Shown piece by piece: positions 1 to 64,000 of a stretch of 64,000 bases of DNA. This DNA is from Desulfovibrio sp. TomC. GTDB taxonomy: Bacteria > Desulfobacterota > Desulfovibrionia > Desulfovibrionales > Desulfovibrionaceae. The stretch lies in contig NZ_JSEH01000004.1 in assembly GCF_000801335.2 (NCBI RefSeq), positions 186,001 to 250,000 of the forward strand, given 5' to 3'. Under the pieces are notes generated by a model. It searched no databases. It saw only the letters and a list, made by a program, of their open reading frames with translations, and had not been told where the DNA came from. The position numbers and the translations under genes were made by a program. The stretch's first letter is position 1; every line of letters starts with the position of its first letter.

Positions 1-103
1 CTTGGCCGTCCACCGTCTGCCGTCGGCGTCATAATCCCGATACCCGAATCGCGTCAGCCCGGTGTCTGATTGCGCAGATCTTGGGTTTGCTGACGGCGTC
101 AGT

Positions 104-850
104 CTACTCCAAGGCCACCAGTTCCAGGTCCCCGACCAGTCCCACCAGTTCGCCTAGCTGGAGAAACGCGCCGCGAACGCCTCGCCCGGCCATGCCCTCG
201 GCCGCCGCCAGCACGCCTTCCATGTCCTCGGCCGTGACCAGGAGATTGGCCAGGGCCGTGGCCGCGGCGTCGGCGATGGCCCCCCGGTCGGCCACCACCG
301 TCACCATGTCGGCCCGGCCAAGGCTTAAGGACGGGCCAACCGTGGCCGAGGAGGCGCAGATGGCGGCCGGCAGGGCGTCCGGGCCAAAGCGCAGGGCCAG
401 GCGCGCCCCTTCCACGGGCTTGGCCAAAAGGGCCACGATGCGTTCGCGCCGGCCGGTCAAAAACACGTCGCCGCCATTTTCCACCAACAGTTCCGGCGAC
501 TGCCCGGCAAAGCGGTCGGCCACGGCCTGGGACATGGCCCCGGCCACGGCGGCCATGGGGCCGACGCCAAAACGCGCGGCCGCCTCGGCCATGTCCAGGG
601 CGATGTCCGGGGCGTCGTCGGTCAGGGCCACGGGCACGAGGCTGTGCTGGAAATCGGGGTGGAGCAGCAGGTAGGTGGAGAGCCGGGCGCGCAGGGCGGA
701 GACGAAATCAGCAATCTCCCGGGACAGGCTGCGCTCGGCCACCACCCAGAGATCGGTCTGGGCCACCACCACCTGGAAGGCAGTTTCGCCCGGGCGCGGG
801 GCATGGGTCTGGCGGTAGGCGCGCACGGGATCGAGATGGACGCGGGGCAT
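104..850 (-). CDS. UPF0280 family protein (ApbE-like fold)
   Basis: 248 aa. The start is the ATG giving MPRVHLDP; the open frame runs further upstream but that extension is low-complexity and lies over the divergent glycosyltransferase gene. The protein has the UPF0280 pattern: an Ala-rich middle (GPMAAVAGAMSQAVADR), then ENGGDVFL and a C-terminal ASSATVGPSLSLGRADM stretch. These recall the ENGGD and Ala-rich loop of ApbE-type flavin transferases, so a role in flavin or cofactor handling is possible but unproven. It is soluble, with no signal peptide or membrane segment. It is transcribed divergently from the GT2 gene with about 105 bp between starts. Family call is fairly secure; function is unknown. 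Confidence 0.8.
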   Translation of the reverse strand: MPRVHLDPVRAYRQTHAPRPGETAFQVVVAQTDLWVVAERSLSREIADFVSALRARLSTYLLLHPDFQHSLVPVALTDDAPDIALDMAEAAARFGVGPMAAVAGAMSQAVADRFAGQSPELLVENGGDVFLTGRRERIVALLAKPVEGARLALRFGPDALPAAICASSATVGPSLSLGRADMVTVVADRGAIADAAATALANLLVTAEDMEGVLAAAEGMAGRGVRGAFLQLGELVGLVGDLELVALE

Positions 851-955
851 GGCGGCTCCTTTGTCGGGTGGCGTTTGGCCCAGTATGCCCGGTTGCCTGC
901 CCGGGGGAAAGAGGCGGCCTTGGCAGGTCCGGCCCGGCCATGTAGTGTCGGGACC

Positions 956-1861
956 ATGACGCACGCACCCTTGCCGCACGTGGCCGAACCGTTGGTCACG
1001 GTCATCATCCCCACCCACGACCGGGCTGCGCTCCTGATGCGGGCCGTGACTTCGGCCTTGGGCCAGACCCATGGAAGCCTGGAAGTCCTGGTGGTTGACG
1101 ACGGCTCGACGGATGAGACTCCGGCGCTGCTGGCTGCCGTGGACGATCCCCGGCTGACGGTGATCCGCCGGCAGACGCCCGGCGGGGTGTCGGCGGCGCG
1201 CAATGTGGCGATTGCTGCGGCCCGGGGGGACTTTATCGCCCTGCTGGATTCCGACGACGAATGGCTGCCGGACAAAACCGCCCGCCAGCTGGCCTACATG
1301 CTGGAAAACGGCCATATCATAAGCCAGACCCAGGAAATATGGATGCGCGGCGGCCGGCGGGTCAATCCCGTGGCCAGACATGGCAAGCCGGATGGGTTCT
1401 TTTTTGAGGCCGCACTGGATATGTGTCTGGTCAGCCCTTCGACAACGATGTTTGCCAGGGGATTTTTTGAGGAGGTCGGGCTTTTTGACGAAAGTCTCCC
1501 GGCCTGCGAAGACTATGATCTGTGGCTGCGGACCTTGCTGCGCCATCCCATAGGGTTGCTGGACGCCTACCTGGCCGTGCGCCACGGCGGGCGGGGCGAT
1601 CAGCTCTCGACCATGTTTATTGGCCAGGACCTGTTTCGCATACGGGCGATGATCGGCCTCTTGGCCCGGCCGGAAGTGACGCCCTGGCATCGGGATTGCA
1701 TTGAAAAAGAATTGCGCCGCAAGGTCCGGGTCTATGTCGTTGGCTGTTGCAAGCGCGACAGACCGGAAGAGGCCGAGCGGGTGCTGGCCCTGATGGAAAC
1801 GGCCCTTGGCGCGGCCAAAGCGCATGACACCCAGCCGCCCGCGCCGGACGGGGCGGCCTGA
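956..1861 (+). CDS. Glycosyltransferase family 2
   Basis: 301 aa, probably cytoplasmic, with no membrane segments. The start chosen is the ATG giving MTHAPLPHV, because the GT-A fold begins just after it (VTVIIPTHDR, residues 14-23). The nucleotide-sugar site is visible as VVDDGSTDET (about 46-55), and the metal-binding D-x-D is LLDSDDEW (about 97-104). CEDYDLWLR near residue 185 is the usual acceptor-side motif of family 2. The donor sugar and acceptor cannot be read from sequence. There are no surface-polysaccharide neighbours, so the pathway is open. The frame extends upstream to 644, but that part overlaps the divergent UPF0280 gene and is rejected. Confidence 0.87.
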   Translation: MTHAPLPHVAEPLVTVIIPTHDRAALLMRAVTSALGQTHGSLEVLVVDDGSTDETPALLAAVDDPRLTVIRRQTPGGVSAARNVAIAAARGDFIALLDSDDEWLPDKTARQLAYMLENGHIISQTQEIWMRGGRRVNPVARHGKPDGFFFEAALDMCLVSPSTTMFARGFFEEVGLFDESLPACEDYDLWLRTLLRHPIGLLDAYLAVRHGGRGDQLSTMFIGQDLFRIRAMIGLLARPEVTPWHRDCIEKELRRKVRVYVVGCCKRDRPEEAERVLALMETALGAAKAHDTQPPAPDGAA

Positions 1862-1912
1862 ATGCGGCGGGTTGGGGCGGCCCGGCGAGAGGCCGCCGGC
1901 CCGGGAAAAGGC

Positions 1913-2272
1913 CTAGGGCGCGACTTCCCGTTTGGTGATGGCCTCGGCCTTGATGCGCGTCAGGGTGTGGGTGAGCCCGGCCAGGACGTTTTCCCGGATA
2001 TCGCCGGCAGCGATGATAAAAAGCAGATCGTCGCCCGGGGCAAAAGTGCCGGCCCGGGCTTCGACCAGCACCCGGAACATGCCGGGCATGGCTTCGCCTT
2101 CCTGGCGGATGGCTTCCACCAGATCGGCGTCCACCCGGACTTCCAGGGAGGCCACCGGAGCCCCTTGCCGGGACGTGGCCCGGGCCATGCCGTTATGCAC
2201 CAGTACCATGCCGACTTTCTCCAGAAAGCCCGGCTGAGCCTTAAGCGCCGCAATGGTTTTTGATATGTCCAT
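1913..2272 (-). CDS. MoaE-like molybdopterin synthase catalytic subunit homologue
   Basis: 119 aa from the ATG giving MDISKTI (an alternative TTG lies 9 nt further out). The order of motifs fits a divergent MoaE: LVHNGMARATSR near the N terminus, a GDDLLFIIAAGDIRENV stretch, and a basic C-terminal segment RIKAEAITKREV whose lysines could correspond to the catalytic Lys region of MoaE. MoaE converts precursor Z to molybdopterin with MoaD thiocarboxylate; molybdoenzymes are abundant in sulfate reducers. No moaD lies beside it. Transcribed divergently from the 910-aa protein with only 28 bp between starts. The family call is from memory of the pattern and is moderate. Confidence 0.55.
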   Translation of the reverse strand: MDISKTIAALKAQPGFLEKVGMVLVHNGMARATSRQGAPVASLEVRVDADLVEAIRQEGEAMPGMFRVLVEARAGTFAPGDDLLFIIAAGDIRENVLAGLTHTLTRIKAEAITKREVAP

Positions 2273-2300
2273 CAACGGCAAGTAAGGGAGAACAGCGCCC

Positions 2301-5033
2301 TTGTCTACGTTTTACATCGCCAATCTGCTGGAGAAGCTGCCCCAGATTCCGACCACGCGCATGGTGCACAACGGCATCTGCGTCTGGGTGGTCTGGGACG
2401 GCGAACTCGACCCGGGCATCCCGACCATGCTCGAGGACTACGGCGGTTTTCGCATGGCCGACGCCTACGGCCAGGCCCTGTGGTTTTTCTTCAGCGAGGA
2501 GGGCCTGCGGGCCTTAGGGCGCATCCATGTCTGGGGCAAGGTCAACGCCATGCGCCTTTTTATGGAGGCAGTGCCGGCGGCGATGTTGGTCAGCCCCAAA
2601 TTCGAGCGCTCACTGACCATGTCCGTGGAGCTGTCGCGCCAGCATGTCTCGCCGGGCGAAACCCTGGAGATCCTACTCCATCCCAATCTCAAACCACAGT
2701 TGGCCCATCTCCCGGGACTGTCGGGCCAGCACACCAAACCCACCATGGGCTTGGCCCGGGTTGCCTTCGAGCGTCTGGAGGCCGATACCGCCTTGTCCTA
2801 CGACCCGGGGCTCATCTGGTATTGCGTGCTGCGGCCCCTGGGCGATCCTTTAAGCCGCAATACGGCCGAGGGCTGGCGCAATATCGCCGAGGAACTCCTT
2901 GATATCGTCGAACGCCTGGGCGTCAAGTTCATCCGGCATGAAGGGTTTCTTATTTTCGAGCTGTCCGGGCTGCGCAAGTTTCGTTCGTGGTCGCGCGACA
3001 CCATTGCCCGGATCATGCGGCTTAAGGAAGAAGGGGAGCAGGGCCGTTACTGGCCAAGCGTCATGGCCGCGGCCTCGTCCAAAGGCCGGACCCTGAGCAA
3101 GGACCTGCCCCGACGCCTTGGTCTGGACTGGGACCAGATGAGTCCGGACTATCCCCACATGAGCTACCGTTCGGCCTTTCTGCTGGGCGACGACTTCATC
3201 ATCCACGAGGCCCGGACGCTGTCGCGCGGGGTGACCGTCGAGGACTGGTGCAACGTCAGTCTGGCCCGGGCGGAAGAGACCGAAGACGCCGCCGAGGAGA
3301 AAATCCAAGGCGAACTGGCCGTGCCGTTACCCTCGGCACTGTCTGGCGGGGACGCCAAACCGTGTTTCTACTGCGGACTGAACAACCATACCCCGCACCA
3401 CTGCCCTTCCAAACTGTTGACCGTGCCCAAGCCCGAAGTGTGGGAGCTTTTCGGTGATGTGGACATGGGTGGCCTGGAAGCGCTGTCCCAGGGCCTGGAA
3501 ACGGCCCTGGCCGCTGATTTTGACACCGAGTCGGCCCGCCTGCTGACCGGCGGCGATGCCCCGTGCCTGTTTTATCAGTCTCTTTTCGAGACCGGGATGC
3601 CGTTTCAGACGCGCTTTCTCGAGCTGGTGTGGCGCAGCAAGGGCAAGGTCCTGCCGGATGGTCTGGCCCAGCTGGGCCAGCGCGAGGGCGAGTTTTTCTG
3701 GGGCGCCCTGGTCGCTTTTCGCAGCGATGACGCCGAGAATTACGATGCGCTCATGACCCAGGCCCTGGCCAAGTATCCCCGGGCTTACCAGCCCAAGTCG
3801 CTGCAAGGTTTTCAGGCCATGGAAGCCGGGGATTGGACCAAGGCCGTCTACTATTGGCAGGAGGCGGGCCGGCAGTGCCACACGGCCCTGCAACGGGGCT
3901 ATTTCCATTTCCTGGAGGCCCGGACGGCGGAAATCCAGGGGGACAGCCATAAGGCCATCGCCCATTACCGCGAGACCCTACGGGAAAATCCCAAGTGGTT
4001 GGAGCCGGTCTACCGCCAGGGCGTGTGTCTGGTGAAGATGGGCTTTATCGATCAGGGGTTGCAGTATCTGCTCCCCCTGGTGACGGCAGATGCGCCAACA
4101 TTTAACCGGGTGCTGCTCGACCCGGAGTTGGAGCGCGGCCGGTTGCAGGTGCTCGGCGCGTTGTGGCGGGTCTGGAGTGCCGCCCGGGAGGAGGCCAAGC
4201 ACCGGCTTGGCACCCTGGCCGAACTGTCCGAATCGGTGCGCGGCCGGTTTCTCGATGAAGAACCGTATCTGGCTGAGGCTGCGGCCAAGGCCGAGGTCTT
4301 GGCGACGCTTGGCAAAGTCAGCAATTATGTGGCTTTTAAGCGACTTGTAAACGGAGTGGATGCCTTCGAAGCCGAAGTCAAAAAGGCTATCGAAAAGGAA
4401 CTGGCGGCCATGCGGGCCAGACAGGACCGGCAGGTGGAGGATTTGAAGGGCATTCAGCGGGAGGCGGCGTGGTTCCCGTTCCCCTCACTCTTGCGGGAGT
4501 TCAACAAGGATTTCAACTATTGCGCCACGAGGCTTAACTGGATGCGCACCGCATCCATGGACGAGGCCGCCAATTTTCGGAAAAGCCGCGAGAGTATGCC
4601 GGAGGTGGACGAGCGCATCCAGACGTTGCGCACCCGGCTGATCACGCTTCGCATTGTGCGTGATTCGACCTTTTTTACCATGCTTTTTGGTCGCAATTTC
4701 ATGTGGATGGAGGTGGCAAGCCTGGGGTTGTCCCTGGTGCTGGTGCCGCTTATGGTCTATGCGTTCCAGCGTTTCGGCCAGGGTTGGGTGGCGGACATGG
4801 TGGAGCATCAGAAGTGGCAGTTGCAAAAGGGGCTGGTGGTCATTTTGACGATTTCGGCCCTGGCTTTAGCCGCCATCAACACGGCGCTGACCTTTGACGC
4901 AAAAAAACGCAAGCTGTTTAAGCTGGCCGAGGAAGGCAAGCTGCCCAAGAAAAAGCCCAAGAAATCGCCCAAGCCCAAGAAAAAGCCCGCGCCCAAAGCT
5001 GCGCCCAAAGCTAAGGCCGCGCCTAAAAAATAG
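2301..5033 (+). CDS. Large CCHC zinc-knuckle/TPR protein with C-terminal membrane hairpin
   Basis: 910 aa from a TTG preceded by AAGTAAGGGAG. No catalytic family is recognised. Residues 1-330 are a globular region of unknown type. At about 354-370 there is CFYCGLNNHTPHHC, a C-x2-C-x7-H-x-x-C-like zinc-knuckle pattern. Residues 440-640 contain helical repeats of TPR character (for example KAVYYWQEAGRQCHTALQRGYFHFLEA and HYRETLRENPKWLEPVYRQG). A charged coiled-coil-like stretch follows at about 690-790. Two hydrophobic segments lie at about 800-823 and 843-862, and the last 40 residues are a Lys/Pro/Ala tail of repeated PKKKP/APKA units. It may be a membrane-anchored scaffold. Neighbours give no functional hint. 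Confidence 0.75.
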   Translation: MSTFYIANLLEKLPQIPTTRMVHNGICVWVVWDGELDPGIPTMLEDYGGFRMADAYGQALWFFFSEEGLRALGRIHVWGKVNAMRLFMEAVPAAMLVSPKFERSLTMSVELSRQHVSPGETLEILLHPNLKPQLAHLPGLSGQHTKPTMGLARVAFERLEADTALSYDPGLIWYCVLRPLGDPLSRNTAEGWRNIAEELLDIVERLGVKFIRHEGFLIFELSGLRKFRSWSRDTIARIMRLKEEGEQGRYWPSVMAAASSKGRTLSKDLPRRLGLDWDQMSPDYPHMSYRSAFLLGDDFIIHEARTLSRGVTVEDWCNVSLARAEETEDAAEEKIQGELAVPLPSALSGGDAKPCFYCGLNNHTPHHCPSKLLTVPKPEVWELFGDVDMGGLEALSQGLETALAADFDTESARLLTGGDAPCLFYQSLFETGMPFQTRFLELVWRSKGKVLPDGLAQLGQREGEFFWGALVAFRSDDAENYDALMTQALAKYPRAYQPKSLQGFQAMEAGDWTKAVYYWQEAGRQCHTALQRGYFHFLEARTAEIQGDSHKAIAHYRETLRENPKWLEPVYRQGVCLVKMGFIDQGLQYLLPLVTADAPTFNRVLLDPELERGRLQVLGALWRVWSAAREEAKHRLGTLAELSESVRGRFLDEEPYLAEAAAKAEVLATLGKVSNYVAFKRLVNGVDAFEAEVKKAIEKELAAMRARQDRQVEDLKGIQREAAWFPFPSLLREFNKDFNYCATRLNWMRTASMDEAANFRKSRESMPEVDERIQTLRTRLITLRIVRDSTFFTMLFGRNFMWMEVASLGLSLVLVPLMVYAFQRFGQGWVADMVEHQKWQLQKGLVVILTISALALAAINTALTFDAKKRKLFKLAEEGKLPKKKPKKSPKPKKKPAPKAAPKAKAAPKK

Positions 5034-5083
5034 GCCACTTGGTCGTTAGCTCGGTCCAGTTTGGCCCGGCCCGGTTTGACCTG

Positions 5084-5725
5084 TCAGCGAAGTGAGCCCT
5101 CGCTTGGAAACCCCTGTGTCAGGCTTTGAAAGAGTCCTTCCAGTTGCCGGGCCAGATCGGCTGGCTCGGCCTCAGTCAGCGCCGACAGGCCAATAATTTG
5201 CCGCATGAGCTGGAATCCGGCGATGACTGCCAGCAAAAGGGCCGCCCGCTGCGGAGCGCCTGGACCGGACAGGATGTCGACAAGCGGCTGCAGGTGCTGC
5301 TGGGCATGGTCCCGCAGGATGGTTGCCGCCTGCGGGTTGGCGGCCGAGCGGATCAGCAGCAGGATGCCGTCCAGGGGACTGACGCCCGGCTCGGTCTTGG
5401 CGACCAGGGTGCGGGCCATATTTTGGGCGAGCGTCGCAACGGTTCGGTCCGGCCTGGTCAATTCGTGCCGGAGTATTCCCGGCGTCGCCAGCGTCGCTTC
5501 GACCACCTCCTCAAACAACCTCTCCTTGGAACCGAAATACCGGTTGACGAGCATTGCCGTCACGCCGGCATTTTGTGCGATTTCCCGGACGCCGACGCCG
5601 TCATAGCCGCAACGGGTGAAGGCCAGGCGGGCCGAATCGAGGATCGCCTGCCGCGTGGCTGCCGCGTTTCGCCGCCGTTTCGGGTGGTGGCCCGGGGCAA
5701 GGCCTGTGGTGGTGGGCTCATCCAT
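5084..5725 (-). CDS. TetR/AcrR family transcriptional regulator
   Basis: 213 aa from the ATG giving MDEPTTTG, with GAGGGG placed correctly upstream; the reading frame stays open to 6022 but that leader is Arg/Pro-rich and unlikely to be translated. The N-terminal helix-turn-helix spans about residues 23-70 (TRQAILDSARLAF, VREIAQNAGVTAMLVNRYFG, SKERLF), followed by an all-helical ligand domain. It is divergent from the FUSC/DUF1656/HlyD efflux operon, and two identical-arm palindromes lie in the shared intergenic region, so it most likely represses that operon and is relieved by the exported compound. The ligand is not predictable. Confidence 0.88.
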   Translation of the reverse strand: MDEPTTTGLAPGHHPKRRRNAAATRQAILDSARLAFTRCGYDGVGVREIAQNAGVTAMLVNRYFGSKERLFEEVVEATLATPGILRHELTRPDRTVATLAQNMARTLVAKTEPGVSPLDGILLLIRSAANPQAATILRDHAQQHLQPLVDILSGPGAPQRAALLLAVIAGFQLMRQIIGLSALTEAEPADLARQLEGLFQSLTQGFPSEGSLR

Positions 5726-6005
5726 GTCGTTTCCCCTCGTTTGCTGATCATCCCTCGGGCTTGACGAAGCCTGTCGGCGGCGGCGCACGGCCGCTTCCCG
5801 GCGTGCTGGGGTGATACCCCCTTTGCCGGCGACAATCCATGCAAGCAATGTTGACAGCCCGGGAGCGTGGGGTATTGCCGTCCTTCCCCTGGCCTGAAAA
5901 CTGGCGGCCGGTCTTGCCGGTCGTGCGGGACTGTTGTGAAATAGCCTGCTATCCCTGCATGTTGCTGCCTCTCCCGATACCCCGTATGACAGTTTGGATA
6001 CAATA

Positions 6006-6019
6006 TCTACACATGTAGA
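6006..6019. promoter_or_regulatory. Putative TetR operator, site 1
   Basis: Perfect inverted repeat TCTACA-CA-TGTAGA. The same 6-bp arms with the same 2-bp spacing recur at 6037-6050. Location between tetR and the operon it probably controls supports an operator role; binding itself is inferred. Confidence 0.7.
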
Positions 6020-6036
6020 CAAAATATGAAATTGAG

Positions 6037-6050
6037 TCTACAGGTGTAGA
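6037..6050. promoter_or_regulatory. Putative TetR operator, site 2
   Basis: Perfect inverted repeat TCTACA-GG-TGTAGA, identical arms to site 1. The centres are 31 bp apart, close to three helical turns, which would put two repressor dimers on the same DNA face. Confidence 0.7.
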
Positions 6051-6326
6051 GAAAGAGGGCGGGAAGTCCTGCTCCGCGTGAAGAACGCCCGGAGTGGCCC
6101 GGGCGCACGAATCTGTTCGGATACTGTGCCGCATTGACGCGCGCTGGCGAAAACCGGCGGCGATTGGCGCCCCGGGAGTGGGCCGCCCCGCGCCGCGTTC
6201 GGATGCTGCTTCGCCAGTCCAGCCACGGCCGCCTGACAGCGTATCCAACACAACGGCTTCGCCGGGTCATCGGGCCAACATGACGCCAGGCCTCTTTTTC
6301 CCCTTTTGGGGTGGAGGGGCTAAGCG

Positions 6327-8525
6327 GTGTCGTGTCGCCGCCATGCCCTCGTTGCTCCAGGATCGTATCACATGGTGTATCATCGTCTCGCGGCCAGGGA
6401 ATCCATCAAAACCGGTCTGGCCATGGCGCTTGCCTGCGGCATCGCCCTGGCCCTTGGCTGGGAGAATCCCTATTGGGCCGCAATCGCCGTGGCCGTCGTC
6501 AGTATGCCGACCGTCGGCGAATCGCTCAATAAAAGCGCCTTGCGACTCGGGGGAACCGTGGTCGGCGGTCTGGTCGGCCTGCTGTCTTTGGGGTTGTTTG
6601 GCCAGGACCGGTTTGCCTTTACCCTCTTCATGTCGCTGTATGTCGGCTGGTGCGCCTACCGCATTACAGTAACCCGCGCAGTCTACTTCTGGTTCATCAG
6701 CGGCTACGTCGCCCTGCTCATTGCCGCCGCCGGCGTGGGCAGCAGTTCGCACCAGGCCTTTTATACCGCGATGCTGCGCGTCCAGGAAACCGGACTTGGC
6801 ATCCTCGTTTACGCATTCGTTTCGGTCTTCGTGTGGCCGCAGCGCTGTTTAGATGACCTGAAGCTGGTGGTCAGGAATCTTGTGGGGGTAGAGGCCAAAA
6901 CCCTGGCACAGTATTTTACCCTGCTTCGCCAGGAGGAAGCCGGGGATCGGACGGCAAGCTGGTACGCCATGGAGAACCAGCTCGTTGGCCAGCTTGCGCG
7001 ACGGCTCGACGCAGCCGAAATGGAACAGTTCGAGATCCGCGAAGTCCGGCACTGGTGGCGGCGTCTGCTGCGCACGGCCCAGGACCTGATGGAAGCCATG
7101 GAGATCTGGCGGGAGACGTTCCCGGAACTACGGCGCATCGACCTGGATGCCGTTTTGCCGGACCTGCCGGAGGTCGAGCGCTCCCTGCAGGCGCGTTTCC
7201 GACAAGTGGTCGCCCTGGCCGACGGCGGGCAGCCGCAAGAGCCTTTGCCGGCCCCTGCCTTGCCGATCGACCAGGACCGTCTTCGGGCACTGCCGCATTT
7301 GCAGCAGGCCGCTGTCTTGACGCTCCAGGCGACGGTGTTGGAGATCGGGGCGCTCACGGATCGGCTTGTGACCTGTATGCGGGGTATCAAGGAGAAACGG
7401 CCGCAAGGCGCGGACGCCCCGGATGCGGACGTTTCGGCGGTCGGCCGGCAGGCGGACCCGGACAGCTTCATGGCCTTTTTGCGCGGCATGGCGGCCGTAT
7501 GGCTTTCGACCCTGGTCTGGATAGCCTTCGATCCGCCCGGCCACATGATGCTCGTGGTCTTTACCGGGATTCACACCCTGATGGGAGTCATGTCGCCCCA
7601 GATGCGCTGGGCGAAATTCATCCTGGCCAATACGATGGGCGTCGTGATCGCCGCTGTGCTCTATGTCTTCGTTATGCCGCAGTTGTCAGGCTACATGGAG
7701 CTTTCCGTCCTGCTTTTCGTGCTGACCAGCGTCATTTATTACGTCTTCTGGGATCCGCGGCTGACCATGCTCAAGTTTTCCGCCATCGTGCCCTTCATTA
7801 TGCTGACCAATATTCAGAACCATCAGGTCTATAATATGATCAGCTATTGCAGCAGTGCGACGGCCATGCTGCTGAGCCTGCCGTTGGCGGCCATGGCCTC
7901 CAATGGCGTGTGTTCCTTACGCCCGGAAAAGATGTTTGTGCGTCTTGGGTCCCGGTATTTTCGTCAGGCCCTGGCCCTCATGGCCACGTTCGCGACGCCA
8001 AGGAAATCCGGCTGGCCCGGGAAAACGAGCGCGTCCGTTTTGTCGGCCATGCAGGCCTCGGTCGGCAAGATCGGCGGTTGGGCCAATGGCGTCGACTATA
8101 AGTTGTTGCCGCAACAGGCCCCGCAGCAGGCTGTGGCCATGGTTGCCAGCCTCAATACCCTGACCTACCGGTTTTTGTTTTTTGCGGCGGCCCAGCCTGA
8201 ACGGACGCCGTCGTGGCCGGCCTTTGACGCGGCGCTTGAGGCGTGGCGAGCGGCCATTGAGGACGTTTTGCGCCAGTGGGCAGCCCGTCCGATGCAGCAA
8301 GCGCGTGAATGCGCCCTGCATGGCCGGCTGGCCCAGGCCCGGGCGCAGCTTGAAAATGCAAGCGAAGCGAGCTTCGAACAGATCGAAGGCGCGTTCACGC
8401 CAGCCCAATACACCCGGGCTTACCGTCTGCTTGGCGGCTACAGGGGGCTTTACGACGCCCTCGTCGCCCATGCGGCCCTGGCTGCGGCGTTTGATTGGGA
8501 CGCCTGGCGTGAATCGCGTTTGTAA
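6327..8525 (+). CDS. FUSC-family aromatic acid exporter subunit (AaeB-like)
   Basis: 732 aa from a GTG with GGAGGGG about 7 nt upstream; an ATG at 6372 (MVYHRLAARES) with AGGA upstream is a reasonable alternative. The architecture is that of FUSC/AaeB inner-membrane exporters: an N-terminal multi-pass block (about residues 25-180, with GWENPYWAAIAVAVVSMP), a central soluble helical region (about 180-385), a second multi-pass block (about 385-520) and a soluble C-terminal region. In E. coli AaeB works with the membrane fusion protein AaeA to expel hydroxylated aromatic acids. Here the gene order is FUSC-DUF1656-HlyD under a TetR-type regulator rather than the LysR-type AaeR. Substrate is inferred only from the family. 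Confidence 0.85.
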   Translation: MSCRRHALVAPGSYHMVYHRLAARESIKTGLAMALACGIALALGWENPYWAAIAVAVVSMPTVGESLNKSALRLGGTVVGGLVGLLSLGLFGQDRFAFTLFMSLYVGWCAYRITVTRAVYFWFISGYVALLIAAAGVGSSSHQAFYTAMLRVQETGLGILVYAFVSVFVWPQRCLDDLKLVVRNLVGVEAKTLAQYFTLLRQEEAGDRTASWYAMENQLVGQLARRLDAAEMEQFEIREVRHWWRRLLRTAQDLMEAMEIWRETFPELRRIDLDAVLPDLPEVERSLQARFRQVVALADGGQPQEPLPAPALPIDQDRLRALPHLQQAAVLTLQATVLEIGALTDRLVTCMRGIKEKRPQGADAPDADVSAVGRQADPDSFMAFLRGMAAVWLSTLVWIAFDPPGHMMLVVFTGIHTLMGVMSPQMRWAKFILANTMGVVIAAVLYVFVMPQLSGYMELSVLLFVLTSVIYYVFWDPRLTMLKFSAIVPFIMLTNIQNHQVYNMISYCSSATAMLLSLPLAAMASNGVCSLRPEKMFVRLGSRYFRQALALMATFATPRKSGWPGKTSASVLSAMQASVGKIGGWANGVDYKLLPQQAPQQAVAMVASLNTLTYRFLFFAAAQPERTPSWPAFDAALEAWRAAIEDVLRQWAARPMQQARECALHGRLAQARAQLENASEASFEQIEGAFTPAQYTRAYRLLGGYRGLYDALVAHAALAAAFDWDAWRESRL

Positions 8526-8548
8526 CCAGACTGAAAAAGGAGGGAGCG

Positions 8549-8755
8549 ATGCTCCTATCGCCACGCGAGGTCAATATTGCCGGAATCTATCTGCCGCCGT
8601 TGCTCATCGCCGGCTGTTCCGGACTGGCGCTCGCCTATGGGCTGGCCAGAGGGCTGAACCGGTTTCGCCTGTCGCGGTATTTTGCCGCCCCGCAGCTGGT
8701 GTTCGTGTGTCTGGCCATCATCTTCTCAAACCTGATCGAAACAGTTCTTTTCTAG
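8549..8755 (+). CDS. DUF1656 small inner-membrane protein (AaeX-like)
   Basis: 68 aa with two membrane segments (about residues 14-34 and 46-66), starting MLLSPREVNIAGIYLPP. The E-x-N-I-x-G-x-Y-x-P-P pattern is typical of DUF1656/AaeX proteins. AAAGGAGG lies just upstream of the ATG. It is 23 bp after the FUSC gene and 9 bp before the HlyD gene, so it is the middle gene of the operon. Its exact role in this exporter class is unknown. Confidence 0.85.
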   Translation: MLLSPREVNIAGIYLPPLLIAGCSGLALAYGLARGLNRFRLSRYFAAPQLVFVCLAIIFSNLIETVLF

Positions 8756-8764
8756 GATACCTCG

Positions 8765-9856
8765 ATGCGCTTCCCGATTCGAATTGTGCTGACGACTGCC
8801 GTTGTGTGTCTTGCCGTCGGTCTCATGATCCTTAAATTCCGGCAGTACCTGCTCGATCCCTGGACCCGGGATGGGCAGGTCCGGGCAAATGTGGTCAAGA
8901 TCACGCCCCGCGTGTCCGGCCCGATTGTGTCGCTGCCGATCAAGGACAACCAGTTCGTCCACAAGGGCGATCTGCTCTTTGCGATCGACCCCCGGACGTT
9001 TCAGGCCGCCTTTGACAAGGCCGGCGCCGACCTGGACCAGACGCGCAACCAGATCGACAACCTGACGCAACAGGTCAAAAGCGCCACGGCCTCGCGGCAG
9101 CAATGCGAAATCGCCATTCGCAAGGCCAGTTTTGCGGTCACGAGCGCCAAGGCCCATTTTGATGAAGCCTCCAAGGATCTGGGGCGCAACGAATCCTTGG
9201 TGGCCCGGGACACCATTGCCCGGCGGGATTATGACCTGAGCAAGGAGACCAGCATCAAGGCCCAGTCGGATTTCAATCAGGCCCAGGCCCAATTGGAAAG
9301 CGCCATTTCGGCCCAGATCAAGGCCGAGTCCGAATTGGCCAGTTCCCGGGCGCTCCTTGGCGCGCCCGGCGAGGAGAATCCGCTGCTGCGCCAGGCCATG
9401 GCCCAGTGGGAGGAGGCCAAGCTCAATCTGGAGTTCACCCAGGTCCGGGCTCCGGTCGATGGCTACGTCGCCAACCTGAACCTGCGTCCGGGCAGTCAGG
9501 CCGTGGCCAACCAGCCGCTCCTGGCCCTGGTTGATGCCGACAGTTTCTGGATTGCCGGGTACTTCCGCGAAACATGTATCGGCGGTATTGCGGCCGGCGA
9601 CAAGGCCGTTGTCACGCTTATGACCTACCCGGATGCGAGAATCGAGGGGGAAGTGGAGAGCATAGGCCAGGGCGTGGCCCAGCAGGACGGATCAACCGGC
9701 GAGGACCTGCTCCCTACCATCAACCCCACCTTCGAATGGATTCGTTTGGCCCAGCGTATTCCGGTCCGGATTCATATTGTGCAAAAGCCGGAGAATGTCG
9801 TGCTGCGGGCCGGCACGACCGCTTCCGTGCTCGTTATGACCCAAACGCATTTGTAA
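8765..9856 (+). CDS. HlyD-family membrane fusion protein (AaeA-like)
   Basis: 363 aa. One N-terminal membrane anchor (about 8-26), a lipoyl/biotinyl half-motif (GPIVSLPIKDNQFVHKGDLL, about 52-71), a long helical hairpin (about 80-190, rich in Gln/Ala/Lys), a second lipoyl half near FTQVRAPVDGYVANLNLRPG (about 225-245) and a C-terminal beta-barrel. This is the periplasmic adaptor linking the FUSC pump to an outer-membrane channel, which is not encoded here. Third gene of the TetR-controlled operon. Confidence 0.88.
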   Translation: MRFPIRIVLTTAVVCLAVGLMILKFRQYLLDPWTRDGQVRANVVKITPRVSGPIVSLPIKDNQFVHKGDLLFAIDPRTFQAAFDKAGADLDQTRNQIDNLTQQVKSATASRQQCEIAIRKASFAVTSAKAHFDEASKDLGRNESLVARDTIARRDYDLSKETSIKAQSDFNQAQAQLESAISAQIKAESELASSRALLGAPGEENPLLRQAMAQWEEAKLNLEFTQVRAPVDGYVANLNLRPGSQAVANQPLLALVDADSFWIAGYFRETCIGGIAAGDKAVVTLMTYPDARIEGEVESIGQGVAQQDGSTGEDLLPTINPTFEWIRLAQRIPVRIHIVQKPENVVLRAGTTASVLVMTQTHL

Positions 9857-9997
9857 CCCTTCCGAGGCGGCGGGCAGGCAACATCGAACGGTCTGACCGG
9901 GCGGCCTCGGAGCGGTTCGGGGCAGCCATGGATTCGGGCCATAGTGAAATCGGGCAGGGACAGACAGCGTAACGGCGGCGGGGCGGGAGAGCGGTCC

Positions 9998-10026
9998 GGC
10001 AGCCCGGCAGGCACGGCCGGGCTGCC
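9998..10026 (+). terminator. Hairpin downstream of the efflux operon
   Basis: An 11-bp perfect stem (GGCAGCCCGGC with GCCGGGCTGCC) and a 7-nt loop, about 140 bp after the HlyD stop. It has no T-tract, so intrinsic termination is uncertain. Confidence 0.4.
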
Positions 10027-10062
10027 CTGGGAGCAAGGATGCGCCTGCCGGGGACCGGAGAC

Positions 10063-10097
10063 AAAAAAAGGCGGCGGGTTGCCCCGCCGCCTTTTTC
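10063..10097 (-). terminator. Rho-independent terminator of dsrC
   Basis: Perfect 9-bp stem GGCGGCGGG/CCCGCCGCC (10070-10091) with a 4-nt loop, an A-run on one side and a T-run on the other. On the minus strand it ends in seven T residues 20 bp after the dsrC stop. It may also act in the other direction. Confidence 0.9.
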
Positions 10098-10116
10098 CCT
10101 CGAAGAGAAGCGAGAA

Positions 10117-10434
10117 CTAGACGCAGCCGGTGGGCTTGGGCAGGCCGGCCATTTTGCAGGCTCCTTTGCCAGGTCCGGACGGGAACAGCTCGTAGATGTG
10201 CTTCAGCTTGAATCCGGTCACTTTGGACAGGATGCGCACCATCGGGGCGATGCCGTTCTTCTTGTAGTAGTCCTGCAGGAACTCGATGACCTTGTTGTGC
10301 TCCGGGGTCAGCTCTTTGATGCCCTCGGAGTCCTTCACGTAGTCAACCCATTCCAGGGTCCAGTCTTCAAACTTCTGCAGGAAGCCGTCTTCGTCGACCT
10401 CGAAGGTTTTGCCTTTGTACTCAACAGTAGCCAT
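10117..10434 (-). CDS. dsrC: DsrC, sulfur-carrier partner of dissimilatory sulfite reductase
   Basis: 105 aa. The start MATVEYKGKTFEVDEDGFL is preceded by AAGGAGG. It carries the DsrC hallmarks: FLQKFEDWTLEW near residue 18, the helical core, and the flexible C-terminal arm GACKMAGLPKPTGCV, with two cysteines spaced 11 apart. These form the trisulfide with DsrAB-bound sulfur and pass electrons through DsrMKJOP, which are not in this window. The gene is monocistronic with its own strong terminator, as expected for a highly expressed protein. Its neighbour on the same strand is a YcaO-domain gene. One of the most secure calls here and the main marker for a sulfate reducer. Confidence 0.97.
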   Translation of the reverse strand: MATVEYKGKTFEVDEDGFLQKFEDWTLEWVDYVKDSEGIKELTPEHNKVIEFLQDYYKKNGIAPMVRILSKVTGFKLKHIYELFPSGPGKGACKMAGLPKPTGCV

Positions 10435-10725
10435 GCGCATCCTCCTTACAAGGTTGATAATACAAGCGCCCGACAGGAGAGCCGGGCGATTCCAATGCCC
10501 CCACGCGCAGCGGGGAGGCCTCACCCATAGATCAGAGCACCCTTGATGCCCGATGGGTCGTGCTTGTCAGGGAACCGGCTCCAGTGGCAGCTTCAGGCTC
10601 CCGCGTTACTTTCCGAACGTATCCTTGAAAACCTGTTGGTGTCAACGGCTTTTCAAAGCGGAGGCGACAGCCCTGCGTCGATTTCGTCCGTTATGCTACG
10701 CTGTTGCGACAACTTTACGCAGTCT

Positions 10726-12471
10726 TTACCGACCCATGGCGGTCAATTGATCCTTGGCGAACGTGATGGAAGGGTCCAGGGCCAAGGCCGCTTCCAGGTA
10801 ATGGACCGCCAGGGCGTTCTGCCCCAGTTTGGCCTGGCACAGCCCCAGGTTGGCCAGATCCATGGCCGAGCCGGCGTCCAGCTCCAGGGCGGCGGCAAAG
10901 TCGGCGGCAGCCGCCTCGTAGCGTCCGGCCTTGTACTGGGCCACGCCGCGCAGATTAAAGTATTCCTTGACCTCGGGGCAATAGGCCACGGCCCGGTCCA
11001 AGATGGGCACGATCTCGTCGAAGCGGCCGAGCTGGGACAGGGCGTGGGCCTGGTAAAAGGCGGCCAGTCCCTTGTCCTCGGCACTGGTTTGCAAGGCCTC
11101 GGCGCAGGCGAACTGGGGTGCGGCAGCCTCGGCGTCGCCCAGGCGAAGGGACAGCACACCCTCGAAAAAGGCCACGAAGGGGGCGCTGGGGTAGATTTCG
11201 GCCAGGGCGGCCAGACCGGCGTCGGCCGTGGCCGGATCGGCTTCCTCGGCCAGCAGTCGGCCGGTGAAAAGCCCGAGGCTGGCGGCCGGGGTGCGTTCGC
11301 GAAAGAGAAAACCGGGCACCACGTTGTAGTTGGCCGCAAGGCCGAGTTCGGCATGGGTGGTGTCCACGGTCAAAAGCGGAAAGCCGCGCGCAGCCAGGGC
11401 CTCGGCCAGCTCGGCCAGCTCCTCGGCAATGTCGTCGCGCTCAAGGCCGGGCAGGCTGGACAGGGGGACAAGCGGACCTTCGGTCACCCAGGCCGCCGCG
11501 TCCACAGAGGTGAACTTGGGCAGGCCCGAGGCCTCGTAGTTGGAGAGGCTCTCGAAATCGCCGGCCAGCTGGGCCACTTCGGTCAGCGCCCGGATGGCGG
11601 CTTTGGCCGGGGAGGTCGCCGTGCCGGCCGTAAAGACGATCTCCGAGGCATGGGGGAAGGTGCCCGGATCATAGGCTAAGGCCCCGATGGTCGGCACGGG
11701 CATGTCCAGGGTGAAATCCTTGAGCCACACCTTGATGCCCTGGCTGGTGAAGGCGTCCAGGAGCTTTTGGAGCACCGGGTCCTGGAGGCTGGCCGGGTCG
11801 ATGGTGGGCTGGATGGGGCGGGTGCGGTCGATGATGGTCGAGACGTGGCGCTCGACCAGCTCGCAGGCCCCCTGGAGCACGGATTCCTCGAAGCAGTTGC
11901 CGGCGGAAGAACCGTTAAATTCGTTTAAGATCTTAAACCAATCCAGGGGCACGGCCACGTCCGTCCCCTTGGCCACGTCGGAAACGAGCGCAAAGCGCCA
12001 GGGGACGAGGTCCAGGATGCGCCGGGCGTCCGCGTCGCTTATGGTCTCGCCCACCGAGGCCTTGATGACCGACAATGGGATGAGCGCGTCGCCAAACCGG
12101 GCCTCGGCCTCGCTCCAGGTGGCCGGGAAGAATCGGTCTTCATCGCGCCAAAACGAGAAAAAACTGTAGCGCTCGGCCAGCTCCATGAGCGCCGAGGCCT
12201 CGGCCTGCTCCGGGGAGGCTCCCTTGCCCATCTGCTTGCGGGTGGGCATGACGGCCCGGGCTTCGTCGCCGCAGATGCTTAAAAAGACCGGAATGCCGAG
12301 TCGGCCGGTGTCGATGCGTTTGGTTTCGGCCAAAACGCCGGTGCCGAGCCGGGCAAAGGCGGCTTTGGCCCGGGCCACGGTCTCGGCCGGAGATATGATT
12401 TTATCCTGATCGACGGTGTAGCCCTTGGGGCGATGGGTCAGGCCCGGGGCCAGGGTGTCGCGGTGGTCCAT
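10726..12471 (-). CDS. YcaO-domain protein with C-terminal TPR repeats
   Basis: 581 aa. The N-terminal two thirds is a YcaO domain; the nucleotide-binding signature GNCFEESVLQGACELVERH (about residues 189-207) contains the Glu/Arg series used by YcaO enzymes to bind ATP, and RALTEVAQ is visible near 292. YcaO enzymes activate backbone amides for cyclodehydration or thioamidation, and some support methylthiolation. Residues 380-581 are TPR-like (FYQAHALSQLGRFDEIVPIL, FNLRGVAQYKAGRYEAAAAD, LANLGLCQAKLGQNALAVHY). It is 31 bp from the methyltransferase gene on the same strand and next to dsrC. The substrate is unknown. Confidence 0.85.
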   Translation of the reverse strand: MDHRDTLAPGLTHRPKGYTVDQDKIISPAETVARAKAAFARLGTGVLAETKRIDTGRLGIPVFLSICGDEARAVMPTRKQMGKGASPEQAEASALMELAERYSFFSFWRDEDRFFPATWSEAEARFGDALIPLSVIKASVGETISDADARRILDLVPWRFALVSDVAKGTDVAVPLDWFKILNEFNGSSAGNCFEESVLQGACELVERHVSTIIDRTRPIQPTIDPASLQDPVLQKLLDAFTSQGIKVWLKDFTLDMPVPTIGALAYDPGTFPHASEIVFTAGTATSPAKAAIRALTEVAQLAGDFESLSNYEASGLPKFTSVDAAAWVTEGPLVPLSSLPGLERDDIAEELAELAEALAARGFPLLTVDTTHAELGLAANYNVVPGFLFRERTPAASLGLFTGRLLAEEADPATADAGLAALAEIYPSAPFVAFFEGVLSLRLGDAEAAAPQFACAEALQTSAEDKGLAAFYQAHALSQLGRFDEIVPILDRAVAYCPEVKEYFNLRGVAQYKAGRYEAAAADFAAALELDAGSAMDLANLGLCQAKLGQNALAVHYLEAALALDPSITFAKDQLTAMGR

Positions 12472-12502
12472 GCAATGCTTCCGTTCGGGTAGGGGTTGCC
12501 GC

Positions 12503-13234
12503 CTAGACGACCTTTTTGGGCGTCATGCGGTAGATCTGGCACAGCTTGCGTTCCGGCTGTCCCGACTCCGGGGCGGTTTCCTTGTAGCCGACCACCCGCT
12601 CGGCAATGGTGAATTCTTCATCGGCCAGTTCCATGAACCGGGTGGCCTTGCGGGTGAAATCCTTGGCCAACAGCAGGGCGGCGTCTTTTTTGAGCGCGAG
12701 GTGGGCCAGGAAGAATTTGAGCAGGCTGCGGTAGGTGTCCTGGAGATAAAGCACCTCAGCCCCGAGGATGACGTCAAAGCGCCGGCCCAGGCGGTCGGTC
12801 GTGAAATCGGCTCGGGCGACGCTGGCCGTGTCGGCCAGGCCGTTTTGCAGAATATTGATCTGGGCAAAAAGCAGGGCGTCGGGATGGATGTCGGTGACCA
12901 GGGTGGTGAAGCCCTTTTGGGCGGCAAACAGGCCGCACAGGCCGATGCCGCTGCCGACTTCGAGCAGGGTGCGGCCGTTGGCTGGCCCGAGGTGGCGCAG
13001 GGAATGGGCCAGGAGCAGGGCGGCGGGCCAGATCGTGGCCCAGTAGGGCAGCTCGACCGGGCCGTCGCCGGCGATGGCCAACTGGCGGTCAATGAGGGCG
13101 GCTACGTCGTCTATTTGGAGAAGTTCCAGGGTTTCGCCGCCCACGGAGACGGGCTCGAAGTGCACGTCGTAGCGGCTCTTGGCAGCGTCCAGAAGTTCGT
13201 CGAGGGGGGCGTCGAGGGGGATGGCTGTGTCCAT
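12503..13234 (-). CDS. SAM-dependent methyltransferase (protein-methyltransferase-like)
   Basis: 243 aa from the ATG giving MDTAIPLDAP, with AGGGAG upstream. The class I SAM site is LLEVGSGIGLCGLFAA (about 89-104), preceded by ELPYWATIWPAALLLA, the W-P-A-x-x-L pattern seen in protein lysine methyltransferases of the Methyltransf_16/PrmA-like group. LGAEVLYL is the post-II acidic motif. Located directly upstream of the YcaO gene, so probably co-transcribed with it. A protein target is suggested by family and context but not shown. Confidence 0.78.
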   Translation of the reverse strand: MDTAIPLDAPLDELLDAAKSRYDVHFEPVSVGGETLELLQIDDVAALIDRQLAIAGDGPVELPYWATIWPAALLLAHSLRHLGPANGRTLLEVGSGIGLCGLFAAQKGFTTLVTDIHPDALLFAQINILQNGLADTASVARADFTTDRLGRRFDVILGAEVLYLQDTYRSLLKFFLAHLALKKDAALLLAKDFTRKATRFMELADEEFTIAERVVGYKETAPESGQPERKLCQIYRMTPKKVV

Positions 13235-13292
13235 AAACACTCCCTGTGCGGTATGGATTGCCGGCAATAGCGCAATCGCGGGGGCATGGCAA

Positions 13293-13322
13293 AGAAAAAG
13301 GGCCGGCTTTGTGGGCCGGCCC
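13293..13322 (-). terminator. Terminator of the tRNA-Gly/tRNA-Cys transcript
   Basis: Stem GGGCCGGC/GCCGGCCC with a 7-nt loop; on the minus strand it is followed by TTTTTCTTT. It lies 15 bp downstream of the tRNA-Gly 3' end and upstream of the methyltransferase start. Confidence 0.75.
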
Positions 13323-13336
13323 TGTCGATTTTTCAG

Positions 13337-13411
<75 letters not shown>

Positions 13412-13425
13412 TCAATGTTCGGCTG

Positions 13426-13500
<75 letters not shown>

Positions 13501-14110
13501 TCGTTTCAAGGAGCAATTTGTTTACTCGCTGCCGGCCCGGTTGTCAATGACTTTTTTCAATCTTTTCCGTCCGGTCCGACTCGGCGGGGCGGCCGCCGTT
13601 GCCGAGGCGCATAACTGTCAAAATCCGGCCCGCTCGTCAACAGGAAATTTTAAAAATTTCAAAAATGAGACATAAATATTTGTATTTAAATGATAAATTT
13701 TGAAGACCTCGTGTCGGCTGCCGGGCCGGGAAATGGTCTGTCCCGGCGGGCCGGCCCCTATGACCGGACCGCAACCCCAAATATGGTCCCCCCGCACCCC
13801 TGGTTGGCCCGTTTCCGGGACGGCCGGCAGGGAGAACGGGGCGAAGTGGAGTCCGCTTTTTTTCGGGAACGGGTGCACAAGGGGGGTATGGCCCATCCCG
13901 TGTCTTCAAGGGACTCACGGGCTTATTAAGGCCATTGGTCCTGCAACCGGCGGCCGGGTCGTCCTTTTCGGTGAAATCCGGCGGCTTCCTGTTCTCCCCG
14001 CGGGCTCGAAGCGTGGTCGGAAGGCTGAGGCCATGTCCCCCGGCCTTCCGAAACACCCCCTGGCGGGGCCAGTGGCTACGCTCACGGGCAGTACGGGCGT
14101 TTCACCACAA
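13501..14110. other. Intergenic region between tRNA-Cys and hsp20
   Basis: About 600 bp. Open frames exist on both strands (for example 13637-14056 and 13700-14128) but they overlap each other and have no recognisable domain. The most distinct part is an AT-rich island at 13640-13705 inside otherwise GC-rich DNA, which may contain the tRNA promoter. I see no gene I can support. Confidence 0.5.
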
Positions 14111-14142
14111 AAAAGGCCGGAGCGGTGAAGCTCCGGCCTTTG
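14111..14142 (-). terminator. Terminator of hsp20
   Basis: Perfect 9-bp stem GGCCGGAGC/GCTCCGGCC (14115-14138) with a 6-nt loop, followed on the minus strand by TTTTTTG. It sits about 20 bp after the Hsp20 stop codon. Confidence 0.85.
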
Positions 14143-14157
14143 GGGCGGCAAGGCAGG

Positions 14158-14616
14158 CTATGCGCCTTCGATGGGGATGTTGCGGACAGCCTCGGCTGCG
14201 TCTCGGGGGAGCGTGACGGTGAGCACGCCCTTTTCGAAGCGGGCCTTGGCTTCGGCCTCCTTCACCTTGCCGGGCAGGGGGACGACGCGGGAAAATGAGC
14301 CGTAGGCGCGTTCGATGCGGTGGTAATCGTCCTTCTTCTGCTCGTCTTCGAAGCGCTTTTCGCCGCGAAGGATCAGCGCATCGTTTTCAACACTGATGGT
14401 CACATCCTTGGGATCAAGTCCTGGCAACTCCGCCTTGACGGTGACAACGCCGTCGGCTTCGCTGACGTCCACGGCCGGATATCCGGCATCGCGGAAAAGC
14501 GGGGACAGATTGCCAAAGGGTTCGCGCCAGAATTCCTCCATCATGTCCGACAAGCTGACCGGACGATTGGCAGCCGCAGAACGCTCCCGCATTCGCGGCA
14601 ACAGATGCTTGAACAT
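14158..14616 (-). CDS. Hsp20/alpha-crystallin family small heat-shock protein
   Basis: 152 aa from MFKHLLPRMRE; GGAGG lies 8 nt upstream of this ATG, whereas the in-frame ATG at 14637 has none. The alpha-crystallin domain covers about 48-150: VDVSEADGVVTVKAELPG, ALILRGEKR, YGSFSRVVPLP and the closing KARFEKGVLTVTLPR motif. It acts as an ATP-independent holdase for unfolding proteins. Monocistronic, with its own promoter-like sequence and terminator. Confidence 0.93.
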   Translation of the reverse strand: MFKHLLPRMRERSAAANRPVSLSDMMEEFWREPFGNLSPLFRDAGYPAVDVSEADGVVTVKAELPGLDPKDVTISVENDALILRGEKRFEDEQKKDDYHRIERAYGSFSRVVPLPGKVKEAEAKARFEKGVLTVTLPRDAAEAVRNIPIEGA

Positions 14617-14654
14617 GGTCCAAACCTCCGTCAACATGAAATTAGGATATGATT

Positions 14655-14682
14655 TTCATAAGCACCCCATAGGGTCAGTCAA
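14655..14682 (-). promoter_or_regulatory. Putative hsp20 promoter
   Basis: On the minus strand TTGACT (14677-14682) is followed after 16 bp by TATGAA (14655-14660), 39 bp before the hsp20 start. A sigma-70-like reading is given; heat-shock sigma control is possible but the sequence does not decide it. Confidence 0.5.
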
Positions 14683-14710
14683 GACCGGGGCCGCATCTCC
14701 AAAAAGGAAA

Positions 14711-15829
14711 TTACGACCCGACGGATTTGCCGGTCAGCAGCTCCAGGAGTTTCCAGCCTTCTTTGGAGAAATCGCCCTCGGTGTCGCAAAGGAGCACCAC
14801 CCCGGACATATCGATCGGGGACATGAGGACCAGGGCGTAATACCCGCCGGAGCGGCCGGCGTGGAGCACGTACTCCTTGCCGCCAAAATTCATGACGTTC
14901 CAGAAATAGCCGATATAGAGCGTCGGGATCGAAGAGACATGCTTGCGCGGCAACTGGGCCAGCCGGGCGGGCGCGAGCAGGGGCGTCGGGGTCAGCCCCA
15001 GATTGGCCGCGGCGTAGGCGAGCAGGTCGTCGGCGGTGGACCGCAACGCCCCGGCGCCTTCCAGGCCGCTGACTTCCCAGTTGGGCACGACCCTGCCCTT
15101 GGCGTCATGGCCGTGGGTCATGCGGGAGCGCTGGTCCTCGGAAAGCGTCACCCGGGTGTCGGCCAGGCTTAGGGGCGTACAGATACGCTCCACCACCAGG
15201 GTTTCGTAATCGACGCCGGCGGCCCGGGCCAGCAGATAGCCGGTCAGGGCCGCGCCGACGTTGCTGTAATAGAAGTTCTGGCCCAGGGGCGCGATCAGGG
15301 CGGCCTGGGCGACGTAGCGCAGGAGCAGGCCCGTGGAATAGCCGGCCATGGGGTTTTGCGGATCTTTTGAGGGCAGGTTGTCCGGCCCTTCGGGCAGTCC
15401 CGAACTGTGGGTGGCCAGATCGAGGTAGCTCACCCACCACAGCGGCGAATCTTTGGCCAGCGTCCCGGGCGGCAGGGTGAGCCGGATGGGATCGGTGTCG
15501 TGCAGTTGGCCGGACAGGACGGCCTGGGCCAGGAGCAGGCCGGTGAAGGTCTTGGTGATGGAGCCGAGCTCAAAAAGCGTGCTGCCGTCCGGGACCTTGG
15601 CGACGCGCCCCTCGCCGCGCTGGCCAAAGCCGTAGACCTTGCGCCCGGCCGGGCTGACATAGCCCACCACCAGGCCATGTACCCGGCCCGAGCGGGTCAG
15701 ATTCTCAACAAGATGGGCCGTGGCCTGCCGTCCGGGAAGCGGGGCGGCCTGGACGCCTGGGGCGGCGGCCAGGAGGAGCAGGGCGGTTAAGAGGAGCGGG
15801 GCGGAAAACAGGAGTGGGCGTCGCGGCAT
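14711..15829 (-). CDS. Beta-lactamase-fold serine hydrolase (class C/D-peptidase family)
   Basis: 372 aa with a signal peptide (residues 1-28, cleavage near VQA-AP), so periplasmic. The active-site motifs of the beta-lactamase/DD-peptidase fold are present: S90-I-T-K (S-x-x-K), Y188-S-N (Y-x-N) and HAGRSGG near 331 in place of K-T-G, as in class C-like esterases. Likely a peptidase or esterase acting on cell-wall or small ester/amide substrates; not evidence for antibiotic resistance. The stop is 25 bp from hsp20's promoter. It follows the DUF523 gene closely on the same strand. Confidence 0.85.
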   Translation of the reverse strand: MPRRPLLFSAPLLLTALLLLAAAPGVQAAPLPGRQATAHLVENLTRSGRVHGLVVGYVSPAGRKVYGFGQRGEGRVAKVPDGSTLFELGSITKTFTGLLLAQAVLSGQLHDTDPIRLTLPPGTLAKDSPLWWVSYLDLATHSSGLPEGPDNLPSKDPQNPMAGYSTGLLLRYVAQAALIAPLGQNFYYSNVGAALTGYLLARAAGVDYETLVVERICTPLSLADTRVTLSEDQRSRMTHGHDAKGRVVPNWEVSGLEGAGALRSTADDLLAYAAANLGLTPTPLLAPARLAQLPRKHVSSIPTLYIGYFWNVMNFGGKEYVLHAGRSGGYYALVLMSPIDMSGVVLLCDTEGDFSKEGWKLLELLTGKSVGS

Positions 15830-15843
15830 GGACAGGCTCCGGC

Positions 15844-16803
15844 TCAGGCGTGGTTGCGCAGTTTGAGTTCGATGGGGTGCGGCGACAGGTAGGCCTGATC
15901 ACGTAAATAGGCCACATCGTATTTGCGGGTGTAGTGCGTAAGCAGGGTGATGGGAACAATGAGCGGCACGAGGCCCAGGCGATAGGCGTCGATCACCTCG
16001 TTTACCTCGGCTTTTTCCCCGGTCGTGAGCATTTTCTTGAAATAGCCCATGATGTGCTGGAGCACGTTGGCGTGTTTGGCCGGGGTGGCCGGCAGGGCCA
16101 AGGCCCGCATGAGCAGGGTTTCGTAGGATTGGCGCAGGGCGTCGGCCGGCCAGTTCTTGGCTTCGGCGGTCAATCGGCCGATCTGCCGGGCCAGCTCCGG
16201 GCTGTGGGCCATAAGGAGCAGCTTGTGGCTGGCGGTGAAGGCGATGATCCGGGAGAGAAGCGAGGCCTGGCCGTCGCCGGCCAACGCGGCGCGCCAGCGG
16301 GTCAGGGTGAAAATGCGTTCGATGAAGTTTTCCCGCAGCTTGTCGTCATGGAGCCGGCCTTCGTCCTCGACCGGGATCAGGGGAAAGCGGTCGATAAAGG
16401 CCCGGGCAAACAGGCCGACCCCGCGTTCGGTTGGCGAACCCTTGTCATTGTAGACCTTGACCCGGGTCAGGCCGCTTGAGGGCGACTTGGATTTGAAGAT
16501 AAAGCCGCACAGGTTTTCTTCGGCCAGTGCCGCAACGCGCCCGGCGGCCCAGGCCTGCATTCGGTCGGTGTGGTCGAGGCCGGATTTGATGGCGACCAGC
16601 CGCGGCGCGTCCGGGTCGCCGACCAGGCGCATGGCTTCCCGGGGCACGCCCAGGCCGCATTCCACTTCCGGGCACACCGGAACGAATTCGAAAGAGCGGC
16701 CCAGGGTATCTATAATATAAAGATCACGCTTATGGCCGCCGTCGTAGCGGACAGGCTGGCCGAGCAGACAGGCGCTGACCCCGACGCGGATGGTCTCGGA
16801 CAT
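15844..16803 (-). CDS. DUF523-DUF1722 two-domain protein (YbgA-like)
   Basis: 319 aa from MSETIRVGVS with GGAGGA upstream. Residues 1-145 are DUF523 (SACLLGQPVRYDGGHKRD, CPEVECGLGVPREAMRL, FKSKSPSSG), with conserved Cys residues. Residues about 190-305 are DUF1722 (SHKLLLMAHSP, KHANVLQHIMGYFKK, PLIVPITLLTHY). This fusion is widespread in proteobacteria, often near photolyase or stress genes, and has no firmly established biochemistry. Starts 129 bp divergent from the HAD gene; shares strand with the serine hydrolase 14 bp downstream. Confidence 0.88.
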   Translation of the reverse strand: MSETIRVGVSACLLGQPVRYDGGHKRDLYIIDTLGRSFEFVPVCPEVECGLGVPREAMRLVGDPDAPRLVAIKSGLDHTDRMQAWAAGRVAALAEENLCGFIFKSKSPSSGLTRVKVYNDKGSPTERGVGLFARAFIDRFPLIPVEDEGRLHDDKLRENFIERIFTLTRWRAALAGDGQASLLSRIIAFTASHKLLLMAHSPELARQIGRLTAEAKNWPADALRQSYETLLMRALALPATPAKHANVLQHIMGYFKKMLTTGEKAEVNEVIDAYRLGLVPLIVPITLLTHYTRKYDVAYLRDQAYLSPHPIELKLRNHA

Positions 16804-16931
16804 GGTTTTCCTCCAGAGGGAATTCCCGACTTGCCGGGGGGCATCTTTGCGGCTAAAGCCATCCAGGCAAATGCCAGTGTACGGGCTTTGCGCCGGCATG
16901 GGAAGCGATGCAGCCGGAATCAAGGACGGGT

Positions 16932-17564
16932 ATGGAACAATTGTGCGGGCTTACCGCCATTTTTTTCGATTTCGGCGGTGTGCTGGCCGAGGAAGGATTC
17001 CGCGAGGGACTCATCCATATCGCCCAGCAAGCCGGGCGCGATCCGGCTATCGTGGTGCCCCGGGCCTATGAGATGGCCTGGACCACCCGGTACGTGATCG
17101 GCGGTTGCGACGAGGCCGGGTTCTGGCAGGCCTTTCGCCGGGCCACGGGCATCGTGGCCGAGGACGCCGACCTGACTGAGGCCGTGCTGTCCCGCTTTGT
17201 CCCCCGGCCCTTCATGTTTGCCGTGGCCGATGCGGCCCGGGCGGCCGGACTCAAGACCGCCATCCTGAGTGACCAGACCGAATGGCTGGCCCGGCTCGAC
17301 ACCCGCCATGACGTCTTTTCCCATTTCGACAGGGTCTTTAACAGCTACCACCACGGCACAAGCAAACGCGAAGCTGCGTTTTTCCACCTCGCCCTCAAGG
17401 CGCTCGGCGTGGCTGCGGAGGCCTCCCTGTTTATCGACGATGCCGGTCACAACACGGCCCTGGCCGCGACCCTTGGTTTCAAAACCATCCTCTACCGGGA
17501 CCGGGCCTCGTTTTTTGACGAACTGGCCGCCGTGTGTCCACCCCTTGGAGCCGCCCATGTATAA
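16932..17564 (+). CDS. HAD-superfamily hydrolase
   Basis: 210 aa from MEQLCGLT with AAGGAC upstream (an ATG at 16908 is possible). Motif I is FFDFGGVL (Asp13 nucleophile; the second Asp of D-x-D is Gly, as in some subfamily IA/variant 3 proteins). Motif II is ILSDQT, and motif IV FIDDAGHN. Likely a small-molecule phosphatase or dehalogenase-like hydrolase. Its last 8 nt overlap the psd start, so it is translationally coupled to phospholipid genes; it could be a phosphatidylglycerophosphatase-like partner, but that is speculation. Confidence 0.82.
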   Translation: MEQLCGLTAIFFDFGGVLAEEGFREGLIHIAQQAGRDPAIVVPRAYEMAWTTRYVIGGCDEAGFWQAFRRATGIVAEDADLTEAVLSRFVPRPFMFAVADAARAAGLKTAILSDQTEWLARLDTRHDVFSHFDRVFNSYHHGTSKREAAFFHLALKALGVAAEASLFIDDAGHNTALAATLGFKTILYRDRASFFDELAAVCPPLGAAHV

Positions 17565-18201
17565 TCCCATCTGCGGTCTGGCCCGCGACGGACTGCCGAT
17601 CATCGGATTTTTTGCCCTGGCCGCCCTGATCACTGCCGTGTTGCGCTGGCCCTGGCTGGCCGGACTCTTCTTGCTGCTCACGTTTTTCTCGCTCAATTTC
17701 TTCCGCGATCCCGACCGCGCCGCCCCGGTCGAGCCTGGCATCGCCGTGGCCCCGGCCGACGGCGTGGTCTGCAAGATGGGCGAGGCCACCGATCCGGCTT
17801 CCGGCGAAACGCGGCAGGTGGTGTGCATTTTCATGAACGTCTTTAACGTGCACGTGAACCGTTCGCCGGTCACCGGCGTGGTCTCGGAAGTCCGCTACAT
17901 CCCCGGGAAATTCTTCAATGCCTCGCTGGACAAGGCCTCGACCGACAACGAGCGCAACATGATCGTGGTCACCGACCCTGAGGGCGCGCGTTTCACGGTC
18001 ATGCAGATCGCCGGACTCATTGCCCGGCGCATCGTCTGCCCGGCCAAGGTCGGCGACCGGCTCGGCCGGGGCGAGCGCTACGGCATGATCAAGTTCGGCT
18101 CGCGCCTTGACGTCTATCTGCCACAGGGGTATGCTCCGGCTGTCACAATGGGCCAGAAAACCACAGCGGGCGTCACCGTTTTGGCGAAAAAGGCTGAGTA
18201 G
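17557..18201 (+). CDS. psd: Phosphatidylserine decarboxylase (short proenzyme form)
   Basis: 214 aa. N-terminal hydrophobic segments (about 12-50) anchor it, then the catalytic region with FFRDPDR, APADGVV, FMNVFNVHVNRSP and KFGSRLDVY (about 178-186), whose Gly-Ser is the self-cleavage site generating the pyruvoyl group. It makes phosphatidylethanolamine from phosphatidylserine at the inner membrane. Start ATG has GGAG upstream and overlaps the HAD gene. pssA follows 44 bp later, giving the last two steps of PE synthesis in one operon. Confidence 0.94.
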   Translation: MYNPICGLARDGLPIIGFFALAALITAVLRWPWLAGLFLLLTFFSLNFFRDPDRAAPVEPGIAVAPADGVVCKMGEATDPASGETRQVVCIFMNVFNVHVNRSPVTGVVSEVRYIPGKFFNASLDKASTDNERNMIVVTDPEGARFTVMQIAGLIARRIVCPAKVGDRLGRGERYGMIKFGSRLDVYLPQGYAPAVTMGQKTTAGVTVLAKKAE

Positions 18202-18245
18202 GGGGCGGGGTTTTACCGCCCGCAGTGCCGATAAAAGTGGAATCG

Positions 18246-19019
18246 ATGGAAGAGAAAGTCACCCAGAGCCGGGCTCGCAGGAGCGTGTATATCCTGCCGA
18301 ACCTGTTCACCATGGCCAGCCTGTTCGCTGGCTTTCTTGGTGCGCTGTGGGCCATCGAAGGCCGCTTCGACATGACCGCCCTGGCCATCCTCTTTTCCTG
18401 CCTGTTTGACGGACTCGACGGCAAGGTGGCCCGGCTCACCGGCACCAGCAGCGATTTCGGCGTCCAGTTCGACTCCCTGGCCGATCTGGTCGCCTTCGGC
18501 GTCACCCCGGCCATCATGGTCTACCAGTGGCAGCTGGCCCGGTTCGGCCGCCTGGGCATCCTGGCCTCCTTCATGCTCGTGGCCTGCGGCGCGCTGCGCC
18601 TCGCCCGGTTCAACGTCATGTCCGGCAAGACCACTGCTTCCAAGAAATTCTTTGTTGGCCTGCCCATCCCGGCCGCCGGCTGCATGATCTCGCTGTTTTA
18701 CATGTTCGAGCAGTATCTGCCCGACGACATTGCCGCCGCCGTCATGCCCAAGGCCTGCCTCTTTCTTGTCTACGCCTTGTCCTTTCTCATGGTCAGCCGC
18801 GTGCGCTACGCCTCGTTCAAGGAATTTGGCTTGGTCAAGGCCCATCCCTTCAGCGCCATGGTCACGGCCCTGCTTCTTTTTGTCGTCGTGGCTTCCGAAC
18901 CGTGGCTCATGGGCTTCCTGCTCTTCTCCGCCTATCTTGCCTCCGGCATCCTCTACACCTTTTTCATTCTGCCCCGCCGCGCTTCCAAGCTACGGGAGTC
19001 CCTCCAGGAACTCTCATAA
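18246..19019 (+). CDS. pssA: CDP-diacylglycerol-serine O-phosphatidyltransferase
   Basis: 257 aa, multi-pass membrane enzyme that condenses CDP-diacylglycerol with serine. The CDP-alcohol phosphotransferase signature D-G-x2-A-R-x8-G-x3-D-x3-D is complete in DGKVARLTGTSSDFGVQFD and the next SLAD (about residues 57-79). ATG at 18246 is chosen; an in-frame GTG at 18225 is an alternative. Directly downstream of psd. The family member here is the Gram-positive/delta type integral membrane Pss, not the E. coli peripheral enzyme. Confidence 0.93.
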   Translation: MEEKVTQSRARRSVYILPNLFTMASLFAGFLGALWAIEGRFDMTALAILFSCLFDGLDGKVARLTGTSSDFGVQFDSLADLVAFGVTPAIMVYQWQLARFGRLGILASFMLVACGALRLARFNVMSGKTTASKKFFVGLPIPAAGCMISLFYMFEQYLPDDIAAAVMPKACLFLVYALSFLMVSRVRYASFKEFGLVKAHPFSAMVTALLLFVVVASEPWLMGFLLFSAYLASGILYTFFILPRRASKLRESLQELS

Positions 19020-19036
19020 TACCATTATCCTCTTTT

Positions 19037-19051
19037 TGACATTTCTTGTCA
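19037..19051. promoter_or_regulatory. Inverted repeat upstream of leuA
   Basis: TGACA-TTTCT-TGTCA, 90 bp before the leuA start; its left arm is part of TTGACA, a candidate -35 element. Possible promoter/operator; I could not find a good -10 at standard spacing. Confidence 0.3.
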
Positions 19052-19141
19052 TTGCCCCGGCCCCAGGCTAACCATAGCCCAGCCGCGTGATCACACGTGT
19101 GCATTCCTCTCCGCGAAAACGCGGGGAAAGGGGAGACTCTT

Positions 19142-20683
19142 ATGCCCGACGACAACAGGGTATTTATTTTCGACACCACGCTTCGGGACGGCGAACAGTC
19201 GCCCGGAGCCACCATGACCCGCGAGGAAAAGGTCCGCATGGCCCGCCAGCTCGAAACGCTTGGCGTGGACATCATCGAGGCCGGTTTTCCCGCCGCCAGC
19301 GAAGGCGATTTCCAGGCCGTGGCCGCCATTGCCGCGGCCGTCAAAACCCCAATTGTGGCTGCCCTGTGCCGGGCCTTGGCCGCAGACATCGACCGGGGCT
19401 TTGAAGCCATCAAGAAGGCCCAGCGCCGGCGCATCCACACCTTCCTGGCCACGAGCGAACTGCACATGGAGCACAAGCTCGGCAAAACTCCGGCCCAGGT
19501 GCTCGACATGGCCGAGGCCGCCGTGCGCCATGCCGTAAGCAAAGGCGTCGAGGTCCAGTTCTCGGCCGAGGACGCCTCGCGTTCCGACCCGGCCTTCCTG
19601 GTCGCCGTGTGCGAACGGGTCATTGCCGCCGGCGCAACCATCCTCAATATCCCGGACACCGTCGGCTATGCCCAGCCGGCCGAATTCGCCGATTTGATCC
19701 GCCATCTGCGCTCCACCGTGCGCGGGGCCGAGGGCGTCACCTTCGCCGTCCACTGCCACAACGACCTGGGACTGGCCGTGGCCAACACCCTGGCCGCGCT
19801 GCACGCCGGGGCGCGGCAGGCCGAAGTGACCCTTTCCGGCATCGGCGAACGGGCCGGCAACGCCTCCCTGGAACAGGTGGTCATGGGGCTTAACACCCGG
19901 CCCAACTACTATAATCTGACCACGGGCATCGTCACCGAGGAGCTTTTCCCCTCGTGCCGCCGCTTATCCGGCATCATCGGCCAGCCCATTCCGCCCTATG
20001 CCCCCATCATGGGCCGCAACGCCTTTGCCCACGAATCCGGCATCCACCAGCACGGCATCCTCAAGGACCGCCGTACCTACGAGATCATGACCGCCGAAAA
20101 CATCGGCCGCAAAGGCGCGGTGGTGGTCCTTGGCAAACACTCCGGCCGCCATGCCCTGGACGCCAAGGTCAAGGAGCTCGGCTACAGCATCACCGACGAC
20201 GAACTGTTGGTGGTCTTCGACGCCGTCAAACAGCTCGCCGATCGCAAGCAACGCATCCTCGACGAAGACATCGAAGCCCTCATCCTGGAAAAAGTCCTGC
20301 GCCGTCCCGACCGTTATGCCGTGCAGTACCTGTCCGTCCACTGCGGCAACGTGGAGCTTGCTCCCTTTGCCGTCATCGAAATGCTGGTGGAAGGCCAGTC
20401 CGTGCGCCACTATTCCGCCGGCTCCGGCCCGGTGGATGCGGTCTTTAACGCCGTGTGCCAGGCTGTTGGCCGCAAGCCCGAACTCGAAGAATACCAGATC
20501 AACGCCATCACCGGCGGCACCGATGCCCAGGGTGAAGTGACCGTGCGCATCCGCGACGGCGCGGCCACCACTGTCGGACGCGGCGTCCACGACGACGTCA
20601 TCATGGCCAGCACCCTGGCCTTTATCAACGCACTCAATCGTTTGGCCAAGAAAGAGGAGGAACGGATATGCCCGCAACTTTAG
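19142..20683 (+). CDS. leuA: 2-isopropylmalate synthase
   Basis: 513 aa from MPDDNRVFIFD with GGGGAG upstream. First committed step of leucine synthesis: acetyl-CoA plus 2-ketoisovalerate. DTTLRDGEQSPG (about 11-22) and the metal-binding HCHNDLGLAVANT (about 204) mark the catalytic barrel; NAFAHESGIHQHG is the following subdomain, and the C-terminal 120 residues form the leucine-binding regulatory domain, so feedback inhibition is expected. Its last 16 nt overlap leuC. An inverted repeat TGACA-N5-TGTCA lies at 19037-19051, upstream. Confidence 0.96.
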   Translation: MPDDNRVFIFDTTLRDGEQSPGATMTREEKVRMARQLETLGVDIIEAGFPAASEGDFQAVAAIAAAVKTPIVAALCRALAADIDRGFEAIKKAQRRRIHTFLATSELHMEHKLGKTPAQVLDMAEAAVRHAVSKGVEVQFSAEDASRSDPAFLVAVCERVIAAGATILNIPDTVGYAQPAEFADLIRHLRSTVRGAEGVTFAVHCHNDLGLAVANTLAALHAGARQAEVTLSGIGERAGNASLEQVVMGLNTRPNYYNLTTGIVTEELFPSCRRLSGIIGQPIPPYAPIMGRNAFAHESGIHQHGILKDRRTYEIMTAENIGRKGAVVVLGKHSGRHALDAKVKELGYSITDDELLVVFDAVKQLADRKQRILDEDIEALILEKVLRRPDRYAVQYLSVHCGNVELAPFAVIEMLVEGQSVRHYSAGSGPVDAVFNAVCQAVGRKPELEEYQINAITGGTDAQGEVTVRIRDGAATTVGRGVHDDVIMASTLAFINALNRLAKKEEERICPQL

Positions 20684-21927
20684 CCGAGAAAATTCTGCAA
20701 CAGCACAGCGACGAGCAAATTACGGGTCCGGGGCAGATTATCCGTTGCCGGCTCTCCCTGGTCCTGTCCAACGACATCACTGCGCCGCTTGCCATCAAGT
20801 CCTTTAAGAAGATGGGCGCTGCCGCCGTCTTTGACAAAGACAAGGTTGCCATTGTGGCCGACCATTTTACGCCCAACAAGGACATCGCCTCGGCCGAGCA
20901 GGTCAAGGTCTGCCGCGAATTCGCCAAGGAAATGGGCATCACCCATTACTTCGAGGGCGGCAACGTCGGCGTCGAACACGCCCTTTTGCCCGAACTCGGC
21001 CTGGTTGGCCCGGGCGACGTGATCATCGGCGCAGACTCCCACACCTGCACCTACGGCGGCCTTGGAGCCTTTGCCACCGGCATGGGTTCAACCGACATCG
21101 CCGCCGGCATGGCCCTTGGCGAAACCTGGTTCAAGGTGCCGCCCACTATCCAGGTCATCCTCACCGGCACGCTTCGCCAGTACGTCGGAGCCAAAGACCT
21201 CATGCTGGCCCTGATCGGAACCATCGGCGTGTCCGGCGCGCTCTATAAAGCCCTGGAATTCACCGGCGACCTCGCTGCGGCCCTGTCCGTCGAAGGCCGC
21301 ATGACCATGTCCAACATGGCCATCGAAGCCGGCGGCAAAGTCGGCCTGTTCCCGGTGGACGCCAAGACCCTGGCCTACGCCGCGGCCCACGGCCGAACCG
21401 GCGACGTGGCCCTGAGCGCCGACCCCAATGCTGTCTACGAACGCACCGTCACCATCAATGCCGACGGCATGGAGCCGCAGATCGCCTGCCCGCACCTGCC
21501 CGACAACGTCAAACCCGTGTCCGCCGTGGCCGGACTGCCCATCGATCAGGCCGTCATCGGTTCCTGCACCAACGGCCGCATCGAAGATCTGCGCGAAGCC
21601 GCCGCCATCCTCAAAGGCAGAAAAGTGGCCGACTCCGTGCGCTGCATCGTCCTGCCCGCCACGCCCAATATCTGGCGTCAGGCCCTGGCCGAAGGACTCA
21701 TCGCCACCTTCATGGACGCCAACTGCATCGTCGGCCCCGCCACCTGCGGCCCGTGCCTCGGCGGCCACATGGGCATCCTGGCCGGCGGCGAACGCGCCAT
21801 CGCCACCACCAACCGCAACTTCAAAGGCCGCATGGGCAGCCTGGAAAGCGAAGTCTACCTCTCTGGCCCGGCCGCTGCCGCAGCGGCAGCAGTGGCAGGA
21901 GAGATTATCGATCCGCTGAAGGTGTAG
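20668..21927 (+). CDS. leuC: 3-isopropylmalate dehydratase large subunit
   Basis: 419 aa from MPATLAEKILQQH, with GAGGAGGAA upstream, overlapping the end of leuA by 16 nt. It isomerises 2- to 3-isopropylmalate with LeuD. The [4Fe-4S] cysteines are in VIGSCTNGR (about 296-304) and GPATCGPCLGGH (about 355-366). The length (about 420) fits the short LeuC/HacA-type form found in deltaproteobacteria and archaea rather than the 465-aa enterobacterial form. A dispersed repeat separates it from leuD. Confidence 0.96.
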   Translation: MPATLAEKILQQHSDEQITGPGQIIRCRLSLVLSNDITAPLAIKSFKKMGAAAVFDKDKVAIVADHFTPNKDIASAEQVKVCREFAKEMGITHYFEGGNVGVEHALLPELGLVGPGDVIIGADSHTCTYGGLGAFATGMGSTDIAAGMALGETWFKVPPTIQVILTGTLRQYVGAKDLMLALIGTIGVSGALYKALEFTGDLAAALSVEGRMTMSNMAIEAGGKVGLFPVDAKTLAYAAAHGRTGDVALSADPNAVYERTVTINADGMEPQIACPHLPDNVKPVSAVAGLPIDQAVIGSCTNGRIEDLREAAAILKGRKVADSVRCIVLPATPNIWRQALAEGLIATFMDANCIVGPATCGPCLGGHMGILAGGERAIATTNRNFKGRMGSLESEVYLSGPAAAAAAAVAGEIIDPLKV

Positions 21928-21952
21928 TTGGTAGAGGGAAGAGAAGAATAAG

Positions 21953-22007
21953 ATGCCTCCGGCGGCCGGGGGGGTGATCCCCCCGGACCCCTGCAATGGG
22001 GCAAGTT
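21953..22007 (+). repeat. Dispersed GC-rich hairpin repeat, copy 1
   Basis: Pattern GCCTCCGGCGGCC, then a C/G hairpin around TGAT, then GGACCCCTGCA. Lies in the leuC-leuD gap. Member of the 13-copy family in this window. Confidence 0.85.
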
Positions 22008-22023
22008 CTATAAGGAGACAGCC

Positions 22024-22524
22024 ATGTACCACGGTACAGCACATACGGTCGGCGCGCATATCGACACCGACGCCATCATTCCGGCCCGTTTTCTGGTCAC
22101 TACCGATCCTGACGAACTCGGAGCCAACTGCATGGAAGGCCTGGAAGCGGGCTGGATCAAGAAAGTTAAAAAAGGCGACATCATGGTCGCCGGCGAAAAC
22201 TTCGGCTGCGGCTCGTCGCGCGAGCACGCCCCGGTGGCCCTGCTCGGCGCAGGCATCCCCGTGGTCATCGCCCACAGCTACGCCCGCATCTTCTACCGCA
22301 ACGGCTTCAACATGGGCCTCGTGCTGCTGGAAATCGGCGACGACGTGTCCAAAATCCACGACGGCGACGAACTCAAAGTCGATGCCGATAGCGGCATCAT
22401 CGAAAACGTCACCACCGGCGTTTCCATCCAATGCAAACCCGTGCCGCCTTTTATGCAGGGCATCCTCGACAAAGGCGGCCTCATCCCCTACGTCCAGGAT
22501 CGCTTAGCCGAGCGGGCTTCATAA
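22024..22524 (+). CDS. leuD: 3-isopropylmalate dehydratase small subunit
   Basis: 166 aa, starting [20 protein letters not shown], with AAGGAG upstream. It carries the swivelling-domain motif [14 protein letters not shown] (about 58-71) and [15 protein letters not shown]. Short LeuD form, matching the short LeuC. Flanked on both sides by dispersed repeats, which is unusual inside an operon. Confidence 0.95.
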
Positions 22525-22540
22525 GAAGGCGAAACGAAGA

Positions 22541-22590
22541 GTGCCTCCGGCGGCTGGGGGGATAATCCCCCCAGACCCCTGTAAAGGGGG
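22541..22590 (+). repeat. Dispersed GC-rich hairpin repeat, copy 2
   Basis: GCCTCCGGCGGCTGGGGGG, hairpin around ATAAT, then CCAGACCCCTG. First of two copies in the 237-bp leuD-leuB gap. Confidence 0.8.
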
Positions 22591-22680
22591 GTAGGGGTTG
22601 CGTAAACGGGTGCAATTTTTGTTGCAAGCCCGATATGGCAACGGCAGCCAGCTAAAATGAGCACTCCATTTTTATAAACT

Positions 22681-22736
22681 TGCCTCCCATTCAGGGGGTC
22701 CGGGGGGGATGATCCCCCCCGGCCGCCGGAGGCATC
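22681..22736 (-). repeat. Dispersed GC-rich hairpin repeat, copy 3
   Basis: Inverted relative to copy 2: reads CCTCCGGCGGCCGGGGGGG on the minus strand, then GATCATCCCCCC and GGACCCCCTGAATGG. Second copy in the leuD-leuB gap. Confidence 0.85.
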
Positions 22737-22761
22737 TTCTCTTCTCAATAAAGGACACTCC

Positions 22762-23838
22762 ATGCGTTACAATATATGCGTCATGCCGGGGGATGGGATC
22801 GGGCCGGAGATTGTGGCCGAGGCTATGAAGGTTCTGGAGACGGTCGGGAAGAAATTTGGGTTGGAGTTTGGGTTTAGTGAGGCGCTCATTGGCGGCGCGG
22901 CCATTGATGCCACGGGTAGCCCGTTGCCTGAGGCGACGATTGCCGCTTGCAAGGCGGCCGATGCGGTGCTGTTGGGAGCGGTTGGCGGCCCGAAGTGGGA
23001 CACCATTGATCCGGCCATCCGTCCGGAGAAGGGGCTGCTTGGCATTCGCAAGGCCCTGGGGCTTTTCGCCAATCTGCGTCCGGCCAAGCTGTTCCCGGAG
23101 TTGGCGGCGGCCTGCTGTCTGCGTCCCGATATCGTGGGTAAAGGCCTTGACGTCATGGTCATCCGCGAACTGACCGGTGGGGCCTATTTTGGCGAACCGC
23201 GCGGCATCGAGGAGCGCGGCGGCGAGCAGGTCGGTTTCAACACCATGATCTACGCCGAGCACGAGGTGCGCCGCATCGCCAAGGTCGGTTTCGAGACAGC
23301 CCGCAAGCGTGGCGGCAAGCTGTGCTCTGTGGACAAGGCCAACGTGCTGGACGTTTCGCGTCTGTGGCGGGCGGTGGTCCTCGAAGTGGCCAAGGACTAT
23401 CCGGATGTCGAGCTGTCGCACATGTACGTGGATAACGCGGCCATGCAGCTGGTGCGCGATCCGTCCCAGTTCGACGTCATCGTGACCGAGAATCTTTTTG
23501 GCGATATCCTGTCGGATGAGGCGGCGGTCATCACCGGCTCCATTGGCATGCTGCCCTCGGCCTCGTTGGGTGAAGCCAATCCGGGCCTGTACGAGCCGAT
23601 CCACGGTTCGGCCCCGGACATCGCCGGTCAGGACAAGGCCAATCCCCTGGCCACCATCCTGTCGCTGGCCATGATGCTCAAGCATTCTTTTGACCAGACG
23701 GCTGCGGCCGAGGCCATTGAAGTGGCGTGCGCCAAGGTGCTGGCCGAGGGCTACCGCACCGGCGACATCATGGAGCCGGGCAAGCAGCTTGTCGGCTGCA
23801 AGGCCATGGGCGATCTGGTCGTGGCGCGCTTGGCGTAG
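22762..23838 (+). CDS. leuB: 3-isopropylmalate dehydrogenase
   Basis: 358 aa from [20 protein letters not shown], with AAGGACA upstream. NAD-dependent oxidative decarboxylation of 3-isopropylmalate. [22 protein letters not shown] and [14 protein letters not shown] (about 242-255) are the substrate- and metal-binding motifs, and [12 protein letters not shown] the C-terminal cofactor loop. Last gene of the leucine cluster, 237 bp from leuD because two repeats intervene; whether it shares the leuACD transcript is not certain. Confidence 0.96.
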
Positions 23839-23861
23839 CGAGAGGGGATATACGGAGGGGG

Positions 23862-23910
23862 ATGCCTCCGGCGGCCGGGGGGATGATCCCCCGGACCCCT
23901 GCACGTGGAG
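23862..23910 (+). repeat. Dispersed GC-rich hairpin repeat, copy 4
   Basis: GCCTCCGGCGGCCGGGGGG, ATGATCCCCC, GGACCCCTGCACG. 24 bp after leuB. Confidence 0.85.
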
Positions 23911-24000
23911 AAGTTTTTAAGGGGTTTGTGGCGCTGGCTGGTACTGCGGTCGGCTGTGGACCGGGACAGCCGAAGCAGACGCTTGATGGGAATCTCCGTT

Positions 24001-24051
24001 GCTCCGGCGGCCGGGAGGGGGTACCCCCATCCCGGACCATCCCTTCCGGGG
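24001..24051 (+). repeat. Dispersed GC-rich repeat, degenerate copy 5
   Basis: Keeps CTCCGGCGGCCGGGAGGGGG and TACCCCCATCCCGGACC, but the hairpin is altered and the tail is lost. Confidence 0.6.
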
Positions 24052-24091
24052 TATTCATTTTCAGCAGCGGTTTCAGGGCGTTGTATAGAAC

Positions 24092-24134
24092 AGGGCAGGG
24101 GGCTGGCCGGGGCTGGTTCTCCTGCCCTTTTTTG
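24092..24134 (+). terminator. Terminator after the leucine cluster
   Basis: AGGGCAGG (24092-24099) pairs with CCTGCCCT (24121-24128) across a 21-nt loop and is followed by TTTTTTG. Placed 250 bp after leuB, before the ABC-F start. Confidence 0.65.
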
Positions 24135-24219
24135 CGTACAAACGCCCCGCGAAGGCGACCCATTTTCACCGAGCCGTCCGTTGCGACGGCCAAGACGTAA
24201 GCGAAGCGACATACCCACC

Positions 24220-26205
24220 ATGGCCAAAGTCAGTCTGCAAAATCTTTCCAAGGCCTATGCCGGCCGGGATCTGTTCAAGGATTTTTCCCTGGAGATTCCC
24301 GGCGGCACCCGGCTGGCCATTGTCGGCCAAAATGGCGCGGGTAAATCCACGCTCCTCAAGCTCATTGCCGGCGTGTCCGAACCGGACAGCGGCAAGGTGT
24401 CGCTCTCGACCGGCGCGCGCCTGGGCTACGTGGCCCAGGAGATGGAGGAGTCTGATCTGGGCATGACGCTTCTCACCTGGGTCATGGCCGCGCTGCCGTC
24501 CTGGAAGGAGTTCTGGGTCCGCTACGACGCGGCCGTGGCCGCCGGGGACGCCGCCGCTCTGGACGCGCTGTCCCACGAACAGGCCAGCATGGAGCATGCC
24601 CTGGGGTATAATCCCGAGCATCGGGCCAAGACCATCCTGTCGGGCCTGGGCTTTGAAGAAAAGCATTTTGACAGCCCCATATCCGGCCTGTCCGGCGGCT
24701 GGCGGGAGCGGGCCAAACTGGCCCGGGTGCTGACGGCCGGGGCCGATGTGCTGCTTCTCGACGAACCGACCAACCACCTGGATCTCGAAGCCGTGTCCTG
24801 GCTGGAATCGTTTTTGTGCGCCTTTGCCGGGGTGCTCATTTTCGTGGCCCACGACCGGGTCTTTCTCGACCGGGTGGCCACCCACACGCTCTTTCTCGGC
24901 GAGGCCAAGCCCATCTGGCGGCCGGGATCGTTCTCCCAATTCCTCGTGTGGCGCGAGGAGATGGAAAAGCAGTGGGAGCGCCAAGCTGCGGCCATTGACA
25001 ACAAGATCAAGCAGCACAGTGTGTTCATCGACCGGTTCCGCTACAAGGCCAGCAAGGCGCGCCAAGCCCAGAGCAAGCTTAAGACCGTGGACAAGCTGAA
25101 CAAGGAGATCTCGGCTCTGCGCGGCGACCGGCCCGATGTGCGCGGGCGCACCCTTGATTTCTCCCTGCCCGAGCCTGAGCGTTCGGACAAGACGGTCTGC
25201 GCCGCCGCCGATCTGGCCTATGCCTGGCCTGGGCGCGACCCGCTGTGGCCGCCGCTGACTTTTCAGTTGTTCCGGGGCCAGAAGGTGGCCCTGGTCGGGC
25301 ACAACGGCGCAGGCAAGACCACGCTTTTAAAACTCATCGTCGGGGCCAACAAGCCGACCGACGGCCGCATTGTCCTCGGCACCGGGGTCAAGATCGGCTA
25401 TTTCAGCCAGCACCAGACTGAAATTTTGAATACCGAAGCCATGGTCATGGCCGAGATGCGGCGTATGGCCGGGCCCAAGGCCACCCACCTGGAATGCTGT
25501 TCCACCCTCGGGCTTTTTCTCCTGGGCGAAGACTACTGGGAGCGCCGGGTTTCCGAACTGTCCGGCGGCGAGAAATCGCGGCTGGTCCTGGCCGGACTCT
25601 TTTCGACCCGGGCCAACTTCCTGATCCTGGACGAACCGACCAACCACCTGGACTTGGAAAGCCGCGAAGCCTTGGTGCGCGCCCTGGCCGAATTCACCGG
25701 CACCATCCTGATGGTTGCCCACGACCGCTATCTCTTGCGCGAGGCCGCCGGCGAGGTCTGGTCCGTGGGCTCGGACGGCATCACCGTCTACGACGAGGGC
25801 TACGCCGCCTACGAAGCCGCCCAGATGGCCGAGGCCTCGGCCTGCCGGGTGGAGGATGGCGAGGCCTCGGCTCCGCTTCAGCGGGTGTCGCGCCAGGAGG
25901 ACAAGGAGCGCAAGCGCCGGGTGGCCGAGCAGCGCAATGCCCTCTACCGCGACATCAAGCCCAAGCGCGATGTTTTCGAGAAACTTGAGGCCGAGCTTGA
26001 GGTGCTGTTGACCAAGCAGGCCGAGGTCGAGGCGGTCATGGCCGACCCCGAGACCTATGCCGAGCGCGAACTGTTTGCCAAGCTCAGCAAGGAGTACGGC
26101 GAACTGTCCCGGGACGCCGAGGATTTGCTGGCCCGTATGTCCGTGGTCGAAGAGGAAATTGCCGATCTGGAAGCGCGCCGGGCGGCCCTTTTGGAGGATG
26201 CGTGA
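24220..26205 (+). CDS. ABC-F family ATPase (Uup/YheS-like)
   Basis: 661 aa, soluble, two ABC domains and no membrane domain. Start is the ATG giving MAKVSLQNLSKAY. Walker A motifs GQNGAGKST (about 37-45) and GHNGAGKTT (about 359-367); signatures LSGGWRERAKLA (about 156) and LSGGEKSRLVLA (about 446); both Walker B sites read LLDEPTNHLDLE or LILDEPTNHLDLE. The inter-domain linker (about 240-310) is basic and helical, and the last 90 residues form a coiled coil as in Uup. ABC-F proteins act on ribosomes; the subtype cannot be fixed by eye. The next gene overlaps by 4 nt. Confidence 0.92.
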   Translation: MAKVSLQNLSKAYAGRDLFKDFSLEIPGGTRLAIVGQNGAGKSTLLKLIAGVSEPDSGKVSLSTGARLGYVAQEMEESDLGMTLLTWVMAALPSWKEFWVRYDAAVAAGDAAALDALSHEQASMEHALGYNPEHRAKTILSGLGFEEKHFDSPISGLSGGWRERAKLARVLTAGADVLLLDEPTNHLDLEAVSWLESFLCAFAGVLIFVAHDRVFLDRVATHTLFLGEAKPIWRPGSFSQFLVWREEMEKQWERQAAAIDNKIKQHSVFIDRFRYKASKARQAQSKLKTVDKLNKEISALRGDRPDVRGRTLDFSLPEPERSDKTVCAAADLAYAWPGRDPLWPPLTFQLFRGQKVALVGHNGAGKTTLLKLIVGANKPTDGRIVLGTGVKIGYFSQHQTEILNTEAMVMAEMRRMAGPKATHLECCSTLGLFLLGEDYWERRVSELSGGEKSRLVLAGLFSTRANFLILDEPTNHLDLESREALVRALAEFTGTILMVAHDRYLLREAAGEVWSVGSDGITVYDEGYAAYEAAQMAEASACRVEDGEASAPLQRVSRQEDKERKRRVAEQRNALYRDIKPKRDVFEKLEAELEVLLTKQAEVEAVMADPETYAERELFAKLSKEYGELSRDAEDLLARMSVVEEEIADLEARRAALLEDA

Positions 26206-26606
26206 GCCCAGGCCGCAAGGTTGTGGCCGTCGTGGCCGCCGTCATCTGGCGGGACGGGCGCTATCTGGGCGTACGTCGGCCTGAGGGCAAGCCCATGGCC
26301 GGAGCCTATGAATTTCCCGGCGGCAAAATCGAGCCGGGGGAGACGCCGGATATGGCCCTGGCCCGGGAGCTTGGCGAGGAATTGGGCATCACGCCCACTG
26401 CAATTGCCTTTTTCCGGGAAAAAGCGCATTCCTACGAACACCTTTCGGTCCATCTGCATTTTTTCCACGTCCGCGCCTTTGACGGGGAACCGCTTCCCCT
26501 GGAAGGCCAGGACCTGGAATGGCTGACCCCGCAGGAAGGCCGGATGCGGCCGTTTCTGGAAGCGGACCGTGACATCGTTGACGCACTGGTATTGGAAGAA
26601 CGCTGA
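26202..26606 (+). CDS. Nudix hydrolase (MutT-like NTP pyrophosphohydrolase)
   Basis: 134 aa from a GTG that overlaps the ABC-F stop (GTGA), so translation is coupled. The Nudix box G-x5-E-x7-R-E-x2-E-E is complete: GGKIEPGETPDMALARELG followed by EELGI (about 40-63). EFPGGK before it and the short length fit MutT/8-oxo-dGTP pyrophosphatase-type enzymes; other nucleotides are possible. Confidence 0.9.
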   Translation: MSPGRKVVAVVAAVIWRDGRYLGVRRPEGKPMAGAYEFPGGKIEPGETPDMALARELGEELGITPTAIAFFREKAHSYEHLSVHLHFFHVRAFDGEPLPLEGQDLEWLTPQEGRMRPFLEADRDIVDALVLEER

Positions 26607-26675
26607 TGCACTCTTCTCCGGGCTGTCTGCGCAGATCGGTGTTAACCCCTTGAAGAATTTTTAGGGAAAGGGGGT

Positions 26676-26717
26676 CCGGGGGAAAACCCCTTTTTGCAAA
26701 AAGGGGTTTTCCCCCGG
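26676..26717. terminator. 42-bp perfect palindrome, probable bidirectional terminator
   Basis: Perfect palindrome with arms of alternating homopolymer blocks: CCGGGGG, AAAA, CCCC, TTTTT, GC and then the complement. As RNA it would make a roughly 19-bp stem with a tiny loop. Between the Nudix gene and metF. Begins with GGGGTCCGGGGG-like sequence that resembles the dispersed repeats. Confidence 0.6.
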
Positions 26718-26750
26718 TTCCTCTCTTCATATCTTCACGAAGGAGATCGC

Positions 26751-27623
26751 GTGCGAATCAGGGAGTTGATGGAGGCCAGGCGGCCGTTCGTGTCGTTGGA
26801 GTTCTTCCCGCCCAAAGAGCGGGAGGCCTGGGAAGGCTTTTTTGGCGTGGTGGAGCGGCTTTTGCCGGTGCGTCCGCTGTTTGTCTCGGTCACCTACGGG
26901 GCCGGCGGCAGCACCCATGCCCACACCCTGGAGATCGTCTCGCGCTTAAAGACGGCCTACGGCCTGGAACCCATGGCCCATCTGACCTGTGTCGGGGCCA
27001 GCCAGGACAAGATTCGCGGGTTTCTCGACGCCCTGCGCGCGGCCGGCGTGGACAACGTATTGGCTCTTCGCGGCGATCCGCCCAAGGGCCAGGAGCATTT
27101 TGTCCCGGATTCCGAGGATTTCCAGCACGCCTCCGATCTTGTGACCTTTATCCGCCAGGAGTATCCCGAGCTGTGCGTGGGTGTGGCCGGCTATCCCGAG
27201 TGCCACCCCGAGGCTGCCTCGCCCGAGGCCGACCTGGAGCATCTGCGCGCCAAGCTTGCGCGCGGCGGCAACTTCGTCGTCACCCAGCTTTTTTTCGACA
27301 ACGACAAATATTTCGCCTTTGTGGACAAGGCCAGGGCGGCCGGCATCACCGCGCCCATGGTTCCGGGCGTGCTGCCGGTTTTGAGCCTGGGCAGCATCAA
27401 GCGTTTCGCCTCGCTTTGCGGCGCCAGTCTGCCGCCGGCCTATATGGCCGAGCTTGAGGCGGCCGACGCGGCCGGCGGGGCTGCCGCTGTGGCCGAGGTG
27501 GGCATCGAGTATGCCCGAAATCAGGCCCGGGATCTGATTGCCCGGGGCGCGCCGGGCGTCCATCTGTATACGCTTAACAAGGCCGAGGCCGTGCTCTCCA
27601 TTGTCTCGGGCCTGGAGTACTAG
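26751..27623 (+). CDS. metF: 5,10-methylenetetrahydrofolate reductase
   Basis: 290 aa from a GTG (VRIRELMEARRPF) with AAGGAGA 7 nt upstream; the ATG at 26694 would add residues coded by the palindrome and is rejected. MetF barrel motifs: SLEFFPPKE (about 15-23), FVSVTYGAGGSTHAHTLEIV (about 44-63), NVLALRGDPP (about 101) and FVVTQLFFDN (about 175). FAD enzyme giving 5-methyl-THF for methionine; in sulfate reducers the methyl branch of C1 metabolism may also use it. Confidence 0.94.
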   Translation: MRIRELMEARRPFVSLEFFPPKEREAWEGFFGVVERLLPVRPLFVSVTYGAGGSTHAHTLEIVSRLKTAYGLEPMAHLTCVGASQDKIRGFLDALRAAGVDNVLALRGDPPKGQEHFVPDSEDFQHASDLVTFIRQEYPELCVGVAGYPECHPEAASPEADLEHLRAKLARGGNFVVTQLFFDNDKYFAFVDKARAAGITAPMVPGVLPVLSLGSIKRFASLCGASLPPAYMAELEAADAAGGAAAVAEVGIEYARNQARDLIARGAPGVHLYTLNKAEAVLSIVSGLEY

Positions 27624-27636
27624 GGCTTTTTCTCGC

Positions 27637-27703
27637 CACAGGGGTCCGGGGGGATGCGCCCCCCGGCCGGGTTGCGGGGAGTCGTCCCCCGGCCGCCGGT
27701 GGC
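27637..27703 (-). repeat. Dispersed GC-rich hairpin repeat, copy 6 (expanded)
   Basis: Minus-strand orientation. Contains CCACCGGCGGCCGGGGGACG, a second G/C block through CCCGGCCGGGGGG, and GGACCCCTGTGG. Longer than other copies. In the metF-asd gap. Confidence 0.75.
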
Positions 27704-27731
27704 GTACACATACTGCTGCTTGGAGGATCGT

Positions 27732-28757
<1,026 letters not shown>

Positions 28758-28766
28758 AGAAGAAAG

Positions 28767-28816
28767 ATGCCTCCGGCGGCCGGGGGCCTGAGGCCCCCGG
28801 ACCCCCCACATGGGGA
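28767..28816 (+). repeat. Dispersed GC-rich hairpin repeat, copy 7
   Basis: GCCTCCGGCGGCCGGGGGCC, TGAGGCCCCCGG, ACCCCCCACATGGGG. Starts 10 bp after the asd stop. Confidence 0.85.
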
Positions 28817-28924
28817 AAAGGGGCGGGAAGCCGCTACGAAATCATGCTTGCAAAGGCCCCCGCAGGGGGGCAAACGGGGGAAACGGGTAACGCCGTTTCC
28901 CCCATTTTTCATAAGGAGTACTCC

Positions 28925-29866
28925 ATGGCCGACAGCGTTGACGCCAAGACCTATCTCGACCGCCTGCTGGCCGCGCCGCGCCCCGGCAGCGACGGTGTCC
29001 TGGCCTTCTACGACCACCGCATCGGCGTCATCGGCAAAGACCCGCGCCTCATGCTCATTCCCCTCGACGACCACCTCGTGCACCGGGGCGACGGCGTCTT
29101 CGAGACGCTCAAATACCTCGGCCGCCGGCTGTATCAGATCGAACCGCACTTCACCCGCATGGAACGCTCGGCGGCAGCCATCCATCTGGCCCCGCCCTGC
29201 TCCTGGGAGGAAGTGGCCGCCCTGACCCTGGAGGTCTGCCGGGCCGGCGGGGCCGACGACGGCATGGTGCGCGTGCTGATCGGCCGCGGTCCGGGCGGGT
29301 TTGGCATCGATCCGGCCGAATGCCCAACCCCGAGCCTGACCATCGTGGCCTACGGCTTTCACGCCCGGCCGGCCGCCTCGTTTGCCAAGGGCGTGACCGC
29401 CTTTCGCACCACCATTCCGGCCAAACAGAACTACCTGGCCCGCATCAAATCCATCGACTATCTGCCAAACGTGCTCATGAAGCGCGAAGCCACCGAGCGC
29501 GGCGAAGACTACCCGGTGTGCTACGACCACAAGGGATTTCTGGCTGAAGGGGCTACCGAAAACATCTGCATCGTGGACGCCGCCGGCCGTTTTGTTGTGC
29601 CGGAACTGACCAATGCCCTGACCGGCACCACGCTGTTGCGGGCCATCGAGTTGCTCGCCGGCGAGGTCGAAGTGGTCTTTGCCGGCATCCGCGAAGAAGA
29701 CATTGCCACGGCCCGGGAGATGTTCATCCTCGGCACGACGAACGACTGCCTGAGCATCGTGCGCTATAATGGAAAAGCCGTCGGCGACGGCCAGCCCGGG
29801 CCGGTCTCGCTGCGACTCAAGGAACGCATCGTGGCCGACATCGCTGCGAGCGGGACAGCGTTTTAG
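28925..29866 (+). CDS. Class IV aminotransferase (BCAT/DAAT/aminodeoxychorismate-lyase family)
   Basis: 313 aa from MADSVDAKTYL with AAGGAG upstream. Fold-type IV PLP enzyme: DDHLVHRGDGVFETLKYLGR, the Schiff-base lysine in YLARIKSIDYLPNVL (about Lys175), EGATENICIV and the C-terminal TNDCLSI. Could be a branched-chain or D-amino acid aminotransferase or 4-amino-4-deoxychorismate lyase; motifs do not decide. Leucine-cluster proximity would suit a branched-chain role. Confidence 0.85.
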   Translation: MADSVDAKTYLDRLLAAPRPGSDGVLAFYDHRIGVIGKDPRLMLIPLDDHLVHRGDGVFETLKYLGRRLYQIEPHFTRMERSAAAIHLAPPCSWEEVAALTLEVCRAGGADDGMVRVLIGRGPGGFGIDPAECPTPSLTIVAYGFHARPAASFAKGVTAFRTTIPAKQNYLARIKSIDYLPNVLMKREATERGEDYPVCYDHKGFLAEGATENICIVDAAGRFVVPELTNALTGTTLLRAIELLAGEVEVVFAGIREEDIATAREMFILGTTNDCLSIVRYNGKAVGDGQPGPVSLRLKERIVADIAASGTAF

Positions 29867-29875
29867 CCGGGGCGT

Positions 29876-29898
29876 TGTCCCGGCTCCGGTCGGGACAG
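29876..29898. terminator. Hairpin between convergent genes
   Basis: TGTCCCG pairs with CGGGACA around a short loop, in the gap between the aminotransferase and the convergent Tim44-like gene. No clear T-run, so a weak call. Confidence 0.35.
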
Positions 29899-29930
29899 CG
29901 CGCCATCTTCCTCGCGCATCTCCTCTCTTC

Positions 29931-30689
29931 CTACCGTCGTTCCATGCCGTCCAGCAGCCAGTTGGCGCCAGGGGCGGCATTGTCGCGGGCAAAGGTCCAG
30001 CGCTCGGTGCGTTCGGTGTTTTGGCTGGCTCCGGGGTCCCGCAGCAGGGCTTTGTAGTCCACGGTCATGGTGGTGCGTTGGCCGGTATCGTTTTGTTCGG
30101 CCAGGGTGGCGTCGACAAGGAGGATTTCGGGCTTGCCGGCTGGCGAGGTGGGCAGGGAGTTGCGCAGCTGGGCGAGCAGGCTGGGGCTGACGAAGTGGGT
30201 GAGGTCGTCGTAGTCGCGGTTGGCCAGCGAGGTTGTGATGCGGGTGTAGGCGAGTTTGGCCCCGGCCAGGAACTCGTCGTCAGAAGAAGCGGACGAGGCG
30301 GGTGCGGCGGAAGGCTGTCCTTGGGACGGGGCTTCGGGAGCGGAGCCCGGGGCCGGGCGGGATTTGAGAGCGGCCCAGGTGGCCTGGGCGTTGGTGTACA
30401 TATTGGGTTTGCCGGGGGACGTCGGATCAAGCGGCGGCGTCTGGTCGTCATCCTCATAGCGTTGTTGCGGCGGCGGGGATTGTGAGGAGTCTTTTTTCTT
30501 GGCGCGATTGCTCAGGAAGCGAAAGAGAATGAACATGGCCAGACCGAGCAGGATGAGGTTTGTGAGCAGGCCGTCGGAGGCAATGCTGGCCGGTTGAGCG
30601 GTCTGGGCCTGGGCCGGGACGGGAATGAGGCTGGCGGCGAGGCCGGCAAGGGCGGGAATGCGGCGCAGGGCGGAAGGTGTGTTGGGCAT
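29931..30689 (-). CDS. Tim44-like domain membrane protein
   Basis: 252 aa from MPNTPSALRRIP, GGAG six nt upstream (the outer ATG, MEKNAMPNT, overlaps that site). Signal-like N terminus (about 1-28), a membrane helix (LLTNLILLGLAMFILFRFLS, about 39-58), a low-complexity Pro/Ser/Gln linker (about 65-140) and a C-terminal Tim44-like domain (about 150-252; FLAGAKLAYTRITTSLANRD, TLAEQNDTGQRTTMTVDYKA, ERTERWTFARD). Bacterial Tim44-like proteins are envelope proteins of unclear job. Monocistronic; convergent with the aminotransferase gene. Confidence 0.78.
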   Translation of the reverse strand: MPNTPSALRRIPALAGLAASLIPVPAQAQTAQPASIASDGLLTNLILLGLAMFILFRFLSNRAKKKDSSQSPPPQQRYEDDDQTPPLDPTSPGKPNMYTNAQATWAALKSRPAPGSAPEAPSQGQPSAAPASSASSDDEFLAGAKLAYTRITTSLANRDYDDLTHFVSPSLLAQLRNSLPTSPAGKPEILLVDATLAEQNDTGQRTTMTVDYKALLRDPGASQNTERTERWTFARDNAAPGANWLLDGMERR

Positions 30690-31001
30690 GGCGTTCTTCT
30701 CCATACTGTGCTTTGTGACAAAGGGTGGAGCGCAAGTCAATGTGGGGCATCCTTTGACAAGGTGTAAAAAGAGCTGACACCCTTGCCACGGTACCGCCTT
30801 GCTTTGGACCCGCAAACCCTGTTGTTTGGGGAGCTTTGGCCACCGACGAGTTGGCCTTGGCTTTGCATACGCATTGTGTCTTAAAAACCCTGGTCCAATG
30901 GGCCGGTTGCCCCGTCATGACATTTGTGACGGGATAGCGTATATTCACATACTGTTTGTCGTGCTGCATACTTGCGTTGTTGAGTAACCCTGGGGGGCAA
31001 A
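30690..31001. other. Intergenic region upstream of the chemoreceptor gene
   Basis: 312 bp between divergent genes. It contains the chemoreceptor promoter described separately at 30917-30945; otherwise no gene and no repeat copy. Confidence 0.6.
30917..30945 (+). promoter_or_regulatory. Putative sigma-70 promoter of the chemoreceptor
   Basis: ATGACA (30917-30922) and TATATT (30940-30945), each a 5/6 match, with an exact 17-bp spacer. This predicts a roughly 50-nt leader before the ATG at 31002. Confidence 0.6.
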
Positions 31002-33008
31002 ATGGGCGTTCGAAGTAAGTTGTATCTGCTGCTTGGCGTATGCGTCTTCGGATTTGCCTGTTCGTTTGCAACGGAGCAGGTAGGGAAGCACTACACCGAG
31101 AAGTATAGGAATCTTGAGGAGTTGGCGGCCAACGCCCATCTGGAACTGCTCCAGGGCCGGCGCGAGGAGAAGAATTTTCTGCTGCGTCTCGACCCGGCCT
31201 ATGTCGAAACGGCGTTTCGCCATGTCGACAAGGTTCGCGCCGACGTTGAACAGCTCGTGCGGTTGGACACGGCCATGGAGAGCGAGACCCGCTCGGCCCT
31301 GAGTGAACTGGCCGCCTATCGCAAAGGATTTGAAGCCCTGGCCGATCTCCAGAAAGTGAAAGGCTACACCGAAAACGACGGGTTGATGCGCGATTTCGTG
31401 TATGCCGCCCGGGATCTGGACGAGAAGTTCAAACCGGTGACGGACAAGGATTTCCAGATACTGCTGTTGACCATCCGGCGACACGAGAAGAACTGGCAGT
31501 TACGTGATGAGGACAGCTACGTGTCGCGGGTGGCCGATGGGGTGAAGAAGCTGCATACCATGGTCAAGGCCGATGAGGCCCTGACGCCTGAGCAGAAAAA
31601 GGGTTTTGACGCCGTCATTGACACCTATCAGCGCAGTTTCACCGCCTACGTGGAGGCTTCGGCCAAGGCCAAAACGGTCACGGCGGCCATGGTGGAGAGC
31701 GGCCGGGGGCTCATGCCGCATTTCGAGAAGATCGAGGATTTCTACGCGGCCCGGCGCACCCAGATGCAGTCGACCGTGGAAACGGCCCAGGTTGTGGTGC
31801 AGGCGGCCCTTGGGCTGGTGCTGCTGCTCGTGGTGCTGTGGATCATTCGCGGCATCACCGGTTCCCTGGCCGCCCTGGGGGTCTATTCCAGGCAAGTGGC
31901 GTCGGGCGATCTGACTGCCCGGCCGACCGGCCGTTTTGAGGTGGAGTTTGCCGCCCTGCGCGACGACATCACGGCCATGGTGGACAACCTTGAAGAAAAG
32001 ATGCGGCTCGTGGAAGATCGGCAGGCCGAGGCGGCCCGGCAGGCCATGGCGGCCAAGGAGGCCATGCACGCCACCATGCGCAAGGAAGAAGAGCTGGCCG
32101 AGAACATGGCCCGAATGCAGGCCGTGGCCGAGCAGGCAGCGGATATTTCCCGGCGTCTGTCCGAGGCGGCTGAGAATCTGTCCAGCCAGACCGAACAGTC
32201 GGCGGCCGGGGTCGAACTCCAGCGCCGCCGGGTGGACGAAACCGCAACGGCCGTCAGCCAGATGAACGCCACCATTTTGGAGATCGCCTCCAGTGCCGGC
32301 TCGGCCGCCCAGGCCGCAGTCACCACCCGCGACAATGCCGTGACCGGGGCCGAGGTGGTGCGTCAGGCCGGGGAGTCCATGTCCACGGTCAACGGCATCG
32401 CTACGGAACTCAAGGGCGACATGGCGAATCTCGGCCAGGAGGCCCAGTCCATCGGCCAGGTGGTGGGCGTTATTAACGATATTGCCGATCAGACCAACCT
32501 GTTGGCCCTGAACGCCGCCATTGAGGCGGCCCGGGCCGGCGAGGCCGGACGCGGCTTTGCCGTAGTGGCCGATGAGGTCAGGAAGCTGGCGGAAAAGACC
32601 ATGGTGGCCACCAAGGAAGTGGAATCGCGTATCCGGGCCATCCAGGACGCAGCCGGTCGCAACATTCGCAGCATGGATCAGGCCGTGGACGCTGTTTCCG
32701 ACGCCAATGCCCTGGCCGGCCGTTCCGGCGAGGCCATCCTGGCCATTGTCGGCAATGCCGACGCCACGAGTTCCGAGGTGCAGTCCATTGCCGCCTCGGC
32801 CGAGGAGCAGTCTGCGGCCTCGGAGCAGATCAGCCGGGCGATAACCGAAATAAGCGGCGTGGCCGAGGACAATGTGGCCGGGGTCGAGGCCACGAGCCGG
32901 GCCGCCCATGCCCTGGCCGACATGGCCGAGGAACTGGGCCAGCTCATTGTCGAGCTGCGTGGCGGCGAGCGCCGGAGCCGGGGCGGACGAAAAGCCCTGG
33001 CGGCCTAG
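31002..33008 (+). CDS. Methyl-accepting chemotaxis protein, HBM-type sensor
   Basis: 668 aa. First membrane helix about 5-24, a roughly 240-residue all-helical periplasmic sensor (25-265), second helix about 268-287 ([15 protein letters not shown]), HAMP about 288-340, and the signalling domain with the hairpin tip [20 protein letters not shown] (about 506-525). The sensor starts [18 protein letters not shown] and includes a second similar helix pair ([12 protein letters not shown]), the helical bimodular (HBM) pattern of receptors such as McpS that bind organic acids. Ligand unknown. GGGGGG precedes the ATG. Confidence 0.93.
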
Positions 33009-33318
33009 CCTCCCTTCAATGATGCGATTGTATTTTTGAAGAAAAAAGAAATCTCCCTGGTTGTTTGCCTGGGTACGTGCAGAAACGAATGACGCGGACG
33101 CGCCCCGGGGGCACCGGGCGCATTGGCCGCTTGCGCCGCCCGGGACCTCCCCGAGATGCCGGGCTTTCGGGAGGCGTCGGTTGCCAGAGGGCGGCGGTCA
33201 CGGTAGGACAGGCCTCGTCATAAACGCCCAGCCGACGGCCCGGCGCCGCCCGGTCCTTCTCCAAACGCCGCCCCCGGTCCCGGCTGCCGGCCAACGCCAA
33301 CAAGGCCAGGGATCGTCC
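33009..33318. other. Intergenic region between the chemoreceptor and the histidine kinase
   Basis: 310 bp. Holds a GCGCCC/GGGCGC hairpin at 33100-33121 that may be a weak terminator. The kinase reading frame stays open through most of it but the translation is unlike a kinase N terminus. No gene seen. Confidence 0.5.
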
Positions 33319-34836
33319 ATGACCACCGTTTTTTCGGCTGCGGGAAAACGCTCCCGTTCCAGACTCGGGCTTCGCACCCGGGTCTATCTGCTTTTGGGCG
33401 GGCTGCTGCTCGTCAACATGGCCGGCCCTATTATCATGGTCTGGTATGCGGCCATGGCCCGCGATCTCTACACCACCACGGCCGACAAGGATCTGGCCGC
33501 CCTGACGGCCGCCCATGAGTTGGAAAACGCCCTGCTCAACCAGAAGGGCTATGCCACGTATTATTATCTCAGCCATGACCCAGGCTGGCTGGTCAAGCTC
33601 GACGAGAGCCGGCGCTCTTTTTCCTTGTGGCTGGAGCGCATCCGCAATGATCTGGGCGCGCCCGAAGCGGCCAGTCTGGTCGATGAGATTGCCTCGGCCT
33701 ACAAACGGTACGCCGTGGCCAAGGACAATGTCATTGCCCTGTACCAGCAGGGGCGGGTGGAGACGGCCAAGGGCCAGCATTGGAGCGTGCGCGACGATTT
33801 CGACGGGCTGCGCGAGCAGTGCGAGCGGTTCAAGGCCTTCTACCGCGACCGCATGCGCCATACGAGCCAGGTGTACCTGGAGCGCACGGACATGGTTATG
33901 GCTGTGGCCGTCATTGGCGTGGTCATAAACGCCACCCTGGGTTTTTTTCTGGCCTCGGTCCTGGTCGGGCAGATTCTCGATCCCATCCGCCGGCTGGCCC
34001 TGGGCGGCCAGGGCAAGGTCGCGCCTGTCGGATTGTCTGATGAGGTCAAGGCCATCGGCCAGAAATTCCGCGACCTGGAAAAGGACGTGGATCAGGCCCA
34101 TCTGGACCTGGAACAGAGCCGCGACCATCTCATGCAGTCGGAAAAGCTGGCCATGGCCGGCAAGTTGGCCGCCGGCGTGGCCCACACCATCCGAAACCCC
34201 CTGACGTCGGTCAAACTCCGCCTGTTCTCCCTGGAACGCGGTCTCAAGCTCGATCCGTCGCAGCAGGAGGACTTTGAGGTCATTGCCGAGGAGATCGGGC
34301 ATATCGACACCATTGTGCGCAACTTCCTGGAATTCGCCCGGCCGCCCAAACTGACCGCCCAGCCGGTCAGCCTGTCGGCGGTGGTGGATACGACGCTCAC
34401 CTTGCTCAAACACCGGCTGGAGTCCTACAATGTGGCCGTTACGGTGGAGCGCGGCCGGCCCCTGCCCGAGATCAACGCCGACCCGGACCAGCTCAAGGAA
34501 GCCCTGGTCAATCTGGTGCTCAACGCCTGCGAAGCCATGATCGAAGGCGGCGAGATCGTCATCCGCGAGGAGACAGGCGTGCTCGAACCGTACGGCAGCA
34601 TTCTGGCCGTGCGCGTCACCGACTCCGGGCCGGGAATCGCCTTGCCGCTCCTGGAGCGCATTTTTCAGCCGTTTTTTACCACCAAGGGCGAAGGCTCGGG
34701 CCTGGGGCTGGCTATCGTCAAACGCATTGTCGATGAGCACGGCGGCTGGATCACGGCCCAGTCCCCGGAAGGGCGGGGAGCCTCGTTTACCATGGTGTTT
34801 CCATACGAAGGGGAGCGGGGATGGCACAGATCCTAA
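33319..34836 (+). CDS. Membrane sensor histidine kinase
   Basis: 505 aa from MTTVFSAAGKRSR. Membrane helices at about 24-45 and 193-217 bracket a roughly 150-residue periplasmic helical sensor. A short HAMP-like linker follows, then a HisKA domain with the phospho-acceptor in GVAHTIRNPLTSVK (His about 289), an N box (NLVLNACEA, about 400) and G boxes (DSGPGIALPL, GSGLGLAIVKRIV). The H-box with H-T-I-R-N-P-L is typical of NtrB-like kinases. Overlaps its NtrC-type partner by 16 nt, so they form a pair. Confidence 0.93.
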   Translation: MTTVFSAAGKRSRSRLGLRTRVYLLLGGLLLVNMAGPIIMVWYAAMARDLYTTTADKDLAALTAAHELENALLNQKGYATYYYLSHDPGWLVKLDESRRSFSLWLERIRNDLGAPEAASLVDEIASAYKRYAVAKDNVIALYQQGRVETAKGQHWSVRDDFDGLREQCERFKAFYRDRMRHTSQVYLERTDMVMAVAVIGVVINATLGFFLASVLVGQILDPIRRLALGGQGKVAPVGLSDEVKAIGQKFRDLEKDVDQAHLDLEQSRDHLMQSEKLAMAGKLAAGVAHTIRNPLTSVKLRLFSLERGLKLDPSQQEDFEVIAEEIGHIDTIVRNFLEFARPPKLTAQPVSLSAVVDTTLTLLKHRLESYNVAVTVERGRPLPEINADPDQLKEALVNLVLNACEAMIEGGEIVIREETGVLEPYGSILAVRVTDSGPGIALPLLERIFQPFFTTKGEGSGLGLAIVKRIVDEHGGWITAQSPEGRGASFTMVFPYEGERGWHRS

Positions 34837-36257
34837 TCGTTGACGACGACCACCAGCTGCGCCAGAGCTTCGAGCGGTTGCTGGCTGCCGAGGGCCACGC
34901 CGTGCGCACCGCCTCTTCGGGCGAAGCCGGCATAGCCGCCGTGCGCGAGGCCTTGCCCGACGCCGTGGTCATGGATGTGCGGATGCCCGGCATTTCAGGC
35001 CTTGAGGCCTACGCCGCCATGCGCGAGATTGAACCGCGCCTGCCTGTCATCATCATGACAGCCTACGGCACCACGGAAATTGCCATCGAGGCCACCAAAA
35101 TGGGGGCCTACGACTATATATTGAAACCCTTCGACATCCCCGAGATTTTAAAACTCATCGATAAGGCCGTGACCGCCGGCCGGTCCATGCGAAGCCGCGT
35201 CGTGGTCGGCGTCGAGGGCGAGGCCGCGGCCTCAGCCGACGCCATCATCGGCCGTAGTCCCTCCATGCAGGAACTCTACAAGGCCATCGGCCGGGCCGCC
35301 CCCACCGACGCCACCGTGCTCGTGCGCGGCGAATCCGGCACCGGCAAGGAACTGGTGGCCCGGGCCGTCTACCAGCACTCCATCCGGGCCGATAAACCCT
35401 ACCTGGTCATCAACTGCGTGGCCATTCCGGAGACGCTGCTCGAATCCGAGCTCTTTGGCTATGAGAAAGGGGCCTTTACCGGGGCCACCGGCCGCAAGGT
35501 GGGCAAAATCGAGCAGGCCAACCGGGGCACGGTGTTTCTCGATGAAATCGGCGACATGCCCATGGCCATCCAGGCCAAGCTCCTGCGGCTGCTCCAGGAG
35601 CAAAACGTCGAACGTCTGGGCGGGCGGCAGGTCATCCCGGTTGACGTGCGCATCATCGCCGCCACCAACCGCGATCTGGAAGAGGCCGTGCGCCAGGGGC
35701 AGTTCCGCGAAGACCTCTATTATCGTCTGAAAGTCGTGACCATGACCCTGCCGCCGCTGCGCGAGCGGCCCGGCGACATCCCGCTTCTGGTGCGCTATTT
35801 CCTGTCCCGCCATTCCCTGGAGATGGGGCAGGCCGATCCCGGGGTCAGCGACGAGGCCATGGCTATGCTGACCGCTTACAACTGGCCGGGCAATGTCCGG
35901 GAGTTGGGCAATACGCTGAAAAAAGCCCTGATTTTCAGCCGGGGAGGGGCGCTATCGCCCGACGAAGTGGCCAAGGCCCTGGGCGAACCGCTCCGGGTAA
36001 ACGGCCCGGCCGGGGCAGACGGGGCCGACCCGATCGAAGCGTTTATCCGCCACGAACTGGCCTCCGGGCGCGAAGGGCTCTTTGAAGAACTCATGGATTG
36101 CTTCGGCCATCTGGTCATCCGCCAGGCCCTGGAGGCCACCGGCGGCAACCGCTCCCAGGCCGCCCGACTGCTTGGCCTGTCACGGCCGACGCTTATTGCC
36201 AAGATCGAGAAATACGGCCTGCGCATCGAATCCCACATCCGCCAGATCGACCGCTGA
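34821..36257 (+). CDS. NtrC-family sigma-54-dependent response regulator
   Basis: 478 aa. Receiver (1-120) with VVMDVRMPG (phospho-Asp about 52) and KPFDIPE; AAA+ domain with GESGTGKELVA (about 168), the sigma-54-contact loop KGAFTGA (about 215-221) and DEIGDMP; C-terminal Fis-type helix-turn-helix (about 437-470, GGNRSQAARLLGLSRPTL). It activates sigma-54 promoters after phosphorylation by the upstream kinase. A near-perfect sigma-54 promoter lies 133 bp downstream of its stop, with a palindrome between, so the adjacent operon is its likely target. Confidence 0.96.
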   Translation: MAQILIVDDDHQLRQSFERLLAAEGHAVRTASSGEAGIAAVREALPDAVVMDVRMPGISGLEAYAAMREIEPRLPVIIMTAYGTTEIAIEATKMGAYDYILKPFDIPEILKLIDKAVTAGRSMRSRVVVGVEGEAAASADAIIGRSPSMQELYKAIGRAAPTDATVLVRGESGTGKELVARAVYQHSIRADKPYLVINCVAIPETLLESELFGYEKGAFTGATGRKVGKIEQANRGTVFLDEIGDMPMAIQAKLLRLLQEQNVERLGGRQVIPVDVRIIAATNRDLEEAVRQGQFREDLYYRLKVVTMTLPPLRERPGDIPLLVRYFLSRHSLEMGQADPGVSDEAMAMLTAYNWPGNVRELGNTLKKALIFSRGGALSPDEVAKALGEPLRVNGPAGADGADPIEAFIRHELASGREGLFEELMDCFGHLVIRQALEATGGNRSQAARLLGLSRPTLIAKIEKYGLRIESHIRQIDR

Positions 36258-36269
36258 TCCTCCGGCCGT

Positions 36270-36284
36270 TTTACAGCCTGTAAA
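36270..36284. promoter_or_regulatory. Putative upstream activator site
   Basis: Perfect 15-bp palindrome TTTACAG-C-CTGTAAA, centred 113 bp before the -24 element of the sigma-54 promoter, the usual position for an enhancer-binding protein. Candidate site for the NtrC-type regulator encoded immediately upstream. Confidence 0.6.
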
Positions 36285-36389
36285 GAAAGCTGACAGGCCC
36301 CTTGGGCCCGACGGTCGGCTCTTTTTTTCTGCCTTTTATTAAATGCTGCAAATCCAGTCTGTTGCACAGTCCCTTCAAACGAGCGGTTT

Positions 36390-36404
36390 TGGCACGGGAG
36401 TTGC
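36390..36404 (+). promoter_or_regulatory. Sigma-54 promoter
   Basis: TGGCACG-GGAG-TTGC: exact -24 (GG) and -12 (GC) elements with the correct spacing. Predicted start near 36415, just before the receiver-like gene at 36428. Confidence 0.85.
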
Positions 36405-36427
36405 CTTTCCCTCTGCAAAACCTCGAC

Positions 36428-36811
36428 ATGGAGCGTATGGTGAACCGTCCAAGGCCGACACTGTGCATCGCGGAGCGAAATGCCAATATCCGGGAACTGT
36501 TGCGCCGGGAATTCGGACGCGAGGGCTACGGCGTGCTGACCGCCGGCTCTGGCGCCGAAGTCCTGATGCGACTGGCTTTGCCGGCATCGGTGGACGTGCT
36601 TGTCCTGGATGCCGAGATTGCCGACCCGGATGGCGGTTCGCTCACCCCGCTCCTGCGACGCCTGTACCCGGATCTGCCCGTGATACTGCATGTCTACGCC
36701 GGTATCGACGCTGGCGACGACGGCCTCGTCCGGGTGGAGAAGGGCGGCGATTGGGAGCGGCTCAAAGCGGCTGTGCGCACGGTGTTGGTTGTCGGCAACG
36801 ACGCGCCATGA
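36428..36811 (+). CDS. Receiver-like (CheY-type) protein with degenerate acidic pocket
   Basis: 127 aa from MERMVNRPRP (an inner ATG at 36437 with GGAG close by is an alternative). It has the receiver fold order: LCIAERNANIREL in strand 1, VLVLDAEIAD with Asp61 in the phospho-acceptor place, and a Lys near VEKGGD. The usual Asp-Asp pair after strand 1 is replaced by Glu-Arg, so metal binding and phosphorylation may be weakened or lost. First gene behind the sigma-54 promoter, 102 bp before the permease gene. Confidence 0.7.
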   Translation: MERMVNRPRPTLCIAERNANIRELLRREFGREGYGVLTAGSGAEVLMRLALPASVDVLVLDAEIADPDGGSLTPLLRRLYPDLPVILHVYAGIDAGDDGLVRVEKGGDWERLKAAVRTVLVVGNDAP

Positions 36812-36913
36812 GCGGGGGTGTGAAGGCAAAGGTTTTGATGCGGCGTCACGCATCGCGGGGTGGGTCGCGCGGCGGGTCGCGCGGGCAAGTTTTTTAAAAC
36901 GGAGGGAGCAGCA

Positions 36914-38173
36914 ATGGGGTTCGGTAGGCAAGTCTTCGAGTTCCTCAAGTCGGCGTCAATTGCGCACGCCAAGTGGGATATGGAAGTGTCCACGTCCATC
37001 ATCCAGAATCGCAAAAAACTTCTTATCCTCTTCATCTTGGCGCTGCCCATCCTGGCCGTAACCTGCGTCGAAGCCAACGACTTTATCGGCAGCAAGACGG
37101 CTTACGGCCCGGCGTTTTATTCCACCAATATTTTCCTGGTCTCCATCGCCGTCGGCCTGGCCGCCGGCCTGATCACCGGCTGCATCGGCGCAGGCGGCGG
37201 CTTCATCATCACCCCGGCCCTGATGGCTGCCGGCGTCAAAGGCATCCTGGCCGTCGGCACCGACCTCTTCCACATCTTCGCCAAGGCCATCATGGGCACG
37301 GCCGTGCACAAAAAGCTCGGCAACGTCTCGGGCAAACTGGCCATCGCCTTCCTGGTCGGGTCCGGCGGCGGCACCTTTATCGGCGGCGCCATCAACAAGG
37401 GCCTGTACAACAAGGACCCGCTGCTGTCGGAATTCTTCATCAGCTCCATCTACGCCGTGTTGCTCGGGTTCCTCGGCTTTTACGCCCTGTTTGACTTTAT
37501 CAAGGCCTCCCGCCAGGACTCCGGCAGCGACTCGCAGGGCGGCAGCCACGGCGGGCCTTCCGGCATGACCGGCATGGCTATGAAGCTGCAGAACCTCAAC
37601 ATCGCCCCCATGATCACCTTCGACGAGGACTTTGTCCCCGGCGGCAAGCGCATCTCGGGCTGGATTGTGGCCTGCGGCGGCGTCATCGTCGGTATCCTGG
37701 CCGCGCTCATGGGCGTTGGCGGCGGCTTCATCACCTTCCCCATGTTTGTTTACGTCTTCGGCGTGTCCTCCATGACCACCGTCGGCACCGACATCCTGCA
37801 GATCATCTTCACCGCCGGTCTTGGCGCCATCGCCCAGTACGCCATTTACGGCTACGTGTTCTATACCCTGGCCATGGGCATGCTGCTCGGTTCGCTCCTG
37901 GGCATCCAGGTCGGCGCGCTGACCACCAAGGTCGTCAAGGGCATCCACATCCGCGGTTTCTATGCCATGTCCATCATCGCCGGTTTCATCAACCGGGTCT
38001 CGACCCTGCCGAAAAAGTTCGTTGAACTCGAATACCTCAATATGTCCAAGGATATGGTCAACGCTATTGAATACGTTGGCAACATCGTCTTCTGGATCGT
38101 GGTGGCCCTGTTCGGCGTCTGGGTCATAAGCAAGTTCATCATGAATATCGGCGCCCTGCGCCAGGAGGGATAG
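36914..38173 (+). CDS. TauE/SafE (TSUP) family permease
   Basis: 419 aa from MGFGRQVFEFL with GGAGGGAG upstream. About 8 membrane segments in two halves, each with the TSUP pattern (GLAAGLITGCIGAGGGFIIT at about 88-107 and ALMGVGGGFITFPMFV at about 270-285), and a soluble loop at about 205-250. The N-terminal 35 residues are cytoplasmic. TSUP proteins carry sulfur oxyanions, sulfoacetate or other organic anions; in a sulfate reducer sulfate/sulfite is attractive but unproven. Expressed with the next gene (4 bp gap), probably from the sigma-54 promoter. Confidence 0.87.
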   Translation: MGFGRQVFEFLKSASIAHAKWDMEVSTSIIQNRKKLLILFILALPILAVTCVEANDFIGSKTAYGPAFYSTNIFLVSIAVGLAAGLITGCIGAGGGFIITPALMAAGVKGILAVGTDLFHIFAKAIMGTAVHKKLGNVSGKLAIAFLVGSGGGTFIGGAINKGLYNKDPLLSEFFISSIYAVLLGFLGFYALFDFIKASRQDSGSDSQGGSHGGPSGMTGMAMKLQNLNIAPMITFDEDFVPGGKRISGWIVACGGVIVGILAALMGVGGGFITFPMFVYVFGVSSMTTVGTDILQIIFTAGLGAIAQYAIYGYVFYTLAMGMLLGSLLGIQVGALTTKVVKGIHIRGFYAMSIIAGFINRVSTLPKKFVELEYLNMSKDMVNAIEYVGNIVFWIVVALFGVWVISKFIMNIGALRQEG

Positions 38174-38177
38174 AGGC

Positions 38178-38891
38178 ATGATTATCAGAGACAAAAAACT
38201 GTTCGCCAAAGGCGCTCTGCTCATGCTGAGCTTCACCGCCGTGTTCATTCTGATCTTCTCCCCAGTCTTTCCCGGCGGCGTCAATGGCCTGCATTTTTCC
38301 GATGACCTGTTTAACAAGTTATCCAAAGGCTCGTCCTACTTCATTCCCGAAGTGGTCAAATCGGTGAAGCCCTATGATGGCAAGCAGGTCGCCGTCGACG
38401 TGAAGATGAAAAGCCCTGAGGACGTCAAGACCGCCGTATTGCTGCTGGACAAGGTCGGGGCCAAGGGTGAGGCCAAGGGCGACGTCGTCACCGTGACGGC
38501 CGACCTCGGCCTCATGCTCGGCAAGGTCACGGCCGATGCCGATCTTCTCTACAAAGATGATTTCGACAAGCTCAATGCGGCGTACGGCATGGACGGCAAG
38601 GTCGCCATGAAGGGCTGGTGGACGCTGTTGAACGCCATGATCAAGCCGCTGCAGAAGAACAAATTGATCGAAGAAGCCAGCGTGGTGAACACGGTCAACC
38701 AGAAGGCTATCGAGCCGGCCTACAACTTTGCCGGCATCCCGGCCGAAAGCATCGGAACCAAGATCCCCACCGTTGCGGCCCTGCTCGTCTTCTATGTCAT
38801 TTATACCATGTGGTATGGCTATGCCATCTTCGACATGTTCGCCGGCATGGGCCTGTCCATGAGCAAGTCCAAGATCAAGAAGGAAGCCTAA
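38178..38891 (+). CDS. Membrane-anchored protein of unknown function, permease partner
   Basis: 237 aa. N-terminal membrane helix (about 12-32), a roughly 160-residue extracytoplasmic region rich in Lys and Asp, and a C-terminal membrane helix (IPTVAALLVFYVIYTMWYGY, about 196-215). No family recognised. It begins 4 bp after the TauE-type permease and ends at a strong terminator, so it is likely an accessory subunit of that transporter. Confidence 0.75.
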   Translation: MIIRDKKLFAKGALLMLSFTAVFILIFSPVFPGGVNGLHFSDDLFNKLSKGSSYFIPEVVKSVKPYDGKQVAVDVKMKSPEDVKTAVLLLDKVGAKGEAKGDVVTVTADLGLMLGKVTADADLLYKDDFDKLNAAYGMDGKVAMKGWWTLLNAMIKPLQKNKLIEEASVVNTVNQKAIEPAYNFAGIPAESIGTKIPTVAALLVFYVIYTMWYGYAIFDMFAGMGLSMSKSKIKKEA

Positions 38892-38910
38892 ACCGCTTCA
38901 GAAAACAGGA

Positions 38911-38947
38911 AACCCCGGGCCACTGCGGTGGTTCGGGGTTTTTTTGC
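38911..38947 (+). terminator. Terminator of the TauE operon
   Basis: AACCCCG and CCAC arms pair with GGTGG and CGGGGTT, followed by seven T residues. 20 bp after the stop. Confidence 0.9.
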
Positions 38948-39080
38948 TTTCAAGAACGTCGGATTGTCCAAGCCCTGGGCCTGGGCGGAACAGGCAGGCA
39001 GCCTGCGGGAACCCACCTGGTCGAAACAAGGCTGGATCAGAGGGAGGCTGGCAGCCTCTGACCCGGGCGAGGTGGAGAAA

Positions 39081-39479
39081 CTAGTCGATCAGCCCAAGCG
39101 ATTTGAGGAGATGCAACAGCATATGCTTGTCGATGGGTTTGGGCACATATGACGTGGCCCCGCCCTTGTAATACGCTTCCACCACGTTTTTGGGGTCATC
39201 CAGGGCCGTGGTCATGATGACTTTGGCCTCGGCCGCCGGGGTGATGCCCCGGCCTTTTTCCAGGGCACGGATCTGTTTCAGCGCGGTTTGGCCGTCCATC
39301 TCCGGCATCATGATGTCCATGCAGACCAGATCGTAGTGATTGTCGTCGTCCAAGGACTGTGTGAACGCCTCAACAGCCTCAAGTCCGTTGACCGCTATGT
39401 CGACTTCGCCATAAGGAGCTAAAATTTTTTGTAAAATCTTTCGACTCGTGAAGTCGTCCTCGACAACCAAAACACGCAT
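39081..39479 (-). CDS. CheY-like stand-alone response regulator
   Basis: 132 aa from MRVLVVEDDFTSRKIL, GGGAGG upstream; the frame extends upstream but without a good site. Full receiver: acidic pair Glu8-Asp9 (VVEDD), phospho-Asp55 (CMDIMMPEMDG), TTAL with the conserved Thr, and KPIDK. No output domain. It may act by protein interaction, for example in chemotaxis or a phosphorelay; no partner gene adjoins it. Confidence 0.9.
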   Translation of the reverse strand: MRVLVVEDDFTSRKILQKILAPYGEVDIAVNGLEAVEAFTQSLDDDNHYDLVCMDIMMPEMDGQTALKQIRALEKGRGITPAAEAKVIMTTALDDPKNVVEAYYKGGATSYVPKPIDKHMLLHLLKSLGLID

Positions 39480-39669
39480 GTGAGCCTCCCTGGCGCGGGT
39501 TGCGCGTCTCCGGGCTGCTTCACGGGCAGCTGATATGGAAACGTACGCGACTGTGAACCTAGGGTGAATCGGGAAAAAAGGCAATCGAACAGGCCCCCTG
39601 TTTCCTTGCCTGACACTTTAATCCCGGGTAAGTCAGACGCGATGCGCTGTCTGCGCCCTGGAGCACTCG

Positions 39670-39957
39670 ATGGGTTTGTGGAATACCTTGACTTTTTTCG
39701 CTGCGACCGTTGTGGAGCCGAGTTGGCACAAGACCTGGCCGTTTGGGCCGGGGCTGGAAGAAGGTTTTTTTTCCGTGGTCCTCAAAGGGCTGTTCATTGC
39801 CTCGATTCTCGGCGGCATGGCTTGGCTTTTGCGCTGGCTGTTCGGACCGGGCGGTCCCTTGCGGGAAAAGGAGTTCGACGAGCCGGATCCTGAAGCGCCG
39901 ACCGCTCCCGACCAGAAACCGATTGCCCATGACGCGGACAACGACCCGCATGTCTGA
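39670..39957 (+). CDS. Small membrane protein, unknown function
   Basis: 95 aa from MGLWNTLTFFAATV with GGAG upstream. One membrane segment (about 37-58, VLKGLFIASILGGMAWLLRW) and an acidic Pro/Asp-rich C-terminal tail. Overlaps the HD-domain gene by 8 nt, which supports it being a real, translated gene. No family recognised. Confidence 0.65.
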   Translation: MGLWNTLTFFAATVVEPSWHKTWPFGPGLEEGFFSVVLKGLFIASILGGMAWLLRWLFGPGGPLREKEFDEPDPEAPTAPDQKPIAHDADNDPHV

Positions 39958-40741
39958 GACCTGTGTTTCGGTCGAAACCTGGTTCGCGGCTTTTTTTGCC
40001 GGCCATGGCGTGCCGACGGCTACGGATGCCGTCCGCATGGAGCTCAAACGCTTCCACTGCGAACGGGTCAGGGACGAAGCCCTGGCCCTGGCCGGGAATC
40101 TGGGACTGTCCCAACGGCACAGGACCCTGGCCGCCGTCGCCGGACTGTGCCATGATGTCGGCCGGTTCCCGCAATACCAGCGCTACCGGACTTTCAGCGA
40201 CCGTCAAAGCGTCAACCACGCCATCCTCGGCGTTCAAACCCTCAACCGCCATGGCGCGCTGGCCGGGCTGCCCCGCCGCGACCGCACCCTGGTGCGTACC
40301 GCCATTGTCGCCCACAACCGCCACTCCCTGCCGCCGGCCCTGGCTTCGGGCGGCGACCAGGAGGCGCTCACCCTGGCGCGCATCATCCGCGACGCCGACA
40401 AACTCGACATCGTGCGGGTCATGCTCGACCACTTCAATACTCCGGGGGAAAAGGATCCAGTGGTCTTTCTCGGCCAACCCGACCTCCCCGGCCAGTACAA
40501 TCCGGTCATGCTTGAGACCGTCACCGCCGGACGCCTGGGCAGTTATGCCGATATGACCTCGCTCAACGATTTCGCCTTGCTGCTGTTGAGCTGGATTAAC
40601 GACATGGCCTTTCCCTGGACCCGGCAGCAGTTTTTTGCGCGCGGCCATGTCCAGGCGCTGTTTGCCCAATTGCCCGAACAGCCGCAGCTTGCTATCTTCA
40701 AGAAACGCTATTTTGAGTACTACGCGCCCACATCCTTCTGA
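39950..40741 (+). CDS. HD-domain metal-dependent phosphohydrolase
   Basis: 263 aa from MSETCVSVETW, overlapping the previous gene; an ATG at 39929 is also possible. The HD motif is GLCHDVGRFPQYQRY (about 62-76), followed by IVAHNRHSLP and RIIRDADKLDIVRVMLDHF (about 142-160), giving the His/Asp metal ligands. Likely hydrolyses a nucleotide or signalling phosphate; not the HD-GYP subclass. Gap to the next gene is 23 bp. Confidence 0.84.
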   Translation: MSETCVSVETWFAAFFAGHGVPTATDAVRMELKRFHCERVRDEALALAGNLGLSQRHRTLAAVAGLCHDVGRFPQYQRYRTFSDRQSVNHAILGVQTLNRHGALAGLPRRDRTLVRTAIVAHNRHSLPPALASGGDQEALTLARIIRDADKLDIVRVMLDHFNTPGEKDPVVFLGQPDLPGQYNPVMLETVTAGRLGSYADMTSLNDFALLLLSWINDMAFPWTRQQFFARGHVQALFAQLPEQPQLAIFKKRYFEYYAPTSF

Positions 40742-40764
40742 CGGGCAAGCAAGGGGCGTCCAGC

Positions 40765-41841
40765 ATGGATTTTTCGCCGATTTTGTTCGACACAGTCATC
40801 ATCGTTTCCAAAAACGAGGACAACGCCCGCCGTGACCGGCGTTCCCTGGCGTCGTTTCGTCCGCAACGGGTGGAAACATTTGCCTCGGGTGAAAAAGCCC
40901 TGGCCTTTCTTCTGGCCAATCGCGTGGACATGGTGCTCCTCGACAGCCAGCTCGACGATATGGACGCCACCCAGTTCCTGCGGCTCACCCGCCGGGACAT
41001 GCGGCTCAAAGACGTACCCGTGGTCATGGTCACAGCCCATACCAGCCGCGAGAAAGTCCTCGATGCCATTGCCCAGGGCTGCGCCGGCTACATCCTGCGC
41101 CCCTATTCCGAAGATACCTTTGCCAAGCATGTCCTGCGCGGCTGTCAGGTCGAACGGGTCACCGAAATCGAACAACAGCAAATTGCCGACGCCCGGGATA
41201 TGATCGCTGCCGGCAATTTTGACGATGCCATCGAGGCCTTTGAAGAAATCATCTCCGAACAGAACATGGCCCAGAAATACTATGATATGGGCTGCCGCTG
41301 TCTGGTGCGGCAAAAATACGGCCAAGCCATCATTGCCTTTAAAAAAGCCATCAAACTCAATGATCTTTTTGCCGAGGCCTACAAGGGACTGGCTGATGCC
41401 TACAAGGGCAAGGGCGAAATAGACGAGTTCAAGCGCTACCTGCAAAAAGCCGCCGAGGTACACGCCCAGTTCAACCGGCTGGAAGAAACCAAGGAACTCT
41501 TTATTGAGATTCTCAAATACGACGCCCTGACCCCCAATCCCTTCAATTCGCTCGGCGTCAAACTCCGCAAAAGCGGTGATCTGGCCGGAGCGCTACACGC
41601 CTATACCCAGGCCCTGACGCTGACGCCAACCGACGAGAATATCCATTTCAATATGTCCAAGGCATTTTATTTTATGGGAAATATCGAATCGGCCAAGACC
41701 AGCGTGGAACAAGCCCTGGAATGCAACCCTTCCTTTGAAGAAGGCCGAAAACTCTACCGCAAGCTCTACAACCGCGAATACCCGCGCCCGGCCACGACCG
41801 GCGCAGCACGACCACCCGTGGATTCCGTGCGCGACGACTGA
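40765..41841 (+). CDS. Receiver domain fused to TPR repeats
   Basis: 358 aa. Receiver at 1-125 (VSKNEDNARRDRR, phospho-Asp60 in MVLLDSQLDDMD, VTAHTSREKV, LRPYSED), then at least four TPR units from about 140 to 340 (FDDAIEAFEEIISEQNMAQK, YGQAIIAFKKAIKLNDLFAE, GDLAGALHAYTQALTLTPTD). Such CheY-TPR proteins are common in deltaproteobacteria as scaffolds. Follows the HD gene on the same strand with AAGGGG upstream. Confidence 0.88.
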   Translation: MDFSPILFDTVIIVSKNEDNARRDRRSLASFRPQRVETFASGEKALAFLLANRVDMVLLDSQLDDMDATQFLRLTRRDMRLKDVPVVMVTAHTSREKVLDAIAQGCAGYILRPYSEDTFAKHVLRGCQVERVTEIEQQQIADARDMIAAGNFDDAIEAFEEIISEQNMAQKYYDMGCRCLVRQKYGQAIIAFKKAIKLNDLFAEAYKGLADAYKGKGEIDEFKRYLQKAAEVHAQFNRLEETKELFIEILKYDALTPNPFNSLGVKLRKSGDLAGALHAYTQALTLTPTDENIHFNMSKAFYFMGNIESAKTSVEQALECNPSFEEGRKLYRKLYNREYPRPATTGAARPPVDSVRDD

Positions 41842-41842
41842 C

Positions 41843-41927
41843 CCTGCCGGGGCGCTGCCCCGGACCCTGCAAGGGCTCTGCCCTTGACCCGCCGGGGAGG
41901 TCACCCCCCCGGACCCCCGGATAGGGG
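41843..41927 (+). repeat. Dispersed GC-rich hairpin repeat, copy 8 (composite)
   Basis: Two stacked hairpin units: CCGGGGCGCTGCCCCGG with GACCCTGCAAGGG, then GCCGGGGAGGTCACCCCCC with GGACCCCCGG. Directly after the receiver-TPR stop. Confidence 0.65.
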
Positions 41928-42014
41928 AAGCGGGTGTGCGGATGTCGTTGAGGATGGTGGTGGCGCGTGAGAAGAAATAGGGGGCGGCCCCTGGGTTTGT
42001 TTCCCGGGCGAACC

Positions 42015-42087
42015 GGTTGTTGGAATTGGGGCCGCCGTGCTCGCCGCGCTTCGCGGGGAGTGTCGGCGGCCCTAATTCCAACCAACC
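42015..42087. repeat. Long two-level inverted repeat
   Basis: Arms 42015-42037 and 42064-42087 pair over about 22 bp (TTGGAATTGGGGCCGCCG against CGGCGGCCCTAATTCCAA), with one G-T wobble and one bulged C. The loop itself contains a second hairpin (CTCGCCGCG/CGCGGGGAG). No repeat of it elsewhere in the window. Could be a structured RNA, a strong bidirectional terminator or a small mobile remnant. Confidence 0.75.
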
Positions 42088-42186
42088 ACGCGGCATGGCC
42101 GCCAAACGCTCCCACGCCTAACAGTCTTCCGGCACTCCCGCGTCCGCAGCACCCCCTTCCAGGGACCACGCCATGCGTATCCGTTC

Positions 42187-42227
42187 GGGGGTCCGGGGGG
42201 ATGATCCCTCCGGCCGCCGGAGGCATT
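42187..42227 (-). repeat. Dispersed GC-rich hairpin repeat, copy 9
   Basis: Minus orientation: GCCTCCGGCGGCCGGAGGGA, TCATCCCCCC, GGACCCCCGAACGG. Lies 33 bp from the motB stop. Confidence 0.85.
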
Positions 42228-42259
42228 CTTTACGCTTCTCGCACGCCACTCCCACGTCG

Positions 42260-43156
42260 CTACGGGCTGACCAAAATGACGACTCTTCGATTCTTCGCCT
42301 GATTTTCCGGAAGACTGCGTCCGGCCGGGTCGGTATTGGGGGCGATGGGCTGGGTATCGGCCAGGCCTTCGACGCGCATGTGTTCGCGAGGCACGCCGTT
42401 GTCGATGAGGAAGCGGGCCACGCGACTGGCCCGGGCCGAGGAGAGTTCCCAGTTGGAGGGGTAGAGCCAGGATTCCATGGGCAGATTGTCGGTATGGCCT
42501 TCGACGGTGACCTTGTAGGGGGTGCCGGCCAGAGTGGCGGCGATGTCGCGCAACAGCGGAATCCCGCCGGCCTTGATGTCGGCGCTGGCCAGATCGAAGA
42601 AGGCTGCGCCGCGCAGGTTGAGTTCCACGCCATTGTCCCGGGGTTTGACTTCCACGGCGCCGGCGGTGATGTCGAGTTTGCTGGAGAGTTCCTTGCGGAT
42701 GTCGTCCAGGCTTTTGCGGGTCGGGCCGGTGCGTTCGGCCGCGGCTTTGTCGGCCGGTGTTTCGGGTTTGGGCTGGTCTGCGGCGGAGTCGGTTGTTTTG
42801 GGCGGCTCGGGCTGGGCCGGTTTGGCGGCCGGGAGATCGAGCGGCGGGGTGGGTTCGCTGGTCAGGGTGGTGTGGCTGATCTTGGAGCGCACCATGGGTT
42901 TTTCGGGCGGGGCCGGGGTGGTGCGGGCGACGGCCGTAGGAGACTCTCCGGGCGTCTTACGGGGGGCGGGTTTGTTTTGGACCATGGCCTGCTGCATGGA
43001 GTCGGCCACGCGCTCGTAGCGGTTGAGGTCTACATTGGAGACGGCCACGATGAGCAGGAAAAAGCAAAGCAGAAGCGTCATCATGTCGGCCAGGGAGATG
43101 GGCCAGAGGTCTTCCTCTTCCTGACGGCGTTTGCGCAGATCCGACAATTTGAGCAC
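42260..43156 (-). CDS. motB: MotB-like flagellar stator/OmpA-domain protein
   Basis: 298 aa from a GTG (VLKLSDLRKRRQEEED), with AGAGGA upstream; the ORF is open further but that part overlaps motA. One membrane helix (about 22-42) with the proton-binding Asp24 in SLADMMTLLLCFF, a Pro/Ala-rich linker (about 60-140), and an OmpA-type peptidoglycan-binding domain (about 165-298; EGHTDN, ELSSARASRVARFL). Follows motA with a 90-bp gap. Confidence 0.9.
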   Translation of the reverse strand: MLKLSDLRKRRQEEEDLWPISLADMMTLLLCFFLLIVAVSNVDLNRYERVADSMQQAMVQNKPAPRKTPGESPTAVARTTPAPPEKPMVRSKISHTTLTSEPTPPLDLPAAKPAQPEPPKTTDSAADQPKPETPADKAAAERTGPTRKSLDDIRKELSSKLDITAGAVEVKPRDNGVELNLRGAAFFDLASADIKAGGIPLLRDIAATLAGTPYKVTVEGHTDNLPMESWLYPSNWELSSARASRVARFLIDNGVPREHMRVEGLADTQPIAPNTDPAGRSLPENQAKNRRVVILVSP

Positions 43157-43245
43157 GGCGGTGTGGTCCTCTGGTTTCTGGCGGCAATCCGGCCTGCGGG
43201 GGCGGGCTGCGTCCTGTTGCCGGGCCGGGGGAGGCTCCGGCGGCT

Positions 43246-44043
43246 TTAGGCCTCGTTTTCGTTCGGGGCTTCCTGGCGGTCGATGGAGGCCCAGCGGCGC
43301 GGCGGCAGGTAGGCTTTGAGCTTGTCCAGGACGATGGCGGCCGGGGTCTTGTCCTTGATAAAAAGCGTGCCGTCCCGGATGACGCACATGAGAATGACGC
43401 GCTCCTCGATGCGCTTTTCGACCTTGATGGCAATGGGCAGGAAGATGAGGTTGGACAGCAAGATGCCATAGAGGGTGGTGGTCAGGGCCACGGCCATATG
43501 CGCGCCGAGATTGCCAAGGCCGACGCTCATGGACTGCATCATGCCGATGAGGCCGATCAGCGTGCCGATAATGCCGTAGGCCGGGGCGAGCTTGGCCATG
43601 GTTCGGTAGATGCCGGCCGAAGAGAGTTCCTGCTGGTAGGTCTGCTCGATCCGGGTTTCCAGGATTTCCTTGATTTCTTCGCGAGAGTAGCCGTCCACCA
43701 GCATCTGGATGGCGTTTTGCAGGAATTCGTTTTCGATGCCGGGCAGGGCGGTTTCCAGATGGATTTTGCCCCGGGCGCTGGCTTCGCGGGCAATGGCTAC
43801 GATTTCCTCGATATAATGGTCTGTGGGGAGTTCCTCCCGCTTGAGCGCCAGGAGGAAGGTGCTAAACACCCGCATGACTTCCTTAAGCGGGAAACAGATA
43901 AACGTGGAGGCCAGCGTCCCGCCAAGGACGATGGCCAATCCGGGGAAATTGACAAACACGCCGGCGCTGTCGGTGGAGTGGTAGGTGGCAAGGCCGAGGA
44001 TGGCGATGCCAAAGACGATGCCGATGACGGTGGCGATATTCAC
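43246..44043 (-). CDS. motA: MotA-like flagellar stator protein
   Basis: 265 aa from a GTG (MNIATVIGIVFGIAIL) that overlaps the upstream CNB gene stop by 4 nt. Four membrane helices in MotA order: about 4-22, 33-52, then a cytoplasmic domain with GYSREEIKEIL, and helices at about 152-172 (LAPAYGIIGTLIGLIGMM) and 185-205. The prolines of the third and fourth helices (KLAPAYG) are conserved. Coupled to the CNB/FliG-like gene upstream. Confidence 0.92.
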   Translation of the reverse strand: MNIATVIGIVFGIAILGLATYHSTDSAGVFVNFPGLAIVLGGTLASTFICFPLKEVMRVFSTFLLALKREELPTDHYIEEIVAIAREASARGKIHLETALPGIENEFLQNAIQMLVDGYSREEIKEILETRIEQTYQQELSSAGIYRTMAKLAPAYGIIGTLIGLIGMMQSMSVGLGNLGAHMAVALTTTLYGILLSNLIFLPIAIKVEKRIEERVILMCVIRDGTLFIKDKTPAAIVLDKLKAYLPPRRWASIDRQEAPNENEA

Positions 44044-45242
44044 GAGGCGAGTCCCTTGATGGTTTTGACGCGCTCCAGCAGTTCCTGTTCCACAGCGGCA
44101 GCCTCGTCATCGTCGAGGTTGGCCAGGGCGGCGGCTTCTTCGCGGACGACCCCGGCGATTTTCTTGGAGAGATTTTTGTAGATTTTATCGCGGGCGGCGT
44201 CCCCGGCCATGGCAGCCAGCACGGCCACTTTGTGAAATCCCAAGACGGAGAAGACTTCCTGGAGCGTGGCATTGTCCACGGCGGTGATGTCGTCAATGCG
44301 TTCGAGATCGGCGGCGGTCAGCCGTGGCCGGCGGGCCTGCCGGAAAAATTCCTGTCCCATGGCGTCGATGTAGTCGCGGCTGGCGGATTTATGGAAGAAG
44401 AAGAGCTTTTCCGGAATTTCGCCGTAGCCGATTTTCTTGATGATGATGTCGGGAGACGAGCCGGCTTCCCGGGCAAAGTCGCCAAGGTCGCAAAATTCCA
44501 GGTCCACGCCGAAGTCCTGGCGATCCCGGGCATCGCGGGACACGTTCTTGGCCACGGCCAGAAAGGTGTCCGGATCGGGCAGGCGCACCGAGCGTTCCTT
44601 GACAAACGACGGGCCGGGCTTGGTCGTGCCGAGGATGTTTTTGCGGGGGAAATTGCCCTTGACGTCGGTTATGGCCACGAGATGGAGCTTTTTGAGCCGC
44701 TCGAAGATGGCGTCGATCTCGATTTGGCTCAGAAGCACAATGTCCTTGATGGTCCGGGACAGTTCCGCATAGTCGAGCTGGGGTTTTTCGCTTCTGGAGG
44801 CGACCTGCCAGGCGAGGTGGGTGACGCGGCACACGGCCAGAAACGGATCGCCCGAGGGCCGGTCGGTGATTTGCCCCGAAAGCGCCCGGACGCGATCGGC
44901 CAGGTAGCCGGTCAGGAGCTGGACCGGACGCGGGCTTTTGAGCAGCATGGTCTGGAGCAGACGCTTATCGCAGGCCAGGGCCTCGGTGTATTCCAGGGCT
45001 TCGGCGTTGCTCCCCCGGGGATCGGCGGTAATGACGCCCATTTCCCCGACCATCTCGCCCGGTCCGCGCTCGCCCAGGCGGACCCGCTTATTATTCAAGA
45101 TGCGGTAGATGGACACCCGGCCCTTTTTGATGATGTAGGCCACATCGCTGATCTGGCCTTCCCGAAAGATGGTGGTCCCCTTGGGGAAGGTCCGGACAGC
45201 GGAATCGGTGTCGTCGTCAGAGCGGTCGATATCCTGGGCCAT
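44040..45242 (-). CDS. Cyclic-nucleotide-binding protein with FliG-C-like C-terminal domain
   Basis: 400 aa from MAQDIDRSDDD, GAGG upstream. Residues about 12-130 are a cNMP-binding domain (FPKGTTIFREGQISDVAYII, GRVSIYRI, GPGEMVGEMGVI), with a following helical region (130-215) like the Crp wing but without a clear DNA-recognition helix. The C-terminal 90 residues (about 310-398) read FliG-like: IDDITAVDNATLQEVFSVLG and GDAARDKIYKNLSKKIAGVV match the FliG pattern of D-I-x5-D-x3-L-Q and K-I-x-x-N-x-S-K. Overlaps motA by 4 nt. Function inferred as stator/switch regulation; family call for the C terminus is moderate. Confidence 0.8.
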   Translation of the reverse strand: MAQDIDRSDDDTDSAVRTFPKGTTIFREGQISDVAYIIKKGRVSIYRILNNKRVRLGERGPGEMVGEMGVITADPRGSNAEALEYTEALACDKRLLQTMLLKSPRPVQLLTGYLADRVRALSGQITDRPSGDPFLAVCRVTHLAWQVASRSEKPQLDYAELSRTIKDIVLLSQIEIDAIFERLKKLHLVAITDVKGNFPRKNILGTTKPGPSFVKERSVRLPDPDTFLAVAKNVSRDARDRQDFGVDLEFCDLGDFAREAGSSPDIIIKKIGYGEIPEKLFFFHKSASRDYIDAMGQEFFRQARRPRLTAADLERIDDITAVDNATLQEVFSVLGFHKVAVLAAMAGDAARDKIYKNLSKKIAGVVREEAAALANLDDDEAAAVEQELLERVKTIKGLAS

Positions 45243-45413
45243 GCACATCCTCGTGGTGGCGTTATTTCGCCGGTTGCGACCCACACTACGGCCAAGACCG
45301 GCTGAGTTCAAGGACTGCGGGCCGGACCGGACAATGTTTGGGCTGGCAGGTGTGTTTTACAAGAAATGGCAAAGGCGGTATATGGCTGCATCTTTTTCGA
45401 CGCGAGGTGGATT

Positions 45414-46211
45414 GTGGGTATTTCCGGCGCATGCCGCGACCTGACCATCCTGTCCGTGACGCCGGCCGGACCGGTGGGCGGGCAGTATGGCTGCTATTAT
45501 CTGGAGTTCGACAACCCGGGACTGGCCCCGGCCGTGGCCGGCCAGTTCGTCATGGTGCGCCCGGCCTGTTTCGGTTCGGACCCGGTCTGGCCGCGGCCGT
45601 TTTCCATCTGCCGGCTGACCCCGGATCGGTTGACGCTGTTTGTCCAGGCCTGCGGCCGGGGCACGGATGTCCTGTGCCGGCTTGTTCCCGGCGACAGGGT
45701 AACGGTCTGGGGACCGCTCGGCCAGGGATTTTGTCTTGAGCCGGACACCCCCACCGTCATGCTGGCCGGGGGCGTGGGCATAGCGCCCTTTGTGGAATAC
45801 GCCGCCACCCATCCCGCGCAGCACAATCTGGCCCTGGTCTTCGGCCATCGCCAGCCCCTGTCCTGTTATCCCTTTTCCGAACTGTCCCAGGTCGTGGCTC
45901 GGGCCGAAGCCTTCGAAGAGAAAACGCCGGACGACCTGCCAAACTTCATTGAACTTCTGGAAAAGACCGTGGCCGAGTATGCCGGCGGGCTGATTGTGGC
46001 CTGCGGTCCCCGGCCGTTTCTGCTGACGGTTGCCCGTCTGGCCCGCCGTTTCGGGGCCAGGGCCCAGGTGTCGTTGGAAAACCGCATGGCCTGCGGCGTG
46101 GGCGGCTGCCTTGGCTGCGTGGAGAAAAACGCCCTGGGGCAGTATGTCCAGACCTGCACCGAGGGGCCGGTGTTCTGGGTCGAGGAACTTTCCCTTTCGG
46201 AGGACGCATGA
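45414..46211 (+). CDS. pyrK: Dihydroorotate dehydrogenase electron-transfer subunit
   Basis: 265 aa from a GTG (VGISGACRDLTIL) with GAGGTGG close upstream; an ATG at 45366 would add 16 atypical residues. FAD site WPRPFSICRL (about 62-71), NAD site AGGVGIAPFV (about 116-125), and the [2Fe-2S] cysteines in CGVGGCLGCVEKN plus VQTC near the C terminus. It takes electrons from PyrD to NAD. Overlaps pyrD by 4 nt. Confidence 0.92.
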   Translation: MGISGACRDLTILSVTPAGPVGGQYGCYYLEFDNPGLAPAVAGQFVMVRPACFGSDPVWPRPFSICRLTPDRLTLFVQACGRGTDVLCRLVPGDRVTVWGPLGQGFCLEPDTPTVMLAGGVGIAPFVEYAATHPAQHNLALVFGHRQPLSCYPFSELSQVVARAEAFEEKTPDDLPNFIELLEKTVAEYAGGLIVACGPRPFLLTVARLARRFGARAQVSLENRMACGVGGCLGCVEKNALGQYVQTCTEGPVFWVEELSLSEDA

Positions 46212-47128
46212 GCGCCGACACCAGTGTGCGTCTGCCGGGGATGCATGCCAAAAACCCGGTCATGACCGCCTCCGGGACCTTTGGCTACGGTATGGAATTT
46301 GCGCCCTACGGTGACCTGCGCGGCCTTGGCGGCATCGTGGTCAAGGGCCTGTCGCTTAGGCCCCGCACCGGCAATCCCATGCCGCGCATCGCCGAGACCC
46401 CCTGCGGCATGCTAAACGCCATCGGCCTGCAAAACTGCGGGGTGGAAGTCTTTTTGCACGACAAGCTGCCGCGCCTGCCTTTTGCCGAGACGCCCATCGT
46501 GGCCAATCTCTACGCCTGCGACGCCGAGGAATTTGCCGAGCTGGCCGGGGTGCTCTCGGCTGCCGAGGGCGTGGCCGCCCTTGAGGTCAATATTTCCTGC
46601 CCCAACGTCAAGGCCGGCGGCATCGCCTTTGGCCAGGACCCGGCCATGGCCGGCAAACTCACCGAGGCCGTGAAAAAACGGGCCGGCGACAAGCCCGTCT
46701 GGGTCAAGCTTTCGCCCAACGTCACGGACATTGTGGGCGTGGCCCGGGCGGCGGTCCTTGGCGGAGCCGACGTGCTCACCTGCATCAATACGCTGACCGG
46801 CATGAGTGTGGACATCCGCAGCCGAAAGCCACGGCTGGCCAACGTCATCGGCGGTCTGTCCGGCCCGGCCATAAAACCTGTGGCCTTGCGCTGCGTCTGG
46901 CAGGTCTGCCAGGCGGTGTCGGCCCCGGTCATCGGCGTCGGCGGCATCAGCTCGGCCGAGGACGTACTGGAATTTATCCTGGTCGGCGCCCATGCCGTGC
47001 AGATCGGCACAGCCAATTTCATGCGCCCGGACATGGCCTTTCGCATTGCCGAGCGGCTGCCGGCGCTCATGGACGAGTTGGGGATCAAGAATCTGGACGA
47101 CTATCGGGGGACGTTGGCCGCCGGTTAG
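46208..47128 (+). CDS. pyrD: Dihydroorotate dehydrogenase, class 1B catalytic subunit
   Basis: 306 aa from MSADTSVRLPGM. FMN-binding barrel: NPVMTASGTFGYG (about 17-29), NISCPNVKAGGIAFG (about 128), catalytic Cys131 within it, VKLSPNVTD, GLSGPAIKPVALR and GVGGISSAEDVLEF. This PyrDB type pairs with PyrK in de novo pyrimidine synthesis. Followed by a strong terminator. Confidence 0.95.
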   Translation: MSADTSVRLPGMHAKNPVMTASGTFGYGMEFAPYGDLRGLGGIVVKGLSLRPRTGNPMPRIAETPCGMLNAIGLQNCGVEVFLHDKLPRLPFAETPIVANLYACDAEEFAELAGVLSAAEGVAALEVNISCPNVKAGGIAFGQDPAMAGKLTEAVKKRAGDKPVWVKLSPNVTDIVGVARAAVLGGADVLTCINTLTGMSVDIRSRKPRLANVIGGLSGPAIKPVALRCVWQVCQAVSAPVIGVGGISSAEDVLEFILVGAHAVQIGTANFMRPDMAFRIAERLPALMDELGIKNLDDYRGTLAAG

Positions 47129-47815
47129 ATCGGCCGTCCGCCTGGGGAGTCGCTTTTTGGGGGCGGCAGGGCAGTTGCAGCCCTGCCGCCCCTTTTGCTG
47201 CCGGGCTGTCTTAGGGCGGAAAGGGAGGGAGCGGGCAGCCGTGGATGTTTTGGGCGAAGGATCTCTTCTTATGTAGTATGTAAGAATGTTGCTGCCGCTG
47301 GCGACCGCAGGCTAAACCTGGAATGGCTGCGTTCTGGCCACCATTTTCCATTTTTGGGTAAAAATGGCCGTCCGGCCGCATCCAGGCTTGAAAATGGCCG
47401 GTGCTGCCTGTCCTGGAGACAGATTTCCCGCTCCCGGTCCTTCGGACGGCGACGGCGCAGCCGGGAGGGAGCGGATTTGTCCCTCAAGCATTACAAATGT
47501 GAAATATTTCCCAGGCCATCCGGTTCGGCTGAAGCTTCCGGTCGTCCTGGCGTCTGCGCCGCCCAAAGTGGTCGCGTCCCCTCTGCCTGAAGGCGCATCA
47601 CGCCCCGACATAGCCGAGCTGGCCGGGCGCTGCCGGGGCTGGCAGCCTGTCCCGACCATCTCCGCCGGCCGCGCTGGCCGGAACGCCCAGGGGGCGGCCC
47701 AGCCTGCCAGGAGGGCCTGGACGGCGCAAAGAGCCGTCGAATTTACAATCCAGTATATTTGCTCAAGCCCCGATCCCGTGCTAGTGCCGGCCAAACTTTT
47801 TTGGGGGGGCGATCC
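47129..47815. other. Long intergenic region upstream of amtB
   Basis: 687 bp. After the pyrD terminator I see overlapping short frames on both strands with no recognisable domain. There is a possible hairpin at about 47426-47473 (CCGCTCCCGG with CCGGGAG and GGAGCGG). I looked for a sigma-54 promoter, expected for nitrogen genes, and found none with correct spacing. Could hold a regulatory RNA or promoter for amtB. Confidence 0.45.
47160..47196 (+). terminator. Terminator after pyrD
   Basis: 13-bp perfect stem GGGGCGGCAGGGC/GCCCTGCCGCCCC with 7-nt loop, then TTTT. 31 bp after the pyrD stop. Confidence 0.88.
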
Positions 47816-49039
47816 ATGTTGCAAAGTGGCGATACAGCCTTTGTCCTTATAAGCGCGGCCCTGGTGCTGCTCATGATCCCGGGACTGGCTCTTTTTTACG
47901 GCGGCATGGTGCGCAAGAAAAACGTGCTCGGCACCATCATGCAGAGTTTCATCCTTATCTCGCTGGTCACCTTCGAGTGGATCTATCTCGGCTATTCCAT
48001 GTCGTTTGGGCCGGATCTGGGCGGCTGGATCGGGTCGCTGGCCTGGGCCGGCCTTGGCGGGGTCGGGGCCGCGCCCAATGCCGACTATGCCCCGACCATC
48101 CCGCACATCGCCTTTGCCATGTACCAGTGCATGTTTGCGGCCATCACCCCGGCGCTTATAACCGGGGCTGTGGCCGAGCGGATGCGTTTCGGACCGTTTC
48201 TGGTTTTTTCCCTGGCCTGGACCATCCTCATTTATAATCCGGTGTGCCACTGGGTCTGGGGCAGCGGCGGCTGGCTCAAGACCATGGGCGTGCTGGATTT
48301 CGCCGGCGGCATCGTGGTCCATCTGACCTGCGGCGCGGCGGCGCTGGCCGCAGTCATGCTGACCGGGCCGCGCAAGGACCATGGCAAGCATCAGATCGTG
48401 CCCCATAACCTGCCCATGACGCTTCTTGGCACCGGGCTTTTGTGGTTTGGCTGGTTCGGCTTCAACGCCGGCAGCGCCCTGGCTGCCGACGGCGTGGCCG
48501 CCGGGGCCTTTGCCGCCACCCACATCGGCGGCATGGCCGGCATGGCCATGTGGTGCGGGGTCGAATGGTGGCATCGCGGCAAGCCGACCACGCTCGGCGC
48601 GGCTTCCGGCGCAGTGGCCGGACTGGCCACCATCACCCCGGGGGCGGGCTTTGTCTCGCCGGCTTCGGCCGTGACAATCGGTCTATTGGCGGGATTGATC
48701 TGCTACGGAGCAGTGCTGCTCAAAGCGCGGCTGCGCTTTGACGACAGCCTGGACGTGGTCGGCATCCACGGTGTCGGCGGCGTACTCGGCTCAATCCTGG
48801 TTGGCGTTTTTGCCAGCAAGGTCATGAACCCGGCCGGGGCCGACGGCCTCTTGGCCGGCAATCCGGGCCAGCTCGGCATCCAGCTTCTGGCCATTGCCGT
48901 GGTCGGCGTCTTCGCTTTTGCCGGCAGCTGGATCATTCTGGCGGCGGTCAGGGCGGTCATGGGCCTGCGTATGACACCGCAAGCCGAAACCATCGGTCTG
49001 GACCTGTCTGAACACACCGAAGCGGCCTACGGCGAGTAA
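47816..49039 (+). CDS. amtB: Ammonium transporter
   Basis: 407 aa from MLQSGDTAFVLISAALV with a GGGGGGG run upstream. About 11 membrane helices. Amt hallmarks: ALFYGGMVRKKNVLGTIMQS (about 24-43), NPVCHWVWGSGGWL with the first channel His, GGIVVHLTCGAAALA, and DVVGIHGVGGVLGSILVG with the second twin His. No signal peptide beyond the first helix. Directly followed by a PII gene, the classic amtB-glnB/K pairing by which PII plugs the channel under nitrogen excess. Confidence 0.95.
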   Translation: MLQSGDTAFVLISAALVLLMIPGLALFYGGMVRKKNVLGTIMQSFILISLVTFEWIYLGYSMSFGPDLGGWIGSLAWAGLGGVGAAPNADYAPTIPHIAFAMYQCMFAAITPALITGAVAERMRFGPFLVFSLAWTILIYNPVCHWVWGSGGWLKTMGVLDFAGGIVVHLTCGAAALAAVMLTGPRKDHGKHQIVPHNLPMTLLGTGLLWFGWFGFNAGSALAADGVAAGAFAATHIGGMAGMAMWCGVEWWHRGKPTTLGAASGAVAGLATITPGAGFVSPASAVTIGLLAGLICYGAVLLKARLRFDDSLDVVGIHGVGGVLGSILVGVFASKVMNPAGADGLLAGNPGQLGIQLLAIAVVGVFAFAGSWIILAAVRAVMGLRMTPQAETIGLDLSEHTEAAYGE

Positions 49040-49107
49040 CTGCCGAAAGCCTTACATGTCCTGCCGCCGCGAAAACCGATGTGGCGGCAGGACAGTCCGG
49101 GAGCGGA

Positions 49108-49446
49108 ATGAAGCGCATTGAAGCCATCATCCGGCCATCGCAGCTCGAAGCGGTTGAGGCCAAGCTGACGGAATTGGGCGTGGGGGGCATGACAGTTGAT
49201 GCGGTCCAGGGCTTTGGCCGGCAGCGCTGCCATGAAGGGGCCTGCCGGGAGGCGGCATCCACAGCGGATTTCGAATCCAAAATCAAAATCACCCTGGTGG
49301 CTGAGGCGAGCCGCGTGGCCGAGCTGGCTGCCGCCATCCGTGAGGCCGCTTGGACCGGGCAGGTGGGCGACGGCAAGATTTTTGTCGTCAATATGGGCGA
49401 GGCCGTGCGTATCCGCACCGGGGAAGCCGGGGCCAGCGCCATCTGA
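49108..49446 (+). CDS. PII-family signal protein with altered T-loop
   Basis: 112 aa from MKRIEAIIRPSQL. Typical PII body (VQGFGRQR in strand 2, DGKIFVVNMGEAVRIRTGE at the C terminus). The T-loop is changed: aligned to E. coli GlnB, Tyr46 becomes Cys, Tyr51 becomes Ser, and Gly41, Thr43 and Glu44 are also replaced (loop RCHEGACREAASTADF), so uridylylation at Tyr51 is impossible. Regulation by effector binding or another modification of the loop is inferred. 68 bp after amtB, likely co-transcribed. Confidence 0.9.
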   Translation: MKRIEAIIRPSQLEAVEAKLTELGVGGMTVDAVQGFGRQRCHEGACREAASTADFESKIKITLVAEASRVAELAAAIREAAWTGQVGDGKIFVVNMGEAVRIRTGEAGASAI

Positions 49447-49468
49447 TTGTGCTGCCCTTTCCGTAAGA

Positions 49469-49518
49469 ATGCCTCCGGCGGCCAAAGGGGTGACCCCTTT
49501 GGAATCCCACCTGGAAGG
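49469..49518 (+). repeat. Dispersed GC-rich hairpin repeat, copy 10 (AAAGG variant)
   Basis: GCCTCCGGCGGCCAAAGGGG, TGACCCCTTTGG, AATCCCACCTGGA. Same sub-type as copy 13. 22 bp after the PII gene. Confidence 0.8.
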
Positions 49519-49576
49519 CAAGTTTTTTTGGGGGGCCTGTCCCGCTGGAACGCAGTCCCCCTAAAACTTCTTCTAT

Positions 49577-49620
49577 TGCAGGGGTCCGGGGGGATCATCC
49601 CCCCGCCGCCGGAGGCATCT
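49577..49620 (-). repeat. Dispersed GC-rich hairpin repeat, copy 11
   Basis: Minus orientation: GCCTCCGGCGGCGGGGGGA, TGATCCCCCC, GGACCCCTGCAATAG. Between the PII gene and the ABC permease. Confidence 0.85.
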
Positions 49621-49643
49621 CCTGCCTTTTCTTCTTTCTTCCC

Positions 49644-50810
49644 CTACGCTTCGCGCAGCGCTTCGACGATGTTCATGCGCGAGGCCCGCACGGCCGGCAG
49701 GAAACCGCCGACCACGCCCATAAAGACGGAAAATCCCAGGGACAGGCCGATGATCCAGGAGGTCAGCGAGAACTGGAAGGACAGTTCGGAAAAGGTCTGA
49801 AAATTGGTGGTGGAAAAGGTCACAAACGACAGGCCCGCTGCCAGTCCCACCCCGGCCAGGCCGCCTAAAAGGCCAAGCAGGGTCGATTCCATGAGAAAAG
49901 CCGTCAGGATGGCTCCGCGCGTAAAGCCGATGGCCCGCAAGGTCCCGATCTCGGCCACCCGTCCGGCCACTGAGGAATACATGGTGATCATGGCCCCGAT
50001 CATGGCCCCCAGGGAAAAGATCAGGGTGAGCGACACGCCGAGCACGGTTAAAAATTTGCGCATCATGTCCGACTGCTTCTCGTAGTAGCGCGTCTCCTGC
50101 CAGACTTCGGCCTGAAGCCTGGGGTCGGCCTCGATGGCCTCCTTGTAGGCGGCAAAAAGTCCGGGTTCGCGCAGCCCGGCCAGCACAATGGAATAGGCGT
50201 TTCGGCCAAAGGCCGGCATGAGCTGGTCGGCGTCGCCCCAGATTTCCGAGGTAAAGCCGGTAGCGCCGGCGTCGAAGATGCCGACGATGGGCCACTCCCG
50301 CTTGCCAAAGCGCAAATGCTGCCCGATTTCCGCCCCCCTAAATCCCTTGGCCACGGCCTTGCCCACGATGATTTCCGGGGTGCCCGGACGAGGCAGCCGC
50401 CCGGAAACCAGATGCACTTGCGGCCGCAGGGCCAGGGAGGCCGGCTGGGTGCCCCGGATGACCACGTTGGACACCTTGCCGGTGGATTTTTTGGTCAGGC
50501 CGATCAGCACCACCGATTCCCGGGCGTAAAGGCCCTGGCCGTCGCCGCCCAGGGCAATTTCCGGCCGGGTGGTCATGGCCGAGGCGGCCACCCGTTCGAT
50601 GCCGCTTTGCACTTCGGTCTCGGAACCTTTGCGAAGGACGATGGCGTTGCCGGGCGAGCCGGTGGAAACAAGGGTCTGGCGCAGCCCTTCGGCCAGCATG
50701 AGGGTGGCCGTGAAGACGAACACCACGAGCGCCATGCCGCCGGCTGTGAGCGCCGTGGTCAGCCGGCGTGTTTTGAGATTGCGCCAGGAATAGGACAGGG
50801 GCACGGCCAT
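49644..50810 (-). CDS. ABC exporter permease (MacB/FtsX family), second copy
   Basis: 388 aa from [17 protein letters not shown]-terminal helix (about 20-42), a large periplasmic domain (about 45-260) and three C-terminal helices with the FtsX pattern SSVAGRVAEIGTLRAIGFTR (about 295-314) and AVRASRMNIVEALRE at the end. Overlaps the other permease by 1 nt. Forms a four-gene exporter with the second permease, ATPase and adaptor. Substrate unknown. Confidence 0.9.
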   Translation of the reverse strand: MAVPLSYSWRNLKTRRLTTALTAGGMALVVFVFTATLMLAEGLRQTLVSTGSPGNAIVLRKGSETEVQSGIERVAASAMTTRPEIALGGDGQGLYARESVVLIGLTKKSTGKVSNVVIRGTQPASLALRPQVHLVSGRLPRPGTPEIIVGKAVAKGFRGAEIGQHLRFGKREWPIVGIFDAGATGFTSEIWGDADQLMPAFGRNAYSIVLAGLREPGLFAAYKEAIEADPRLQAEVWQETRYYEKQSDMMRKFLTVLGVSLTLIFSLGAMIGAMITMYSSVAGRVAEIGTLRAIGFTRGAILTAFLMESTLLGLLGGLAGVGLAAGLSFVTFSTTNFQTFSELSFQFSLTSWIIGLSLGFSVFMGVVGGFLPAVRASRMNIVEALREA

Positions 50811-51967
50811 CAGCCGATCCTCCGGAAGGCGTCGGCGATGCGCACCGAACTGACCCGGGCCGCCGGGATGACGGCGGCCAAAAGGCCGACCAGGAGGCCG
50901 AAGGTGAAGCCGAGAACGACGGTTTCCCGGGAGACGAAGAAAATCGGAAAATACTGGGCCAGCCCCGTGGCAAAGCCCTGGGCCAGGGGCGGGAGCAGGG
51001 CCATGGCCAGGGCAGCGCCGGCCAGGGACAGGATGAGTGATTCGGCCACGAGCATTCCGGCCAGGGTCGGGCCGCGAAACCCGAGCGTTTTGAGGACGGC
51101 AAATTCCCCCAGCCGCTCCCGGGCCGACATGGCCATGGTGTTGGCGGCCACGGCCAGGATAATCAGGATGACCACGTAGGACACGGCGGTAATGGCCAAC
51201 AGGATGGCCTCGCTCATGGACACGAAGCCGAGTTGGAAGGCCCGTTCGGTTTCGGTGAGGGTCTCGGCCTGGGAATTGACGAAAAGGGTATCGATGGCTT
51301 TGGAAATTTCCGCAGCCCGGGTGGCGTCGGTGATGCCGATCATGAAAAAGCCGGTGTGCCCGGCCCGGTCCGGGGCGCGTTTTTTCATGGTCTCGTCCAG
51401 ATAGCTCCAGTGGAGATAGAGCACCGTCTCGTCGGTATCCGGGCGCGCGCCCTTGTAGATGGCCCGGATGGTCAGCGGCCACTGGCCGGGATAGATGGTG
51501 CCGCGAAGGGTCACGGTGTCGCCAATGCGCCAGTGGAACCGATCGGCCAGCTTGCGCCCGATAATCGCGCCTTTGCGGTCGGCGGCGAAGGCCTTTTGTT
51601 CCACGGGGCTGACGAGCAGTTCGGGGTAGAGCCGGAAGAAATCGTCGGCCTCGATGGCAAAGTTGGCAAAAAAATTCTTTTCATCCAGATAAACGCCGCC
51701 AAACCAGCTGCCGGCGGCCACGATGTCAACGCCCGTCACCTGCCGGATGCGGCCCTTGTAGGCGTAGGGCAGGGGCTGGGTGAGGGAGACGGCGTTTCGG
51801 GTGACCAGACGATTGGCCGAGGAGGCCGACACTCCGGCGTGCCAGGCGTCGAGCACCGTGCGAAGGAGGCCGAAGGCCAGGAGCGCGATGGTGATGCCGA
51901 CGATGGTCAGGATCGAACGCAGGCGGTGGCGGAAGGCGTTTTTGAGGATGAGCCTAAGGAGCAGCAC
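50810..51967 (-). CDS. ABC exporter permease (MacB/FtsX family), first copy
   Basis: 385 aa from [20 protein letters not shown]. Same architecture as its neighbour: helix at about 18-38, periplasmic domain, three C-terminal helices with [20 protein letters not shown] (about 290-309) and a closing [14 protein letters not shown]. Two different permeases suggest a heterodimer, as in LolCE. Start overlaps the ATPase gene by 14 nt. Confidence 0.9.
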
Positions 51968-52637
51968 GCAGTTCGCCCTTGTTCAGCTCCCGCACGAGAT
52001 GGGCCGCTTCGGCGGCGCGGTGGTCGTGGGTGACCATGACGATGGTCTTGCCCAGTTCGGCGTTGAGCCGGCCCAAAAGGGCCATGATGTCGGCGGCGGA
52101 TTGCCGGTCCAGGTCGCCGGTTGGTTCGTCGGCCACGATGATGTCCGGATCGGTGACGATGGCCCGGGCAATGGCCACACGCTGCTGCTGCCCGCCGGAC
52201 AACTGGGACGGCTTGTGGTCGGTGCGGTCGGACAGGCCCACGGCGGCCAGGGCGGCCAGGGCGTGGTCGCGGCGCTGCCCGGCCGAAAGGGTGGTCAAAA
52301 GCAGCGGCAATTCCACATTTTCCAGGGCGGTGAGCACCGGGATGAGATTGTAGAACTGGAAAATAAAGCCCACGTGCCGGCTTCGCCAAGTGGCCAGTTC
52401 GCCCTCGCTCATGGTGGCGATGTCCGTGCCGGCCACCTCGATACTGCCCGAGTCCACGGAATCGATGCCGGCGATACAGTTGAGCAGGGTGGATTTGCCG
52501 GACCCGGACGGGCCGATCAGGGCCAGGAATTCCCCGGCGGCGATGTCAAAGGTGATGTCGGTCAGGACCGCAATGACCTGATCGCCGCGACGATAGGATT
52601 TGGACAGGTGGGAAATTGCGATGAGCGGCCGATCCAT
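51954..52637 (-). CDS. ABC exporter ATPase (MacB/LolD type)
   Basis: 227 aa. Walker [17 protein letters not shown] (about 42-57), Q-loop [19 protein letters not shown], signature [16 protein letters not shown] (about 145), Walker [13 protein letters not shown] and the His switch MVTHDH. LolD-type features include the FYNL motif after the Q-loop. 2 bp after the adaptor gene. Confidence 0.95.
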
Positions 52638-52639
52638 GG

Positions 52640-53851
52640 CTAGCCCTCGGCCAGGGCCACGGCGTCGCCGTTTTGCAGCTTGTCCGGCGGCGAGAGGATG
52701 ATTTTCTGGCCCACCGCAACGCCTTCGGTCACGGCCCGCATGTCGCCAAGGGCCTCGCCCAGGCTCACCGGGGTCAGCAGCGCCTTGCCGTCTTTCATGA
52801 CAAAGACGGCGTCGACTCCGCCCCGGCTGATGACGGCCGAGGCCGGCACGGCCACCCGGGGCGCAGTTTCGGACGGGGTCAGCGGCCGGGAAAGAAAGGC
52901 CACCTTGGCGCTCATTTCCGGCAGCACCCGGGGATCAAGTTTCGTGAAGCGCACCTTGACCAGCACGGTGGCCTTGGTGCGATCGGCCGTGGGCACGATC
53001 ATGTGGACAGCCCCGGGAAAGCGTTCGCCGGGGATGGCGTCGAGAATGATCTCGCAGGGCTCGCCCACAGTGACTTTCTCGATGCTCGATTCCGAGACGT
53101 CCACTTCGGCGGCCAGCGACCCCATGTCGGCAATGGTGACCACGGCGGCCTTGGACGTGGACGAGGCCCCAAGAGGCGAAATGATGTCGCCGATATCGGC
53201 GTTTTTGGTGAGCACCACAGCGTCGAACGGGGCTTCGAGGTCGGTGTAGCCGCGTTCGGCCTCGGCTTTGCGCAGGGCTTCGTTGCGGGCGGCCAGGGTG
53301 GCTTTGGCCTGGGCCAGGGCGGCTTCGGCCTTGTCCAGCCGGGCCTTGGCAATATCAAACTCGGACCGGGCCACGTAGTCGCCGCGGGTCAGCTGTTTCA
53401 TGCGGGCATGGAGCAGCTTGGCGTCGGCCAGTTCGGCCTCGGCCGAGGCGATCTGATACCGGGCGGCGCTTACTTCGTGGGTGGCGAGCTTACGGGCCGC
53501 TTCCACGTCGGCGCTTTCCAGGCGGGCCAGGATGTCGCCCTTTTTGATGCGGCTGCCTTCCTCGACACCCAGCCAGACGAGCTGGGCCGTGGCCTTGGTG
53601 GCGAGCGCCGCCTTGCGCTGGGCCACGATATAGCCGCTGGCCGTCAGCGTGGTGATGGTGCGCGAAGGGTAGGCCAGGCCAACGGTGGCCGCCTCGACCA
53701 CAAAAGTGCGCGGCGACAGCATCCAGAAGACAACGGCGGCAGCAACGAGCAAAGCCAGGAGAAAAGGCCAGCGGCGTCGGCGACGCCGCGGACCGCCGGA
53801 AGTGGCCTTGTCGTCGCCGGAAATACGCAGGGCGTGCAGTGAATCGCTCAT
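52640..53851 (-). CDS. Periplasmic adaptor (HlyD/MacA-like) of the ABC exporter
   Basis: 403 aa from MSDSLHALRISGD with GGGAG upstream. A basic run (GPRRRRRRW) then a membrane anchor (about 30-49), lipoyl halves around VEEGSRIKKGDILARLES (about 95) and DLEAPFDAVVLTKNADIGD (about 210), a long helical hairpin between them (about 115-200), and beta-barrel/membrane-proximal domains to the end. Adaptor for the MacB-like permeases. First gene of the transcription unit. Confidence 0.9.
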   Translation of the reverse strand: MSDSLHALRISGDDKATSGGPRRRRRRWPFLLALLVAAAVVFWMLSPRTFVVEAATVGLAYPSRTITTLTASGYIVAQRKAALATKATAQLVWLGVEEGSRIKKGDILARLESADVEAARKLATHEVSAARYQIASAEAELADAKLLHARMKQLTRGDYVARSEFDIAKARLDKAEAALAQAKATLAARNEALRKAEAERGYTDLEAPFDAVVLTKNADIGDIISPLGASSTSKAAVVTIADMGSLAAEVDVSESSIEKVTVGEPCEIILDAIPGERFPGAVHMIVPTADRTKATVLVKVRFTKLDPRVLPEMSAKVAFLSRPLTPSETAPRVAVPASAVISRGGVDAVFVMKDGKALLTPVSLGEALGDMRAVTEGVAVGQKIILSPPDKLQNGDAVALAEG

Positions 53852-53940
53852 GAAACTCCCATTTTGCAGGTGTTTTGGGGTCATGGCAAGCGCGCGCTTC
53901 GGAGTCAAGACGTATCAACCGGAGACGTGTTCCGATTTGT

Positions 53941-55041
53941 CTACGTCAGCCATAAACTGGCGGTCAATTGGTCGATGAGCTTGCGGTGACCGGCTGGAAA
54001 GGCATACCGGGCGAGCTCGCCGGGGGCCAGCCACAGGCTTTCCTGGGCCGCTGTCAGCGTCGGGATCGGGGTGATGCTGGGATCGTAACTGCTCGGAAGG
54101 TGCAGCAGATAACAGTGAAGCGTCACCCGATAGGTGGTATAGCCATGGCGGATGACGGCCAGCTTGGCCGAGGCCTCCACGGGAAAGGCCGTTTCCTCGG
54201 CAAATTCCCGTATAATTGCTTCCTGCGGGGTTTCGCCTGTTTCGATGCGCCCGCCCGGGAATTCCCACATATTGGCCCAGGCTCCGACCGGCAGGCGCTT
54301 TTGAATGAACACCCGGCCGGCATGGACCAGCACCCCGGTGGCGACCAAGAGCGGGGTGATGTCCGGGGTTTTGCTCAAGACCGGGCGATCGGCCACAATA
54401 TCGAGATGTCTGGCCTGGCACACGGCGGCCACCGGGCAGGCCGGGCAATCGGGATTTTTTGGCCGGCAGATGAGCGCGCCCAGTTCCATGAGCGCCTGAT
54501 TATAGTCCCGGGCCCGGCCGGTCGGCAAAAGCTCCCGGGCCAGTTCCGCCACCCGGGCCTTGCCGGCCGGCTCCTTGACCGGGAGATCGATGTCGCCCAC
54601 CCGGGCCAGCACCCGCATGACGTTGGCGTCCACAGCCACGGCATCCAGGCCAAAGGCGATGCTGGCCACGGCCCCGGCCGTGTAGTCGCCAACGCCGGGC
54701 AGGGCGCGGATGGCGTCATAGGCCGCCGGCAGCGTCCCCTGATGCGTCGCGACAAGTATCCGGGCCGCGGCCAGCAGATTCCTGGCCCGGCTGTAATAGC
54801 CCAGGCCCTCCCAGGCCTTGAGCACGTCGTTTTCATCGGCCCGGGCCAGGGCGGCAACCGTTGGGAAGCGGGCCATGAAGCGGGTGAAATAGGGCACCAC
54901 CCGATCCATCTGGGTCTGCTGGGCCATGATTTCCGACACCCAGACGCTGTAGGGATCGTAGTCGCGCCGCCAGGGCAGATCGCGGCGGTTGGCGGCAAAC
55001 CAGTCAAGGAGAAGCGGGACGAAAGCAGCAGTGTCGGACAT
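53941..55041 (-). CDS. mutY: A/G-specific adenine glycosylase
   Basis: 366 aa from MSDTAAFVPLLLDWFA with GAGGAA upstream. HhH-GPD glycosylase: SEIMAQQTQMDRV with the catalytic Glu (about 37), the hairpin LPGVGDYTAGAVASIAFG and catalytic Asp in VDANVMRVLARV, then the [4Fe-4S] loop CRPKNPDCPACPVAAVC (C-x6-C-x2-C-x5-C, about 190-207). The C-terminal Nudix-like domain (about 225-366; EFPGGRIETGETPQEAII) recognises 8-oxoG. Removes A opposite 8-oxoG. Confidence 0.95.
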   Translation of the reverse strand: MSDTAAFVPLLLDWFAANRRDLPWRRDYDPYSVWVSEIMAQQTQMDRVVPYFTRFMARFPTVAALARADENDVLKAWEGLGYYSRARNLLAAARILVATHQGTLPAAYDAIRALPGVGDYTAGAVASIAFGLDAVAVDANVMRVLARVGDIDLPVKEPAGKARVAELARELLPTGRARDYNQALMELGALICRPKNPDCPACPVAAVCQARHLDIVADRPVLSKTPDITPLLVATGVLVHAGRVFIQKRLPVGAWANMWEFPGGRIETGETPQEAIIREFAEETAFPVEASAKLAVIRHGYTTYRVTLHCYLLHLPSSYDPSITPIPTLTAAQESLWLAPGELARYAFPAGHRKLIDQLTASLWLT

Positions 55042-55206
55042 GTTTTCCTCGCGGATCGGCCGGACATATTGCCGGCCATGGTGCGTCCTTGCCATAATGC
55101 CGATTGTGCCGGGAGGGAAGGGAGCAGTGAAGGGGTGCGTTGCCTTTGGGGGGGATTTGGCCCATAGCAGACAGACTGGCGGTTTTGGCCGTCCCGGGAG
55201 GTAGGT

Positions 55207-58200
55207 ATGGGAACTGTGTGGCGCAGCCTTTTTGTGCTGGCGACGGCGAGTCTGGTCTGCGGCCTTTCGGCCCTGGCTTGGGCCGGGCCGGAGGTGCCCC
55301 CGGCCCTGGCTCCCTGGACGGGCTTTGCCCTCTACGGGGCAAGTGAAAAGCTGTGTCCGCCCCAGGGCAACCAACCGGATGCGCGGATCTGCCGCTTTCC
55401 CACCCGCCTGGACCTGGACGTCACTGGCGACGGCGCGGACATGACCTTTGCCGTGCGTCTTTTTGACGAAGGGACGGTGGCCTTGCCCCACGGCGACGGG
55501 GCCTGGACCTTGGCCGTGCGCCAGGGCGGGGCTCCCGTGCCGGTGACGGACGGGCCGTCGGGGCCGCAGGTCTGGCTGCCAGCCGGAGAGTATATCCTGA
55601 CCGGGCGCATCGCCTGGAACATCCAGCCCGCCAGCTTGCGCCTGCCGCCCGATGTCGGCGTGGTGCATCTGTCCCGGGGGGGCGTGCCGGTGCCGGTGGC
55701 AATTTCCCCGGCCGGCGAACTGCGCCTGGCTCCGGCCCAATCTCCGAAACCGGTACAAAACCGCGAGACGGTGCGGGTTTTCCGTCTGATTGGCGACGGG
55801 GTCCCTGTCACCGTGACCACGCTCTATCGTCTGGAAATTTCCGGACTGGCCCGCAGCGTCACCCTGGCCGGGGCCGTGCCGGCCGGGAGCCTGCCCCAGG
55901 CCGTTCGCTCTCCGGTGCCGGCCAGCCTTGGGCCGGACGGGTCAGTGGTCCTGGATGCCGGCCCCGGTCGCTACGAGGTCGAGGTGGTGGCCCGCTATCC
56001 GGGAAAAATCGCCCAGGTGGGACCGGCGGCCTGTCCCTACGGCCGGGAAATCTGGTCCTTTCGCGCCGGCGAGATCCGCGAGGTCCGGCCCGAAGGCCTG
56101 CCTGGCATTGATCCCAAAACCGCTGACGTGCCCGGGGGTTGGCAGGCCTTTGCCACCTTTGCCGCCGCTCCCGGAGCCACGCTGACCCTGGCGGAACTCG
56201 GCCGGGGAGCGCCCCTTGGCCGCGACGCCCTGACCTTGTCGCGGGAACTGTGGCTCGATTTTTCCGGCCAGGGCCTGTCCGTGCGCGACGCCGTGGTCGG
56301 GGAGAACCGGCGCAGTTGGACCATGGCCATGCTGGCTCCCGGGGAGCTTGGCCGGGTTACGGCCTCTGGCCAGGACCAGCCCGTGGTGCGTCTGGGCGAG
56401 GACGGGCTGTCCGGCGTCGAGCTGCGCCAGTCCCACGTCAATCTCGCGGCCCGGGCCCGCTATCCCGATGTTTCGGCCGCCATTCCGGCCGGGGGCTATG
56501 ATCGGGAGTTTGAACGGGTGACGGCCACGCTCCATCTGCCGCCGGGTTGGTCGCTTGTTGCAGCGTCCGGGCCGGATACGGTGACCGGCGGGCTGCTGTC
56601 GCGTTGGACGCTTCTGGACCTGTTCCTGGTTTTTTTGCTGGCCGTGGCCGCCTTTTCCCTGCGTGGGGTTTGGGCCGGGGTGGCGCTTGGGCTTTTTTTA
56701 CTCCTGTCCTGGCATGAGCCGAATGCGCCGACGGCGGTCTGGATTTTCGTCCTGGCCGGTCTCGGCCTTTTGCGGGCGGCCGGGGACGTGGAGCGGTTGT
56801 CCGGGCATCCGGCCTTTCGGCGTCTGGCCCTGACGCTTTTTATCCTGTCGATGCTCTCGCTGGTCGTCCTGGCCGTGCCTTTCATCACCCGGGAACTGCG
56901 TCTGGCCGTGGCCCCGCAGATCGGGCCGGGGTCGCCGGTCGTCATGGCCGAGTTGCAGCGGCAGGCCTCCACCAACGAGGCCATGCCGGCCCCGGTTCCG
57001 TCGGCTCCCCGGGCCAAGGCCAAGGACGCCATGCCCATGCGGGCCATGGCCGGTGCGGCTGGGCAGCCGCCGGAGGCCACGGATCGGCTGGAATTTGACC
57101 CCAATGCGCTCATCCAGACCGGCCCGGCCATGCCGACCTGGAATTTTGCCGCAGTGGGCCTGTCCTGGCGCGGGCCGGTGGCGGCCGGCGAAACCTTCCG
57201 CCTCACCCTCATGCCGCCGGTGGTCTCCATGCTGCTGGGCTTTGCCCGGGTGATTCTTTTGGGCGTGGCCTTGGTTGTGCTGTTTGATCGGGAGCGGGTG
57301 CGCCGTCTGGCCGCGTCGGCCGGCGCGGCGGCAATACTGTTACTGCTGGTTTTGGCCAGCAGTGCGACGGTGGCTTCGGCGGCGGATTTCCCCCCCCGGG
57401 AACTGCTCGACAGCCTGCGAGCGCGGCTGGTCGAGCCGCCGCGTTGTCTGCCCCACTGCCTGGGCAGTCCTGGGCTCGATGTGCGCCTGGAGGGCGGCAT
57501 CCTGACGCTGACCACGGCCCTTGACGCCGCGGTCCGGTCGGTTGCGCCGCTGCCGGTCGTTTCCGAAGACTGGCGTCCGGCAACGGTTGCCGTGGACGGC
57601 AAGCCGGCTGCGGCCTTGGTGCGCCAGGACGGGGCGTTGTCCGTCCTGCTCGAACCGGGCAGCCACAGTCTGATCCTGTCCGGGCCGGCTCCCCAGGCGG
57701 TCTCTTTCACCATTGCCGCGCCGCTCTCCCCGGGCCGGGTGCGGGTGGCGGCAGCGGGCTACCGGGTGCGCGGCCTGGATGACCGGGGTGTACTGACCGG
57801 TCCCCTGGAACTGACCCAGGCCGAGACAACCTCCCCGGCAGGCCCGGTCAAGGCTGGCCCTGCCGGCGTCGATATCCCGGCTTTTTTCGAGATCCGGCGC
57901 AGTCTGAATTTCGGCCTCACCTTTGAAATCGCAACCGAGGTGGTGCGCCTGTCGCCGGCTGGCGTCACGGCCGTGGCCTCGGTGCCGCTCGTGGCCGGCG
58001 AGTTGCCGGACGCCGCCGGGGTGTCGGTTACGGGCGGACAGGCCGTGGTCAGCTTTGCTCCGGGCCAGGATCGGGTCGCCTGGCGGTCCAAGCTGCCGGC
58101 CGTCCCCAGACTGGTCCTGACCGCGCCGGCCAACGACGCCCTGGTCGAAACCTGGACCGTTGCCGCCGCCGCGCTCTACAATGTTGTTTTCACGGGCCTG

Positions 58201-59301
58201 CCGCCCGTGGCCTGGCTGTCCCCGGACGGGCGCTATGCCCCCCGGTTTCTGCCCTGGCCCGGCGAGAGCCTGACGATTGCCGTCACCCGGCCGGAAATCG
58301 CTCCGGGCGAATACCTTACCCTGGAACGGGCCGGGCTGGCCGTACGCCAGGGGCTGCAAATGCGCGACGCGACCTTGTCCATGGCCTTTCGCTCGGCCAA
58401 GGGGGCGCGCCATGCGGTGAAGCTGCCAGCCGGTGCGGAAGTGACCCGGCTGACCGTGGCCGGCCGCGAAACGCTGCCCACGGGCGAGGCCGGCGAAGTC
58501 GGCTTTGCCCTGCCGCCAGGGGTGACGGAAGTCGTTTTGAACCTGCGGGAGCGCACGCCGCTTGGCTTTTTGACCGAAACGCCGGCCGTGGATCTGGGAA
58601 TCCCGGGAACCAATGTGGCCGTGACCCTGGAACTGCCGGCTGAGCGCTGGCTATTGGCCGTGCGCGGGGCCACTCCCCTGGCTCCGGCGGTCCTGTTCTG
58701 GGGCTGGCTGGCGGCAGTTGCGGCCATTGGGTTGGGCCTTTCCTGCCTCAGGGACACGCCGCTGACCCGGCTGGGCTGGCTGGCGTACGCTCTGGGCCTC
58801 AGCCAAGCCACGCCGGCCAATTTCCTGCTGGCCGTGGCCTGGATCGCGGCCCTTAGCTGGCGCAGGCGGCATCCCATCTCTGGCGGAACGGTGGTGTTTA
58901 ACATCACCCAGGCCCTGCTCGTGTTGCTCGCCCTGGCCGGCTTCGAGGCGCTCTACGAGACGCTGGGCACAGGACTGCTCGGCCTCCCCCGGATGCAGGT
59001 GGCGGGCAACGGTTCCACAGCGACCATGCTGGCCTGGACTTTCGACCGGGTGGCCGGGCTGACGCCGACCTGTTCGGCTGTTACCGTGCCGTTGCTGGTC
59101 TTTCGCGGAGTGATGCTTTTGTGGGCCTTGTGGCTGGCCTGGTCATTGTTGCGCTGGCTGCGCTGGGGATTTGACAGCCTGACCACGGGCGGCGGCTGGC
59201 GCAAGGTGACGCTTGCGATGCGGCTGCCGGGGCGGGGACGGTCCGGAGACGGGCAGGGTGGCCCTGGTGGCCCTGATCGGGAGGCGCAACAAAAGCCCTG
59301 A
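55207..59301 (+). CDS. Giant multi-pass envelope protein of unknown function
   Basis: 1364 aa. Signal peptide or first helix at about 6-26 (ends LAWAGPE), then a roughly 435-residue extracytoplasmic beta-rich region (26-460), a membrane block at about 464-560, a short exposed stretch, helices at about 672-724, a second large beta-rich extracytoplasmic region (about 730-1150) and four C-terminal helices (about 1158-1320). No catalytic motif recognised. Two halves of similar layout (beta domain then membrane block) hint at an internal duplication. AGGTAGG precedes the ATG. A zinc-ribbon gene follows after 65 bp. Confidence 0.8.
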   Translation: MGTVWRSLFVLATASLVCGLSALAWAGPEVPPALAPWTGFALYGASEKLCPPQGNQPDARICRFPTRLDLDVTGDGADMTFAVRLFDEGTVALPHGDGAWTLAVRQGGAPVPVTDGPSGPQVWLPAGEYILTGRIAWNIQPASLRLPPDVGVVHLSRGGVPVPVAISPAGELRLAPAQSPKPVQNRETVRVFRLIGDGVPVTVTTLYRLEISGLARSVTLAGAVPAGSLPQAVRSPVPASLGPDGSVVLDAGPGRYEVEVVARYPGKIAQVGPAACPYGREIWSFRAGEIREVRPEGLPGIDPKTADVPGGWQAFATFAAAPGATLTLAELGRGAPLGRDALTLSRELWLDFSGQGLSVRDAVVGENRRSWTMAMLAPGELGRVTASGQDQPVVRLGEDGLSGVELRQSHVNLAARARYPDVSAAIPAGGYDREFERVTATLHLPPGWSLVAASGPDTVTGGLLSRWTLLDLFLVFLLAVAAFSLRGVWAGVALGLFLLLSWHEPNAPTAVWIFVLAGLGLLRAAGDVERLSGHPAFRRLALTLFILSMLSLVVLAVPFITRELRLAVAPQIGPGSPVVMAELQRQASTNEAMPAPVPSAPRAKAKDAMPMRAMAGAAGQPPEATDRLEFDPNALIQTGPAMPTWNFAAVGLSWRGPVAAGETFRLTLMPPVVSMLLGFARVILLGVALVVLFDRERVRRLAASAGAAAILLLLVLASSATVASAADFPPRELLDSLRARLVEPPRCLPHCLGSPGLDVRLEGGILTLTTALDAAVRSVAPLPVVSEDWRPATVAVDGKPAAALVRQDGALSVLLEPGSHSLILSGPAPQAVSFTIAAPLSPGRVRVAAAGYRVRGLDDRGVLTGPLELTQAETTSPAGPVKAGPAGVDIPAFFEIRRSLNFGLTFEIATEVVRLSPAGVTAVASVPLVAGELPDAAGVSVTGGQAVVSFAPGQDRVAWRSKLPAVPRLVLTAPANDALVETWTVAAAALYNVVFTGLPPVAWLSPDGRYAPRFLPWPGESLTIAVTRPEIAPGEYLTLERAGLAVRQGLQMRDATLSMAFRSAKGARHAVKLPAGAEVTRLTVAGRETLPTGEAGEVGFALPPGVTEVVLNLRERTPLGFLTETPAVDLGIPGTNVAVTLELPAERWLLAVRGATPLAPAVLFWGWLAAVAAIGLGLSCLRDTPLTRLGWLAYALGLSQATPANFLLAVAWIAALSWRRRHPISGGTVVFNITQALLVLLALAGFEALYETLGTGLLGLPRMQVAGNGSTATMLAWTFDRVAGLTPTCSAVTVPLLVFRGVMLLWALWLAWSLLRWLRWGFDSLTTGGGWRKVTLAMRLPGRGRSGDGQGGPGGPDREAQQKP

Positions 59302-59366
59302 GCCGGCCACGGCATGAATCTTGATGGCGTCTCCCCGTGGGCAGGATTGTCCCAGGGAGGCCGGGT

Positions 59367-59570
59367 ATGGACGGCAAACATTGCGCCGTGTGTGGGCAGC
59401 AGATCGAGTATATGGACGTGTTCATCCTTCGGGCTCAGGGGAAAATTTGCAGCCGGTGCGTCTTGTCGTGGGGAATTCCCGTCTCCGGGCGGATCTCCCG
59501 CGAGACCCTGCGACGCGGCGCATGGCGGGAACGGCCCGCCAGGCCGCGCTTTGCCCTGGTTGCAGGCTGA
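59367..59570 (+). CDS. 67-aa zinc-ribbon protein
   Basis: Starts MDGKHCAVCGQQIEYMDVFI, with AGGGAGG six nt upstream, one of the best ribosome sites in the region. Two C-x2-C knuckles (CAVC at 6-9 and CSRC at about 30-33) about 21 residues apart form a likely zinc ribbon. The rest is a basic Arg/Pro tail. No family recognised. Short genes like this are easily missed; the ribosome site and Cys pairs argue that it is real. Confidence 0.65.
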   Translation: MDGKHCAVCGQQIEYMDVFILRAQGKICSRCVLSWGIPVSGRISRETLRRGAWRERPARPRFALVAG

Positions 59571-59668
59571 TAGCCGATCCGTGCAGACCGGTTTTGCTAT
59601 TCGGAAATGAATTTGCTAGGGTCCCTTGTTCGCTTTTGCACAAAATCAGGACAAGAGGAAATCGGCCC

Positions 59669-60106
59669 ATGCAGCTCACCACGCGAAGCCGTTACGGCTT
59701 GCGCATGCTTTTAGACATCGCCTTACACGGCGAGGATGGTCCGGTCCGTATTCAGGACATTGCCAAACGGCGGAATATCTCCGTCAAATATTTGGAGCAA
59801 CTGATCCGGGCGCTCAAGAAAGCCGGGTTCATCAACAGCAAGCGCGGCCCCAAAGGCGGGCATGTGCTGGCTGTTGGGACAGACCAGATCCGGGTTGGCG
59901 ACGTGGTGCGGGCGCTGGAAAGCCGTCCGGAACTGACGGAATGCGTCGGTTGTCCCGAGGTGTGCCTGATCTCCTCGGACTGCATCACCCGACAAATCTG
60001 GGCCAGGGCCACGGAGAGCATCTTCCGCGAACTCGACGCCATCTTGCTGACCGATCTGCTTATCCAGGCCCGGCGTTCGGAAATGCTCGGCCTGCCCTGC
60101 TGCTGA
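59669..60106 (+). CDS. Rrf2-family transcriptional regulator
   Basis: 145 aa from MQLTTRSRYGLRMLLDIALH with GAGGAA upstream. Winged helix with VRIQDIAKRRNISVKYLEQL and GFINSKRGPKGGH (about 26-70). Cys residues in the linker read CVGCPEVCLISSDC (C-x2-C-x3-C-x5-C, about 92-105), which differ from the C-x5-C-x5-C spacing of IscR, so a cluster would be ligated differently. No isc or cys gene is adjacent here. Target unknown. Confidence 0.9.
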   Translation: MQLTTRSRYGLRMLLDIALHGEDGPVRIQDIAKRRNISVKYLEQLIRALKKAGFINSKRGPKGGHVLAVGTDQIRVGDVVRALESRPELTECVGCPEVCLISSDCITRQIWARATESIFRELDAILLTDLLIQARRSEMLGLPCC

Positions 60107-60289
60107 TCGCGGGCCGCTGCTTTTCTTGACTGACTGCGTCCCTCGGGCTGCGGCGTGCGTTCGTGTCTTGCCGGGCCGGCGCCCGGTTCCAGGCGCCGGC
60201 AGACGCATCGCCCAAGCGCCGTCTGTCCCGGTCCGCGCAATCGGTTTGCCAGCCTAGCCCCCACCCCCCCCTCGAAAACTTCTCTCGTT

Positions 60290-60330
60290 GCAGGGGGCCG
60301 GGGTGATCATCCCCCCGGCCGCCGGAGCTC
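60290..60330 (-). repeat. Dispersed GC-rich hairpin repeat, copy 12
   Basis: Minus orientation: GCTCCGGCGGCCGGGGGGAT, GATCACCCCGG, CCCCCTGCAACG. Confidence 0.8.
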
Positions 60331-60442
60331 CGGTGGTTCTCGTCAAGGTCTACCACCGCAGGTTACGGCCCTGCCTCTTTTCCTATCTTCTTTTGCCTCA
60401 TTTCCGCCCGCCGAGTTGGCAGCGTACTCGGTCAAATCAAAC

Positions 60443-60494
60443 GAACCCCAGGTGGGATTCCAAAGGGCACTGCCCTTTGGCCGCCGGAGCATTC
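60443..60494 (-). repeat. Dispersed GC-rich hairpin repeat, copy 13 (AAAGG variant)
   Basis: Minus orientation: GCTCCGGCGGCCAAAGGGCA, GTGCCCTTTGG, AATCCCACCTGGGG. Closely matches copy 10. Confidence 0.8.
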
Positions 60495-60523
60495 TTTTCT
60501 CCTCCCCTCTTCATCCCTCGCCA

Positions 60524-61378
60524 TTACACCGCAAAGCGCAGTCCCGGTACGGCCCGGATCAGGCCGAGTTCGCGGCAGTGGTGGGCAAAAAGCAGGAGGC
60601 TGGCTGCTGCGGCGGCGTCGAAGTCGTAGTTGACCACCCGGAAATAGGCGAGGAGCGCTTCGGCTGAAATCCAGTCCGGCAGCGACGGGGCGCGAACCAG
60701 CCCGGGCAGGCGCTTGGGCAGGTCGTTATTGATTGCCACAAGGGCGCGACGCACCCGGTCAAGCGTGGCCAGCGGCCGTCCGGCCAGGCCCTCGCGCACG
60801 ATCCACAAGGCAAAGACAAACGGCGTGCCGGCGAACTCCTGCCAGGCCTGGCCGAGGTCGATCACGTGCCAGCCCGGGGGCGGCGCGAGGTAGAGGCGCA
60901 GGGCCAGATCGCCGATTTCCACAAAGGGCATGCCCCGGTCAAAGCCGGTGCCCGGAGCCACCAGTTCGAAGCGGGGTTCGCTGTAGCCCCAGGCAAAACG
61001 CCACAGCACCCGGAGCAGGGCATTGGAACTGGCCGAGGCCCCGGAAAGCTGGATGGCCCCGCCGGTTTGGGCCAGATGGTCCGGCAGCTCGGCCAGGGGG
61101 ACGGGCGAGAGGAGCAGCACGCTCTGGATGGGGCCGGCGGCCGCCCGGATGCACAGGTCGGGCAGCAGGGTGAAGGCGGCCGGATCGGCCAGATAGGCAA
61201 AGGCCGAGGCCGGAGCGGCGTCGATGGTTCCGTTGGCCAGCGCCGTGTTGAGTTCGGCTGGATGGCCGGGGACATAGGTGAGGTCCGGGCCTTCGGGAAA
61301 GGCCGGGATCAGGGCTTCGTAGAGCGGCCAGACGTTTAAGTAGGCGATGCGGCCGAGCTTTAAGGGGGCGCTTTCCAT
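60524..61378 (-). CDS. mqnA: Chorismate dehydratase (menaquinone, futalosine pathway)
   Basis: 284 aa from MESAPLKLGRIAYLNVWPLY with AAGGAG upstream. MqnA pattern: LGRIAYLNVWPLYEAL (about 7-22), PGHPAELNTALANGTIDAAP, SVLLLSPVP and LSGASASSNALLRVL (about 112-126), and FVEIGDLALRL. Dehydrates chorismate to 3-enolpyruvoylbenzoate in the futalosine route. Located 78 bp downstream of adk, separated by the adk terminator. Confidence 0.9.
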   Translation of the reverse strand: MESAPLKLGRIAYLNVWPLYEALIPAFPEGPDLTYVPGHPAELNTALANGTIDAAPASAFAYLADPAAFTLLPDLCIRAAAGPIQSVLLLSPVPLAELPDHLAQTGGAIQLSGASASSNALLRVLWRFAWGYSEPRFELVAPGTGFDRGMPFVEIGDLALRLYLAPPPGWHVIDLGQAWQEFAGTPFVFALWIVREGLAGRPLATLDRVRRALVAINNDLPKRLPGLVRAPSLPDWISAEALLAYFRVVNYDFDAAAAASLLLFAHHCRELGLIRAVPGLRFAV

Positions 61379-61394
61379 GGAGTCTCCTTGGGCG

Positions 61395-61432
61395 AAAAAA
61401 ACGCGGCCCCGAGGGTATTCCCCCCGGGGCCG
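61395..61432 (-). terminator. Terminator of adk
   Basis: CGGCCCCG/CGGGGCCG stem (61404-61432) followed on the minus strand by TTTTTTT, 25 bp after the adk stop. Confidence 0.85.
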
Positions 61433-61456
61433 TCATGCAAGGCGGATTCCGGTGGA

Positions 61457-62128
61457 CTAGTCGAGCTGGGCCAACAGCGTTTCCTTAATGGAATCGATGG
61501 TGCCTTCGCCGTTAAGCTCGATGTACTTGGTCAGGCCCTTGGCGGCCAGATCCTTGTAGAAGTAGGCAGCGGCCAGGGTGCCGGTCTTGGTGTCGTAGTA
61601 AATGTCGTGACGCTTGCCGATGGCGGCTTCGTCCAGGTCGTCGGAGCGGCTTTTCAGCGCGCCGCCGCACACCCGGCAGACATCGCCATTGGGCTTGATG
61701 GCGTCAATGAAGATGTTGTTGGGGTGGTTGGGATCATTGGCGCACAGGCGACGGCCCATGATGCGGTTTTTGGCCACTTCCCGGGGCAGCAGGATCTCGA
61801 TGACGTAATCGAGCTTCATGCCTTCCTTCTGCAGGGCTTCCCAGAGCTTCTCGGCCTGAACCATGTTGCGCGGGAAACCGTCGAGCAGCCAGCCGTTGCC
61901 GCCCTTGGCCTTCAAGGTCTCAAGGATCATGGGGATGGTGATGTCGTCGGGGACCAGCTCACCCTTGTCGATGAACGCTTTGGCCTTCATGCCAAGTTCG
62001 GTGCCGCCGCCGATATGTTCGCGGAAGATCGCCCCGGACTCGATGTGGGCCAGATTGTACTTCTTTTTCACCAGGGAACCCTGGGTGCCCTTGCCGCTGC
62101 CGTTGGGACCAAAAGTGAGGATATTCAC
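61457..62128 (-). CDS. adk: Adenylate kinase, Zn/Co-binding LID type
   Basis: 223 aa from a GTG (VNILTFGPNGSGKGTQG) with GGAGG 8 nt upstream, nested in frame within the tilS-adk frame. P-loop GPNGSGKGT (about 7-15), GFPRN and the AMP-binding region. The LID holds CANDPNH and CRVC (Cys-x5-His ... Cys-x2-Cys), the metal site known from the Desulfovibrio gigas zinc/cobalt adenylate kinase. Essential phosphotransfer 2 ADP to ATP plus AMP. Own terminator follows. Confidence 0.92.
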   Translation of the reverse strand: MNILTFGPNGSGKGTQGSLVKKKYNLAHIESGAIFREHIGGGTELGMKAKAFIDKGELVPDDITIPMILETLKAKGGNGWLLDGFPRNMVQAEKLWEALQKEGMKLDYVIEILLPREVAKNRIMGRRLCANDPNHPNNIFIDAIKPNGDVCRVCGGALKSRSDDLDEAAIGKRHDIYYDTKTGTLAAAYFYKDLAAKGLTKYIELNGEGTIDSIKETLLAQLD

Positions 62129-63265
62129 CGGGACTGCCTCCATGTTTGATTTTTCACAATCGGCCTCATTACCCCCGCGGGCCAGCCCTGTCAATGGTGA
62201 TTCCCGTCCGGGCCGACCATTCGGCTGCCGGGAAAAGACCAGACCTTCGGGGGTAATGCGGGCTGCCTTGCCGCCTGGAAACTGAAATATGCGGCCGGTG
62301 GCCCGGCGGTTGACCGCGTCGTCCAGGGCGAAGAGTCCGTCGGCCAGGGCCTGACCCGGACCCAGCGCGGCCAGGGCTCGGCGGTAGAGCCGCAACCGGG
62401 TGGCCGGGTGGGCGGTTGCCAGAAGCGATCGGGATAATCGGGTCGGGTCCGGGACCGGCGGCAGGGTGGTGGCGAAGAAGTCGGCATCCAGGCGGGCCTG
62501 CTGCCAAAGGCGGGCGGCCGCGCCCAGGTAGCGGGGATTTTCGGCCAGGGCGGCCGGCAGCATGGTTTGGCGCACGCGGTTTCGCAGAAAGGCCGGGTCG
62601 GTGTTGGACGGGTCGCAAAGCGTCCGCAGTTTGAGGGCGGCCACAAAGGCGTCGATGGCCCTTCGGGGCGTGAGCAACAGCGGCCGCAGGATGCGCCGGT
62701 CCGGATCGACGGCGGGCATGCCGCCCAGGGCCGGCCAGCCTGCGCCGCGCGTCAGGCGCATGAACTGGTCCTCGGCCAAGTCGTTTAACTGGTGGCCGGT
62801 CAGGGTCCAGGCGTTGGGAGAGGCGGCACGCAGCTCGCTGAAAAAGGCATAGCGGGCCTGCCGGCCGGCGTCTTCCAGGCCGGTGCGGCTCTCCCGGGCC
62901 AGGGCGGCCACATCGGTGCGGCAGGTGTGCAGGGAAACCCCCAGCCCCTGGCACAGGGCCTGGACCGCCTGGACTTCGGCTGCGGACTGCGGGCGCAGGC
63001 CATGGTCGAGATGGGCCGCAACGAGGTTGGCCAGGCCAAGGCGCGGAGCCAGGACCACAGCCATGGCGAGCAGGGCCGTGGAATCCGGCCCGCCGGACAG
63101 GGCCACGATCCAGGTCGCGCCGGCCGGATCGTGGCCGCATGGGCCGGTCAGAAACCGGGCCACAGCCAGACTCAGCCGGGCGGCCCGGGGGGGCAGCGCG
63201 GCCAGGGTCAGGCGGCTATCCGGGGCTGGGGCCGGAGACGGATCAGGCGGCGAAGTGGTGTGCAT
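61457..63265 (-). CDS. tilS: TilS-Adk continuous reading frame (tRNA-Ile-lysidine synthase joined to adenylate kinase)
   Basis: 602 codons from MHTTSPPDPSP. Residues about 45-380 are a TilS: ATP-PPase loop ALSGGPDSTALL (about 53-64), HLDHGLRPQSAAE, LTGHQLNDLAEDQFMRLTRG and RPLLLTPR, which makes lysidine at position 34 of tRNA-Ile. No stop follows; the frame passes GLARGGNEADCEKSN straight into adenylate kinase. Out-of-frame TAA and TGA lie exactly at the junction (about 62170), where a TilS stop would be expected. So this is either a true fusion, or a one-base change (biological or sequencing) that removed the tilS stop. adk also has its own start, described separately. Confidence 0.7.
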   Translation of the reverse strand: MHTTSPPDPSPAPAPDSRLTLAALPPRAARLSLAVARFLTGPCGHDPAGATWIVALSGGPDSTALLAMAVVLAPRLGLANLVAAHLDHGLRPQSAAEVQAVQALCQGLGVSLHTCRTDVAALARESRTGLEDAGRQARYAFFSELRAASPNAWTLTGHQLNDLAEDQFMRLTRGAGWPALGGMPAVDPDRRILRPLLLTPRRAIDAFVAALKLRTLCDPSNTDPAFLRNRVRQTMLPAALAENPRYLGAAARLWQQARLDADFFATTLPPVPDPTRLSRSLLATAHPATRLRLYRRALAALGPGQALADGLFALDDAVNRRATGRIFQFPGGKAARITPEGLVFSRQPNGRPGRESPLTGLARGGNEADCEKSNMEAVPVNILTFGPNGSGKGTQGSLVKKKYNLAHIESGAIFREHIGGGTELGMKAKAFIDKGELVPDDITIPMILETLKAKGGNGWLLDGFPRNMVQAEKLWEALQKEGMKLDYVIEILLPREVAKNRIMGRRLCANDPNHPNNIFIDAIKPNGDVCRVCGGALKSRSDDLDEAAIGKRHDIYYDTKTGTLAAAYFYKDLAAKGLTKYIELNGEGTIDSIKETLLAQLD

Positions 63266-63417
63266 AGGGGGCGGCCCATGGTGGGGGCAAAGCGTAGCCG
63301 GGGTGGTTGCGCCTGTGGGCTGCACCCGGGGCCTGCCTGGCCCGCCCCGGCACAGCGGGAGAAGAAGGCGCTTTGAGCGCCCTGGAAAACGCCAAAGCAT
63401 CTTCCAGGGCCTTGGGC

Positions 63418-63753
63418 CTAGGCCGGAATGTCAAGTTCCCGGATGAAGTTGTCCAGGAAATCGATCATTTGCTGGCGCTGCTCCGGGGTGCAGTAGCTGA
63501 TGCAGGAACAACGCAGTTTGCCGCGGCCGCGCACGAGCAGTTCGAGCTTGAGCCAGTTGCGGCCGGTTTCCAGGACGAGCATGTAGGGTCCGCACTCGTC
63601 ATAGTGCTGCTGTTGTTCGTCGTTGAGCATCTCCTGGGGGAAGGGGATGTAGTAAATATGGTCAAGCGGCCCCTTGAAGCCTTTTTCGGCCAGGTTGCGC
63701 TCGATCTGCTCCATATTGTCGGCGGATACTTCATCGATCAGATAGGATCGCAT
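63418..63753 (-). CDS. Small conserved-looking protein of unknown function
   Basis: 111 aa from MRSYLIDEVSADNMEQIERN. Soluble, acidic, with IYYIPFPQEMLNDEQQQHYD in the middle and CSCISYCTPEQRQQMIDFLD near the end (three Cys in a C-x-C-x4-C run). No domain recognised. It begins 3 bp after the probable hemA stop and is probably in the same operon. Confidence 0.75.
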   Translation of the reverse strand: MRSYLIDEVSADNMEQIERNLAEKGFKGPLDHIYYIPFPQEMLNDEQQQHYDECGPYMLVLETGRNWLKLELLVRGRGKLRCSCISYCTPEQRQQMIDFLDNFIRELDIPA

Positions 63754-63756
63754 GGT

Positions 63757-64000
63757 TTACTCGCTTGCATCCGTCGCGTCGAAGTCACCGGCATCATCGG
63801 CGTCTTTCGGCGGTTTGCGGTCCGCGTGGGCGTCCTTGGGGACTTTCTCGCGGTCCAGGTTGTACATGCGTCGGGTGAGGTCGATAAACCGTTCCCCGTG
63901 ATCTTCCTTGGCCCGGCGCTTGAGAAACGCAATAGGCTCATGGAGCAGCTTGCGGCTGATGGACAGGGACAGGGTTTCCACGGCCAGCCGGGTCTCCTCG
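63757..64000 (-). CDS. hemA: Probable glutamyl-tRNA reductase, C-terminal part (cut by window edge)
   Basis: Only the last roughly 80 codons are in the window; the frame is open past 64000. ETLSLSISRKLLHEPIAFLK matches the dimerisation helices at the HemA C terminus (K-L-L-H-x-P), which is the basis of the call; the tail beyond is Lys/Asp-rich and not conserved. The 5' part outside the window would confirm it. First step of tetrapyrrole synthesis. Confidence 0.6.
   Translation of the reverse strand, partial: EETRLAVETLSLSISRKLLHEPIAFLKRRAKEDHGERFIDLTRRMYNLDREKVPKDAHADRKPPKDADDAGDFDATDASE

Follow-up and report, generated by a model that had tools for sequence, protein, structure and literature searches.

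The open reading frame shared by tilS and adk in Desulfovibrio sp. TomC and the promoter-like DNA at its junction

Two housekeeping genes, tilS for lysidine synthetase and adk for adenylate kinase, lie in one stop-free reading frame in the 64,000-nucleotide stretch of Desulfovibrio sp. TomC DNA analysed here (the window). This raises the question of whether the frame is a sequencing error, a gene for a bifunctional enzyme, or neither of the two. The open reading frame list gave a frame of 647 aa from its first ATG (61457-63400, minus strand). Counted from the ATG of tilS at 63265 to the TAG at 61457, it consisted of 602 codons with no stop in between, just as the original prediction had described. 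The locus is composed of the following parts.

61457-63265, minus strand: TilS-Adk run-on open reading frame, 602 codons and TAG (open reading frame list, Pfam and curated profile matches)
62228-63265, minus strand: TilS part, residues 1-346, with the PP-loop domain at 52-233 and the QFPGGK motif at residue 328
62129-62227, minus strand: linker, residues 347-379, whose DNA also holds the promoter-like and operator-like elements and the ribosome site of adk; disorder predicted at 349-377
61457-62128, minus strand: adk of PRK14529 type, 223 codons counted from a separate GTG start; 2xb4 and 3l0p are its best matches among solved structures
61404-61432, minus strand: terminator-like hairpin 3' of adk, 12 pairs and a T tail
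60524-61378, minus strand: menaquinone biosynthesis family gene (PF02621), next downstream of adk, past the hairpin

The shared frame and its recurrence

Both enzyme families were matched in this frame. The TilS domain PF01171 was located at residues 52-233, and TIGR02432, the profile for the N-terminal lysidine synthetase domain of TilS, scored 148.6 bits against a curated cut-off of 93.6. The TilS part is a lysidine synthetase by family match, with predicted lysidine-forming activity on tRNA-Ile(CAU). Adenylate kinase was matched in the same frame by PF00406 and by NF011102/PRK14529, the latter at residues 380-601 with 428.2 bits (cut-off, 331), covering positions 1-222 of the 223 in the profile. 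The length of an open frame alone is weak proof, because a non-TilS frame upstream of adk is also open for 422 codons in the GC-rich DNA of locus L011. The shared frame is credible because both families match within it and further species have the open junction as well, and it was thus confirmed.

TilS is presumably essential, and only one match in the genome exceeded the TIGR02432 cut-off, the four weaker ones below it scoring 67.6, 56.4, 23.1 and 22 bits; a single Adk match was obtained. Directly 5' of tilS lies an open reading frame of 111 aa (63418-63753, minus strand), for which the Pfam search returned zero matches. Terminator-like sites such as the hairpin 3' of adk are weak by count, since shuffles gave 2.0 (sd 1.6) of them and the stretch three.

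A search of 348 genomes of the class with a profile of the joined protein detected uninterrupted TilS-Adk frames in at least 14 genomes; the other matches listed as spanning both domains contained stops. The run-on genomes were 9 of the 13 Solidesulfovibrio with a readable junction (L001-L013; the fourteenth genome, G010, begins inside adk), all three of the genus g41 and 2 of the 15 of g20, a distant genus. In the family set, Adk was found in 232 of 247 drawn genomes. Frames of more than 500 codons open across adk occurred in Solidesulfovibrio, in g41 (3/3) and in the g20 genomes G155 and G147; TilS was in frame with adk in the latter two, as confirmed by reading the DNA, and the long frame across adk was not that of TilS in G003 and G005 of Solidesulfovibrio. 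For G050 and G109, the profile search gave open frames of 793 and 920 versus 332 and 344 in the family survey, and reading the DNA favoured the short values. Among 395 drawn genomes of the phylum (17 from the family of the window), 87 matched at E<=1e-90, a threshold that could miss distant cases; run-ons were found in the window genome and the three g41 genomes and in no others. A fusion limited to Solidesulfovibrio was considered and rejected, as the run-on also occurs in g41 and g20. In the metagenome-assembled Solidesulfovibrio genome G008 (L013/L015), adk is split into two frames near codons 179-194, giving two Adk matches and an open length of 194, which may be an assembly error.

The recurrence bears directly on the possibility that an ordinary tilS-adk pair was joined by a frameshift error in sequencing or assembly. 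Such a single-base error had been suspected in the original prediction, and both other frames indeed hold stops at the junction. However, the same open junction was present in at least 13 genomes besides that of the window, two of them (G011 and G080) in one contig, and the promoter-like box, the operator-like repeat and the ribosome site described below were invariant in Solidesulfovibrio. The relatives sharing the open junction refute the error, to which we give next to no weight. A shifted frame in relatives, which had been named as grounds for refuting the shared frame, was detected in 4 of the 13 Solidesulfovibrio, but these cases are species differences lying beside relatives that share the fusion.

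Promoter-like DNA of adk in the 3' end of tilS

The DNA between the conserved part of tilS and the start of adk carries the following elements.

62189-62194, minus strand: -35 box TTGACA; its TGA is the end of tilS in phase-2 species and is read here as part of Leu-Thr
62166-62171, minus strand: -10-like box TAATGA, 17 nt past the -35 box; its TAA/TAG is the end of tilS in phase-1 species
62142-62159, minus strand: TTGTG-N8-AACAT, a repeat resembling the Rex operator, the right arm of which is degenerate
62137-62141, minus strand: Shine-Dalgarno-like GGAGG of adk, read from the DNA and conserved in the genus

The elements thus lie in the order TTGACA, 17 nt, TA-box, Rex-operator-like repeat, GGAGG and the GTG of adk (62128-62126, minus strand). 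Of the 105 family loci that were fetched, 87 had TTGACA no more than 90 nt from the start of adk (2.0 expected in shuffles), including loci where tilS ends earlier; the promoter-like DNA at adk is conserved independently of the fusion. Among 58 non-redundant loci picked for having TTGACA, TA was located at +23 of the box (17-nt spacing) in 46 and at +24 (18 nt) in 11, and the third place of the TA-box was A or G in 76%, giving TAA or TAG. A GGAGG-like site and a start codon often followed the Rex-like repeat in the sampled family loci. Compared with a sigma-70-type promoter (TTGACA, 16-18 nt and a TATAAT-like box), TTGACA and the TA at 17 or 18 nt are strongly conserved in these loci, and conservation in the rest of the -10 box is weak. 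A consensus sigma-70 scan of the window stretch reported no promoter at adk, where the -10 box departs from the consensus after TA; the scan misses TAATGA because it demands T at position 6. TTGACA and the TA-box are treated here as a candidate sigma-70-type promoter, which would be active in the transcription of adk.

The Rex operator of Staphylococcus aureus is given as TTGTGAA-W4-TTCACAA (PMC2883068). When arms were scored by this consensus as TTGTG and CACAA with a spacing of 8 or 9, 71 of the 105 loci had 8 or more of the 10 arm bases, compared with 5.35 in shuffles. The score was 8 in Solidesulfovibrio, and 5 and 7 in the two g20 run-on loci, which show no clear Rex-like operator. The genome has a match over the cut-off to PF06971, a family of N-terminal DNA-binding domains that includes the one of Rex. 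The half-degenerate operator pattern occurred six times in the genome, a count that proves nothing because the reversed control gave three. One of the six sites is the clean palindrome TTTGTGA-N6-TCACAAA (L152, G000:C6:61123-61139), a candidate Rex site 5' of an open reading frame whose product presumably resembles HndA/NuoE, a subunit of NAD(P)-linked hydrogenases. In D. vulgaris, sat is reported to be repressed by Rex (PMC7531388). Rnf and many sulfate-reduction genes are described as coregulated by Rex in PMC4215793, which also lists adenylate kinase as one of the genes that sulfate activation requires but that lack fitness data. Rex control of adk in Solidesulfovibrio, by binding of Rex to the repeat, is plausible. 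In three loci with no tilS in the fetched flank (L025, L033 and L048), adk keeps TTGACA at a distance of 84 nt, the repeat ends in GCACAA or GCGCAA, and the leader before the start codon is longer.

The two g20 run-on loci have a longer linker of their own, 60 nt from TTGACA to GTG and a long branch in the tree. Taken together with the absence of a clear Rex-like site, these features suggest, as the simplest reading, two or more origins of the run-on.

Reading phases and constraint at the junction

Because TTGACA holds TGA and the TA-box often starts with TAA or TAG, tilS tends to be terminated within the promoter-like DNA in two of the three frames. The third continues into adk, since the distance from TTGACA to GTG is a multiple of three, both in the window type (66 nt) and in g20. 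Indeed, where tilS reached the box (34 of the 105 loci), it stopped at the TGA of TTGACA in 8, at the TAA/TAG of the TA-box in 11 and in the spacer in 1, and ran into adk in 14. In the other loci, tilS stopped before the box (37), was present with no TTGACA (5) or was absent from the fetched flank (29, with a short flank in some). The 105 loci are not random, and these counts are not population frequencies because every known run-on locus was fetched and the others only in part. In L062 and L064, tilS terminates at the TGA of a box that lacks its last letter (TTGAC); both were counted among the loci with no TTGACA.

The original prediction had placed the expected end of tilS at GGTAATGAGG (62173-62164, minus strand), with TAA and TGA in the two other frames. 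Both stops are present, within the TAATGA box of adk, but the position does not correspond to the end of tilS in relatives: in the four Solidesulfovibrio members without the run-on, tilS ends at the TGA within TTGACA, 22 nt before this sequence.

We consider it very probable that the run-on is a recurrent, tolerated and roughly neutral by-product of a tilS end overlapping promoter-like DNA of adk. The 3' end of tilS would overlap the promoter, the Rex-like operator and the ribosome site of adk, the letters of which would be fixed by regulation, so that a tilS reaching them would stop only where they happen to spell a stop. This would be TGA within TTGACA in one phase and TAA/TAG in the TA-box in the second, and in the third, where neither is read, ribosomes would carry on into adk and produce a chimera from the tilS mRNA. 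Length changes in the little-constrained tail of tilS would shift species among the phases, and free Adk would be supplied from the adk promoter and GTG, perhaps under the control of Rex.

At the junction, TTGACA, the 18-nt operator and GGAGGC were invariant at all codon positions in the nine run-on and three non-run-on Solidesulfovibrio compared (L013 was left out because its adk is broken), and adk started with GTG in 13 of 13 loci. The separate start of adk, a GTG with GGAGG, that had been read from the window alone is therefore borne out in the genus. The last 45 nt of the tilS tail showed identities of 56, 57 and 57% at codon positions 1, 2 and 3 (seven species with equal tail length), and adk showed 96, 96 and 83% (nine run-on species). 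The first 30 nt of that tail were coding-like (66, 76 and 52%), which fits the end of TilS. The tilS tail in Solidesulfovibrio is without a codon-position signature, and in our reading the junction is probably fixed by regulation rather than by the protein. In the 13 aligned run-on proteins, Leu-Thr, corresponding to TTG ACA, stood at the joint in every row, and a nearby Asp was also invariant.

The distance from the QFPGG-like motif to TTGACA was 75 nt in seven of the 13 Solidesulfovibrio species, which may reflect weak constraint on length or frame. It was 84 nt in L007, which runs on, and 83 nt in its sister L008, which stops. L010, L011 and L013 also had 83 nt and a stop, and L012 had 96 nt and a run-on, grouping with L013 (support 94/96) beside L010 and L011. 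This distribution suggests losses of the run-on, and perhaps one regain, within Solidesulfovibrio. By our own estimate, on a small number, about five changes in tail length took place, at least three of them frame-shifting, which is near the two thirds expected without selection. The TilS of L003 (G001) has an extra proline-rich insert of approximately 45 residues before the C-terminal part.

These data can be set against a selected bifunctional enzyme, in which the fused Adk recycles the AMP from TilS, as the original prediction had put forward, or the fusion tethers both enzymes. Such selection would account for the presence of the fusion in all of g41 and in most of Solidesulfovibrio, its separate appearance in g20, the many invariant residues that both domains keep in the 13 aligned run-on proteins, and the equal tail length in seven species. 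In g41 (three species), the 60 nt that precede the box were also coding-like (80, 83 and 65% at positions 1, 2 and 3), a pattern that does not decide because these 60 nt reach back into the conserved TilS motif. On the other hand, the fusion was not kept throughout the clade: L008, L010, L011 and L013, including close relatives of run-on species, are without the shared frame, so that the frame differs even between sisters. The tail in Solidesulfovibrio shows no codon-level constraint, its length changes shift the frame about as often as they would unselected, and the start of free Adk is kept, which would make the tethered copy a minor share. No positive support was thus obtained for AMP recycling by the fused Adk; there is little evidence for the bifunctional enzyme besides its persistence, any benefit of coupling is hypothetical, and we regard this explanation as unlikely.

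Predicted products and comparison with known systems

If tilS is tolerated as a run-on, its mRNA would be translated into a 602-residue TilS-linker-Adk chimera, the only clear TilS of the genome, and the separate promoter and GTG would give a free Adk of 223 residues. The AlphaFold model of the chimera (13 sequences) had a mean pLDDT of 77.4 and a pTM of 0.51, with pLDDT below 50 in the linker at 349-377 and low confidence also in parts of Adk around 502-543. The model suggests that TilS and Adk form two independently folded parts with a disordered linker in between. The linker DNA has runs of five A (62150-62154) and five G (62172-62176, minus strand) next to stops in the other frames, which are candidate slippage sites.

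The chimera might hardly accumulate if ribosomes slipped, or stalled at the internal ribosome site, or if the linker were cleaved, any of which could free TilS. The predicted disorder of the linker, its internal GGAGG and its five-G and five-A runs are consistent with this, as a slip at the G run just before TAATGA would at once meet TAA or TGA. The five-G run is, however, missing in some run-on species such as L004 and L006, and scarcity of the chimera appears rather improbable to us. It is compatible with a neutral run-on, and the confidences placed in the two overlap. A more far-reaching picture combines a sole lysidine synthetase that is obligatorily a TilS-Adk chimera, free Adk from a Rex-controlled promoter in the tilS tail, promoter letters serving as stops, linker codons and regulatory DNA, and a function of the chimera, e.g. 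local AMP removal, in some lineages; as a whole, we hold it to be doubtful.

A literature search for TilS-Adk or any other TilS fusion, covering titles and the openings of abstracts, returned none recognised as TilS-Adk. In the TilS-HprT fusions of some Firmicutes, a neighbouring gene likewise supplies the protein to which TilS is fused, but the partner and the phylum are different. The HGPRT/adenylate kinase of Zobellia galactanivorans, described as a bifunctional protein that was expressed and characterised (PMC7326950), resembles TilS-Adk in joining an N-terminal enzyme to adenylate kinase in one chain and differs in the partner enzyme, which is not TilS. The sulfate-reduction genes of Desulfovibrio reported to be under Rex, such as sat in D. 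vulgaris (PMC7531388, PMC4215793), would have regulation by the repressor Rex in common with the present locus, where the control of adk is predicted from sequence.

The preferred reading, a neutral run-on through an overlapped promoter, gives a readable account of how a gene fusion can arise and be lost, with stops in two frames and the fusion in the third. As TTGACA always holds TGA and the TA-box often begins with TAA or TAG, the same may hold for other pairs of genes that are tightly packed. Where two housekeeping genes have an open reading frame in common, this may be due to something other than an error or selection for a bifunctional enzyme. The mechanism predicts a TilS of approximately 65 kDa in some species and of approximately 38 kDa in their close relatives (length estimates). 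De novo protein C-termini arise by stop loss and frameshift. As in the cases reported in PMC4494051, DNA past the end of a gene has turned coding here, but the new C-terminus consists of promoter-like DNA followed by a whole enzyme, and it varies between sister species.
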